DNA of 64,000 bases, taken from Pomacea canaliculata (taxonomy: Eukaryota; Mollusca; Gastropoda; Architaenioglossa; Ampullariidae). The stretch covers positions 4,142,227 to 4,206,226 of the forward strand of contig NC_037595.1 in NCBI RefSeq assembly GCF_003073045.1. The letters are read 5' to 3'. Shown one piece after another: positions 1 through 64,000 of the stretch. Within the stretch, counting starts at the first letter, position 1; every line of letters starts with the position of its first letter. The notes beneath the pieces were generated by a model, which saw nothing but the letters and a program-made list of their open reading frames with translations, was not told the origin of the DNA and searched no databases. The position numbers were made by a program, and so were the translations under genes.

Positions 1-145
1 GAATGTGCAAAAGTTCTTGTTTGATGTTAAAGAAGAAAGAAAGAATAGGTGTGACTGGAGATTGGGGTAGCAAGCAATGAGTGAGAGGAGGTGAAACTGG
101 ACACTTAATGAAGGGGAGGAGGATTGTGTTTCTTATTGAAGGGCG

Positions 146-600
146 AAGCCACTGCCGGGACAGTGGTGTTTTAATAGGGAGAAGAGAAAAGGATTCGGAG
201 AGAGGTGGAACGCTTGTTTAAGAGTAGAGAGCCATTTGCTAGACAGTGTGTCTCACTAGTGTGTAAGAGATCGAGTACATTTTAGTTTGGAGGTTGTGTT
301 AGTCGAAAGTTTTGATTGCCAAGACAGTGAGTTTTAATAGTAGATTCCGTGGATTTTTGTGATTGTGCTAGAAGAGCCATTGCCAAGACAGTGTGCTTCA
401 TAATGTGTAGAAGATTCAGTGGAGATATGTGATTGTGTTAGAAGAACCATTGCCAAGACAGTGAGTTTGAATAGTAATAGATACAGGATTTTGTGTGATT
501 GTGTTAGAGGAGACATTGCCAAGACAGTGAGTTTTAATAGTGTGCAAGGAGTTCGGTGGACTTGGTAAATGTGTTTGACGAAAGGAACAGCCATTGTTAT
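146..600. repeat. Decayed minisatellite, unit roughly 65-90 bp
   Basis: About seven imperfect head-to-tail units share the core TTGCCAAGACAGTG, followed by TTTTAATAGT and, about 30 bases on, GTGATTGTGTTAGAAGAGCC. The middle units (about 313-590) are the most alike. The outer units near 146 and 231 have diverged, as expected for an array that grows in the middle and decays at its edges. It creates spurious open frames on the minus strand. It lies in what is probably an intron of the gene whose first exon is at 5745-6024. Confidence 0.8.
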
Positions 601-3600
601 AGTGACTGTGTTTTCATAGGGTTTTTTATTTATTTATTTTTTTTATTAATAAACATAGGCAGACTCGTATAGGCAAAATCGTTTTGTTTATTTGAGTGAA
701 AGAGCACGCAATTGTCCGACTCCGCTGGTGTGCTCGAGAGACGCTAGCGGTGTCGTGACACAAGCCGATATAGAGCCGCTGAAGAAACGCGAAGCGTTAG
801 GGAAGGAAGATGGCGGACAGCGCCTCGTTGCTAACGTGTGTATCACGTGAGTGAAAACGACCCATTCCATTTTTTTTAGCTGCATCACTGACAGATGTTT
901 ATTAGAAAACAGAATACAAACGACAAGTACTTGCTTACTTTGCACTCTTGTTCTAATTAAAGAGTACTTTTGGCCCTAATGAGAAAAGTTGTCTTCTCCC
1001 CCACCCCCGAACTAATACCACGTGCCCTCCCCAGCGACCAGCTTAACACACGCAATGTAGTCTGAGAACATCAATTATGGACCTGCACGTGCAGATCAGC
1101 TTCGTCGGGCCCTCGCCATTCTGCTTCCACTAGACCAAGATGGCGGTGAAGCGTGACGGTGTGGGGGAGGTGTTCCTGGACAGAAGCCATAGCTTCCACA
1201 CTTTGAGTCTCGTAACTTCAACAGTATTTTTTCTCTTGAGCCTCTACTTGGGTATTCCCATAGCAACCGAGTTGCCAAGTCCCATAGCAGTTTCACGTGC
1301 ATGTAGGTTTGCAAATGTTCCCTACACAAGCTATTCTTAACCGATTAACCGATTAAATGCTTGTCTAAGTCCTGGTAAAAATTATTACAAGACGATTATA
1401 CAAAAACTTTGTCAACTTTCGTCCATATTTATGAAAGGTTTAAGGACACACAAGCTTTCAGCAGGTCATGGAAACCTAGTTGAAGGAACATGTTAGGATA
1501 ATCATAACTCTGCTACATTACTTTGTATCATATGGCGGTGGTAACCTGACAATAATGATGCAGGTGGTAGTGATAATGACTATAATTAGAACAAAGATGG
1601 AGGAGGAGACTTTACAGTTAATCAATAACAGTTAAGTCCTACACAAGCAGCACGAATATCTCTCTGCCTCTGCAGGAACTGTCGTACTTTCTTCACGATC
1701 AGCATCATGTCCACTTCCGGTCGACTCCCACCCCGAGTTTGTCTGTCGCACAATGCAGCAACACTCTCCTCTACGGTGAAACAACAAACACTCTGGCGCC
1801 ACCGAGCTCTCTGTGCGCTTTGGTGGTCGATAACCCTCCCCCTTTCCCCAACATCCCCCACCCACCACCACCACTACCACTCTCTCCATCGACCTGAGCC
1901 GTCCCGAGTGGTTTTGGCAAAGACTAAAACTTGCGCGCGACTGACCTGCCGGAGGTGGAGTGCCAAAATGGTTCTACTCTAATACTACCTTAATCCACAA
2001 GTCACAAGGGAACAAGTGAAAAAAAAAAAAAAATCGCCCAAACACTGTCCCTTATTCTTTTGTCCCAGAGCAGCACTAGTCAAACACTTGACTTTTTTTT
2101 TTTTTTGAAGTTCTGAACTTTTTTTTAACCATGGAACTATATTGTAATTTCTGTCGCGTGTCTTTTCTTCATAACTTCAAGATATTCTGTCTTCCCCATC
2201 CCTTTGAGTGTGTGTGTGCGCGCGAGTATCGAAGTGAGCCTCTTTCACAAGCCACAAATGTTAAAAGTTAGAAACCAAACTCAAGTTCACTCGACTATGA
2301 ACCACCCTGGGATTACCGAGTTTGCCGATCTCCATGCTCTACTTACGACTTCGCCAAAGTCAGATGAGGAAGGGTGACAACAAGTCGGGTATCAGACGAA
2401 CGGGCGTGTGTGTCCCTCGTTACTGGTATCATCATCTAGAAACTCAATAGCGAATTTTTTTCTTCTGTGACACGAGAAGAGTGCAGACCTACGCAAAAGA
2501 ACACAGAGCTGACTTCCGTTTTAGAATCGTGTTACACTGAGTTTCTGACTGCTGAAAATAGGGGCTCAGGGTGGGGCTCAACTCTTTGCTGAAACATTTT
2601 ACCTCAGAAGTGAGGTTAATCGTTGATGATCACCGTTGAATGAGAGCAAAATCAGGTAATCTCCCCGTTTAAGTGACCAGGTGCGAATTCGCAGTACCGC
2701 TTGATTGATGCGCCTACCACAAATTTTATGGAAGTATATTTTGTTTATTCATTCATGGATTTGTAACCAACAAGAGGCTTGACCACACCAGACACTCTTC
2801 TGAGATACAGAGAAGAAAATAATGGGTGAAAATATAGAAAACTACTCTTTAATCTTGATAACGACGATGACGATGATGACGATTATTGAAATAATGTCTT
2901 GGCAACCCCACCATTCCGGGCTTCTAGATCCCATCCAACAGGAGAAGGTACAGTTCCCCCTATTATCCTCTGCAGCACGTCACATGACAATTCTACTCAT
3001 ACAGGATTTTCCCCCGACCGACCAGAAACGGATTCACAATACGAGAAGGAACAGGGAAAACGGTTGGTATCTCATCCACACACACCCACACACATTCATG
3101 AGCGTCCGAAGAATAAAAAAATAAAAAAAAACTGTCATCATGCCGAAAGCACAACCAGTGAAGTATGTCGGTTATGCGATCTGAACAAACCTTTCTCGGG
3201 TAGGATGTAACCAGCCCACCCCACACGCGATCACAAGTGGCTTTATGATCTCTCGTCCCGCCAGACCCTGAAAACTGTTGATATGATCACAGTGTCCACC
3301 GCCTGAGGCCTCCCTCTCAACAATGTAGACCCCGCACTGATCAACTGATTTTTCTGGACTTTTCATCGAATCATTTTACTACTTTTTCATAAACCCAATC
3401 TGAAAAAACAAAACTTTAATCACACTGTTGTTGTAAGACCTCGTCGCTTGTCTGAATATTTTACATTTACAAACAACGGGTAGGTCGGGGGTTGCAGTGA
3501 ATGGGGATGAAAAGCTAGGTTGGGATCTTGATGGCGTCAGCAGCAGCATTTTCAAACGTTAATTTTTTTTTTAAACCAGAAAGCAAGCAACTGTTTTTTT

Positions 3601-5744
3601 TTTATCTGTTCCCGAAGTAAGAAATCCCAGGCATGTACAACCCGCGGATGCATCAAAGGAGGCTAAATGTTAATGCCGTTTAGCAGGCATTAGCAGCGTC
3701 AAGACCGCTTTGCTCACCGCGAATTCGGAAGCCTTGACAACAAAGAGAACACGGCAAAGGTGGAACTGTAACGATGTCGACAGCACGACAAGGCCTTACC
3801 TGCACAGGTGTCGCTTCGATCAGTTCCCCCCCCCCCTCCTAGAGAGCGCGCGCGCGCGAGGCTGAGTACCCCACCCACCACCCTCGTCCTAACTGTTCAA
3901 CTTGACGCCTGCATGTAGCTGCTGTGCGGATTGCTTTGTTCATTCAGACTGTCAGCCGAGACACAACCATCATCATTCCAGCCTCTCTTTTTTTTTTTTT
4001 TTTCAAGGGTGGTGGAGGAGTGGAGCAACATGTGCTGCAAACAATGTGTTGAGATGAGATTTCTCTCATGGGCGTCAGAGATGAGGATGGCCACCCTGCC
4101 TAAATGAATCAGTCTTTTTCTTCCTATTTTAATATTTTAAAAATTCAATCTCGCACGCTCGCAAACACACACATAGAGTACTTCGGCGCGAGGTAGGGGC
4201 TTGGTGATGACAGATGATGACTAATTATTCCGTGGTGGCCCCCAGCGGGTTTGATTTTTCGAACTGTCCAGAGCCATCCAAGCGTGAAAAACGTTTGATG
4301 CTCCAGCTGTTAGCTCCGGTGTCACCGTGAACTGCCTGCTCAACGGACTGGGACGACCACGAAGCCCCCACACTCTACAACATGCCTCGCCACTCCTCAA
4401 AAAATGCCCGCAGCATCGCCAGAAGTAGTTGAACCTTCGCAGTATAAGTATTTCTTCGCCGACTGCCCAGTACACCTGTATATCATTAACATATAAAGAT
4501 ACACCAACGGATGAATGACTACAAAAGAAGCAAAAGAAAATAATGCACCGAAGACTTCACAGCTCCTGCACTGTGGATTTCAGTTATGTCCTGAAAGTGA
4601 CCCACCCTAACCTCGCCCCCTCCACTCCCCTAATTCACCCCAGGCCCCCACAGTGCGAAATCACCTTTAGGTGGAAGCACTTTCCCTTTCAAGAACAAAG
4701 ATTCTTTACTTCCCTGAGAGGGTTGGGACCGCCGTTTGATGCGGCAATTAGTTTTCCTAAAAAAAAAAAAACCCCAAAAAACCAAACAGACCAGCTTTCC
4801 TAAGAAATGCTTAAAAATTGATCCAAATATTTGCAATCAATTGGCAATAACAATAACTCTGGCAAGTCTCTCAAACTCCGTATATTATTTATTACAAAGC
4901 ATACTTCACTAAATGTCAGGAGCAGCTACAATTCCTATTCTTCAACGTACCAGCTACACACAGCTCTGATATAAACAAACAATAAACGACACAATGTATT
5001 TTGTAAACTGTGAACCTAATTTTTAACACTGATTTAATGAATGAATGTTACTTTTACCAAAATACAATAAATTGTTATTGACTCCCCAGTGCAGACTATC
5101 CGACTTTTTGTGAGGACAGTAATGCTAAACCAAAAAGAAGAAAAATAATTTTTACATTAGCTCTGCTAGGTTCACATCTGAACAATCGGCGATAATCAAC
5201 ACAAGCTGTATTCTCTATGCGTCATGAAAAATATTGTTTACATGGTTGTGAAAACTGTCAAGCTGTTCATGGATGGAAACATTTTTGTAACTGTCTGACA
5301 TAACAGTAAAACCTAAGAAAAGAAATACTTTCAGCATTTTAAAAGTTTACACTTGATTACAAGAATAGAATGCTGCCCACCATTTCAATTGTTCGGTGAT
5401 CTCAGGTCACTTCCCACATTAACCCCTTGGTGCCGACATTTACCTGACCCGCTGTTAGACATGCACACCCGTCGCCTCGTTATTTACCGAAACTGGTTTT
5501 CCAAGCTTCGAAAAATTTCTTTGTTTTTGTTTGTTCCTGTAATAATGCAGACCTCTCCGTTGCTTACAACTCTCACTCAAATGGCATTCGCTACCTACAT
5601 CATCTGTTTCGTAGTCTTTGTATATTTTTCCAAATCATTTACGAGTGAGAAAACTGGTACAAACAGACAAACAAACCCACTGACAAGCGGGTAAGCGTGA
5701 GTGCCAGAATGAGTACAACAAAAAAAGACTGGACTAGTACTCAC
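601..5744 (-). other. Gene-free stretch, probable first intron of the NHS-like gene
   Basis: I see no exon here that continues the NHS-like reading frame and no other convincing gene. The intron opened by the donor at 5744 therefore probably extends past the left edge. It holds simple repeats (a GC alternation near 3847-3858, poly-A/T runs near 2023, 3990 and 4760) and two AAGATGGCGG motifs on the plus strand (807-816 and 1137-1146) that resemble YY1 sites and could mark a promoter. The open frames here are short, overlap on both strands and lack recognisable domains. Confidence 0.5.
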
Positions 5745-6024
5745 GGATGGGAACTTTTTTTGAGTCGAGGTGACCCACGCCCTCTTTGATCCGCTTGACT
5801 TTGTGGATAATCCTCTCCGTATGGTCGAACACCTTCTGGCACTCATCCGCCAGGTCACAGAAGAGGTCGTCCGCGTGCCGGACCAAGCTGGCCAGCTGGA
5901 CGAGGGCTCCTAGCAAGGCGTTGTGTGTAACCGCTACCTGCACTACTTCCTCACCCGTTTCCTCCTCTCGCAACTGTCGTCTGCCCAGGTACACGGGCTC
6001 GATCGTCCTGTCCGCGAGTGGCAT
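5745..6024 (-). CDS. Nance-Horan syndrome-like protein, first coding exon (partial gene)
   Basis: One exon encodes 93 residues from MPLADRTIEP to SKKVPI, ending in a good donor (C then GTGAGT) in phase 1. The start has the NHS/WAVE signature: a Met-Pro-(hydrophobic)-basic-(I/V)-(E/D)-P opening, an acidic spacer, then an amphipathic helix (VTHNALLGALVQLASLVRHA) matching the WAVE homology domain of Nance-Horan proteins. The acidic insert and the helix pattern suit NHS better than true WAVE/WASF, whose helix follows the start more closely. In vertebrates NHS proteins act at cell junctions and lamellipodia and bind actin-regulatory (Abi/HSPC300) partners; that role is inferred here. An upstream in-frame ATG at 6058-6060 would add 12 basic residues; I prefer 6024 because it matches the family start. 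The next exon is not seen, so the gene continues beyond the left edge. Confidence 0.65.
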
Positions 6025-6700
6025 TGCGGACAGTTTTCGTTGTTTCTTTTTTCCTTTCACATTATCAAACGAAAGACTGGAGGAGGGTGTTGGGGTAGAA
6101 GTCTGCCTGTCATACTCCTCGAGAATCTAGCCGGTTTGTCTCCGCCGATCGCTCCTGGCCATGACTGACGCTACTCACAGCAACGACAGTACATGCACGC
6201 GACACAACTCTCACACCGCGAAGGTGAGGCTGTTCCCGCAGCCGCGCTTCCTCCAGCCAATAGGCCCGTGACCTGACGAGGGCTTGTGTTTCTGCAACAA
6301 GTCACGTAATCGGTGACAATAGGTCCCGTCGTTCGCCCAACTCTTACTTCTAAACTCTGACCTCTTTTGTCTTTTTGTCTTCGTGAAGGATATTGTTTCC
6401 TGAAGGGAACCGCCCAATCAATCCGTACAACGAGAATACGAACACGCGGGAGGGAACACACCAACGGGGGAGTGGGGGGTCGACAGGTCAGAAGCAGTTT
6501 GAATGAGGGTCCGCCTACTCCACTGTGACCTATGGCAGGCCTCGTTTTGTATGAACAGGTCGATATCAACCAATCATTGGCCGTCCTGTAAAAAAGACTT
6601 TTTATCCGGAGGTCACCGGTTTAAAAATAAATAAAAGGCGACGGTAGGTTCTAACGAACGGTGGACAGGAAATTCTAATTCGATAAGTGATTCGAGCGAT
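6025..6700 (-). promoter_or_regulatory. Probable 5' UTR and promoter of the NHS-like gene
   Basis: This stretch upstream of the NHS-like start is visibly richer in CG dinucleotides than the flanking AT-rich DNA and has no domain-bearing open frame. I infer it holds the leader and promoter; I could not place a transcription start. Confidence 0.35.
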
Positions 6701-7284
6701 CGTTTATTCACGTCTATTGACAAAGTACACCGGCCGTTAGCTGTTTCTGTGACAGGAAGCTATGTGGCGATACCTGCAAGGACGGCACGCGCTTTGAAAG
6801 CACTCGGAAAACACCGTGTACAACTCTCTGCTTGCTGTCAAAGTGCACGGTCATTTCTTTACGAGTTAACCCGTATTTCCATTTGAATTCTACCTCTCCG
6901 GAAACGTGGTTTTGTTTTTGTTTTGGGCTTTTCTTAATCTCTAATGTGAGGAGCAATTTTTCTACGAACGAATTAAGAAGATTATATAGGACAATCTATA
7001 AAACGATGGCATAATTACGAACAACTTCATGTTTATTGATTACTTTCACTGCATCAAAAAAGGAACGGGTACACAACTATAATTAACCCACCTGTACTAT
7101 ACTTTTTTAAAAAAAAAACACCCTGACTTTGGTGTGAATATTTCGTGTTTATAATCATTCCCAAGAAGTACTTAAACTATTTTAATTATTTATATTGTAT
7201 TTCCGTAATTTTCATCTATATTTAAAAATAAGACGAACAAGTAGCAGTCTTTATAATCACACAACGCGCAGGATTATTATTATC

Positions 7285-7480
7285 CTTTAGGGGAGGTCTT
7301 CCTATAGCACAGTGGTTGAAGACAATTGTTATCACTCGATGTGGTGATCATGACTTGGATCATTGGTTCAGATCGCCCTCCGTTGCGATACAGCCCATTA
7401 ATTCCCTTCACTGTCATCACCCTCCTCCCCACATTGCAGAATTATTTTTGAATGGATCGAACAGTACTTTCCTTTTAAAT
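7285..7480 (+). repeat. tRNA-derived SINE, degenerate
   Basis: TAGCACAGTGG at about 7306 fits the pol III A box, and GGTTCAGATCGC about 60 bases on is a decayed B box (GGTTCGANTCC). A non-tRNA body follows. The spacing is that of a tRNA head in a SINE rather than a functional tRNA: no acceptor stem or cloverleaf can be formed. Confidence 0.5.
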
Positions 7481-8439
7481 GACTAACCCAGCAACTTTTG
7501 ATCATGACACGAGTCAATGACAAAAGGTGTTAGACTTGGCAGCTTTTCACCTGCTTTCTTAAGAAAGAAAAACTGACAATCCCATTCAGAGATCGATCAG
7601 CCGTAACACCTTTTAGTTGCAGTGTTGAGGTGACCTTTAGTTGCTTATTTATTCTGTAAGAACGGTGACAGCACTATGTCGCTGTTCCTCGTGAATACTG
7701 TGCGTGGGTGGGGAGTGGAGGAGGTGAGGCCGTTACTGTTGAGTTACCACCAGGTGATTCAGTCCCGGGGTATCAATCAATGGGCCACTTCCGGAACTTC
7801 AGCAGGTAAAGTGGGTTAGTAGTGTGTGAGAATACTAAGACACTGGCGCTCCGAGCGAATGCCGAGTCAAAAGGATGGAGGTCAAATCTTCGCGCAGCGA
7901 CACGCGCACACTATGGCCTACTACTGTACTTGCCCCGTGAGATGGGGCGATGGCTGAGGGGGCGGGGACAGCAAACAAAACTATCACAATCATTACATCC
8001 GCCCTAAATACCAGTAGGGAATTCCGAATCTTTCTTAGTGGTTGAGCTGGAGGAAAGTTTGGACTCTCAGCCCCAAACTCATTTATATTCACGGCTGTGA
8101 AATAGCCACCATTGCTCGTGTCAATTTGACATTCACGAAACCTACTTTGTAAAACAAAACGAAAATATATAAAAAATCTCCTGCTAAAACAATTACTGAG
8201 CTGGGCCAAGATGCTGACAGCATCACTAAGTGCTGTAATGGTTAATGGGCAGCAGATATGCGTACAAGTAGTTCAGGTTCAGCTGTAGCGTTTGGCGTCC
8301 TACACACCTGGCACCAGGTAACCTCTCAGTTGAAAGCGTTTCCATTTTCTTTTAAAAGCTACAAGATATCCCTTGTCTTTGTCATTTAGAAATGGCCACA
8401 TTACCCAGTGCAAAGGTTTCAAAACCAGACACACAGACG

Positions 8440-8660
8440 GTAAGGGGAAGCCAAGTGCCGGTTAGACCGCTAGAGCATCGGTAACGGGTTCCGAAGGTTA
8501 CGCTTGATATCCGTGTGACAATGTACTTTCCCCGTTAGACTCATCTCTGAAGTGGATAACTGATTTCTTTGAGTGTAGGGGTAGGTAATGCAGCGAGGGA
8601 GGGAAGAAAATGCTTAGCATGAGAATTGTCAAGTCTCTAACACCTCACTTCCAACGACCG
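8440..8660 (+). repeat. Possible second SINE fragment
   Basis: The run GGTTAGACCGCTAGAGCATC followed closely by CGGGTTCCGAAGGTTACG resembles the tRNA head (A and B boxes close together) of a molluscan-type SINE. Both boxes are imperfect and no target duplication is evident, so this is tentative. Confidence 0.3.
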
Positions 8661-8789
8661 AAAGGTTACAAGGCCATACATGTACTTTTTGTTTTAATAA
8701 TAGCTAATATTCTTAGAAGAAAATGGAGGCCAATGAAAGTAAACATTGTGAGCCCTTCTTTGCCCTGATAACACTCATGTTATAAACAA

Positions 8790-11700
8790 AATGGATGCCA
8801 GCAGATACAATGTCTTGGATGCACCAGAACACTGGGCATGTATTTATTTTCATCACGACACATGGCAGGTCAAGTTAAAATCTCATGTTTGTACACGTTT
8901 TTATGTAAACTGCAATAATAATCCAACAGCAGCTGAGACATGCAGTACTGGTTTTCTTTGTAAAGAAAAAAACAAAATAAAAAAAGTCCACCAACTGGGT
9001 GAAAAAAAAAAAGGCAAAAATTTTTTCATCATCTCTGTTAACAGTAGCAGAATAGCAGCGTTTAAGGCTTGCATGCACACATACATGTCTGCATGCCCCC
9101 GTGTTTATGTGGATGTGTGGAAGTAGCTGCAGCATGTGAGCAAATATTTTGGTGTGCAAGTGGCAAATGCCTCGGTCAGGAAATTCAGCGTTGTAACTTT
9201 TATGATGCACCATGCAAAAATGGACTGTTCTTTTTCAAGCTCATGTCTACCATTAGCTCAACTATGCCACCAAAAGACAAAAAGGTTGAATACAACAGTG
9301 TGATTTAAAAAATAAAAACATGACAAATGAATGCTGAAAGTCTGCAAAGGGCCATCATCCACTGCTTCATACTCAATATTTTAAAAGTCCCCTCCCTCCC
9401 TCTACAAAAATCCCCAAAATAAACTATTCAATAAAAATAAAAGCTTATATGTGGTACATGAAGACAAAAATGCTGGCAAGTGGCAACCTGATTGCCTACA
9501 CACAACAAAAGGTAAAACAACAGATGAGCTGAAGCACTATTTCACCAGGCAGCAAGAATAATAAGCCTCTACGGCATGAACTATCTTCTCACAATAAACC
9601 AACAAATGCAAAAAACTCAAGACAGACGGCAGAACAGATGCTAGAAAAGTTTGCAGCCCTAATACAAATTACCTTAAGTGTTACCTCGTGGAATTTCTAT
9701 TATTACATAAACTGTGAATTCAAGATTTATTTTTCAAAACAAATTTCATAGTACTGCTTGTATTCAGAAATAATAGGTTTTTCCCCCATGATCACAGCAG
9801 CAACTATATGGCTACACACTACGCCTGCATTTACATACACAGGCACATATATTTTGTTGTTCATGGTCTTATCGGCAATTATGGCTGCTTTTGCAAACTG
9901 AACTAGTGTAATAACAGCAAAACATCACATGAAAGACAAGACAGAAAGCATACTCTCCCGGTTCTTTTTTGCAAGTTGAAAGGGGGCACGGGATAGAAAA
10001 CAGAATGAGTCAGATGTGTGTGATAAAACAGAAGGGGTTCTGGTATTGTCTCCCCAATCAATTGCTTCCTACAGAGATCACTCCCATTTATTAACTGCTC
10101 TGTATTGAAATGATCAAAGAACACATGCCATATCCCCCAGTCAATGAACACAATTTAAGGAGCCAAAGAAATTTAGCTGCAATAGGTACCTAAAAATAAC
10201 TAAGGTAGCTGGACTGAAATAGCAATATATGGCTCATGAAATCCAACACTAATTTTAAATCAGAGGTTAATAGCCATTTCTCTCACATATTTATTTATAA
10301 GTATTCCTAACCCTGAATTAATCACCCGCAGTTTGGACCAACAAAGCATGGAATAATGCTGCAAACTCTTAGCCATCTAAGATTTTACCAGATAAACCAA
10401 CAGTAGTTTGTCTCCTGACTCAAACAGATCCTAAACTGTTATAATAGTTATTCTAATACCAAAGAATTTTTGTAAACTCCTTCCTTGGTGTCTGAGCAAC
10501 CAACAAGGAACCCCTTAAGTAGTCTTTTGAATCTCAAATACCCACCAATCACTGCAATAATTTTTTTGTCTCAGCACTACATCACCCAAATAAATAATAA
10601 AAGGGAAATAAAATAAAAAATAAAAATATATAAAATATAAAATTATAAAATAAACAGACTATGAACTGCATTCTTAGTTTGTCTGCCCCTGCATCTAAAA
10701 CCAACGTGTTATCCTCAACAAAAACTATCACATACCTGTTGCTACAGCAACATTTTGTTTTCTATGAATCAGGGAGTGTAGAGGCACTTCTGTCATTGCC
10801 AACTATAAGAACAATGGCCTTTTTAAGCACCCGCAGAATTATGAATATATCTATAAATATTTTGTTTATCTGTCTTCATTTTCTCCATACACTTTTTCAA
10901 CTAATGAAATGTTTGCCTTCAAATTTAAAAAATATGAACTAAAAAACATATGTGACATTAAAGACGACTTGTTTAAGACAAAGCAATTAACAAGTAAAAT
11001 GTCATACATCACTGAAGAAATGGTATCCTTCCAGAACAATCAAATGAGTGTACATTTTTGCTAATTTTTAAAAGCTTTTTTGTTTTTCCATTTCTTTAGC
11101 CCTGCAAAGACATCATTTTGTCTCTGAGAAGGCCCAGGGGAAAAAAACCATCTGACATGGTGCATTTGGAAAAGCACTTCAACACAGAGATTTAATTTTG
11201 TGCCTACTTACAGGTAGTCCTCGGGTTACGATGATCTCGAGTTACATCGTTTCGTGGTTACGACGCTCATTCGACTTACGAGGTTTAGCGAAAGGTAGAC
11301 TCATCTGATAACAGTGCATCAAAGAAAAGGAAGGCCATCACCATGAAGGTGAAAGTGGATATCATAAGGCAATCTGAGAAGGGGGAAACAGCAACAGAAA
11401 TTGGTAGGTCATTAGGACTTAGTCGTTCGACTGTCGCTACGATTATCCAGGATAAAGATCGCATTGAACATGTGAAAGGATCTGCTCCTATGAAAGCGAC
11501 AGTGATAACAACACGTACTGTACTCAGTGTACTGCACAATATTTTACTGTACTGTTTTAGGATAGGTGTTTGGATAGGCTAAGTGTTTGCAGTACTGTTA
11601 TCATGGTACAGTACTGTATGAATGTAGGATCCGACTTACGTCGAAATTCGGTTTACGACGCTGTGTAAGAACGGATCAATGTCGTAAGTCGAGGACTACC

Positions 11701-14597
11701 TGTATTTGCTAAACGAAAAACTATTTTCAAAACACGATCTTAGGTGAACGCTGTAATTGTTCCTGTAAAATCATACTTTGATACTTTTTTCCCTCCACAG
11801 TTAAGATAGACAGGAGAAAGAGAGGAAAATCTAGCAATGCATTTTTATGATAAAGTGCCAGTATTATCAAAATGTAATTAAACTCCAAATGTGGAACACA
11901 TGCTGAGCTTTAAAAAGATCACCTAGTTAAAATATTAAAAAAATTAAAAAAAAGTATCCCATTCAATCTGTGATGCTCTACAGAATTTACTTTAAACACA
12001 ATTCACCTTATGATTACAGTAAGCCAAATGTTTGTCATGTGTGACCATGGACATAAACATATTTTAATGATATAAATAAACACATATTTTTACAGGAGAT
12101 TGTTTCCTGTCCTAAGAGGAGAGAAATAATCTGCAATCAATTTTAACCAAAATGGAAATATTGGGATAAAAAGGAGAAAAATAAAGTACTGAATGAATAA
12201 CAAAAGGACTGTAAAGTTTTGCAACAGTTTAACCATTCTTGACACAACATGAGGATCACTTAGTCACACATTACAACATCCATATTTCATACAATTCATG
12301 TACATCCACACCATACATCAGTGGTGTTGGAACTTTCTCAAGATGGTGCCAGACAATGGAGAGACTTTTTTCATTTTAAAACAAAATTACTAAAAGCAAG
12401 AGCTGAAGATGACACTACACTCCAGATATAAATTATTTTAGACCCCACTGACTCCCATAAACATAAGAGAAGCATGTGCTCTTCCATAAGTCTCAGCTTA
12501 AAATACTGTTGGCGTCAGATGATATATAACTAATGAAACTTTGCATCAAACTTAAAAAAACAACCAACCAACATATGATTTTGTGGTTTTCAGCCTGTGG
12601 TTAAAAGCTCTTGAAAAAACCTACATGGTTGACTTTAGACAGAGACTTAAATTATAACATTTTTTTATGGCACAAAAAAATCAACACTCAAGATTCTAGA
12701 CAGTACAACAAGGCACAGGAGCAATGTCATTTTGTCAAAACTGGAGATGCATATTACAACTGCTGACAAAATAACTTTCACAACTTTTCCAATAATATGC
12801 AAATTAACTTTTTTAACAGCTATTCTGGACATTTACCAAGATTGCTGAGTTTTTAAATGTTGGCTTATAAAAAGGCGGCATCAGCTAGGCATTGTCACAT
12901 TATAAGGCAAAGCACCACTGTAGTGTCTGTGTTGAATTCTCTACTGAGATCACTGAACTAAACAAAGGCAAAAGCTCTTTTGTGTACCTTAAAGCACATG
13001 GATTTTTTTCCCCCTAATGTCACATTAATTCTCCATCTCGATATTGTAAAAATTGAATCTGATAAGTATCTCCATGGCTATTCTGTTTCCAGATTCCCAG
13101 CGTCCTTTGATATGTGATATACTCAGGAAGAAAACTATAAAGCTCATTTTTCCCCTTCTCCAGTTTAACAAACGGTAAACCAAGCATCACAAGTAAACTC
13201 AAAGAGAAATTCAGTCCAACCCACACTACCAATGCAAATCTCATGCTATGTAGCTAACTGAAATAAGGTATGTTTTTGTTTCAAATTTAACTTCTAGAAC
13301 CATTCTCCTCACATTTTTAATACCTTGCAGCATACGACACTGACCAACCAATTATGTTACCATTTTAAAGCATTTTAAGTCAGAAATTAAAACAACCAGG
13401 AAAGAACTAACAAAATCATACAAACAGTTTCTTGTCTCTGCTGAAATTACTAAAAAACAGTCAGCCATGAACCCAGCCTGTCAAAAAACAATGTCACTGC
13501 AAAGATGAGCACATTGACATAATGCAGTCCACTGACGCCAAAACACACAACCCCAGCAGTGTTTCAGCATTGGGGGAAGGGGGGAGAAACTAAACTTGGA
13601 ACACATATAATGGCAGCACCAACTCAGTGGCCACAGGCAGCAGGCTTGAAACAAAGACTTCAAACAGATGGGGAAAAAAAAATGGCAGGCAGATGCTCAT
13701 CAAGTAAAATTTAGTGTGAACATCAATAATCAGCTGCCAATGGATCGATGGAGTCTAGGCCAAACCGATAAGAATGAAAAACAGCTGACTTCCTGTGTGA
13801 AAGAGGGGCTGTTTCACGAGGCTTGAGCCAAACAAGATTACCCTGTGTAGTGTGTTGTATGCAAGCAATCAGGCAGGGGAGATAAGCTGTATTTTTCTTC
13901 AAAAGTTCAGTAAGATGAAGAAGAGGCAAATCTGTGCATCTTCAAGATGACTAGATCAGCAAGTGAGAAATTGCGCTACTTTAGTCCAGTTACTGCTGTT
14001 ACTAGTCATTCACTGTCACTGTGAATAATAACCACTCTGTGAAATAGAATATGTATCACACGTTGAGATCAGCTGTTGTTTCAAAATTCTACTGTCCTCA
14101 AAAAAAAAAAAAAAAATTACTGTTTTAATAATGAAGCTAAAATAATCCACACGAATTTCTTTATGCACAGATGAATGGTGGTTTGCATGCATGCTTATGT
14201 GTGTGTGGATGCATACATTATGTGTTCATGCAAGCACACGGAAGGTTTAAGTTTTTGGTGTGGGGTCCTTTTAAGTTGTTGTCTTTTCAATATCACTACC
14301 ATGAAGTTGGACTTCAGCAAATCTTAACCTAGTAATAATCTCTGAAAGGAGTGAAAAAAAAAAATCATCACTGAATTAGTAATATTTTATTAGGAGGTTG
14401 CGTTGGAGAAGGAACAATGTTGTCTTCAATGCTAAATTAGAAGTAGAACATGAGCTACAAGAACATGGCAGTGAAGGGAGTTGTTAAACTTAGATTCAGA
14501 GAATGCCAGTCAGTTGTATCTGCTGTTGGCAGCTGTGGTAATCACTGCTGTTGTAGTTGTTGCTGCTGCTGGTAGAAGACAAATAGGTGGCGGACTT
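8790..14597 (-). other. Gene-free; probable macoilin 3' UTR plus intergenic DNA
   Basis: AT-rich DNA with no exon that I can support. The part next to 14597 is presumably the 3' UTR of macoilin. TTTATT (AATAAA on the minus strand) occurs several times, so I cannot name the cleavage site. The only structured item is the Tigger-type element at 11211-11702. Confidence 0.4.
11211..11702 (+). mobile_element. Short Tigger/pogo-type DNA transposon, internally deleted, with transposase N-terminus
   Basis: A 492-bp element is bounded by inverted termini CAGGTAGTCCTCG and CGAGGACTACCTG and flanked by TA on both sides (11209-11210 and 11703-11704), the target duplication of Tc1/mariner/pogo elements. 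Further in, the ends stay complementary (GTTACGA and TCGTAAGTC runs). Between them lies an open stretch from about 11318 to 11510: KKRKAITMKVKVDIIRQSEK, then GETATEIGRSLGLSRSTVAT. This is the helix-turn-helix N-terminus of a CENP-B/Tigger transposase. The DDE domain is gone, so it could only move with help from an intact relative. It is the most complete DNA transposon in the window. Confidence 0.9.
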
Positions 14598-17500
14598 CTA
14601 GATGGCAGTCTTCGGAGTATAATCTGAGGCGTTTGGGTTGAGGTCGGAGGCAACAGCAATGTCCTCCTGCCTAAAACTGGAGGAGAACAGTGGGGAGGAA
14701 GTGCGTTCAGAACCCAAAGACTGGTAGGTGCTGGTGCTAGGGATAAGAGCCATCACTTCTGCTATCTTGGATTTGAGTTCTGTGATCTCACAGTCCTTCT
14801 CCCGAATTGAGTCTGGGGGAGAAAAAGAATAAGAATTCAAGGACACAGGCAATAAATAGCAAGTACGACAATTTGTGCATGTTAACTGGGAGAGCAGGCT
14901 CATATGAGCACAGGTAAACAGACAAAAAATGGCTTTTTATCAGTTAACATACAGAATAAACATACAACTGACAGTGATATGCTTACCTGTATACCCCCCC
15001 CCCCAAATAATGCTGACAATATTAAAATAAAGGTTGCCAAACCGAGCATAAGGACTTTTGGTAGATGTGTTTCTTTACAAGAAAATAAAAAAGCATGTTA
15101 GGTAAAAGTTTGATAAAGACTTCTGAAAATAGCACAATAACATTATTCAAACTGATTAAACATCACACAGTCTGTGACACTCTGTTGGCTCATCACTGTT
15201 TCTTACACACAATAAATGCTTTTTTATGTTCTTTCAATATATTATGTATACTGTATGTGTTAAATTAAAAAAAAAAAAAATTTGCCATAACAAAGTGCTG
15301 TCTCTTAGTATCCTGAAAATACAAGTTTCGACTCATTGTCTCACCACGATAGCCCCAACACAAATGTTGGGTGAAAGGCAAGGTTAATGAAAGAAAAGAA
15401 AATCACAATCAAAAACTAGTAGTAACTTTCACGAAAATCCATTCTGCCACAAGATGGTGAGATGCAGGTTTGGTGAGATAACAAGTTGTGACTGATGAAA
15501 AAGCAGTTTCAAAGCTCTTCACAATGCACTTACATCCATTAAATAATTCAAAGGATATAAAGAATAAATAAAACAATAATTTTTTTTTACAAATTTACTG
15601 TGGAGCTGCAGTTTGATAATTGTCAGACTATGTTTTATGGCATTTTCTACTTTAAAAAAAAATTCATAACAAAATTATCTACAAACCTTTAGTTTTACAT
15701 TTCCAAATAAAATATCGTCTTTTTATCAATACAAATGGCAAATAAAGATGAAAAAAAAAGATGGATAAGCCAATATAAAAACTGATATTTAAAGAAACTT
15801 TAAGCAAGTATATTGGATACATCCAGTTTATGATGTGTTTACTAAGAAGCACTCAGGCAAGGAAGGCCGATTTTTAATATTTATATCTATAATCAAAAGT
15901 GTTTTTTTTTTTTTTTAACTAAATGGTTTATAATGATTTTGAGCAAATTTCATGAGTACCAGGGTAGCAAAATGATGTCAAGTTATCATTTTTAAAGAGT
16001 TAATGATGTCTAACACTCACTCTGCAGCACCTTGATGACCCGTCTCTCCTCACCCAAGGCTGAGAAAAGGTCTTGTTTAAACCGTGTCTCTGCTGTAAGA
16101 CTATTCTCCAGTTCTATGTTCTTATCTTGCATGGCTGATAGTGCTTTTAGCAGAACTTCAGCCTCCTTCTGAGCATCTTTGAACTGTCGCATTGACTGTG
16201 TGCACACACCACACCCAGCCTTGTTGAAAACAGCCAGTCATATGACAAATCAATGGTTTTCATTGGCAGGAGTTTTGAAATCATAAAAACAAAATCACAA
16301 GCCAAAATAGTTGTGCTTTTAAGGTTTAAATGACACTGCTTTTCAAAGGTCAACTGATTAACATAATGGAAATATACTGATGCTTCTGATAAAATTTAAG
16401 ACAGCAAATTAAAAGTGCCTGTTGATTACTTTGTGATGCAAGATTGTATAATAAGGAATAGGAAAATGAAGAGGATACCTGGACTTCTCGTTCAAGCTGA
16501 CGATACTGGTCTTCTCGAATCTTGAGGTCCCGCCGCAACTGTTTTATGTCATTTTCTAAGTCTCGACGCCGAGCTTTGCAACTATCTGTACATTCCCCAG
16601 TCCTGTAAGGAGGCAAAATAATAATACTACAGTGAATTTATATAGCACCATATCCCGGTCCTATGGATAGACTCATGACACTTTACAAAAAAAAAAAAAA
16701 CACTACCTTTTCATATTTCTGCAATGGTTTATAAGCTAGTATGTATGCTATTTTATTATCCTAATTCTGGAAATCACAGCTGGTAACACTGCTCCATTTC
16801 TAAGATTTGAGCAAATGAACATCAACCTTTTCTCAAACCTGTACTTCCAATTTCCTCAATAGGGTGTTGCCTGATCTCTAGGTAACATGACATTAACAAT
16901 AATTATGCATTTTAAAAAAATGGCTCCAGTGTGTGTCCATTGTCCAGTGTGTGTCCATTTCAATTATTTGGCAAGATTACAAAGTCAATGCTTCAGCTCT
17001 CATGATGCATCATCATATCTCTATAACAGCTCATCTTCTGAAAAAGAGCTGCTATGTTGACCTCTGTCCCAATATTCTCCATAACATATTACCCAAGTAC
17101 TTATGCCAGATATATGCCTCATAGGTTTGCAATTTCTGCGATTTTTAAGATTGCTCTGATTAGAAATCAAGTGAATACAAATAATTAGCAGACTCATGAA
17201 ATTATCCATCTTTACCGAGCAGCTGCTGCCATTGCAACTGCACGAGCAGCAGCAGCTTCCTCTGCCTTCTTGGTTTTGCGTTCAGCCTGTAACTGCTGCT
17301 CCACAGCTGCTCGTGTTCGCTTCTCATCTGCCAGTCGCCGCTCAAGTGCTGCCAAAGCTGAACGGTCTTGCTGTCGTGCAGTGACCAGGTTGTGAAGCCT
17401 GTTGATACCAGCCAGCAAATTAAATGAGCATACATGGAAACCACTGAAAATTTTATTATCAAAAGGGCAAATGACCAATTAAATGTTTTCAACGGATTTC

Positions 17501-20500
17501 ATAAAGTTTATTAAGCCTCGTAGTTCATGTTGTCTGGTGTATCCTGTAACGTCTTTTTTTTCTGTACCTCAATCTTTTTGTTGCCTTCCTTCTCTTATTT
17601 CATAGTGTGTATGTATTTTCCTTTTTGTATCATACTTTAAACCATATGAATTTGTCTATTAAAAAGAAGCATGAACTCATTAACTGCTAAAAGGTTCACT
17701 TCATGACCGTGAAAACATCACCTTACTTGTTTTGTAAATTTTCATTGTCTTGTTGTAGCTGATACAGCTCAGAGCGTGTGGACTTTTCTCCGGCTGTTAA
17801 GCTGTTGATCTGTACCCGAAGCTCTTGCTCTGTGTTGCGACTGCTCTGTAAGTCAGCCTTCAGTTTTTTTATATCAGCCTCTAATCTGTAGCAATAATAA
17901 AGCATCAAATCAAAATTCACAAATAATGAGTGACATGATGCAAATGACCTCAGAAAATCTTTGGAAATTAATTAATTCATCATAAATCAAACTTTTCACA
18001 AAGGATGCCCACAATATCTGAAAAGAAAAATGGCTAATTTACAAACTACAAAAGCCAGCGATGCAAAAGCTGATCCAATGAGAGCTATAAGGTTGCAATT
18101 TCAGATCCTGTAATTTCCATTTTAAATGCAATTATTTAAAATCAGGTTTCTCTCATCCAGGTTTTTTCATGTATGCATGCCTGTATGTTTGCATGCACAG
18201 ATTTGAGTACACTAACTGATGCCTGCTATGTTGGACCGAGTTGGTCCCTTCACAGCCTATATGTTGTCTATCTGGCTAAATCAAGGAAATGCTCTACCCC
18301 ATGGACTACTCTGAAGCTGCAACTAGTCTTTCTTTCACTCATACCAGCATCTTTTATAAGACAGTCTATTCTGCTCTAGACCATTTAACCCAACATAAAC
18401 AGCTGCTTCATCTCCAGCATGGCTGCAATACAACTTGATATACAAAGTAATTTTGAGTGGTATTACACATCTACAAAAAAGAACACTGGAAGAATTCTTT
18501 AATTTAAAATAACAAATCTTGCATAAGTGACAAAGAAAACTAAAAATAACACTTTAACTAATTGAATCTAGAAGACAGATTCCATCTACACTAAGCCCCT
18601 GACCAAAGCTCACATCACACCCAACACCATCCCTCTTCACAAAACTATGTGCACACCACAGGAAAAAGAAACACAGATGTGCACTTCACTCACCTACTAA
18701 TATGTTCATCTTTGTTGTTTGTGAAAGTGGCAGCTGGAGGCAGCTGTTCCTTCCAATAGTTTTTCCCTTTCTTGGCACTATTGTCTTTACTACTGTTGAG
18801 CTGCTTGCTGACGGTCTTACTTGTCCCTGCTGCTGCCGCTGCTGCCACTGCCATTGCTGCTGCCGACGAAACACCTGCTACGGCCGTCGCCACCCCATTT
18901 GTCGTTTTAAATGCTTTTGTGGGTGGCTCACCCCCCGAAAAACTGTCTGAGATTTCGTCAAACTGATTGACATTGGCTTGTTTTTTGGGTAAACTTTTTT
19001 CTATGTATTCTAACTCATCATCTTCGTTGACATCTGTGCTTTTGGAGGAGGGTGATGAGGGTGCGGAGGAGGATTTCTTGCCCTCCTTTTCCTCCTCCGC
19101 CTTGGATAACTTTTTCCCTGGTACGCCGTTGGAGATTACTTCCTCTTCTGCTTTGGATGGTAAAGCTGCCAACAAAGTAAACATGTTTTATTCTTAACAC
19201 CTCCAAATAAAAAAACCAAAAAAGAAACAAAACCAAAAAAAAAAACCAAAAACAACAAACACAGCCATTAAACCTACTACTACCTCATATATACCAACAA
19301 TTTCTTTTCTATTCTTCCATAGAACATTAACTTTATTTGGTTTAAATGTACTCCGTCACAAAATGCCTACCTCCCCACCATGAACAAAAATGTGTGGTGG
19401 GCTGAAAATATGCCCTCCCTGATTTTTTTAAACAACGAAAAGAACAAAATTCATATTCAGAAAAGATATTTATATCCAAAGGAAACAAACTTTTGGTAAT
19501 TTGAAAGAGAAGTTAACAGTCAAAATATATGGTTATGATGAAGTAAAAGCATGTTGGGAAAACAAGCATTCAGATTGACATTTCTGTGCTAAATAAACTA
19601 CAGAAAAAATGTTCATATTTATATACAATGAAATATAGAGGACATATGATACTCCAGGCAATAGATACATCACAAAAATGGTTACACACAATAAAGGTGA
19701 ATTTTTATCAATCTCATGTACACACACTATTTAAATTAAGTTTTGAAACACTGCAAAGTATGGCTTTATTACTGCTTTAGCTTTCTTGTCAAACCTCACT
19801 GATGGATGTTCCAGAAAGGTGTATATAAAGCATTTCCACATCTAATATTTTCTTCTCTCCTCTAGTTTTTGGCATTACAAAATATTTGAAAATGAAAATG
19901 TCTGCACCCACAAAAATTTTTTACTGCACTGGTATTATCAGCATTATGTCGCTGATTATGTTTTCTGAATTGAAGTAGGCCTCTAGTCCTGAACAAAATT
20001 ATTCAAAACAGATAATAGCTTTATTTTGTTTCAAAGCACTATTCATACATTATTACTTTTAATAGATTATATATTTCAATGTTGTGGACCGTGCTGCACT
20101 TCAAAATGGTATGGTTTTCATGTTTTCTGAGAAACAAACTTTCTTCTCAACTAGTGCCTGTATTGCGCACTATAAATAAAAGAAAACAAAAACAAAAACC
20201 CACGACACACATCATAATGTGTGTAAATATATGAATAAATAAAAGAACTGTTGGTACTTTAGAAATTGTTCTCTGAATTACTTCCCTTAGGAAGCTCAAA
20301 TAGTCAACCAATCAAGTATTTTGTTATACTTAAACGTAAGCAATGAGTGGGTAGATCAGGAGCCATATTTGAGATGGTTGTCAGTTTCTCAATTTGACAC
20401 GAAAAATATAATAAGTATGTTGATGTTTAATGTATAATCTAATAAAATATTTTATTATTTGGCACTTTATGTTTCTATACATGTTTTGTAAATCATAAAA

Positions 20501-23500
20501 ACAATTCATGACCTATTTTCATGACATAAACTCTCCGTTCCATGCAGTTACCCTCTTTTGTTTGAGTTTGGTATAAGAAAAACACAAAAACTATATTTCT
20601 TAAAAATCACACCACATAAAAAAAGCTCTTTAAAATGATGTTCACTGATGTTGCTGTAGGTTAATAAGCATAAATAATGAAACACGAACGTCATGCCCTC
20701 ACTACCATTTGAATTGTTCTTATTGATTTCGTCCATAAAGAACAGGTTAAACTGATGCATGTTTTATGTTTTGAATTTATGCTCTGCCAAAAACAAAATT
20801 TCATCATATAATTAAACTAAAGAAAATCAAACCTTTTGGTTTATCTGTATACTGCATTTCTGGAGGCAGGGCCTGCTGTAATATCTGCATGTAGAATTCA
20901 TTCTCTTTCTGCACTACTTTTTGCCGGCGCTGAAACATACAGCAAGTCTTATTGTTTGTCAGTGCTTACTTCATCACCAGAGGCTCTATCACAGTGACAG
21001 TACTCAGGTTAAGTTGCTATTTTTCTAGGGGATTGGTTATAGCTAATGCAAGGATTCATGAATATTACTGAATGTTTGGATGATTTTTCTTTTTAAATGT
21101 GCAATATTTATTGAAGTCAAATTTACATGTATACATACCACTGATTATTAATAGTTAAATGGGTAGAGTCTGGCAAAAGTTTGACATAATAAAGTGATCA
21201 TCAGTATAAATTGTTGATTAACTGGAATCAGACATTTTCTTTTACATTAAACCAAACACATAATGTGATCATGAAGTACTGAGAATAAAACCCTTCACTC
21301 TTCCACCATACCAAAAAAAATAAATAAATAAATAAATAAAAAAAAAAGACAAATCTTAAGAGATGGAAATTTTATCGGGTATATTTTGTTAAATCCCAGG
21401 TTTCTCTCACAAGACTAAAGAATCATGTCCATTCAACTGGAAGCAAGCAATTTTATCCCATATCAGAACTGATTTGAAACCTTTAAACAAGAACAAGAAA
21501 AGCTTTCTCAAAGCTCTACTCACCAGTCTTAGTCTGTATGAGATGTAGCTCTTGAAACCAAAGCCTAATGTGACGACAGGATAGCCAATACTGCAGACAT
21601 AAGCATTGGAACAAAATTTATAAAATAAAATCCCCTAATTTCCTGAGAAATGCTATAACATCCATATAATAGATCGGAGGTAGTAGGAAAGACTAAGCAA
21701 GAAAGAAACTGTGCCTGGCACAATATGAACTTTAACAGCTACCAAGCAGCAGTATAAAACTTATTCCTGACAAGAGGAAGCTATCAAGACAGTCTACGGA
21801 ATATGAGGTTATATAACTATGTAATTGTGATTTAAATCAAATAAGAACAAATCTAAAATGATCGAGACTATCAAGACTTGGCATAATATCAGTCTATGAA
21901 TATAAACTCAACTGTTTTCACTGCCTTCATTTAAAAAAAAAAAAAAAAAAAAAAAAGGCAGCCCAGAGAATAACTCACCAATGTGCTGCAAAAGGTCTAC
22001 AAAGGTCTAAGTAGTATGGCAAGCTCTTCAACTCTTTCAGTCTAACAGATGCTTCAATGTAGACAAAGAGAAGCCAGAGTGATACTGTTGGAAGGCATAT
22101 ACCTCGTTCTGAAATACACAATCATATGTCTCATTCTGAAATAAATTGGGGCAAGAAATGCTAAAATAACCATCCATATTTTTAAGCTCAAAGTGAATGC
22201 TCAGTAACCCTTACATGATTTACAAAAGGATATTTTGTGTCTGTGTGTATATATATATAATGAACCATTATTCATTTAAAACAAAACCCATGATTTGACT
22301 TTCACAGCAGTAATGCAGCGCTAGGAACCACATAAAACAAAGGCAATGTTCGAAGCAGTTTTTAGCAAACCTTCCTAAGCAGCAATCAGATGATCTTCTC
22401 AAGAGGTGTCTTTTTTCTATGCTCTATCTTCCAGTTTATTTATTAATAAATTGTATGCATGTGCACAACATATACAGAGGGTGAGAAGGAGGTTGGGGGG
22501 AAGCCAGGGATGCTATACTTTCTGCAAAGTTACTAAACCAACAGAAAACAAGAAACTAAAGCAAAAAGAGAAACTGCAGAGATATTGATCCTTCAGGGTT
22601 ACTAAATTACTATCAGGGGCCAATCATTTCACCCCAAGACCAAATCACCCCACAGCAAGAGCGAAACCAACATCACCTTTGTGTCCTCCATCAGGAATCT
22701 GGGATTCATTGTCACGGCAGACAAATATCTTGCTAAATAAGTGACAGGTGTCTGTCAGTCTGCATATTATGAACTACGCAAGATCAGCGCCATCGATCAC
22801 ATTCTATCTACGCCCACTACCAACACTCTTGTCTGTGCATTTGTTTTATCCAGGCTTGATTATTGCAACTCCTTGCTTGCTGGCTGCCATGAATACCTTC
22901 TTCACAAACTCTAGAAAGTACAGAAGTCTGCTGCACATCTGGTGCTTAAAGCTAGATAATGGGACCACACCACTCTTCTCCTTCATTTTCTACACTGGCT
23001 TCCCATCCGTTCTCGCATTCAGTACAAACTGTCCGTACTCTGTTTTAATTTCTTTGCTGACACCTGCCCTGAGGAGGCCCGGTGGCGCAACGGTTAGCGC
23101 TGTTAGCGCCTGTCACCAATACAGTGAAGGCTGGTTGCCCTGAGTTCATTTCTCATCTATGCTGTTGTGGCCTTCGCGCATGAAAAACAAATCCTTGAAA
23201 CATCGACAACTCCGCTCCTGATCTGATGATCGTCTTCTTACTCTTCCTGTCACCAAAACAACAACATATGGCCACAGGATTTGTAGTTATTGTGCAGTGA
23301 AACAATGGAAATCTCTTCCATTCCAAATCCGCCACCTACCCACTATTGAATCCTTTAAACATGCATTGAAAACACACCTCTTCCATAAACATTACTCCTA
23401 ACAACCTGTCCCATAATGCTAGTCCTTTTTCCCACCCTTCGTTTTGCAATATCATGTTAATCTCAGCTCTTGTTCTTGTTTTTTGGTTCCTCCACATCAT

Positions 23501-25701
23501 CCCAGGTAAGACCATACTGTCCAAACACCTGAAAGCCAAATTGTCCCAAGCTCAAAAGACGAATCGATCACCAATGACACGAGTAGTTATTAACATCATA
23601 TATTATCTAAAGAGCCATATGTTGTTCGAACAATATAGACATGCAATAAAAAAACAACAAAAATTCAGCAACAGGGAGATTATTTGCACCAACCTGTGTG
23701 CCAAACATACTGCACCCACACATAGGTGCTAGCTGCAAAGAAGAGCCACTGAACAGGTATGAACAGGTAGCAGATGACATCTGATGTGATGGCGATGCAG
23801 ACAAAGAAGACAGAGAAAGCCTGCAAAAAATATTAAGTGAAATTGTTTAGCTTTATAAAAACAAAATGAATCTATGTCTTTAACTGTATATGTTTGGATT
23901 TTTGTGTCTAAACACAATTTGCAGTCATTTGTTTTCTCACTCTTATACCAATTATCAATCTCTCCTATAAAAAGTTCATTCTCAACTAAATTGTAAAAAT
24001 TCTTTATCAAATTGTAAGTGTAAGAAAAGAAGGTATTTTCTAAAGCTGAAAGTTATAAAAGCTTGAAGATTAAAAATGAGAAATACTGGTTGTTTCATAA
24101 TGCTCATACCTATACGCTATACAGTAACATCAATTACAGCATGTCGGTAAAATTCTTAGAAGATGAATTACTGATGTGCAGCAGACATTATATTCTCCAC
24201 CTCAACCTTACCCCACTGATTGCCTTTTTTGCTGTGTAACCATATTAATCACCTTGCACCATGGCCTAAAATTCTCTCTCAATAATTCTGATACAAGAAC
24301 AAAATCTTTGTCCCAAAAAACCTTAAGATTAAAAATCTATTACATACCAGTCCCTGATACTTAAAGGAGTCACAAACACTTCGTAGCATGAGCCAGAATG
24401 GCCAGAGGTACTCAAAACGGAACTCAAGGATGAAATCAGCCATCAGCACCAGCGCCCAAACCAGCAAAAAACGCAGATACAGGAATGTGCTGCACATGAA
24501 AATGTGAACAGCACTTACAGAATTAATTAATACACTAATTTCTAAAAAATAAAAATCATCTATTAATTGAAAACATTGCATTAATGTTTGAAAGCATTAG
24601 GCAAAGCAAGTTCTGTCTCTACAGTTATTAGAATGTTAATCAACTGACACCAAAAACTACACCACAAACTCATGGTTGGCTACCTGCCATCTGATCAGTT
24701 TAGTTTCCTACAGTTTTGATTTGAGTGATTAAACACTACTGTTCTAAGTAAAACTCAGCTTCCACAGTTCAGTTTTTAAAAACGAAATTGCTATGGGTGT
24801 TAACAATGGTGTGCTCTAACAGAGCTTTTACTGAATTTTCATTATTAGTATGTCTTCACTTAGGAATACACATCAGTCTTTCCAACTATCTCTACCCCAG
24901 CCTTCATTCTTGTCCTCCACACCTAGTGCTATAAATGCCAACTGGAATCACCTCACAACCTAGCTGGCAAGAAGTATTTAAATTCCAATATAAATATATA
25001 GCCAAATGGCCAGAAAGCACACCTCTTCGATTCTAAATTTTTGAGGCCTTTAAAAATGTGGAGTCTGGAAAGTTGTCTGATTCTCCCTGAACAAAACCTG
25101 AAAACTCTAAAGACAAGAAAAAAAAAATCTTGTTAATATATCAACTAGGGGAAAACATAAATGAAAAGCTTGCAAAAAATATATAAAAGCTTTTAAAAGG
25201 CTAAAAATAAACACATTTAAATACTTTAACATACTTAATATCTACGCATGAAATCTGTTGAGAGAGCCCGTGTGGTGCACCTAATCCTGTATAGGTACAT
25301 CTAGCTGCATCTGAATGACTACTTCAATTCTTTTCTTGGTTGTTTTGTGACACTTTTATACATATCCTAATCACATTGCTAATACTACAATATTCCTTTC
25401 AGCCTCCACCCCTCATCCACTGCATTGGCTTGGTGCAGGTGTTGTGGGGTGGGGGCGGGAGCTACTTTGAGATATAAAGACTTAAGAATGCAAAACTGAA
25501 AGAAATCAATCCTTCCTGAATTGATTCCAAATATTCTAATTCTAATACAAAAGTCGGATGCTGTTCAAGAAGTAAATTTGTTTTGAAAAGTGCACGGGGA
25601 GAAAATCATGTCACTTCAGATGACAAATAAAAGGTTAAAAAGTGTTATCATAACTTAAAACATTCATCAGCAACAACTTACAAAGTAAAAAATTTACTTA
25701 C

Positions 25702-25735
<34 letters not shown>

Positions 25736-27596
25736 GTTGTTTACACTTATGTACTTTGCATTATAAGTGTTTAAAAGCAACCCTAAAAAGTAATGCAGCA
25801 TGATAGCTCTACCACAAGAACCTCTATCACAAAGGCACTTCCCATTTCATTTTCACATGGAATAAGACAGTTATCAGCAACTCCCAACATTTGCTTCCTT
25901 GTTCCTCACAAATAGTGGAAACTTAATTGTGTGGAGTAAACCAAGCTGCTGATTAGCATGCTAAACATCAGTCTCATAAAAACAACCTTCCTTATACCAT
26001 AGCAAGGAAGTACTAATAACAGCACATCTTTTATTACTTCTTCTTTTTCCTAGTCACCCCCAATGGAGCATAAGGCCATCACTTTTTCGATAATTACAGT
26101 TGAAACATAAAAATTTTCCTTCTACAAATGCATCATAAATTGAGCAATTTATTTTTAATCATTGCTATAGTGTAACTTCACAAATATTTAAACTGTTTAA
26201 ATGCATTAGCCCAAAATAAAACAACATAAATCTGAAATAATATGTTACTGCGTGGATTTGATATAATGTTGTATAAGCATTTGCTCAATGATATTTTAAT
26301 ATTTTAATTTAATATTTCCAGTTTTAAAACTTCTGTTAAGTATAATGTTGAAATAATACTAGGGTGATATTCCAAGATATTATCCATCCCCTACTTTGCA
26401 TCATGTGACTCTTCTAGAGCTTTTAACAGGTACATACTATAAATCAGATAAACTGAAACAGTACCATGATAAACAAAAGCCATTTTTTAACTACCAAGGG
26501 TTACAAACATAATACAAATAAATGATTCTTAATAGAAATCACACACATTTCCAATTCTGCATCATGCACAGGCAAAAGCAGTGAAACTATTGCTCTAACA
26601 GAAACAGTTCTATTTATCAATATATAAAAAGTGGAAAAAAAAACATTAATTTAAGCTTAAACCTATTCGTGATTTTTATGACCTTAAGCAAGACTTTGAT
26701 TAACAGACACTGGTGTAACAGAGTTTAATTATCTGTCAACCAAAACTAACATAAAAAATAATAGCCTCACTTGTGAAAATGATTTAAGAGCATGTAAAAT
26801 TTCATAACGCTATGTTCAAAAATGTCAGAAGAAATACTTGTGATACAATTACTATTGCCTGTGATAAAAAATTACATTCGTCATATACACTGCCAAACAA
26901 AATTACTGTTTAAGGTCAGTCCTATCAAGTTACTAGTTTTGGTTGTGTGTATTGTGATAAATTGTGAAACAATGGTAATTTTAAATATTAGCTTCTATGA
27001 TCGACTTATAGCAGAAATTTAAAAGTACTAAATATTTAATGGTTTAATTATCCATGACTTTCTCTAGAGCTTTAAAAGAACGCAAAAATTAAAACCTAAA
27101 ACTCTACATATAGTACATGTACACCCATCCACACCTTATCAAAGTATCTGATTCAGTACTCTACGATTAGACAGCGAACCTGTGCTATCAAAACATCTTC
27201 ACGGACTCTTATCTCTGAAACCGAGAGTCTAGTCTATTTCAGTTCCAGACATGGAGAGCCATTCTCTCTTCTGCCCAGCGATTTAAACGCAGAAACCATG
27301 CCAACGTAACAAAAGCCTGACGCATTCTCCTAAATACCTCTAAACTCTCGCAAATAGACTAGCCATGCAAAGAACTAATTTTCTAGCTTCCAGTCATGCA
27401 CATCATGCTTCCTTGTCGGTAAAATCGCCTATAGCTAGCAATGGTTCTAGAGATTTTTGACACTTTTGGTAAAATATGCAATGAACTGCCATATTGAAAA
27501 AGTGAAAACATACCTCCCATAGATACCATCCGTTATCTTGTTCCTTTTCAGCGGTCTTCGTATTTTTCCGCAGTCAGCATTCCGCGGTCTCTTCAT
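14598..27596 (-). CDS. MACO1: Macoilin (TMEM57), 12 coding exons, 657 aa
   Basis: Exons (minus): 27514-27596, 24348-24489, 23694-23820, 21979-22108, 21524-21590, 20833-20929, 18694-19165, 17727-17885, 17216-17398, 16479-16602, 16021-16195, 14598-14812. They total 1974 nt and join in frame (vertebrate macoilin about 664 aa). The N-terminus MKRPRNADCGKIRRPLKRNK is almost diagnostic. Residues about 28-200 hold the hydrophobic segments (FLLVWALVLMADFILEFRFE; WLFFAASTYVWVQYVWHT). A variable acidic/serine linker follows, with an Ala-rich run in exon 7. From about residue 390 to 620 there are coiled coils (ADIKKLKADLQ, ARAVAMAAAAR), and the tail is DLNPNASDY. Macoilin is a rough-ER membrane protein of neurons; in C. 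elegans it affects excitability, thermotaxis and oxygen responses. Function here is by homology. Introns carry repeats, including a CR1-like LINE in intron 3. It starts 178 bp from CCT8, head-to-head. Confidence 0.97.
16630..16700. repeat. Short interspersed-repeat tail in a macoilin intron
   Basis: TTTATATAGCACCATATCCC followed by GACACTTTACA and a run of A. This resembles the common 'tttatatagcgcc...cgctttaca' repeat end found in many aquatic animal genomes. Only about 70 bp remain. Confidence 0.35.
22620..23400 (+). mobile_element. CR1/jockey-like LINE, 3' part of reverse-transcriptase ORF, split by a SINE
   Basis: On the plus strand, opposite to macoilin and in its intron 3. Translated pieces include LVCAFVLSRLDYCNSLLAGC, then LHWLPIRSRIQYKLSVLCFN, and after the SINE the pieces TTTYGHRICSYCAVKQWKSL and LKTHLFHKHYS. 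This order is the standard C-terminus of CR1-type LINE ORF2 in marine invertebrates. In-frame stops and one missing segment (where the SINE sits) show that it is dead. The catalytic core upstream is absent, so the copy is 5'-truncated. Confidence 0.85.
23068..23165 (+). repeat. tRNA-like SINE head inside the LINE fragment
   Basis: GGCCCGGTGGCGCAACGGTT (about 23076-23095) followed by AGCGCTGTTAGCGCC fits a tRNA 5' half with A box, and TGAGTTCATTTCTC is a decayed B box. It interrupts the LINE protein frame between the CFNFFADT segment and the RQLRS segment, so it arrived after the LINE. Confidence 0.6.
25660..25735. repeat. Poly-A tract with duplicated lead-in
   Basis: ACTTACAAAGTAAAAAA occurs twice in direct succession, the second copy running into a long poly-A (about 25709-25733). 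It looks like slippage or a remnant of a retroposed poly-A tail; no body of an element is recognisable. Confidence 0.4.
26050..26095. repeat. Possible LINE 3'-end relic
   Basis: CACCCCCAATGGAGCATAAGGCCATCAC resembles the 'ACTCCn(n)GGAGCATAGGGCC' stretch at the 3' end of the LINE at about 53370 (CTCCGGGAGGAGCATAGGGC), and more weakly the stretch at about 58350. It is a short relic at best. Confidence 0.25.
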
Positions 27597-27774
27597 AATT
27601 TTGACAGTTATCAACCATTAATTGTCTTTCTAGTCTCTCCTTCAGCTGAAACAGTCTTATCCTAATTATTATGACAATCCTGGAAGTACTTCCACGGCTT
27701 GATGCCCTTGCACATGCGCCATCGGTCATTAGTTTCGACTCGCAAAGAACTCTGGGTAAAATCGGATTCCAAAC
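27597..27774. promoter_or_regulatory. Bidirectional promoter region between MACO1 and CCT8
   Basis: Only 178 bp separate the two start codons, so both leaders and the shared core promoter must lie here or the leaders must be spliced. CACATGCGCC at 27711-27720 resembles half of an NRF1 site. The CCT8 start is embedded in AAACATGGCGCT, a YY1-like motif often found at the start of vertebrate housekeeping genes. No TATA box is evident. The site assignments are inference from motif resemblance. Confidence 0.55.
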
Positions 27775-30700
27775 ATGGCGCTGCACGTACCACGCGCACC
27801 GGGCTTTGCCCAAATGCTTAAAGACGGTGCAAGGGTAAGAGACAAGGCTGTATTTTACCATATCGCAATCTAGTATATTCTTTATACAGAAAATGCTCCA
27901 TTTTGATCTCATCTGTTGTTAATAAGTCAAAGATGGTCAAGCTCCATTCGGCCCACGAGGTTGCCATGCCCGCACCATTCCACAAGCTCGAGAATATTCT
28001 CCAGCGAACAATGTTGGAACGAAGTGCGATTGGGAAGGGATGAATTGTGCCAAGAATTATGTCGATATATTTTGATAATACTTAAATTTGTCGATTTGGA
28101 CTTGGAGGAGTGTGCAAATGCCATCTTTGGTCACCCACGGTTCCTGAAAGTTGTAACTGACCAAGACGACAACGCTCGATTTTGGAAAGAGCATACTCAT
28201 TATCGCAATGTGCAAGGATATGTAACCACATTCGAGATGAATCACGTATTCAAGAAGAACTGAAGAAGATGGGGCCTATCTTTTCAATGTTTATTATGAA
28301 AACTTATCATTTTATGTAATCTTTATAGTTTATGACAAACTCAGCTACCTTTTGTGACACATTGTAACAATGACTCAGCTTTGGTAGCATAAAAAAAAAA
28401 AAAACAGTAGCTCAAACTTACATTTTTAAGGCAACAGCAAATATGGATAGTCTGTGTAATGTGACATTTCTACTCAACCGTTTTTCTGGAGTGAATGGGG
28501 GGGTGGTGGTTGACAAAGGTTGAAATGAAATTGATATACAATGGCTAGACAATAAGCTGTGATATTTTTTAATGCTATTTTGGTACATTGCAAGCAAGAA
28601 CATTATAACTAAGTTATTTGTAAAAGGTTCTTGCTCATCCCCCGAATTGGCGGGGGGGGGGGGGTCTTTCTTTAATGCTATTACTGTTCCAGTGAACTGT
28701 AAAGTGTTAAGGGTCATTTCCAAAAGCTGATGAAGATACCATGATAAATTTGAACATACTGATACTCTTGATAAATTTTGTTATTACACTCTTATAGTGT
28801 TTTATAATTTTTTTTTTACAGTGGCTAATCAGCTGTTTTATATCACATTAATTTTTTCCAGCATTTTTCTGGTCTTGAGGAGGCTATCTTTAGGAATATT
28901 GGGGCCTGCAAAGAACTGGCTAAAACAACTAGATCAGCTTATGGTCCTCATGGTAAGACCTTGTAGTCAGTAGCTTGTGAATTTCTTTAAAACCAGCATT
29001 TTTTTTTTTTTCTTGTTTTGCCCTTGTATTTCTGAGTTACTTGTAATATTTTGCCCTCTCAATACTTATGCATTAAAACATTCTGTGTGAAGTCAATACA
29101 TTGTGTTGGCTGTAACTTCACCATGTGGAAAATCGTGTACATAACTCTTTACATTACAGGACAAAACAAAATGGTTATCAACCATTTGGAAAAGCTTTTT
29201 GTCACCAATGATGCAGCCACTATTCTTCGAGAGCTTGAAGTTGAACACCCTGCTGCTAAAATGCTTGTGATGGCAGCACAACAGCAAGAACAGGAATGCG
29301 GGGATGGGACAAATTTTGTGCTTGTATTTGGTGGAACTCTTTTGGAGAGTGCAGAAGAGCTTTTACGAATGGTGAGCCCACTTAACTGGCAGGGTACTTT
29401 GTCAGTACTGTTATTTATTTGTGATCTTAAGTGCATTTATTAAGGCATGTAAAGCTGTTTTAAAGTACTAGATATGCATTCTTTAACAGATTACCAGCCT
29501 GGTTTTCCTTTTAGTGTGTATAGCTTGACATCTGAAGCAAATGTGCTCCCTGGTGTTTAGTTCCCTCATAACATAGTATTGATTTTTTTTATATCTATTT
29601 ATACTTCATGTCCACCTTAAGGCAATAGGCTGTGGTTTACATAGCATTGTGGTGATTGTTAGGACTGAATAGTTTAAACCAGGGATGCCCAACCTACGGC
29701 CCGTGGGCCATATCCGGCCTGCGAAACTTCTGTCCACAGTGCAGGAAATCGGCATGTTAGTAATAAAAAAAGACCTACAAAAACGGGGGGAAAAAAAGGG
29801 AAGAAGAAGTATTTATCCCTACTTAGGGGAGTCTCTCAATCTTTTTTTTCGATGGATGAACATTTCGATTCAGTTCTCCGACTTGGTGTCTCTACGATGC
29901 AGCCGGACATTCAGAAGTTGGTTTCGGGTAAACAACTTCAAATATCCCACTAATTACTACATAATTAATGGTAAGTACAACTTGTCTCTAATAAAAATGG
30001 TATCTGCTCTATTTTTTTTTTATTTTTTTTTTTTTTGTATTTTTGCGGTGAAGCGGCCCATGACACGCATGTCGGAAATGTGTATGGCGTATGGCCCCCA
30101 GGCCAAAAAAAGGTTGGGCATCACTGGTTTAAACATTGTAACAACCATGGGGAGGGTCTGATGGTTTGTGTTTGTAAAGCTTGTTTGCTGGTTCCCAGGC
30201 CTACTTAGGTCTTTGGCTCCAAAGCTCCATCTCCCACCCAACCTGTGGTTAAGGAAGTTAAAGATAGCAGAAGAAAAGGGAAGGGTTCTAATTCTGGGCA
30301 ATATGGGCAATTATTAATAACAATGGAAGTTGCTAGTTCCGTTGTGATGCAACATTAACATTTGAGCATGTGTCAGAGCTTTTGGTTTTATTATTATTAC
30401 CTAGTGGAAACTGAAAATGTTGGGCAAAAGCACATAACTCATGTGTCTGCTTTATTCTATAGGCATGTCACTTGGTAGCCTGTGCTAAAGAGACTCGTCC
30501 AGTGTTAAGTCATTTCTTGTTTTATATATTTATACATATGTATGAGCAAGAAAAATCTTGATCTTGGAAACATTTGCTTTATAGTGGTCTGTATTGTTTA
30601 GCCGGGGACTAATGCTGTTCTATACTGTGTGACAATGTTTCTGTAGCCTGGTAGTGTACATAAATCATTCAGAAGCTGTACACTAATGGCTTTATGAATG

Positions 30701-33700
30701 TGTTCAAACAAAAGTTTAAAAATATATATTTATGTTCAGTATATGCTTTTAGCAATAACACTACACTTTGCTTAGTTTAGATAATTCTTAGATTGAATCT
30801 AAAAGATTCATATTCAAAATCACCATATTGGTTAAAACACCACTTTGGAGATCTGATATTTATGGAATTTCTAGTAGGTAGAGATAATATTGATACATTC
30901 TGTAAATTTCAGCATCTAAAATGCAACTATTATTAATTTCAGAATTGGCAATTTCCACCTGTAATCAACAGGTACAAAGTATATGCTAAAGCACATAACT
31001 CAGGTGTCCGCTTGTTTTTATGGGCGTGTCATTTGGTAGCCTGTGCAAAAATGATGCATCCTTGGTTGTCATGTCCTTCATTTTTTTATGTGAACAAGAC
31101 AAATCCTAATCTTGGACACATTTGCTTAGTTTGAAAATGATATTTTGCCAAATTGGTATGGACTAAGAGGCAAATTTCACTTGTTCAGATGTTAACTTGT
31201 TTACGTTGATTGTTAATGTTTGTTATAAGGATTACAGCTGTGTGACAGGGGCAAATTGAACTGCAGGGTAATGATGACAGCGCAGTGTTTTGTTTCTATG
31301 AGTTGGAAGATAGAGATTGCTTTGTAGGTTAACGCACATAACTCAGGTGTCTGCTGGTTTTAATGGGCATGTCACTTGGTAGCCTGTGCTAAAAAGACTC
31401 GTCCAGTGTTAAGTCATTTCTTGTTTGATATATTTATATATATGTATGAGCAAGAGAAATCTTAATCTTGGAAACATTTGTTTAATGTGGTCTGTATTGT
31501 TTAGCCGGGGACTAATGCTGTTCTATACTGTGTGACAATGTTTCTTAGGCCTGGTAGTGGATGCAATGAGTATACATGGACAAAACTGAACATATGCTTA
31601 TTGAATCTTAAACAGAATCTCCATTTTTGTATTTTCATATTATAAATGTAGTTTTGCATTTATATAGTTTTAACCCCAGTAGCAGTGACAGCTGTGGTTG
31701 AAATTAGGTTGTGAAAATTAGCACACTGACCTTGCAGAACACAAGAAAATTGTGGACTAAAGTATCTAATTCAGATGTCTTCTCAGCAAAACAGATCTTA
31801 GTCTTGGACCCATTTGTTTAGTGTGATGTTTTGGCAACTTATGTCATAAAGTTTTGCTGATTAGCAATTGTTAGTAAAGTGAAGCTTCTACGGATGGAAT
31901 CACATTCTGACCTAGCAGAATGCATACAAAAATTGTAGGTTAAAGCACATAACTCAGGTGTCTGTTTATTTCTATGGGCATGTCACTTGGTAGCCTGTGC
32001 AAAAATAATCTGTCAAGTATTTGAGTTTCATCTTGTTTTGTATATGAGCAAGACTAATCTTAATCTTGGACACAGTTTTTTTTGATGTGTAATCTGAATG
32101 TCTTGTAGGTAAGGGAAAACAAATTTAACAGGAAGCTTATAATAATGTGTCACACAAAACCTATTTTCAGCATTTCTTTCTTGTAATGTATCTGGTTTGA
32201 ATAAAAGTGGATTTGCTGCTTATTTATATGGGTTTCAAATGACTGTTAGCGGTACTATTCTTTGGCTTAAATATTGAAATGTTTTTTCAGGGTCTGTCTG
32301 TGACTGAAGTGATCGAAGGCTACGAACTAGCAAATAAGAAGGCACAGGAGATCCTTCCTAGTAAGTGTGGTTTACATTATGTTTTCTTTGTTAGAAGAGA
32401 ACATTTTTCCACTAGCTTTTAATCTAATGTACTTTCAAGTGTTCATCAATTGTCGGTTTTCATAAACATTTTGCCATTAGATGAAATGTGCAGTAAAGCA
32501 GTCTTTGTAATAATGTGGTTACATTACATTTTTTTCCCACAGTTTCTTTGATAATTTACTTAGTATCCTGTAAACGTTTTTTAATTTAAAAAAAGGAGAG
32601 AGGGCGGTGATAGATGCACTTAAAGTGTGCTTTACAACCATACAGCTATAAGTCATGTTATTGTGATTATTTAATAATGTAGGAGCTTCTTGCTTCTTTA
32701 CTTGCTGGTCCTGTGGAAACTTAAAAACAAGTAATAAGAGTACAAAATACAGATGTTTATGTATATGACATTTGGTGACCTGTGGTACAGTAAGCCAGCC
32801 AATCCTTGCTAAGTTGTGTTGAAATTCACATGGTGTTTGACACTACCAGTTGCGCACAGATTTATGTATAAAAAATGCTGTAGCTAAATGTGTAGACTTT
32901 TTTTTTGTGACTGTCATGTAGTAACAAGCAGATTTCAATACTGAATATTTCAGCTTTAGTTGTTGGAGAAGTGAAGAACATGAGAAGCAAGGAGGAAGTA
33001 AAAAGTTCTGTTCGCACATCTGTTATGAGCAAGCAGTATGGAAATGAAGATTTCTTGGCAGATCTTATTATCAATGCTTGTGGTAAGTCAACGCATTCTT
33101 CTGTTGATTTGTGGGAATTGGGAGGGAATAGATTGGTTTTTAACAAATGGGTGTGAAAAGGAGAAGTTCAAATAGTCATTCCTTTTATCCCATGCATTGA
33201 AAGTTGATGTATGTATTTTAAGAATTCATCAATTGTCTCTGTGAAATTTCAACCACTGATGGGTAGTCAGAATTTATTTAAATGTTTCAGCAAAAGTCTA
33301 CCTCACAGTCTGAAGCACTGCACATGCTGATAATGGTAATGACACAATTCCAATTGTTTCAGTTTCAGTGCTGACTTCTAAGATCTCTTTTAACGTGGAC
33401 AATGTCAGAGTGTGCAAAATTTTGGTGAGGACCTTTATGTTTGACTTACTTTCTGATTGTGATGTAATTGGCTATGGATATTAAGTTAAAATTGAGTGAG
33501 ATTTAATTGTTTCTTTTTTTAAATAGTGAGAGAATATGCATCACAATATTTTTTTCAAGGAATCGATCTTTTGTGCCTTTTTTTTTTTTTCTTTCTTTAA
33601 TTAAGCCTATAAGAGGTTGTGCAATAAAGCTGTATTGCTGGGTTCACTTTTGAACTGTTTGAATTACATCCACTCTGGCTTCTAGATGTGTTGACTTGTG

Positions 33701-36700
33701 ATAAGGGCCAGCTAACTGCCAGTACTTTTTTTTTCTAGGGTTCTGGTGTACTGCAAAGTGAAGTGGTGCAAGGCATGGTCTTTAAGAGACAGGTAGAAGG
33801 AGATGTCACCAAAGTAAACAAGGCCAAGATAGCTATATTTTCTTGTCCTCTTGATGCCATGCAGACAGAAACAAAGGTATTAATACAAGGCCACTTTCCA
33901 CTCTTTCTGGCATCCATTTTATCTTTTTTATATTTTTGGTTTGTAAAAGTAGATATCTGAAATGTTAAAAATTGTTAATTAGACCTCTTAAAATCAGGTA
34001 AATTATGCATCTGTTTACATGAGTAGAGGTCTTCTATCTTTTCATCTACTTTTTTTGTTTCTATTACAAATCTTACATTGTGCTTGGGTTCTTGCTTTGT
34101 ATTAACGACCTTTTTAGATGCAGCTCTAGTGCCTGATTTTAAGAGACATGGTAATTTGCAAGGTGAAACTTGATGTACAGTTATGTGTTTCATAGGGTAC
34201 GGTGCTGATCAAAAATGCAGAGGAACTCATGTCATTCAGCAAAGGAGAAGAGAACCTGATGGAGCAGGTAAAGATATCTGCAGCTTACGACCAGTCAGTG
34301 GATTTTTAAATATTTTGTTTAACCCTGCCATAGCTTCATTACATTCATCTTCTTTTGCACCTTGCTATTTTCTCTCTTCAGACTTCAGCCCTAAAGCCTT
34401 TGAACACACAATTTTCAGAGGGGTAGAGGTTGACCATCTCAGCAGTTCTTGAGATAAAACTGGAAGCCAGCATGTGGCAGCAACCTATCAAAAATAGTAA
34501 TTGATGCTAGGAAATCACCTGTGTCCTTCGCAGTAGTGTCGTGTGGGTTTTAAAGTAAGCAGTGTCAGCATATGCTGTGCAGTGCAACATGGGGATGCTA
34601 CAGCTGCTGCAGAGAAATTAGTGCACGAGTTCCAAGAACTTATTATTAGTGAGTTAACCTATATCACAGCAGAGGAGAAATCTTTGCCTGGCCAGAAACC
34701 AATGAAGGATATACCCTCCTGCTCTGTGCCAAATCAAATCAAATCAGATCAGACTTTATTGTCTGTCGAGGAGACCCAAGACAGAAATTTTTCTTTTGCT
34801 GACAAGGGCAGGCATACATACTCATACAGACATTTACACACACAGTAAAACACACAGTTAGGAGTAAATGGAAGTGCAAGTGGAGATTAGAAAATCAAGC
34901 CACAGCTCATCTGCCACTAAGAGAATCCACGAGTTTTCATTGTTCTTTGTTAGAAAATTACTGCATAAAATATTATATTAATTGATTTTTATGTTGACAT
35001 TTTTTGGGCGTGGAACAGACTAATTGGATTTGTATTATTTTAAATGGGAAAATTTGCTTTGAGTTACAAACCGGGTTTTTTCAGGTGGGGGAGGAGACTT
35101 GTTTAGCACATGTTGCATTTGAGTATTAAATGCATCATTGGTTTCTTTTTTGTGCAGTATATCAAAGGCATTGTAGATGCTGGTGTGAATGTGATTGTGA
35201 CTGGAGGAAAGGTTGGAGACCTTGCGCAACATTATTGCAACAAGTACAAAGTTCTGGTTGTTCGGCTCACGTCAAAATGGGACCTTCGTCGACTATGTAA
35301 AGCTGTTGGTGCTACTGCTTTACCCAAAATAGTAGGTTGTTTTTTGTTGGTTTTTTTTTATTATTATTTTTTTTTTTTTAAGTGCTTTCTGTTAATGATT
35401 TTTGTTGGGGTCTTTTGTGGCTTTTTGGGTCTGGAGTATGCACCTCAAGTGCACAGACATGAGCTACTGTTTCATGCAAGTAAGTCTAGTTGTCTGTTTT
35501 ATTTTAAAAGTCAAATATATGCAAGTGGCAGGAAAATCTTTTAGCAGTTTTGATTTACTCCCAACATTATAATTCTTTACCATTTTTTCAGACAACACCA
35601 AGAACAGAAGAATGCGGCCACTGTGACAATGTATATGTTGATGAAATAGGGGAAACATCTGTTGTAGTCTTCAAGCAGGGTAAGTGTATTGGTGATGCAG
35701 AAGGCATGGAGAGATAAATGTCATTATTTATAATCTAGTGCCTGATATTAATGGCAGAATAAATGTTGCTAGCCTGTTATGCAGTGTGCTATTTGAGCTA
35801 GCTAGCAGTTAAGCAGTATTTGATTATTAAGATTATTTGTACTTGATGGAATTATCGGATTTTTTTTTTCTTTTTTAGACAAAGATGAGAACCCTATCAC
35901 AACTATTATCATAAGAGGATCGTCTGAGAACATCATGGACGATATTGAAAGGGCTGTGGATGATGGTGTCAACACATTTAAAGCTCTTACAAAGGTAGTC
36001 TACAATTGTTCATTTTACGTTACAGGGAACTTAGCACTCATTCAGTGTTATATAATTTAAGTTTGATTCCACTTATATAGACAATAAATTGGAAAAGATT
36101 TTTTAATGACTTATCCACTCCCAGTTGGTCAGACCTGATCAATAAACAGGAAAAACAAATTTGACCAACTCACCCCAGCCCCAGCTTTACACAGTTGACA
36201 TGTGTTAGCTACCTTGTTTCTGTGTTCACATGGATACGCCATGTGTGGCATGTGAAGTCTTCTGCTATCAAATATGTTCACTGTACCAACTGCTGGTCCT
36301 GCATATCTAAATATCCAGGTGTAGTCTGTGCATGTGTGGGGATTTTAGTGATGCATGCACACTATTGCAAGACGTTATGTTTCGTGTAAATCTTCAGGTG
36401 TGCCTTGATGGATTAAACATTTTCTAGTTTTTATTTATCAAAGCCAGCTCAAATCATGTGAGTAGTGTAATTTTGCTTTTGCAATGTTTTATTTCATGTT
36501 TTTTTGTGATGTTTTGTCCTTTACGCTTATTTCGAATACTTCATGCACGTGCGCAGACTCTACCCAGAGATTCAGTTAGTGCCTGAAGATTTGGTTTTGT
36601 TAACACATGCCTGTGAGAGAGCTATTGGGGAAGGGGTCAAATTGGTCAAATTTTTTTGTTCACCATTTTTATTGGTCAAGTCAGACCAGTCAGGAGTGGG

Positions 36701-38415
36701 TAGCTGAAATTGATGTAGCTAATAAAAAATATATATATATAAGACTTATCTTCCCAGAGACAGTTCTTAAAAAAGAGTGGTTGTTCCCAGGATCTTTCCT
36801 AAACAATATAAGCTTTTTTGTTTCAGGACGGAAGATTAATTCCAGGAGCAGGTGCAACAGAAATTGAATTGGCCAAACAGATAACTAGTTTAGGAGAGGT
36901 TAGTCTTGAGTAAAATTTTTACCAACTGAAATCCTCTTAAAATTATTTGCATTCGATAAATTTTGTTATGCAAATATACTGAAATGGGGTGTGTTGTCAA
37001 TAAACTTTATTCAGTTGCAATGATATTTTCAAGTTATTGATAATGGTTTTTTAATTCCTAATTGAAGCTAAGAGGAGGACTATATTTACTTATCTAGGGA
37101 GAACCTATTAGAAGATTATGCATAAGGATGAATCGGTTGCATTTTACAAGCACATGTATCTTTTTCTTTTTCATTCTCATTTTTATTAGAGCTTGCCAGG
37201 TTTGGAGCAGTATGCTGTTAAAAAGTTTGCAGAATCTTTAGAATCTGTCCCACGTGCACTCGCAGAAAATGCTGGCATGAAGGTAAGAGATCTAGTACCA
37301 ACCAAACCTGCTTCATTTTATATAATAAGACAACCAGTACTTCTGTAGTGTACTGTCCCTTCAACATTCTCTTTTTCACACACTTAAAAATTAAACTTCC
37401 TAATAATATAGATATATTCAGGAGTGAAAATTATGCTTTAGCGATGTGATGTATACAGGTTCTGATGGTGAAAAGCTTGTACAGCACAGTATCACATTTT
37501 GATAGTGTTTGCCCTTCATAGAGCAGTTGGTCTATTTTGACAATGCAAACATGCAAATGAGCATCGTCAAACATGTCACCTGCATCTTTTTCCATTTGGG
37601 TTCACCATTATCATTAGTGCTAGACCCATTTTTTAAATTGGCAAATGTAAGAATTTACTTTTTTGTGTATGTGTGTGTGGTGATTTCAGGCTACGGATAT
37701 TTTGTCAAGACTGTATGCAGCTCACCAGGAAGGGAAGCAGACTTCTGGTGTTGACATTGAAGTAAAGAAAATATTTTCTTAATGAGTTAGGGGTTTTTTC
37801 ATGCCTTAATTTTACTTCAATTTTTACTTAAACATTCAGAGTGTATACAATGGGTAGATTGGTTTTCTTCTTGTATAATATCCCTGTCCATTGATTGATC
37901 GTGGCAATAGCAAAACACAATATTAAAGACTTAAAATTAAGAAAGGGAAGTGCATTTCTAATTATTGCGCATGATGTCTTTTTAGGATGCCTCTAGTGTA
38001 ATGGATGCCAAAGAGTGTAACATTGTCGACTTATTTGTGAGCAAGTCATGGGGAATGAAATTTGCAACTACTGCTGCCTGTACTGTACTCAGAGTAGACC
38101 AGGTATGTTACCCATTTCTAACTGGATATCTACAAGATCTTGTTTAATGACTAAATGCCTGCATTGTTTATGCTGAGAGTAGGTGTGATTTATGCAGGTT
38201 GAACCAACATGTTTTTTTTATTTAACTTGAAGGATTTTATAAGCTTTTGAGTCTTTTTCATTTTGTATTCATTTTATGTAAAGAGTGTTTTTAAAAAGAT
38301 CCATTGTGTTGGTGTTGGTGTGCTCATTATTTTTTGTTTTCTCCTCTAGATCATCATGGCCAAGCCAGCTGGGGGTCCAAAAGCCAAAGAGAACAAAGAT
38401 TGGGATGAAGACTAA
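27775..38415 (+). CDS. CCT8: T-complex protein 1 subunit theta (CCT8), 16 coding exons, 543 aa
   Basis: Exons: 27775-27834, 28862-28952, 29160-29371, 32291-32360, 32954-33082, 33363-33424, 33739-33876, 34196-34267, 35158-35331, 35592-35679, 35879-35994, 36827-36898, 37190-37282, 37690-37761, 37986-38102, 38350-38415. Sum 1632 nt, in frame throughout, 543 aa (human CCT8 548). It starts MALHVPRAPGFAQMLKDG. The nucleotide-binding motif is GDGTNFVLVFGG in exon 3; the apical domain covers exons 5-10 (VIVTGGKVGDLAQHY, SKWDLRRLCKAVGATALP). Ligand motif PGAGATEIELAKQ and the segment VDDGVNTFKALT lie in exons 11-12; the tail is IIMAKPAGGPKAKENK. CCT8 is one of eight subunits of the ring-shaped cytosolic chaperonin that folds actin and tubulin with ATP. 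Intron 3 hosts the H/ACA-like RNA family and a hAT element, intron 8 a Tigger relic, and intron 11 a long inverted repeat. Confidence 0.98.
29680..30126 (+). mobile_element. hAT DNA transposon, internally deleted, with transposase C-terminal remnant
   Basis: A 447-bp element in CCT8 intron 3. It starts CAGGGATGCCCAACCT and ends AGGTTGGGCATCACTG, near-perfect inverted termini. An exact 8-bp target duplication, GTTTAAAC, flanks it (29672-29679 and 30127-30134); an 8-bp duplication is the hAT hallmark. From 29852 a short frame reads MDEHFDSVLRLGV, then PDIQKLVSGKQLQISH, and stops at 29951-29953. This matches the C-terminus of the hAT transposases related to the domesticated part of vertebrate GTF2IRD2. 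The rest of the transposase is missing. The exact duplication suggests a fairly recent insertion. Confidence 0.92.
30430..30575 (+). ncRNA. Candidate box H/ACA snoRNA, copy A
   Basis: 146 nt in CCT8 intron 3, sense strand. Hairpin 1 closes with GCACA/TGTGC; in the related copies an upper stem CAGGTG/CACTTG sits above a pocket (TAACT on the 5' side, GTAGCC on the 3' side). Here one base differs (ATGTGT). Hairpin 2 has lower stem TCCAG/CTTGGA and a perfect upper stem TTTCTTG/CAAGAAA. From the end of that stem to the terminal ACA there are 16 nt, inside the 14-16 nt rule for H/ACA guides. ACA is followed by exactly TTT. The hinge (AAAGAGA) is one base off ANANNA. Near-identical to copy C, including about 80 bp downstream. 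Target unknown. Confidence 0.55.
30991..31123 (+). ncRNA. Candidate box H/ACA snoRNA, copy B
   Basis: 133 nt. Hairpin 1 keeps GCACA/TGTGC and CAGGTG with ATTTGG on the other side. The hinge AAATGA fits ANANNA. It ends TCTTGGACACATTT with ACA three bases from the end. The upper stem of hairpin 2 is weaker than in copy A (only a partial GTC/GAC pairing), so this copy may be losing function or use a different guide. Confidence 0.45.
31334..31479 (+). ncRNA. Candidate box H/ACA snoRNA, copy C
   Basis: 146 nt. Best-formed copy together with D. Hairpin 1: GCACA/TGTGC outer stem and CAGGTG/CACTTG inner stem (one G-U). Hinge AAAAGA fits ANANNA. Hairpin 2: TCCAG/CTTGGA lower stem, and TTCTTG/CAAGAG upper stem with a G-U pair. 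Terminal ACA then TTT. About 230 bp, including downstream DNA, is nearly identical to copy A some 904 bp away, so A and C are the product of a recent segmental duplication. Confidence 0.58.
31738..31835 (+). ncRNA. Degenerate H/ACA-like copy E
   Basis: ACTAAAGTATCTAATTCAGA followed by TGTCTTCTCAGC, then ATCTTAGTCTTGGACCC, is recognisable as the start and end of the family with the middle deleted. The upstream flank (CTGACCTTGCAGAA) matches the flank of copy D (CTGACCTAGCAGAA), so the duplicated unit was longer than the RNA. Hinge and ACA are lost; presumably non-functional. Confidence 0.4.
31945..32077 (+). ncRNA. Candidate box H/ACA snoRNA, copy D
   Basis: 133 nt. Hairpin 1 has GCACA/TGTGC, CAGGTG/CACTTG and further pairing TGTCTG/TGGGCA (with G-U pairs) towards the loop. 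Hinge AAAATA fits ANANNA. Hairpin 2: TCTTG/CAAGA upper stem and a CAAG/CTTG lower stem; it ends CTTGGACACAGTT with ACA three bases from the end. It lies 213 bp before the next exon. The pattern kept between copies is paired segments plus hinge and ACA, while loops differ, as expected if RNA structure is under selection. Confidence 0.58.
32725..32800 (+). repeat. Possible further relic of the H/ACA-like family in CCT8 intron 4
   Basis: CAGATGTTTATGTATATGAC, then ATTTGGTGACCTGTGG, resembles the first hairpin (CAGGTGTCTG...ATGTCACTTGGTAGCCTGTG) with many changes. If genuine, the family has spread to the next intron. The similarity is weak. Confidence 0.25.
34575..34725 (+). mobile_element. Tigger/jerky-type transposase relic in CCT8 intron 8
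   Basis: The plus-strand frame reads GDATAAAEKLVHEFQELIIS, then a gap, then AEEKSLPGQKPMKD. The first piece matches the start of the DDE domain in Tigger/jerky-like transposases (AAExFxxEFQELI). The second matches the segment after the first catalytic Asp (AEKSxPGxKxxKD). The stretch between them, with the catalytic NADETGL, is deleted. No termini are evident. It abuts the LINE 3' tail at 34731. Confidence 0.6.
34731..34850 (-). mobile_element. LINE/SINE 3' tail, inverted
   Basis: Read on the minus strand, TCTTGGGTCTCCTCGACAGA then CAATAAAGTCTGATCTGATT, ending in TGATT repeats. The same end occurs on the plus strand at about 43322-43395 (CTGGGTCTCCTGGACAGACA, ATAAAGTCTG, TGATT-type repeats), so both come from one retroposon family. 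It was probably mobilised by an L2-like LINE such as the one around 42855. Confidence 0.7.
36105..36215 (+). repeat. Left arm of a long inverted repeat in CCT8 intron 11
   Basis: This arm, containing CCCAGTTGGTCAGACCTGAT and AATTTGACCAACTCACCCC, is complementary to about 36600-36715 (GGGGTCAAATTGGTCAAATT and GGTCAAGTCAGACCAGTCAG) at very roughly 70%. The arms are separated by about 390 bp. It may be the ends of a foldback DNA element or two insertions of one repeat in opposite directions. Confidence 0.5.
36600..36715 (-). repeat. Right arm of the inverted repeat in CCT8 intron 11
   Basis: Partner of the arm at 36105-36215. In the pre-mRNA the two could form an imperfect hairpin of about 100 bp upstream of exon 12. 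No coding capacity is seen in the loop. Confidence 0.5.
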
Positions 38416-40316
38416 CCAGAATACTTACAGACTTATTGTGCTGCATAACATCATGATTCATTTGGGACTCCTTTCTGGCATAGCCATGTCATTCCTGCTG
38501 TTGGGCATGTATATGTGGAAATACTGGGAAATGTCTTAGAAGCTGTTGTACTGTTGGGACATCACAGTTTCATATTCTCTTTGCTGAAGGTTTTTTTTTC
38601 CCCCTCAAACCCATCAGTTTGAAAGAATGTGCAAGTCAAACATTGCCTCTCTTTAAATTGATTTTCAAAAATCCATCTTGTTACAAATTTATTAGCTTTT
38701 AAAAAGTGATTTTGCATAGTTATGGACAGTACACTACAGGTCTTCCTGCTTCCAAGGACAGTTCTCTTTTCGGATTTGCAGATTATGATACACGTAACTT
38801 GTTTGGGTTACAGGCTCAATGCATCATTAGACACAGTGGTACCACTGAATGGAGTATTTTTCCAGGTGACTTATTTATTACACGAATACTGAAAGTATCA
38901 AGTGCATAAATATTGAATTTTCACATTTTGGACGAAATCCAAATTGCACCGCAATGCAAACTAGTTTCTAAAAATTCCTGAAGTACTAAAAAGTACCAAT
39001 AGCATTTGAGATTAAGTGCATATTTTGTACCTACTACAGCTTTTAATTAGAAAAGGCTATTGAGAAGGGCTTTACTCTGCCAAAGCTTAAAAGAAATTAG
39101 ATTTAACTTGATGCAAGAAAGATGCATTGTAACGTAAACCCTACAGATTGTGAGCTTTTGTCATTATTATTATTATTATGCTTGGACTAGGAATGAACAA
39201 TTGAAGAACTTGCTATCACAGGCCTTGTCTTAACTTTTTTTAATGTAAACATTGTGTTTTAAGTTCCACCTCAGTTTGCCTGATTTTTGAAAAATTTTGT
39301 AATTAAGCAGTTGACAGTAAACTGATAATTCTTCAATTTTGTATTTACAGTCTCTCTGGTTTGTGTGTTTGGGTGGGTGAGGAAGTAATATATGGTAAGA
39401 TAAGAATTTATTAGCCAAGTGAGAAATTTGACTTGATGTGTGCCACTTGACATACCGATCACACAATTGAGATGTTACTGCTTGCACTGTTGGTTGCACA
39501 CACATGTAGGCATCTCAAACAGTAGGCAATGAACAAAAAAATAATCAGGTCTATTATTGTGTTGTACATATAGGAAGTGTATTTCACATTTATCTATCTT
39601 TTATACTACCTGCAAACCATCACCATTAAAGCTGAGAGAAGAAACTAACATTGGTTAACGCGATGACTGCATGTATCAGTTTAGCAAGGTTAAAAAAACT
39701 TGCACATAAGCTAGAACCTGTGGAACTGGCTGGTGCAGATTGCCAAAAAGTTCAACTAAGGACACAGGTTCTGGTACAGCAGGGAGGAAACTGGGCTTAT
39801 GATGTAAGGAAGTGCTTAGCATCTAATGCCAAAGCTTTGACTATCAGAGATTGTTCGTAACCATGTCAAAAAAGGAGTACACTCCTTCTAATCCTCCCTA
39901 GATGTGAGACGTTAAAAGTTTTCTCGTTCAAAGACAGAAAATTTCGGTACAGATACTTCTGCTCCGTTTTTCTACCCTTTCATTACCCACTAGTTAAGAA
40001 CATCTTGAAATTAAACCAGTCAGCTACTTTCCTATGCCAAAAGAGCGGTCAGCACAAAACAACTTCATTGGGTTATTATTCATTATTGAAGTAGATAAAG
40101 ATGCATTCTCTGTTGTGTGATTTAAATGACAGGCTCCTGATCATCTTCCAACACCACTATAAAAGAGTGTCTTTGACTGCATGTTATAGGCCAAAACTTA
40201 AATGGCAAGAATGGTTAAGCCCGGAGGAGGGATGTGAGAACTTTAGCCGTCAGCGCTTTGATGCGGTATAGGACCGCCGTGCGGCCTTGACTAGAACCAC
40301 CTAGATCATTCTAGCA
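38416..40316 (+). other. CCT8 3' UTR and intergenic DNA
   Basis: No gene that I can support. The 3' UTR of CCT8 begins at 38416. ATTAAA near 39627 is a possible cleavage signal but is far away, and I see no close AATAAA. Short open frames near 38706, 39651 and 40804 show no domain and no splice logic. Confidence 0.4.
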
Positions 40317-40465
40317 CAGGGGTGGGCAATTAATTTTACCAAGGGGCCGCATGAGAAATTGGGATGGTTTTAGAGGGCCGGACCAATATAGTTAACTCAG
40401 TTTTACCCAATACTGTATATATATAGTATATATACTGGCGGGCGGGCCGGTCAGAGACAGGTCTG
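40317..40465. mobile_element. Short hAT-like element with 8-bp target duplication
   Basis: It starts CAGGGGTGGGCAATTAATTT then ACCAAGGGGCCGCATGAGAA and GGGCCGGACC, the well-known terminus of a widespread hAT family. It is flanked by an exact 8-bp direct repeat TTCTAGCA (40309-40316 and 40466-40473). The right terminus (ACAGGTCTG) is a poor partner of the left one, so the element is decayed or asymmetric. Length 149 bp. Confidence 0.7.
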
Positions 40466-41149
40466 TTCTAGCAAGTTGATGGGCTTTGGTAGATGGAATC
40501 GCCATTTAGCTTTTAGTTGCAGCCTTTGAAGCATCCAGAACTTGACGTCAGCTATGCATTCCTGAGTCCTGTCAGTAGTCCAGCGTAAAGAAAACAGGAG
40601 GTAGGACTTAAATTACCAGATCTGGCAGCCGTTTGAAACTTACACAGCTAATGACTAGTTTTAAACTCTGGGGCAAGCAGTACGTACTACAAAAATTACC
40701 AGGGAAAAACAACAGTCCGCCATTTGACGACTAAATACTCAACCACAATCATCATCTTTCTTCTGAGCACTGTCGACTGCGTTCATACACGAGCACTCGC
40801 ACATTGTCAGCTACCCGTGCGAGTCCTGCACACAAACCCCTGGTGAGTTCCTGCAGCTATGACTTCTACAAAAAGTGGCACCACGGACGAATATTAGTTT
40901 GTGGTGGCACGGACACGTACGGCTGTTGCCACATTGACAGAAAAACTGAGGCAATTAAGAAACCTGAAAAAGTCAGTCCAGTTCATGACAACATCAAATT
41001 TAGAAGTCAGGCATGCTCACTGGAGCGCAGAAAGAAAACTGCTGTGTACGTGTCCTAGACCTAGCAAGTGGGGCTAGAGAGATTCGAAGATTTAATCAGT
41101 GCGTGGTCCATATAATTATATTAGATGTGCGCCTAATCAATAAAAAAAA

Positions 41150-41310
41150 AATTGGCCCAAATTTCCGCAACAAATAGACGATACTGATGATCACTGGCGA
41201 ACCTCGCACAGGTCAGTGGATGCGAACGAGGCTACAGACCTAAAGAGATTTGTTTACTTCCGGTTCGTGTAAGTATCGGCGAGCCAGATTGAAACCCGCA
41301 GAGTAAGTTC
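41150..41310 (+). promoter_or_regulatory. Candidate promoter and non-coding first exon of CUEDC2
   Basis: ACTTCCGG at about 41256-41263 is an ETS-type site. A donor-like AGAGTAAGTT follows at about 41300-41309. The CUEDC2 start codon lies 600 bp downstream, soon after an acceptor-like CCGTAAAG at about 41872-41879. A leader split by one intron would explain this; transcript data are needed to confirm it. Confidence 0.35.
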
Positions 41311-41904
41311 GACACTAGAAGGTTTTTTTCAAAAGAAATTTTAATCAAATTTTTTTGCGTCAGTTTTTTTGGTTATGTTTTAAGTCAAAATATGAAAAGT
41401 TTATAAAATTAATTATTTGTACGCTTATAAACGCTGTAGTGATGTGCATGCATAAAATTGCCCTTCTTAGAATTTGTATTTTCCTTACATAATTTGGCTG
41501 ACCTCGTAATTCATTTCAAACTAAGTAAATGCGTGTTTTGCAAAGGATACCTTAATGAGTTTTGGAATTTATGGTGTAGATGATACAGCAGTTAGTGCTT
41601 AATGAACCTTTTTATTGACCCTTGAAATAGCCCGGCCTTTGTTCGACTTAGACGTTTCGTTAATGAATGTAGAATTTATATTTACGATGTAGGGGGATTT
41701 GTGTATTACATTTATTACTATTATTACTACTATGTCATTCCCATTCTGTATTATTGCTGCACATACTTATACATGTTTATATGTATGTGGAGGAAGTTTA
41801 ATATTGTCAAATAAGTTAATTATTATATTTAAATAAAATAATATCTTCGAATATATATCTTTGTTATTTTTCCGTAAAGGAGACTGTATGGATATCTTCC
41901 AGAC

Positions 41905-44900
41905 ATGGAGCTGAATGACAAAGAACAAATAGTGAAATCAGAACTAGAAGCTTTTCTTGTAAGACACTCTTTGGGAGATGCGATACGGTAAGTGATAGCT
42001 ATTTTAAAGATGTCTGTACAACTCTATTCATTATTTTTGTCATGACCAGTCTGAGCTGACTAATGATCAGCTAGTTCTGGTAAATGGAATGACTGTTTCC
42101 CATTGCAGTGAAAAGTATGTAAATCACATAGGGTGTCTGAAAACAAAACTTTAGGTTAGAAGTCTCATCACATAGGCTATTGTGTAATAAACATATTAAT
42201 GTTGATATTTTGTTGTTACTTGTTATCAAACATTTTTACATTAAAAAATTTGCAAAGAGTTGCTGGGGATAAAGATTACAATATTAGCACATTACATTGA
42301 TATGTATTTTTTTTTTTGAGACAATGAAAACCTGTTTTCAGGTGAAAGTGGTGGATAAAACCCACAACAGTTTTATTTTAATACATTTTAGAAATATCCC
42401 TTGCATATTTCTGGATGGAAATTACTGATGAATGCTTTGTAGTACTGGTGTACTATTTATTATGCATATTTGCATAATGTCAGCATAAATTCCTTCATTG
42501 GCTCTAAGAAATGTTTGCTACTGGTGAACATTTTGTTTTGACTTTTTACAACCGCTTACTCAAAGAGATTATGATTATTAAAATTAGTAAGAAATGTTTA
42601 CTGTACATATTACACTAGGAAATTTTTGCCTGCATCAGAAAACACATTTTTTTATCCAAAATGAACAATTAATATTAATAAGAACAATGTTGCAGTCTTT
42701 TGCGGATGTGAATTAATCCTTTGTAAGAATTTGGAATAATGGCCCTGGTTATCTGAGAAAATGTAGATTTTTCAACATGAATTCATCTGGAAACATTATA
42801 TGCTGCAAGCTTGGTAGTAAAAATTTTGTCTAAAAGAACCTAAAATAGCAAGAAAAACATCAGATTGCAACATTCACTGAAACGTGGCTAACAGATGACA
42901 TAACATTTGAACTAGAAGGATACACAACGATTCGATCCATACTTGTGAGTGAGAAATAGGCCACAAACTACATAGTACTTCACATTATGAGACACTGACA
43001 GTGTCCTTCAGGTCACACTTTAGCTCATGAATTTGGCCAAATCACTGTGATACTAGCCTATGCCCAGCCCAGCCCAGACTTCATCCTTGCAGCTGAGCAC
43101 ATTGCGGACAGATATAATCCTGCCATGACTAGATCAGCAGACTAGCCCATATTTTTGCTCCGTGATTTCAACCACTGTGATGTCAGTAAGCTGCTTCCCT
43201 GTCTCCATTAATACATGATGTGTCCCATCCGCCTCGACAGAATGCTTGATAGGTGTTTAGGTAATGGGCTGGACACTTATGTTTCGAAATTTCACCTGTC
43301 GCTTGGCAGATCAGACCACATCAGATCTGTCCTGGGTCTCCTGGACAGACAATAAAGTCTGTTTTGATTTTGATTTTGATTTGATTTGATTTTGAACATT
43401 GTTCATCTGCTGCCCTCATACAGACAGCTCATTAACCACAAAAAGCCAGAACCACTATGTATTAGGACCTGGACAATTGAAGCAACTGAGATGCTTAGAA
43501 GCTGCCTTGAGGCCAAAACAGCTTTCTGGAACTGAATATTGAAAAATGGAAGAAATGCCCTTTGGGAGAGCACGTAATAGAAGAGATGGCAGTACCCCTC
43601 TCTCATCACAAATTTAAATCAAAGGACAGCAGGTGCAGTGGGCTGCCAGTTTTAAGTACCTTGGTACAGTGATAAGACAGAAGGCTCTCCTTTAGTGATT
43701 ACGTTCACCGAGTGTACAAAAAGCCCAGCAAAGGCTACACCTTTTGAGGAAACTCTGCAGCTTCATTGTCAGCTTTTTGGGGACTGGAAACTGTTTACAT
43801 GTCCCTCATTGAAAGTATCCGTATATTTAACATTGCCATCTGATATCGCCACCTCCATGTCAAAGACAAAGCAAGGCTGGCCAGTCATCCACCAAGCAAA
43901 TAAAATTATTGGTACATCACAGCTGCCACTTTCTGACTTGTACCTTCATGCAGTCAGAAAGATGGCATATAGCATCACTTATGACCAAACACAACCTCTC
44001 CATCGCAACTTTCAGCCATTGCCCTCGGGCAGGCGCTACAAAGTGTTACCTGTGGAGAAAGCTGCCTACCAGAGGTCCTTCGTGTCAGCAGCAATCACCA
44101 TCTTCAATAAAAGGCACAAGGACATGTAGGCCTATCATATAACATTTTTAGGAGAAATTACATCATTTAGTTTTTTGCAGTGAAGCCACAAACATACATG
44201 GATAAGAAACATAAGCACATATTTGTCAACTTCAGACTGCTACACTCATCGGTGTTTAGTTTTTCTGAGGATTCCTTGCTGGTCAAACAAATTTATTTCG
44301 ACAAAGCAGCACAAACTGTTGAAAGACATAATCTGCATCTGCCATTTGCAAATATTCAGGTCATTGGTGGCTGACTAATCAGGGAAACAGAATTATGTCT
44401 CCCCGGGTTGGCCTCGACCTGTTGGCTGATCACAGGGTTTTCATTTTCAGGCTAAAAGAAACTCGCATCTTGAGAAATGCCAAAAACTGTCACTGACTCC
44501 CTGTATTGTTGAAGTTTGTCATAATTTTCCAGATGATGTAAGTTTAGTAGCATCTTGATTTGATGGGCCTGCAGGGAGATCACTTTGTGACTATCCAACT
44601 TGCATCTCATGCTTTTTATTACTTCCCTTACCACCACTGACAAAGCTGTTGCAAAGATAGGAATCATTTTTTCAGTTTGATCATTTTTCACTTTCATCAC
44701 CACTGACATATTTGAAAATTGACAGCGCCTCATTGATCCTCAATAGGATTGTATCCAAGATAAGAGAAACATTGCTTGAAGTTCATGTGTATGTGTCAGA
44801 GGGTATAGGTGTGCGTGTGTGTTAAATGTCATTAAATGGGTATATATATACATTATGTTATGTTTACAGTTGACATATATAAATTATTTTTGTGAGCAAA

Positions 44901-47645
44901 AGAACAATTTCTGTCCTGGATTATGCTTGGTACAGACAATAAAGATTGATTGATTAATGTTCACTTTTTTTTTTCCTCACCAGATCTATTGATGAAATTG
45001 TTTTGAATTATGTACTTGGAATTCTGGAAGACCTTGGAAGCTATCAAAGTATGGAGGACACAGAAGATGTGGAACTGTTTGCGGAAATGATGGAGGCATA
45101 TCTTCCAGGGTTTTCAGCTGTCAGCATGTAAGATTTGTTTACTTACATGATGTAGCAGCAGCAAAAATTTCAAATTGACTATATATTTAAGCTGCTTTAT
45201 ATTTATTCCTGAAAGTGTAATGAAAGCAGTGTACGTTACATGTACTTCAGTCATTACTGTTTATGTGCTGTGTATTTTCCAGGTGGTGCTTTATGTTTGT
45301 GTTTGTCATAGACATTACACATTTTTTTTTATAGGTGGTGGTGTTAGAGGAGTTCGATGGACTGCTTAATAGAATTTATGTTCACTGTAGTTCTGCAGAT
45401 GAGTTATCCATTCATTGCAACATTTTGTGTAGTTTTTATTGCTGTTGCTCTGAATGTGGAATTTATTGTTGATTTTGGTATCCTGTAAAGATTTTTTTTT
45501 ATTTATCGATTAAAATTTTTTATTTAGAAGTAAAATAATTTGTGCAGCCTTTGGATTTTTTTCTAACTTTATCTTTCTAGTGGAAAACTGACATCATATT
45601 AGTTATTGGGAATCATTTTATTTAAACACTTATGAAATACTTCCATTTTTTTGTGCAGTCCAGAGGTGTGTCAATGGATGTTCAACATTGCAGAAAAGTT
45701 GTCCACTGTGCAAAAGTCAGGTATAGATTTGCTTTTAATTAAAATTAGTAAACTAGTTTTGATAACATATTCTTCAGTTATATTTCTGCAAGACACTTTT
45801 TTTTTCTTTCTGCTTTTTTCAGCCTTTTCATCCACCACTGAAAAGGACGAGAATGCAGAAGAGAGAAAACCAAATCTAACTACAGCTAAAGTAAAGATGA
45901 AGTCTTCATTCCAGCAGAGTGGTCAGCATAACCATCCTCCCTTATCAACAGGCAAGGACAGATGTCATGATGGTCAAGACATGCTCAATGTTAACTTGGA
46001 AATGGACCAGAATCAGCTCAGCCTGTTGCGTGAACTTTGTCCGGGTGCAAGCCAGGCGGAGTTGGAATGTTGTTTTCATCTGGCAGGTGGGAACCTTGAA
46101 GAAGCAGCACAGGTTCTTCTCTATCGGCAAGAAACTGGAACAGCTATCTCTGCAACAGCATCACAGCCACGCAAGGTGCATTTTAGTATGTTGACAAAAA
46201 AAAAAAAAGAGACAAAACAATTGTGGAGGAGAGAGAGAAAAAAAAAACCCAGCATTTAGTGAAAAATTTCAGTTTCTTATTTTACATGTATTTAAACGAC
46301 ATTTAAGTGTACTTAATTTTTTTTTATGTCGAGAGACAGATTTGTCTTTCATCTGGGTAGTGTATATTTGCACATCACATAGAAATTTATGGTATGTGAA
46401 TGGTGAAAATTCTTTTTTTGGAAAAGGACAATGCAGAATTTTGTGTTATTTTGTGATTTTCTATGAATAAAATTTTGGCCTTCTTTTCACATCACAGAAA
46501 TCTTGTTCAGGGGTCAGCCATGGTTGCCATAATGATGAATCACTGAAAGATAACATTCTTGCAAAGTAAGTAAATGTTTTATGTGCTCTTTCCCCTACTC
46601 CTACTTCCCTTTCTTGCTTTCTCTCTCACATACTCATATATAAAGATTTGTTCATTGTTCTTATACAGACAGACATATGTTTTGCTCATGCTGTCAGTTT
46701 TTGTTGCTTTAAATTATTTTGCCTGTGACAAAAACTGTACAAAATTTACATTGTACAATTCTGTTAAATGAAGACCACCTGGGCGACCTTTTTATTTCTT
46801 GTATTTACAAAATCAGGTACTCCTTTGTGGACACAAATGAGGACAAGAGAACACACAAACCAGCTTTACTAACAAAGGTTGTAAGCAGTTTAAGTCATAT
46901 TTCAAAGCTTTAGGACTCTTTTTAGAATAGTTATAAACTGCAACCAAAGTTACAAAGGCAAAATTATACCAAAAAATATTGATTATTTAAAGTTTTAATA
47001 TGTTGCAAATTTATAGGGTAAATGTCTTCTTTTACTTGTCTTACTTTTTAGTGTCCCTTTTAAAAAAAAAGAGAAAAGATATTTCATCACTGTGTAGGAA
47101 AATGTTATTTTTTATTAACTTTTCTTGTATTACATATATGTGGAATACCCCTCAGGTAGCCCATATCTATAATTTCTTCTACTCTTTATCGCTATTGAAA
47201 AACAAAAAACTTCCTAAACAATGCTGAATGAAATGTGTTGGAATTTGTTGTATACAACATTAGGATGAAATTGATACTACTAGAAAGAACTTTAACTTTA
47301 CCTTCAAACATGGGCTTTAGGTGATTTATGCAGTAACGTCATATGCTATCATTTTTTTCAGTTTTTAAGTTTCTTATGTTAGACACATCAAACTTACCCA
47401 GAGCATTAAGTTCACTTTTCATTTGCTTCTTGTTGAAAGTATAATGTTTGCTTTTAAAAATCAATTTAATCTGTTCTGTGCTTGAACTTTTTTTTCAGGA
47501 AGAGAAGAAGTTGGTTCGATATCGAGATGGCCAGGTTGTCAGTACCAAAGGAGAACGTTTCAGTGAAGTCAAGCGACAAGAATCTGAAGACATGAAGAAA
47601 ACTTATGTGTCTTTAAAACCTGCTCAGAAGTATCGGTTCCATTAG
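41905..47645 (+). CDS. CUEDC2: CUE domain-containing protein 2, 7 coding exons, 305 aa
   Basis: Exons: 41905-41987, 44984-45127, 45659-45720, 45823-46175, 46498-46565, 46817-46877, 47499-47645; 918 nt, in frame (human 287 aa). N-terminal helices [18 protein letters not shown] and [12 protein letters not shown] match the family. The ubiquitin-binding CUE domain is [20 protein letters not shown], then [13 protein letters not shown], at about residues 170-205. The C-terminus [19 protein letters not shown] ... [14 protein letters not shown] is nearly identical to human. In mammals CUEDC2 binds ubiquitin, promotes steroid-receptor turnover, restrains IKK/NF-kB and acts in the spindle checkpoint; this is by homology. 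Exon 4 carries a long Ser/His/Gln-rich linker. AATAAA at 47696-47701 is a close polyadenylation signal. Intron 1 (3 kb) contains an L2-like LINE. Confidence 0.96.
42855..44130 (+). mobile_element. L2/Rex1-like LINE, dead, with a nested retroposon tail
   Basis: In CUEDC2 intron 1. Translated pieces in order: [16 protein letters not shown] (endonuclease start), [26 protein letters not shown] (endonuclease end), [28 protein letters not shown] (thumb), [57 protein letters not shown]. The order is right, but the reverse-transcriptase core (FADD) is deleted and frames shift. At about 43322-43395 the tail of another retroposon interrupts it. Function is lost. Confidence 0.85.
43322..43395 (+). repeat. 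Retroposon 3' tail nested inside the LINE
   Basis: TCCTGGGTCTCCTGGACAGA, CAATAAAGTCTG, then TTTTGATT-type repeats. It falls between the LGRSDH and VHLLPSYRQ segments of the LINE, which are contiguous in intact relatives. Same family as the inverted tail at 34731. Confidence 0.7.
44800..44960 (+). repeat. LINE 3' tail
   Basis: TTTCTGTCCTGGATTATGCT, then TGGTACAGACAATAAAGATT and GATTGATT repeats, is a typical L2-like 3' end, perhaps that of the LINE at 42855 or of a second insertion. It ends about 25 bp before the exon 2 acceptor. Confidence 0.55.
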
Positions 47646-50267
47646 TCTGCAAAATGATACAGTTAATATTTTACTACCCTGACCAGAAAAATAGAAATAA
47701 ATTTAGTAAAAATGAGTTTTGTAACAGGTAAAGATGTTGTGAATCAGCAATGCCTAAGTAGATATTTTAAAAGTTTAGGTGATCAAACAGAAGTGATTTG
47801 ATGCAAAGGTTTGTGGTGTTTTTAATAACTAAGTTTCATTGCTTTAAAACATTTTCCAAGTTACATGGTCCATGGATTTGCCTGCCAAATAGATTTAAAA
47901 ACAATGTATTTGTTGTATTTTCCTAATATGAACTTTGGTGGATGTTGTCTGGTTTTGTGTTCATATAAATTTTTAATTTTTCCAACTGCCAGATACATCA
48001 AAAGTTTACATTTTCATAATTGTTAAAAACAAAAACATTTAAGAATAATGTATAAATACTTTATAAATAGCAAAAGTATTTTTAAATTAGATAGTGGCTT
48101 AAAACAGATGAAATATTTTGTATTGTGTATTTTGTCACTAATTTTATCAAACCACTCATTAGTTATACAATTTATAGGCTTTCTTGTCCAAATCAAATTT
48201 TTTTTTAACACTTAATGTGTTACCAAAATATGTTATAGACATAAATATTTGTATTAGTTTTCCACTTCAGTGACAATGGTCCAGATTGGTGCTAATAATT
48301 CCCCTATCTTCTTAGAAATGGAATGGATCATCAACACAATGTCAGTATTGCAAGTCATTTTTTTTATATCAAACCATGTCCTGAATGAGGTAGAGAGTTT
48401 CCATACATGCTTATTTTTCTTCAGAATTTGTTGTGTTCATTTCATTTTGTGCATGCTTTGTCATTTACATTTTAACAAGTTGTCATAGTATACATATTGC
48501 ATACATCCTGCTTTTTATTGTTGTGTTTCCAAGATGTGCTCTCTGCTCATTGTTGCATGCTGGTCAACACAAGAGGTTAATATTTTCAGGGTATACTATG
48601 TGGGTCTGTTCAGCTGTCGTTATGAAAAGGTGTTTATTGTAATTTGAACATTCAGTTATTTTTGTCCTCAGTGGCATTTTTCATGTAGCAAAGCACCAGC
48701 TGCCGGCTTAGTAGAACACCTGGCAGACAATTATTAGTTGTCCTTTAAAATTTTACAGGAATATTTTTTTTCCAGTTTAGCATAGAGTATAGCTGGTACT
48801 TGGAAAAATACATATTATTGACAGTTCCTGTTAATTGAAAGAAAAGAGAAAAAGTTTTAAGTCTCTAATTGTATCTGTACAGTTGTTTCAACTGCCCTTT
48901 TATTTAATAAACTCAACACAGCTGCTTACGACACTTGTAGGGTAAACATTAATAAGATATATGGCATGCCATGCTGGCGATGTATTAACTTAAAAAAAAA
49001 AGAAAAAAGAAGAAGCAGAAGCTAAGATTTCTATCAATTCTCTGTTCCTAATATTTGGTTCTTGTGTGACCACTGTGCTAGGGGAATCACAAACTGGTGT
49101 GAGTTGAATTGTAACTATAATATTTTGTATGATTGTCTTACGAAAGCAAAGCAAGTAGCATCTGATGTACATTTTAATTTCAAAATATTTGTCACATCTC
49201 GTTTTCATCGAAAACCCTTCCTGGGAATTCTTGGTGCTTTAACTGAGATCTTCATACATTTTTGGTAGATCCCAGTTTAAGAAATAACACTTATTTTAAT
49301 AGCAATACACATACAGTATGTCATTAATAATTATTTTTGAAAAATGAGCTTGAACTGTATTACCTTATGGTAACTAGATGTTTTATTTTCAGATTGAGCA
49401 ACATTCCAGTATTATTATAAAAAAATTAGTTTAATGTTTTGCGTAGGGAAACATTTGTATCAATTATTTTTCTATCTATACTACAGTCACACATTTAGCA
49501 TTTAAAAAAATTGTTTTTGTGTTTGTTTTACTTGGGTATTTAATTGCCATTTCTCCAGTTCAAAAGCAGCCGTAAACCACATATATCTCTTCAGAGTGAA
49601 ATATAATGACTTTTCTCTCTACCAACATTACACATCTAAATTAGAGCAGACACATCAGGGTTGCCTCATTATGGCTCTGTATTAAACCATTGTCTGCCAT
49701 TAAAAGAAACATCTTTGTAAGTATGGTTGTGAGTTCACAGTCATCTATCATTTGTACTTTCGAAAATTTACAAATGTAACCCACTGCAGGTAACTCATCT
49801 TGGATAATTTGCAGGGTTAACACTGAATCTCAGATGGCTAAGGTGAGGGTTTTTTAAAAACTGTTTCATCTCTTGTTTACAAAATGCCACCATTTTTATA
49901 GATATTGTATTTGAAAATAAAAATAGAAAAAATGTGTTTTGTAAGTTTTGAAGTGTTTTTTGGTTAAAGATTATTTTTTAACTTACACAGGACTGTCAGT
50001 GAAAGTAAAGAAAAGTGCTCATTCATATCTTGACCTAAAGAATGTTTCTTGGAATTTTAATTAGTGTCATGTCAATACTTCCAGCTTGATAAAAAAACAA
50101 CTTTAAAATGTATAATAATTGATGCACTTTTACGTCATTATTATAACTTATTAAATTCATCCAGTCACAATAAAATTCACAACACATAAATCAGATACAT
50201 ATAACAGATTCTGGAATGTGCTGTCTTCAAAGCCATTAATGCCATTTTAAACAAATCAAATAAAAAA
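47646..50267. other. Convergent 3' regions of CUEDC2 (+) and MEI4 (-)
   Basis: No gene that I can support in 2.6 kb. It contains the CUEDC2 3' UTR (AATAAA at 47696-47701 and again at 48906-48911) and, at its right end, the MEI4 3' UTR. Very AT-rich, with short shadow frames only. Confidence 0.5.
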
Positions 50268-52901
50268 TCAAATAAGGCACGGTACCAAAAGTGTTTCAAT
50301 CATGGCACACAGTCTCCAAATTTCATGAGCCAAAAAAGGAAGTGGTGATGTTAAGTGCAGGAGGGAGTTCTCCAGGTCAGTCTGTATGTTTTTCATTATT
50401 TTTAAATCTGCCGTTTCAGGTCTGCAACTCAATATCCCATTATGTAGACAATCTAATACATATCCTAGACGCTCGTAACAGTCGGGACTGAATGACTGGT
50501 TTTCAGAAAGAGAAGTTCGCAAGAAACTGCATAACCTTTGTACATATTCCACTAGAGTTGTGAGTAGAGCATATTTTTCTGGTACCATCATGGTGACAGC
50601 AAAATGAGTTAGGATTCTGAACAGCAGTCTTCTTTTAGGCAGTGGCTGTTGATTTGAAAAAAACCCACAAATGTAACTCCATTTTCTTAGTGGTTATAAA
50701 AAATGTTATACACGTCAAGAAGCAGATATAAAAAAAAAATCTCTATAAACAAATTACACTTAAATAAGGTTGATGTCAAGGTTACAATAATTAAAACGAA
50801 ATTCTGGAGGCAAATTTCTAAAAACTCTGTTCAACCCACTCCTCGATTCTAGGGTTGCCAAAGGCAATAATGAAAAAGAGTATATATTTATATCAGAAAC
50901 TAGTAAACCTAGCTGATAGCAACAACAAAATTTTACTTGTTAGCCTACCAAACAACTTTTGATTTAAATAGTTTCTACAGTTTAAAAGACTTTCTTCCAT
51001 TCACTCTGCTAAGAAAGCTTCAAACTGTGACTTTCTGCTTCAAAGTCAAACACAATAACCAAAACACAACCACTGAAAACTGTGAAACGCAAGTCTCTCA
51101 TAAACAAACATTTTAATAGTGGGTTATGATACTGACACAAAAGGCGGATGTGATTTTATGAACTAACATGTTAACAAAAATGACACCTACCTGTATCATG
51201 TCAGATCCAACAGGTTCAAGCAATGATGACATTACACAGTCTATAAGATCTCCGAGTTCTCTTAGCATGCAGTTCTTAAGCTGATGGCCATGCACAGTTT
51301 CATTCGTCCATCTGTGACTGAGCAAGTTTGTTATTCCTTCTAGTCCCTGCTGTAGGCATGTCATAGGCATGCCTGAATCATACTCAACAGATCTTTTAAG
51401 AGATTTAATGCATGCTGTCACAGTTTCCTTCAGAGTAGAATATAACTCTGTGTATGTTAAGGAAAGCAATGGCCACATTTCTTCTGATGCATTTCCATCT
51501 TCTGTACATCGGAAATCCATGTTTTCAAACTTGTCTAAGTCCTGCACAAATTTCACTTTTTTAAAAAGCGGCTGTCCATAGGCAAAATTATATCATAGAA
51601 CAGCAAACAACCAAAACTAAAGACTCAACAAAAGCCTTATTTTTACAAATACTAGTATTTATTTATTTTTATTTAGAAAATTCTATCACTTTCATTACCT
51701 ACTGCCTTATTAATGGGATGTTTTCTATATTTTGTTGACTTTAACAATCATAGGCAGAGGTGGCCTTTTGGGGTGGCAATTGGAGCAACCGCCCCAGTGC
51801 CTGAGGGGACCCCAAAATAGGAGATTCTTGTGGTATATACCCTACACTTGTGGCTCTCTGACCACATATGACATTTGCCCAGGACCCCACAGGGCCCTGC
51901 ATACTGCTAAGGCTGCCTCTGCTCATAAGATCTAAAGACAAGCATAACAGTCGACATGCAATTGCCCTTTACTATTTAAAATATTATATGCAAAAACTTT
52001 GCAATAACTGTTGCTTTCTTTCTGTAAAAAATTTAATTTAAACTTCTATCTATCAAGGAATTATAAATAATTACCTCTAATGATCCAAGTAAATGCACTA
52101 CACTTTGAATAAACTGGTAACTAGTGGTCAAAACACGTGGGCTGCTAATACACAGACTAAAATCTTCACTTGTGTTTTCTTCAGAACATGGTGGAGATGG
52201 TAGGACATCTGTACTTGTTGGTCCCATACCTTGTCCAAAGGCTGTTGCAACAATGCATGACGATAAATGACTGTGCAAAACATTTTAACATGCTTGTATC
52301 TGCATAATTTCATTATACATCAGTATGTACTTTTATTTATCTTTTCACCACAAAAACTGATTTTAATTATTATTTGTGTATACAGATCTTATTAAAATGT
52401 TCAGTCTTGAGGAAGATGATAAAGCAACCAATGGTTATGCTTGGAGTTTGGCACACACCATGTTTATATTTAAACTATTATAAAAACCATAAGAGATTAA
52501 TAGACCAACCTGGGATCTGGGAACAGTGATTTGAGTGATTACAGATCTCTTAAAGAAACCTTATTATTAATAATTATAAATCTAACCAATTAATTTTTTT
52601 CCAGTATTCAGAAAATCTAAAGTACATAGATCAAGATCTCACAAATATTCTTTGCTGAACAATGTTATACACTTTATTTTATGACACAAACCATTGTGTG
52701 CTTGCGAGAAAGCAATAACTTGCTGCTGCCTCAGTTGAAGAATAGTTTCTTTCGCTTGCAGGTACCGTATTCGATACTGTTCTTGCCCTTGTTTATAATC
52801 ATCACATAACTGCTGAACATATTGTTTAACGTTGACACCCTCTGGTTTACTTCTCAGAATAGCTATTGCTGTTGCCACTTTGAGTTCATGTAGGTTTATA
52901 T
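50268..52901 (-). CDS. MEI4: Meiosis-specific protein MEI4, four C-terminal exons (first exon not found)
   Basis: Exons (minus): 52692-52901, 52075-52241, 51191-51541, 50268-50645; they join in frame and give about 367 residues (human MEI4 about 385-389). The first begins in phase 1 with INLHELKVATAIAILRSKPE, matching the conserved MEI4 N-terminus (xxLALALAIIRSKP), then a coiled segment ending ILQLRQQQ. The second carries the variable linker and TTSYQFIQSVVHLLGSLE. The third covers DLDKFENMDF to PVGSDMIQ, and the last PLPKRRLLFRILTHFAV to the tail FLAHEIWRLCAMIETLLV. MEI4 with REC114 and IHO1 forms the axis complex that permits SPO11 double-strand breaks in meiosis. An upstream exon of only a few codons is required. 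An acceptor at 51574 instead of 51541 would add 11 codons to exon three. Confidence 0.85.
51752..51920. mobile_element. hAT-like MITE in MEI4
   Basis: About 165 bp with inverted ends GCAGAGGTGGCCTT and AAGGCTGCCTCTGC (two mismatches) and a possible 7-bp direct repeat (TCATAGG/TCATAAG). The left interior GGGGTGGCAATTGGAGCAAC, CGCCCCAG resembles hAT elements with CAGAGGTGGC/CAGTGGCGG termini. It sits in the intron between the second and third listed exons. Confidence 0.55.
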
Positions 52902-53344
52902 CTGTAAAGAATTAATAATAATCATTATTATTACTTAAAACATCCCCATCCTTTAAAGTGAACACTCCAAGCACTGTTACACAGAAAAAACAAATTTACG
53001 AAGCCAACAGGTGAATGATAAAAAAAATGCAAGATGGCAATGGATGCAGGATAAGCTCATGCTTTTCAGATGAATCCACTTAGTGTGCAGTACTTACAGC
53101 GCATACTTTACGAAAGTGTAAGGAGTTAATGGAACATCTTTTTTTTTAAAATTGATTTTTATCAGGTTTTGAGACTTAAGTTTCAGCAGAAATTTATTAA
53201 CTGCTATTGGGCTAGGCAGAATTCCTGTTCCTTCCTTTATCTGTTTTGAGTGACTGTTTGGGTAAAATATGTGAGCTCATGTGTGTGTCTTTAAAAAAAA
53301 AAGCTTCACAAAAGCCATATTTGGGTGAATTGAAGTTTATATAC

Positions 53345-54905
53345 ATTTAGCATAGTTTATTCTTTGTTACTCCGGGAGGAGCATAGGGCCACAACAAAAC
53401 CTCATCAGCAGACGCGGCACCATCCTTGCTGACAATGCTCCGCAGATACTTGAAGCAATCAGATTGTTTCCAGGATGTTCTTTCCTTGTTGGATTCTCAT
53501 CACTTCAGTCTTCTTTCTGTTGATCTTTAAGCTAGTCTTCTCCGCTTCCTCTGCTAGCTTGGTAAGTTTGGTTTGTGCATAGTGCTGCCGATGAGATAGG
53601 AGACTAATGTCATCTGCAAAGTCCAGGTCCTCTAGCTGTTCTGTGAAGGTCCACTGTCTTGGGTCGTCTTGCACATAATCCAGTCTCTGACCATCTACAC
53701 TGTCAAAGGCCTTCTCAAGGTCTACAGAAGTTATATAAAGGAAGTATATTGCCACTCTGACTGCTCAATGATGATGAAGAGGGTGGCAATATGGTCAGTG
53801 CACAACCTATCCTGGCGAAATCCTGGTTGTTCTGGTCTCAGTTTCTTGTCTAGTATTACCCTTGTCAGGACTTTGCAGGGGATGGACAGCAGCATGATCC
53901 CCAGCCAATTGTTGAACTGGGAGAGGTCTCCTTTCTTTGGTAACTTGACCAGATGGCCTAGTTTCCAGTCTGTTGGTACTAGCTCTTGTTCCCAGATCTT
54001 CTGTAGAAGGGGCTGCAAAATTTTTGCTGTTGTTTCCAGGATTAAGTTGTTTCCTTTAGTGCTTCTGGAGATATGACATCCGGGCCTGCTGCATTTCCCC
54101 TTTTCATGCATCTGATAGCTTTGATGATTTCTGTCTTAGTGGGAGGGCTGGTGTTGATGTAAAGTTGTTCAGTTGCTTGTCAGGTAAGAATGGTGGATGA
54201 GGTCAAATTCAGGATCTCTTCGAAGTGTTCCATACTACATCGTCTGTTGTGGTCTTGCCGTCTTTGTCTTTCACTGGTTTCTTTGAGTTAATGCTCCTGC
54301 CTGACAGAGCTCGTATTATTTCATATAGTCGCTTCATGTTTCCCTGTGTAGCTGCTGTCTCTGCTAACCCTATCAGTTCATGGGTGAAGCGCCTCTTGTC
54401 CTCCCTGAAAGACATCTTCACTTGGCGGTTGGGTTCCCCATCATTCAGCTCTGAGACCTTCTCTTGCTGATCTTGACACTGGTTGAGCTTCTGTCTCAAT
54501 CCCTTTCTTTATTCAGTTTTTGCCCATCCCTCTGGAGTCATCCATTCCTTGTGCTTTCTTCCCTGTTCCCTAGAACATTTGTACAGGTTGTCTTCCAAAT
54601 GCTCTTCAGTGTTGACCAGTGTTCTTCCACTGATTCTTGTGTTAGTCCTGAAAGGGCCTCATACTTATTCTTGATTTCACAGTTATAAATTTCCCTTGTT
54701 TCTTTGTTCTTGAGGTACTGAGTATTAAATTTGTGGTGTGGTCTGCCTGCTGGATCAATGGAGGAATTCAGCTTAATCTTGAAGACTGCTACTAGGAGCT
54801 GGTGGTCTGAAACAAAAGCTGCACCTCTTCTCACTGGGACATCATGGAGGCTCCTTCTCCACTTTCGAGCAACTGTTATATGGTCAAACCATGTTATATA
54901 CACTT
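53345..54905 (-). mobile_element. Non-LTR retrotransposon (LINE), 5'-truncated, dead
   Basis: Same strand as MEI4, in its presumed first intron. From high to low coordinates: endonuclease end (ITVARKWRRSLHDVPVRRGA, SDHQLLVAVFKIK; about 54880-54770), linker (HWSTLKSIWKT; RFTHELIGLAETAATQGNMK), then reverse transcriptase (WEQELVPTDWKLGHLVKLPK, KGDLSQFNNWLGIMLLSIPC, QPGFRQDRLCTDHI, TSVDLEKAFDSVD) and LDFADDISLLSH with the catalytic FADD. A deletion joins AFDSVD to the region just before FADD, and several frameshifts are present. The 'KLPKKGDLS.xNNW' type is common in molluscs; I do not assign a clade. The 3' end includes GGAGCATAGGGCCACAAC at about 53375. Confidence 0.9.
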
Positions 54906-56082
54906 AATTGGTAACATTTATTTATGTTTGATGCATCTTTACATAAGACAGACACAAGTACTTTGCAGAGTACTACATCAGCAGTCTTCATAAAAATGTA
55001 AGGCATGTTTAACATTAATCCTTTCATGTTTCTATATTTGTACTACAGTGTATTATGAGCCAAGACAAATGTCCATGCAATCCAATCCTACATTACAGGT
55101 GTGTACAAAGGTGATTAACTGTGATCAGATGGTGTCCTTGTCCTGATTGGGATCCAGAAAAAAGGAATCTATTTTAAGTTCTCAGAATCTCATAGGTTAA
55201 TGTACACACTGTGGTCATTACGTCATGAAATCTAGAATATATAGGCACTCATGTAGTAATAGAATGCATTGCAAGCTTCACATTATATGGATTCCTCTGA
55301 GTGTTGTTTATCATCGTCACCTTAGATATTGGATTTCTCTATCTTATTCTGTGAACCTGGGTTAGGTTTAAATATGTGAAACAACATGTATATAAGCGTG
55401 TAAATCTTTTCTGGTCCTATATAATCTTTTTATTTAAAAGTCATAAAAAAATTTTTGCAGTATTGAGATCTTGAGCAAGAACTGCCCCCTCTTCTACCTC
55501 ACTGGTTCGTTTTAAATTTATGGTTTATCCTTGACTACTTTATGCTTCCCTTAATGTTTACTATTTCTTTTGAAATCATGATCAGCTTACCAGGCGCTTA
55601 CAACAATACGTTAAAAAAAAGTTGTCTTTGGACCTTACCCATTTTGCACATATTATACGATTGCATCGTAAGCAGGGCTCAGTTTTCCTTTTCACGTGTA
55701 GGTTCTTCCAATTTTTGTTTAAATGTCTGTTTAGTCTTAAAAGATCGTAGAAAGATGCCTTTCCTCATCTGTTCCGTTTGCAGACGACGTCTGGATCTCG
55801 GCCAACATAAACCATAACCACGGACTTATATTACACGTCCGTGCTAGAACAATATTACAGTACCCAAATAGCTTGCACTGCAAATTATTTTAGAAAAGAA
55901 AATATGCCAGAATAACCTCTAATTTTAATTCTCCGGTACCAGAAGTTATAGAAACTTCCTACGAGTGTCAACGATTTGGTCACCCATGGAAAGGGATATA
56001 ACTACTGTATCAAGATCCCCCCTCCCCCCCACACACACACACACAGAGGAACGAAAAATTGTTTGAAAGACAGTGCCAGAGA
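54906..56082. promoter_or_regulatory. Divergent upstream region of MEI4 (-) and DGCR6 (+)
   Basis: About 1.2 kb between the LINE and the DGCR6 start. The unlocated first exon of MEI4 and both promoters probably lie here. Just before DGCR6 is a pyrimidine run (C6 T C7) followed directly by a CA repeat, about 56018-56045. Nothing else is recognisable. Confidence 0.4.
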
Positions 56083-57895
56083 ATGAGTGGCATAGACCTG
56101 CACAAAAAGGAGGAAAGGCAAAAGCTCCACTACAAGATGCTTGGCGACCTTCAAAACATGGCTAGAGTACTTCCAGGGTATGCATAAGTAACTGATTAAT
56201 GATGAATTCCATTTAATATAAAGATATCCTTTCTTACAGATACGTTCTCAGTCCGAAAACTACAGCTTTTCACAACTCCAAGTGGCTTATAGAGTTGTTG
56301 CTGGAACAGATGGATCACATGACGCTATGAGCCTTACCTGTCGGGCCTAATTTTAACCGATGCAGAAGTAAAAACAATAATAATAACAACTGAATTTGAC
56401 GAGTGCATTTCTAGGTTCTGTACACGAAACACTACAAATAAACCGACAGTTAACAATACAGCAAAGAAATAATAATGAGCAGCAAACGGATGAAAATGTG
56501 GGAAACATAAACAAAAATGAAGAATCGATGATCGAGTAATCGGAAGATATCGAGTTCGCTTCTTTGGGGAAGATATACTTCTTGAAGAGTGGGTTTTGGA
56601 GCCGGACGTGAATGCATTTGACGTAGATTCAAAGATAACATATTTCTGTGACCCAGTTAAAACATGGAATTGATTAACGGCAATTCATAATCGCACACAA
56701 CTACACTGTTTATAATTTTGCTAAATCCTACTCCCAATATATTCACTGGGATCGAACTCGATCGATACTCCCATAAAATACTGTTGTGCGTGCCACCCGG
56801 GTAACCATTTGTAGCCCAGTTTTCGATATGTCATATGTGTATACATTCAGTGACATTATTTCACATTTTCAGAAAATATCAACAGCGTCTGCCATATGAC
56901 TTACTGTCTTCACTTGCAAGCTCAATGCTTGATGGAACAGTTTTTGACATTGTGAAGTCACTAGAGGAAGTACAGCACCTGGAAGAGAAGGCACTCTACA
57001 CACAACGCCTTCGGCTTATCAATGAGCACAAGGGTATTTATCAAACAATTCACTGTTTCATGTGAAAATGTACAATTGTTCAATGCTGTGGGTTGTCAAT
57101 TTTGTAACTACCCATTTCATCCACAATTTACTTCTTTTCATTCCTAATTGAATATTATGTATTCATATTGCATATGAAAATTATTGTAAACTCATAAAAT
57201 AATCTTTTTTTTATCATAACTAGTTAATATTAGTAATGTGACATCACAAAAGGATTAGATGGTTTTATATATTGCTTTCTAGACAGTTTTTTTTTTCATT
57301 TCACACTTGCCAGAATTAGTGATGACACAGAAAGGGTAATCTGAAAGAACTCAACCTGATGTAAAAAGATTTCATTAACTTCTTCCAGCACAGCGACATG
57401 AAATGCAGAAAAAACACAAGGAGCTGTTGCTGCAGAATCAAAATAAACCACACAACCTCCCACTAGTTCAGGCCCAAGTGGAACGTGAAATGAAGGCAAG
57501 CTGATAAACAGTTTGTTGTCTGCAATAAAAGTTGATTTTTATGTTGGTTTTTAGTATTCTCTGTTCTTCAGCTGGAACTAATGATCATTTTACCTTGACA
57601 ATTAAAAAAGTAAATAAACAGCCTATAGTTGTTATTTATTCTTATTGGAACAAATACACTGTCATTTGTATCTTTGCAGACTCTAGAAAAACGTTGTGAA
57701 GATGAACTGCGACGGCGGGATGTGAAAATCATGCAAGAGCTGGATAAGAAGGTTATGGATCAACAGGGTCTCTTGGAAAAGGCTGGTGTTCCAGGATTTT
57801 TTGTCACTAATGTCCGTCATGAAATTCAGCTCCAAATGTACCTGTTGGACTTTATTTGCCGCCTTGCAATAACTCATTCCTCAAAAGCTTGCTAG
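56083..57895 (+). CDS. DGCR6: DGCR6 family protein, 4 exons, 192 aa
   Basis: Exons: 56083-56177, 56873-57033, 57389-57495, 57680-57895; 579 nt, in frame (human DGCR6 220 aa; the vertebrate C-terminal extension is absent). Conserved blocks: [67 protein letters not shown] and [20 protein letters not shown]. The middle is predicted coiled coil. DGCR6 is the gonadal (gdl) homologue family: a nuclear/cytoplasmic protein linked in humans to the 22q11 deletion region and reported to affect neural crest genes and GABA-B receptor traffic; the molecular role is unclear. Intron 3 has a GC donor (AAG then GCAAGC) with a normal AG acceptor. The start ATG is the first in frame after the CA repeat. ATTAAA at about 57963 may be the polyadenylation signal. 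Confidence 0.95.
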
Positions 57896-59686
57896 CAGAC
57901 CTTATTATCTGAATGCTAGCCACTTTCCTTTTCTCAATCTCTATGTACATAATTATGCTTAAATTAAAAGTAACTTCAGGTATTATGTTCTCATAGGGTT
58001 TTTTTTTATGTGTGAACATGTTGCCTGGGTATTTCTTTGACAAAAATCTGCTCGTATTCTTGGTTTGCTACATAGGTACATAATAGTTAGCAATCTGGAT
58101 AAAATAATAATAATGTGAGCTTTTAAAGTGCGGTATCCCAGCCAAAGCCATTAAAAAAATATTTTAAAATCTTGTGGCTCTGTAAAGTTGATGAGAATGC
58201 CAGGTCACTCTTGACATGATATGACATGGCCAACAGGCTCTATGTGAGATAAAGAAACTTAAAAGAACATTGCATCATTCAAAAGAATTGAGCAAGCCGG
58301 TACATTACCTTTTTCCTGAAATAAATTTTAAATACTTATTTACTGCCCATTATGCCGGTCGGCACGTAGGGCAGCGACAAAATTTTAAATAACTGGAGCT
58401 TAAATATGTAGCAGAACTTCTCAAACATAAAATTTCATATAGGCTTTCTTGGTACCTGATGCTTTCTGTGTGATGAACAAAGAGACACTGATCACCTGCT
58501 TGAGTGGGCATTACATTTTATGAAAGCTTCACATAAACTGGTCACATTATGGAGGAGGGCGGGATTGGTGTTTTACAGCAAGGCAGAATGCCTTGTATAA
58601 ACAGATGCCACATGCAACATGATGGAGAAAGTCTACAACATGTATTTTTGTGTTGGAAAGACCTTCAAGAACGAACAACAATCTTTTAGTAAACCTTTTT
58701 AAGTAAAATAGTAACGTGAAAATAAGAACAAAAATCTCAATTTATTAAATGTCATAATCCTATTTTGATTCTTCATTTTAGAAAATCTTTTAAATTTGCA
58801 AACACATACACACACAAATAAATTGTAAGTAAAAAGCCATGACTTAAAACACCTTTGTCAGTGAAACAGAGATAGAGAAATGTTCTATGTTTATTGCTTT
58901 CTGCAATGAATCTAAGTTTCTCCACTTTTGCTGGAATTTGCTCTTCACCACAGATCACAAAGAAACATATAAACATATGCAAGAAATAGCTTAACAGGCA
59001 AATATATATATTCTTTTATAGAAGAGTAAAGGCCGAGATCTTTTTCAAAGTTCACATAAATGCTTAGTTGATATCAGATTTTTTTGGGTCTAGGGATTGG
59101 TTTTTTTTTTTATGTAGTAAACTAAATATCTAACATGCAGTAAATTATGCACTTTGTTCATAATTTTCAAGTAAAAAAGATCTGTTACAGGTATTAATAA
59201 TCACAATATATTTCTAAGTATTCATCACCGGCTCTAATTAATAGTGTTCTAATCATGGATGTGTATAGGTGGATTGCTGTCTGTCTAGCAAGACCATCGC
59301 TTAGCCTCTTGAGAAGTTCTCCGCTGTTAGTCTCGGCGGACCTGAACAAAGAATGTGACTAAACCGGAAGCTTTGTAGTATCATGCCTCGTTTTAGTAAA
59401 CTGGAACAACAACAAAATCCTCTGCCAGCAGTCCAGTAATACAAGTCTGTACGTGGTTGTAATGAAAACGAAGCTGCACCTGACAGGCCGAGTTGCTTTG
59501 TTCTCCAGCGATAGGTATATTATTTTGTGCAAAGTCTTTCCTTATTCGTACCCATAGGTTTCTTTTAGTTACAAGTTGAACTTAATTACAACTTTCCTTT
59601 GTTACTGTTTTCACTGTTTGTAATTGCCTTGCTTTCTGTTTCTGTGGATTTTACTGCAACTGCACGAATATCCGCGTGCTGTAACC
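57896..59686. other. DGCR6 3' UTR, intergenic DNA and RhoGEF upstream region
   Basis: No supported gene. A short relic around 58345-58378 (CCGGTCGGCACGTAGGGCAG) weakly resembles the LINE 3' end at 53375. The DNA near 59280-59520 is less AT-rich and may be the promoter of the downstream RhoGEF gene. Confidence 0.35.
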
Positions 59687-62600
59687 ATGAACGTGTATAT
59701 TTACGGGGATATACGTTCATGCTGTAACGGTTACGTTCTCCGCCATTTTTCCACTTCTGCCAAAGCTTCGCTGTGTGTTAACTCATTACTGGATCAAGTT
59801 CCCCCACACGTCATTCGAACTCTCCCTTCCGCAGCGTGTTTATATAGTGCTTTCAGCATTCACAGCAATTGTAAAGATTCTCTGATTCGTCGTCGGCATC
59901 AAGATCACCATTGGCGCGATCAGAGTGAAGCAGTTAATGTCATCAATCATCACCCGTCACACCAGCTGGAAACACGACTGACCAAATCAACATATGGTCG
60001 TATGCGAACAGGAGACCACGAACTTAATAATTGTATTACACAGGAGACTAGTTTCCCCCAAACGACAAACGCTCGCTTTATGTTGGGCTTTTCAACGCTC
60101 AGTCTGTATCGTCAGCACAACAATCATTGAAGAAGCGTGTTGACATTGTAGAGTTATTAGTAACAGATCGCCACCTCCATATTTTCCTCATCACTGCGAC
60201 GAGGAGGAGGAGCTGTCTGCAGATTATGACATGACTGCACCCTATGCACCTTTCCCTGTCGGGCAAATTCCAACAAGCACCAATTTTTTCTTGTTAAACA
60301 AAAACGATTTCCAAAGACGAGAGTTGAAACAGATTGAAAAATAACCCAAATCTATCATTTAACAAACTGTAAATATTTGTGGTTTGTTCTTTCCAGATGG
60401 ACTGTAAAACAGCTAATGAGCAAAAGAAACATCGACTTCATGCATGCTGGTATTCAGCGGTATTCCCGACGCCTCCGACATTGTGTACTTTCAGGAACAC
60501 AGCACTCTGCAGTCTTTCAAAATGTTGAAAAAGTGAGTACTACTCTAAATTGACTATAGTGATTTAGAGCACAAATTTACATAGCATAGTATAAATAATG
60601 TAAAAAAGCCAATTCCATTAAGTTTTAAATTGTGATAAGGAAAATTTGAAAATAAAAAGTCAGACCTGAAGTCAGAAATGTTTTGTGTTCTGTCCTTTTT
60701 TAGCTTGTTACGATCTCGGAGTACCACGTCAAGCAGATGCAGGAAAACTCTCCATCTGTGTGGTCGTTGTCCGACGATGATTCTCAGTCGAGTGGAAGTA
60801 GCCATTTTGCAACATCAATTGCTCTGATCTATCAGTCTAAAGTGAGTAGCATGTCAGTTACATCTGTTCCCTACATAAAACATTTTACACTTTACCTTCA
60901 GTTCCAAAGAATGTAGTGTATCCTGCCATTATAATTTGGTGGTAGGTGACTACTTTTTAACAGTTGGAGCAGATTCAGTTAAGAAGGGAGACTTATTTTG
61001 TGCGTTTATAAATTAGATTTTTACTTTTGCTTTTATAAAATTAAATGCATCCGACCTCAGACTTGGTGCAGCATTACCCCATGATTGATATAGCCATTAA
61101 AACTAAAAATCATCACATGTATATCTAATGGCTTTTAAAGATCTGTGAGTGCAGCAAGATCGTATGTGGATTGCTTCCTGTAATTGTAATCATATAATAT
61201 TTTCATGCTTTTTTTGTAAATTATAGGTGCAGATGCTTTGTCAAGCACATGAAACGTATGCTTTGGCTTTACGTGAAGCCAATCGAGTCCTGTCAGAATT
61301 ACAGCACAACCATGACTTTGTGCGATTTGTGAAGGAACCAGCACTGGAGCCTGGGCAACCTAGCATCAGTGCATTTATCTTCAAGTCTCTACAGGTATAT
61401 TAGCTTTTTCGTACAATGATTTTAATGTAGAATTATATTCTTAAAGCTGGAAAGCACCATTGTAGAACCATATATTTTCATTGCTGTTTCTGTGAATTCA
61501 GAGTTTTTTAAATTGTTGGCTGTAGTGTAGAAGTAGCCAGTAGAAAACAAAACATGCTTGGAACATTTATCACTTTACCCTGTCTTGAATTTGTGTTTTT
61601 ATGTTGCAGCACATCAGGGAGCTGTTTGTGGTCCTGCAGGACATCTTCCTTCACACCCCACCAGAGTCCTGATCACGCTACTCTGAAGCAGGTGATTCAA
61701 GGTGAGAACAAATAATGCATCTTACCAGGCAACACCTCACATTCTAAACAAGTGCAAGGGGTTCTGTCAAACATAATGTTTTCTGAGATGTCAAAACCGA
61801 GTGTCTTTCAGTCACTAAGACTGCATACATGTAAATTTTTATGAACTTGATCAATCAGATGTTTAACTTTATGCCCTCCACCCACTTTATCCATTTGTGT
61901 TGAACCACTTGGAAGGATTGCTAGATTTCACTCATTATTTTGATCTAAAGTTTCTTTCCTGTTTGCGTTCAGTTATGAACAACTGTGTCATCAACATCAC
62001 CAGCATGAGCAATGCTAGGGTCCAGAGCCTGACATCACTGTCCTCCCACACCAAGAGTTCCAGCAGCTGTGTGTTCTGGAAGAGGCGGCTTGGCATCATC
62101 TTCTTCTGACAGCTCATCTAAAGGTATAAAGGCAGTTTTTAAGTCATATAATGCATATTGTTTGAGGTATCACGACATGCAAGGTAAGTGTGGATGGGTT
62201 GTTGTCTCCCTTTATCTACAGTTTTTTGTTTTTTTTTCCTCAGAGAATATCTTTTGTTGAAAATTAAAATTTTCTTTTTGAAAATACGGGTAGTAAATGT
62301 ATACAATAGACCTGCAAATTTTTTCTTTTGAAAATAAGCACTCTTGCATAACTGTAGTTATGTTCTACTTTGTTGTAGCTGTTAAAGATGCTTTACAGAA
62401 GCATTGTTAACCAGGATCTGTTCATTGCTTTCTTGCAGGCAGCATTAATTGTGGCAGCAGACAGTCAAGAAAATCTGCCATTGGTGCCATCATCTCTGCA
62501 GAGATTACAATCTTTTGAGCATGAAGTGAAAGAACTTGAAGATAGACTTGTATTTCCTCAAAAGAGTCTCGTAAGAAATTTTATTTCTGTTTATTCAGAA

Positions 62601-63645
62601 TCGCTTTTTTAACTAAAAATTATTTAGTAGGAATAAACTGTTTACAATGTGCTCTTGAGACAAACAATTAAGTTGATTTTCAATTTCATAGTGACATTTT
62701 GTTGCAGGTGTTTCAGCTAAGCCAAGAAGATCGACACATCATCTTCCAGGGAGATGTTTTTCACTGGTGCAGTGGCCAATGGGCTAAGGTGCGTTTCATC
62801 AGTGTATTTTCTAGTATAGCCAGTCAGGCTACAGCTTATATTAGATCCACACTAGTTAACACATTTCTTCACGTTGTCTCTTTTTTACTAGTACCCAATA
62901 TTTAAATTATAGTGTACACAAAGGAAAAAATTGTGCTTATCAGTTAGGTGTGTATCTTTTGTGTGTTTTGTGTGTAGTCTTTATTGTGTGACGCATGTCT
63001 GGCTGGATATCTGCTTCAGGTGCATATCGTCTTTGCTTGCAGGGGATGATGGTGCTGTTTTCAGACATTCTTATGTTGCTGAAGCCAGAAAAGGGCGGAC
63101 AGCTGCATGTTGTATCTGAACCCATTCTGCTTCGAAATATATGTAGCATAGAAACAAGCAGAAAACATTGTGAGTATTTTGTAAAATTTTTATCATGATT
63201 AATATAGTTTACTTAAAAATCAGACATTTTCCATTTTTATTTTTGGAGAAGAGATGAATTTCTTCACAAGAATTACATTATATTTTTTTTATATTTTGTT
63301 GTTTTCATTTTCCCATGGAAGAAATAAGCATTAACAATCAGTAATTAAATGTTTACAAATATATATGTAGATACACTAAGATTTGAGACCTACTACATGC
63401 TGATGTTAAAGTGATTAAAAAATAATAAAACTGATTTGGATTATTTAACAGCTACAGAGATTCTGTTACAACATTACACAAGTCCAAGCAACACCATTCC
63501 AGCTTCACAGAAAATCTTTCGAGCTCCAACACTAGAAGATAAGGTAGCATGGAAAAGTCTTCTGGAACAGAAAGCATTGAGAGCAAGAGGGGGTCGCATC
63601 GAGAATGTGGGAACTACAGAGACATTCAGATCTGGCATCATCTGA
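59687..63645 (+). CDS. Dbl-family RhoGEF (DH-PH), frame-disrupted, identity unresolved
   Basis: Exons: 59687-60105 (least certain), 60397-60532, 60704-60841, 61227-61394, 61610-61701, 61973-62123 (or ending 62068), 62443-62570, 62708-62788, 63043-63169, 63452-63645. DH helices: QLMSKRNIDFMHAGIQRYSR (first helix), HSAVFQNVEKLVTISEYHVK (CR1/2), YALALREANRVLSELQHN, and CR3 SAFIFKSLQHIRELFVVLQD. The PH domain runs from HIIFQGDVFHWCSGQWA through GMMVLFSDILMLLKPEKG to the last helix DKVAWKSLLEQKAL with its invariant Trp. Such proteins load GTP onto Rho/Rac/Cdc42; which one cannot be said. In exon 61610-61701 the frame reaches TCC TGA T, and homology resumes one base later (HATLKQVIQ). Exon 61973 shows a second shift unless the donor at 62069 is used. 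Possibilities: indels in the sequence, recent pseudogene, or +1 recoding. The first exon is open, phase-compatible and has a good start context (A at -3), but has no known domain. Confidence 0.75.
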
Positions 63646-64000
63646 CCATCATCCTCTTGACCTCATGGTGTATCTTATTCTCCCAAGCTGCCAAAAATGG
63701 TTTGTGCACGTGGATTCTGCGATGTGTGCCTGAGGTGACAAGAAGTGAAATGTATTGGAACATAACTGGTGAAGTCACTACTGAATTGCTTTCAAGGATA
63801 GGTCCTGGGTGCACATCCTGACAAGACAACAATGCTCATTTTGGATTTTGTGCCTGTGACAGAATTCACCTGCTGTGAATCATATTGGAAGAATTAGCAC
63901 TGAGGCTACTTCATTTCAAGAGCTTCTTGGCAAAAACTTCTAAGGGCTGTGTGTAATTTATTTCATGTTAATTTCGACATTATTTATGAGGCATGGATCT
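63646..64000 (+). other. Probable 3' UTR of the RhoGEF gene
   Basis: It follows the stop codon at 63643-63645. The open frame at 63549-63821 overlaps the last exon in another frame and has no domain. No AATAAA is seen before the window ends. Confidence 0.45.

What the first reader, a model, noticed from the sequence alone, without database searches (positions are those of the whole stretch)
30430..32077. Undescribed family of H/ACA-type small RNAs amplified in one intron of CCT8
Seen: four sense-strand copies (30430-30575, 30991-31123, 31334-31479, 31945-32077) share GCACATAACTCAGGTGTC, GCATGTCACTTGGTAGCCTG and TCTTGGA near the end, while the DNA between copies is mostly unrelated. Each starts and closes a first hairpin (GCACA/TGTGC), has an ANANNA hinge in three of four copies, a second hairpin, and ends ACA plus three bases. 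In copy A the second upper stem is a perfect 7 bp (TTTCTTG/CAAGAAA), and the distance from stem to ACA is 16 nt. Known: H/ACA RNAs guide pseudouridylation with dyskerin, often sit singly in introns of highly expressed housekeeping genes, and vertebrate chaperonin genes (TCP1, CCT6A) host such RNAs. Inference: this is a lineage-specific family; the multiplicity within one intron is unusual.
Basis: partly seen in the sequence, partly recalled or inferred. Interest (0 to 1): 0.75.

Follow-up and report, generated by a model that had tools for sequence, protein, structure and literature searches.

The report
Four ribosomal-RNA guide genes, one intron
One intron of a chaperonin gene holds four related copies of what look like small guide RNAs that mark one spot on the large ribosomal RNA, and their guide sequence fits this genome's own version of that spot better than the usual one.

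Summary
In detail: four sense-strand copies lie at the stated places in one CCT8 intron (29372-32290), and a genome-wide DNA search found no others. A fifth, decayed copy lies near 31709-31826. They are very probably intronic H/ACA guide RNAs, but not of a wholly unknown kind: all four align with SNORA30/SNORA37 (RF00415), far below its cut-off (18.6-23.4 against 90 bits), and share its 5' pocket. SNORA30/37 guide pseudouridine 4643 of human 28S, helix 97 (passages). In the 5' hairpin 26 of 26 stem-and-pocket columns are invariant, against 19 of 30 apical ones.

The 25 helix-97 sequences found in this genome differ from the usual one at two positions. Both changes pair with the guide: 13 Watson-Crick pairs in pocket geometry, 0 of 2000 shuffles as good. 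One change had been noted as the guide's preference beforehand. But those 25 are 28S-end repeats; no intact 28S was found, and there are no expression data.

The unusual part is four H/ACA genes in one animal intron, grown by tandem duplication.

The parts
29372..32290 (+). Host intron of CCT8, between exons ending at 29371 and starting at 32291
   Evidence: Splice sites read; flanking exon pieces hit CCT theta
30430..30575 (+). Copy A: H/ACA-like RNA of 146 nt; no exact ANANNA hinge; ACA at 30570-30572
   Evidence: not found by either of my H/ACA grammars
30991..31123 (+). Copy B: H/ACA-like RNA of 133 nt; hinge AAAUGA 31049-31054; ACA at 31118-31120
   Evidence: rank 34 of 334 in the relaxed grammar
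31334..31479 (+). Copy C: H/ACA-like RNA of 146 nt; hinge AAAAGA 31392-31397; ACA at 31474-31476
   Evidence: First of 6 hits of the strict grammar in the window, both strands; rank 4 of 334 in the relaxed one
31945..32077 (+). Copy D: H/ACA-like RNA of 133 nt; hinge AAAUAA 32003-32008; ACA at 32072-32074
   Evidence: ranks 12 and 13 of 334 in the relaxed grammar, in another register
31709..31826 (+). Fifth copy, decayed by an internal deletion that took the 5' pocket
   Evidence: 67% over 57 nt; 83% over 41 nt; upstream flank shared with D; only 15.2 bits, E 0.59, with my model
30438..30441 (+). Left guide CUCA of copy A (same in B 30999-31002, C 31342-31345, D 31953-31956)
   Evidence: Invariant in four copies; pairs UGAG of the 28S-end repeat
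30473..30481 (+). Right guide UGGUAGCCU of copy A (same in B 31034-31042, C 31377-31385, D 31988-31996)
   Evidence: Invariant in four copies; pairs AGGCUACCA of the 28S-end repeat
30576..30656 (+). Flank duplicated together with copy A; its partner is 31480-31559 behind copy C
31901..31944 (+). Upstream flank of copy D, shared with the fifth copy
   Evidence: 0 of 200 shuffles as good

Best explanation
The four copies are paralogous intronic box H/ACA guide RNAs released from the CCT8 pre-mRNA. Their conserved 5' pocket directs dyskerin to one uridine in helix 97 of 28S rRNA (GGCUACCA[U]CUGAG), the counterpart of the site that SNORA30/SNORA37 guide in human (28S-Psi4643). The array grew by tandem duplication and unequal recombination inside the intron. 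Shown by computation: the copies, their confinement to this intron, the folds (convincing for C, moderate for the others), the invariant pocket, and the complementarity to 28S-end repeats of the same genome. Inferred: expression, dyskerin binding, the modification, that the living 28S carries the same two changes as the repeats, and that this U corresponds to human U4643. The 3' pocket is less constrained; in A, B and C it may guide a second U 10 nt downstream (weak).
For: Only these 4 places in the genome. Full-length sense matches of all four to RF00415 at a relaxed threshold, three of them ending at the predicted ACA+3. 26 of 26 stem-and-pocket columns invariant against 19 of 30 apical columns, Fisher p = 4e-4. 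All four fold better than shuffles (z -2.05 to -4.42). 9+4 Watson-Crick pairs to this genome's helix-97 sequence, 0 of 2000 shuffles as good; the preference for UGAG was written down before that sequence was seen. Relative to SNORA30's consensus, two guide changes meet two target changes.
Against: All RF00415 scores are far below cut-off, and B's match ends 19 nt short of its predicted end. A lacks an exact hinge box; A, B and D fail the strict grammar, A also the relaxed one. A's unconstrained fold does not form the 5' basal stem. Stem covariation is not significant (one pair; 118 of 500 shuffles reach it). The 25 target sequences are 28S-end repeats, not rDNA, which was not found. Against ordinary eukaryotic 28S the pairing is only 7+2 or 7+1. 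No expression data.
Confidence: 0.8

Rival explanations
1. One copy is a working guide and the others are decaying passengers of tandem duplication.
For: Duplicated flanks; a fifth copy is plainly decayed; A lacks the exact hinge box, and only C passes the strict grammar.
Against: The 5' stem-and-pocket columns are invariant in all four copies, 26 of 26, although other parts have diverged; A and C are recent relatives, so this rests mainly on B, D and the A/C pair.
Confidence: 0.3
2. The intron yields one long RNA of about 1.65 kb capped by H/ACA particles at A and D (sno-lncRNA) rather than, or besides, four small RNAs.
For: Two snoRNAs in one intron can give such RNAs, including an H/ACA one (passages).
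Against: No RNA data; few intron pairs gave a detected sno-lncRNA in the paper seen (passages).
Confidence: 0.12
3. An unrelated repeat or SINE family with chance H/ACA resemblance.
For: Several similar copies close together.
Against: 4 places in 440 Mb, all in this intron; pocket-specific conservation; 13-pair match to 28S sequence.
Confidence: 0.03
4. The guide is real but its true target is another RNA; the fit to the helix-97 repeats is coincidence.
For: 18S, the rest of 28S and the snRNAs could not be tested; the 28S found is a repeat.
Against: 0 of 2000 shuffles match as well; the same site is SNORA30's known target region.
Confidence: 0.08

Closest known systems
SNORA30/SNORA37 (Rfam RF00415), guides of human 28S-Psi4643
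   Same: Two-hairpin plan, 5' basal stem GCAC/GUGC, right guide UGGUAGC, predicted target in helix 97.
   Different: 18.6-23.4 bits against a cut-off of 90; two guide bases changed, matching two changed target bases; 3' half unlike; four copies in one intron.
SNORA73 (U17) cluster in the same genome
   Same: Multi-copy H/ACA family at one locus: five copies above cut-off within about 6 kb.
   Different: A recognised family by score; whether its copies share an intron was not settled.
H/ACA sno-lncRNAs (sno-lnc5AC of TBRG4, SLERT)
   Same: More than one H/ACA RNA in one intron (passages).
   Different: Two snoRNA ends, not four units; an RNA product is reported there, none is known here.
Chicken cis-duplicated snoRNAs, e.g. 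GGgACA4 in PABPC4 introns 6, 7 and 10
   Same: H/ACA copies multiplied within one host gene (PMC2653536 passages).
   Different: Those copies are listed in different introns; here all are in one.

Membership tests
Box H/ACA snoRNA | Two hairpins joined by a hinge | tested here: met
   (z -3.35, -2.05, -4.42, -2.62 for A-D); with the basal stem forced; clearest in C, and A needs forcing
Box H/ACA snoRNA | Hinge box ANANNA | tested here: inconclusive
   Exact in 3 of 4 copies (B, C, D), absent in A
Box H/ACA snoRNA | ACA three bases before the 3' end | tested here: met
   ACA followed by three bases in 4 of 4 at the conserved end; the ends themselves are predicted, not mapped
Box H/ACA snoRNA | Pocket 14-16 nt before the H and ACA boxes | tested here: inconclusive
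   Met by C for both hairpins (15 and 16); A has 16 for the 3' hairpin; B 15-16 for the 3' hairpin; D only at 13 in the best solution
Box H/ACA snoRNA | Pocket complementary to a target uridine | tested here: met
   9+4 Watson-Crick pairs to the genome's 28S-end repeat, 0 of 2000 shuffles; true rDNA not available
Box H/ACA snoRNA | Bound by dyskerin; stable RNA | not testable with these tools
   No RNA data held
SNORA30/SNORA37 (RF00415) | Score at or above Rfam's cut-off (90 bits) | tested here: not met
   18.6-23.4 bits; none at cut-off in the window
SNORA30/SNORA37 (RF00415) | Same 5' pocket and target site | tested here: met
   UGGUAGC shared; pairs at GCUACCA[U]; that this is human U4643 is inferred
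SNORA30/SNORA37 (RF00415) | Common descent | not testable with these tools
   No related genomes held; the 3' halves are unlike
SINE | Dispersed copies in the genome | tested here: not met
   4 places, all in this intron

The most novel reading that the evidence does not exclude
The spliced CCT8 intron matures as a long RNA of about 1.65 kb with an H/ACA particle at each end and two more inside (a four-guide sno-lncRNA), carrying a guide that has co-evolved with a changed helix 97 of this lineage's 28S rRNA.
Probability: 0.12. Interest if true: 0.65.

Novelty: new member of a known kind. Interest (0 to 1): 0.45.

Why it matters
It offers an apparent case of guide-target co-evolution: two guide bases that differ from SNORA30 match two changed bases of helix 97. 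It also puts four H/ACA genes in one animal intron, where one snoRNA per intron is described as the rule (PMC11028025 and PMC1821038 passages), and shows flanks that point to tandem duplication, whereas human H/ACA copies are ascribed mostly to retroposition (PMC8178906 passages; chicken copies, though, mostly to intragenic duplication, PMC2653536 passages).

Tried and rejected
SINE: against it. Retroposition: not favoured, because flanks are duplicated with the RNA. SNORA27 on the minus strand at 31071-31202 (23.7 bits, cut-off 64): taken as chance; it was reported at one place only. Stem covariation as proof: not significant. Genome search with my model R1: not accepted for this genome. Weak R1 hits at 30656-30731, 32740-32815, 36043-36166 and two more on the minus strand: left unproven. 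A search for further copies of the pocket motif did not complete. 18S gave no usable answer and the 28S family search none either; snRNAs were not searched. RF00415 over the genome: no match at E 0.001, but the tool warns that nothing rang in its 14 controls, so this does not show absence. Literature: searches for CCT8 with snoRNA and for several snoRNAs in one intron, fish snoRNAs, SNORA30 and sno-lncRNAs: in the listings seen, no paper on snoRNAs in CCT8; some searches were largely off topic. PMC10324135 and PMC8482216 gave no precedent. All papers were seen as passages or listings, none whole.
Full report
OBSERVATION. The host is CCT8: three of four exon pieces hit chaperonin theta, the fourth (22 aa) hit nothing; CCT theta chains lead the PDB matches. 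The intron runs from 29372 to 32290. A genome-wide BLAST with copy A returned 4 places, all here. A fifth, internally deleted copy lies near 31709-31826, though my covariance model scores it weakly (15.2 bits, E 0.59).

HOW THE ARRAY GREW. A and C share about 80 nt more downstream (94%; 0 of 200 shuffles). D and the fifth copy share about 40 nt upstream (0 of 200). C and D share a short upstream stretch (7 of 200, marginal). A and C differ at 7 of 56 positions in the 5' hairpin but at 2 of 46 and 2 of 32 in the two parts behind the hinge, so C may be a recombinant with a D-like front and an A-like back. A match of the downstream flanks of A and D (score 23, shuffle maximum 22, 0 of 200) is short and out of register; I do not use it. 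The other flank pairs of the 20 tested showed nothing. Tandem duplication with unequal recombination fits better than retroposition; this history is inference.

ANATOMY. Each copy folds better than dinucleotide shuffles (z -3.35, -2.05, -4.42, -2.62 for A-D; 1, 9, 0 and 3 of 200 shuffles as stable). The plan is hairpin, hinge, hairpin, ACA plus three. A relaxed one over 3261 ACA sites gave 334 hits: C 4th, D 12th and 13th in another register, B 34th, A absent. The structure is thus convincing for C and moderate for the rest. A's unconstrained fold lacks the 5' basal stem; with it forced, the 5' hairpin has -15.0 kcal/mol. Compensatory change is one pair (U-A to C-G in B), reached by 118 of 500 shuffles.

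WHAT IS CONSERVED. In the 5' hairpin the basal stem and pocket strands are invariant at 26 of 26 columns, the apical part at 19 of 30 (Fisher p = 4e-4; A and C are close relatives, so the copies are not independent). The hinge is invariant at 4 of 12, the left strand of the 3' hairpin at 9 of 25, its right strand at 20 of 25. This suits a guide whose 5' pocket is the working part.

RELATION TO SNORA30. No Rfam family reaches its cut-off in the window. At a relaxed threshold the four copies, and no other place in 29400-33000, match SNORA30/SNORA37 (RF00415) over model positions 1-129 on the sense strand, at 23.4 (D), 21.7 (A), 21.4 (B) and 18.6 (C) bits against a cut-off of 90. A, C and D end at the predicted ACA+3; B's match ends 19 nt earlier. 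The alignments shown (A and D) agree mainly in the 5' hairpin: GCAC and UUGGUAGC..GUGC. SNORA30 and SNORA37 guide human 28S-Psi4643, also numbered 4673 (PMC9941101 passage; PMC12288042 passage, helix 97; the site is in the table of PMC6182160, passage). I say that these RNAs work like SNORA30 and do not file them in RF00415.

TARGET TEST. A eukaryotic 28S end in a bacterial bin reads GAAGCUACCAUCUGUAGG, and the Rfam LSU consensus agrees in GAAGCUACCAUC. Against these the guide makes 7+2 and 7+1 pairs (the single left pair is not next to the pocket apex). I noted that the left guide would want UGAG. Both differences add pairs: UGGUAGCCU with AGGCUACCA (9) and CUCA with UGAG (4), with the U and one base between. 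It was the only site of the 392-nt stretch to pass the scan, and 0 of 2000 shuffles did as well. SNORA30's consensus has U and A at the two guide positions where these RNAs have C and U (read). This looks like guide-target covariation; the right-hand change was not predicted in advance.

CAUTION. The 25 sequences are not shown to be rDNA. In the three scanned with Rfam, only the last ~390 nt of 28S is present, inside some 2.2-2.3 kb of shared repeat (two pairs compared). None of the stretches fetched around the 25 holds the sarcin-ricin sequence that a true 28S has just upstream, and two patterns for it found nothing in the assembly. The repeat presumably derives from a 28S of this lineage, and the fit of the guide suggests that the living 28S has the same bases; both are inferred.

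SECOND POCKET. In the same 392 nt the best site for the 3' pocket of A, B and C is one uridine, 10 nt downstream of the first (5+5, 5+4, 5+5 pairs; 33, 58 and 20 of 2000 shuffles as good). For D, scanned with wider offsets, it ties with another site (902 of 2000). 18S, the rest of 28S and the snRNAs were not available. The human table passage that I saw lists 4643 and 4659 near here, not this position. A lead only.

SETTING. One snoRNA per intron is described as the rule in animals (PMC11028025 and PMC1821038 passages), though human introns with pairs exist and some give sno-lncRNAs (PMC4234469 passages). Chicken H/ACA RNAs are mostly single, their copies mostly intragenic (PMC2653536 passages); human H/ACA copies are ascribed mostly to retroposition (PMC8178906 passages). 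The same genome has five SNORA73 places in about 6 kb, all above cut-off, so a known H/ACA family can be found here; RF00415 gave none, which the tool says does not prove absence.

VERDICT. Very probably H/ACA guides with a known type of target: a divergent counterpart of SNORA30, amplified fourfold in one intron. The kind is known; the arrangement and the apparent co-evolution with 28S are the points of interest. Species, expression and age are unknown.

Noticed in passing
L006-L028: 25 places on contigs C1, C2, C4-C11 and C13: A repeat carries the last ~390 nt of 28S rRNA (Rfam on three of the 25 places); in L028 three units lie 4.5 and 4.3 kb apart. Several lie near the middle of their contigs.
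   Followed up: partly
L031 (G000:C4:20528000-20537000): Five SNORA73 (U17) copies above cut-off within about 6 kb; host gene not identified, pieces of a recalled ribosomal protein did not match.
   Followed up: partly
window 29672-30134: A 24-nt inverted repeat whose ends include GTTTAAAC on both sides, then CAGGGATGCCCAACCT-like termini: looks like a short hAT-type element with an 8-bp target duplication (the hAT label is recalled).
   Followed up: no
window 32740-32815: A weak match to the array's model in the next intron (16.6 bits, E 0.32) with CATTTGGTGACCTGTG; perhaps a very old copy, perhaps chance.
   Followed up: no
L005 (JADGCD010000183.1, 1-324): A eukaryotic 28S end in a contig binned as a Nitrospinota bacterium: contamination of that bin.
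   Followed up: no
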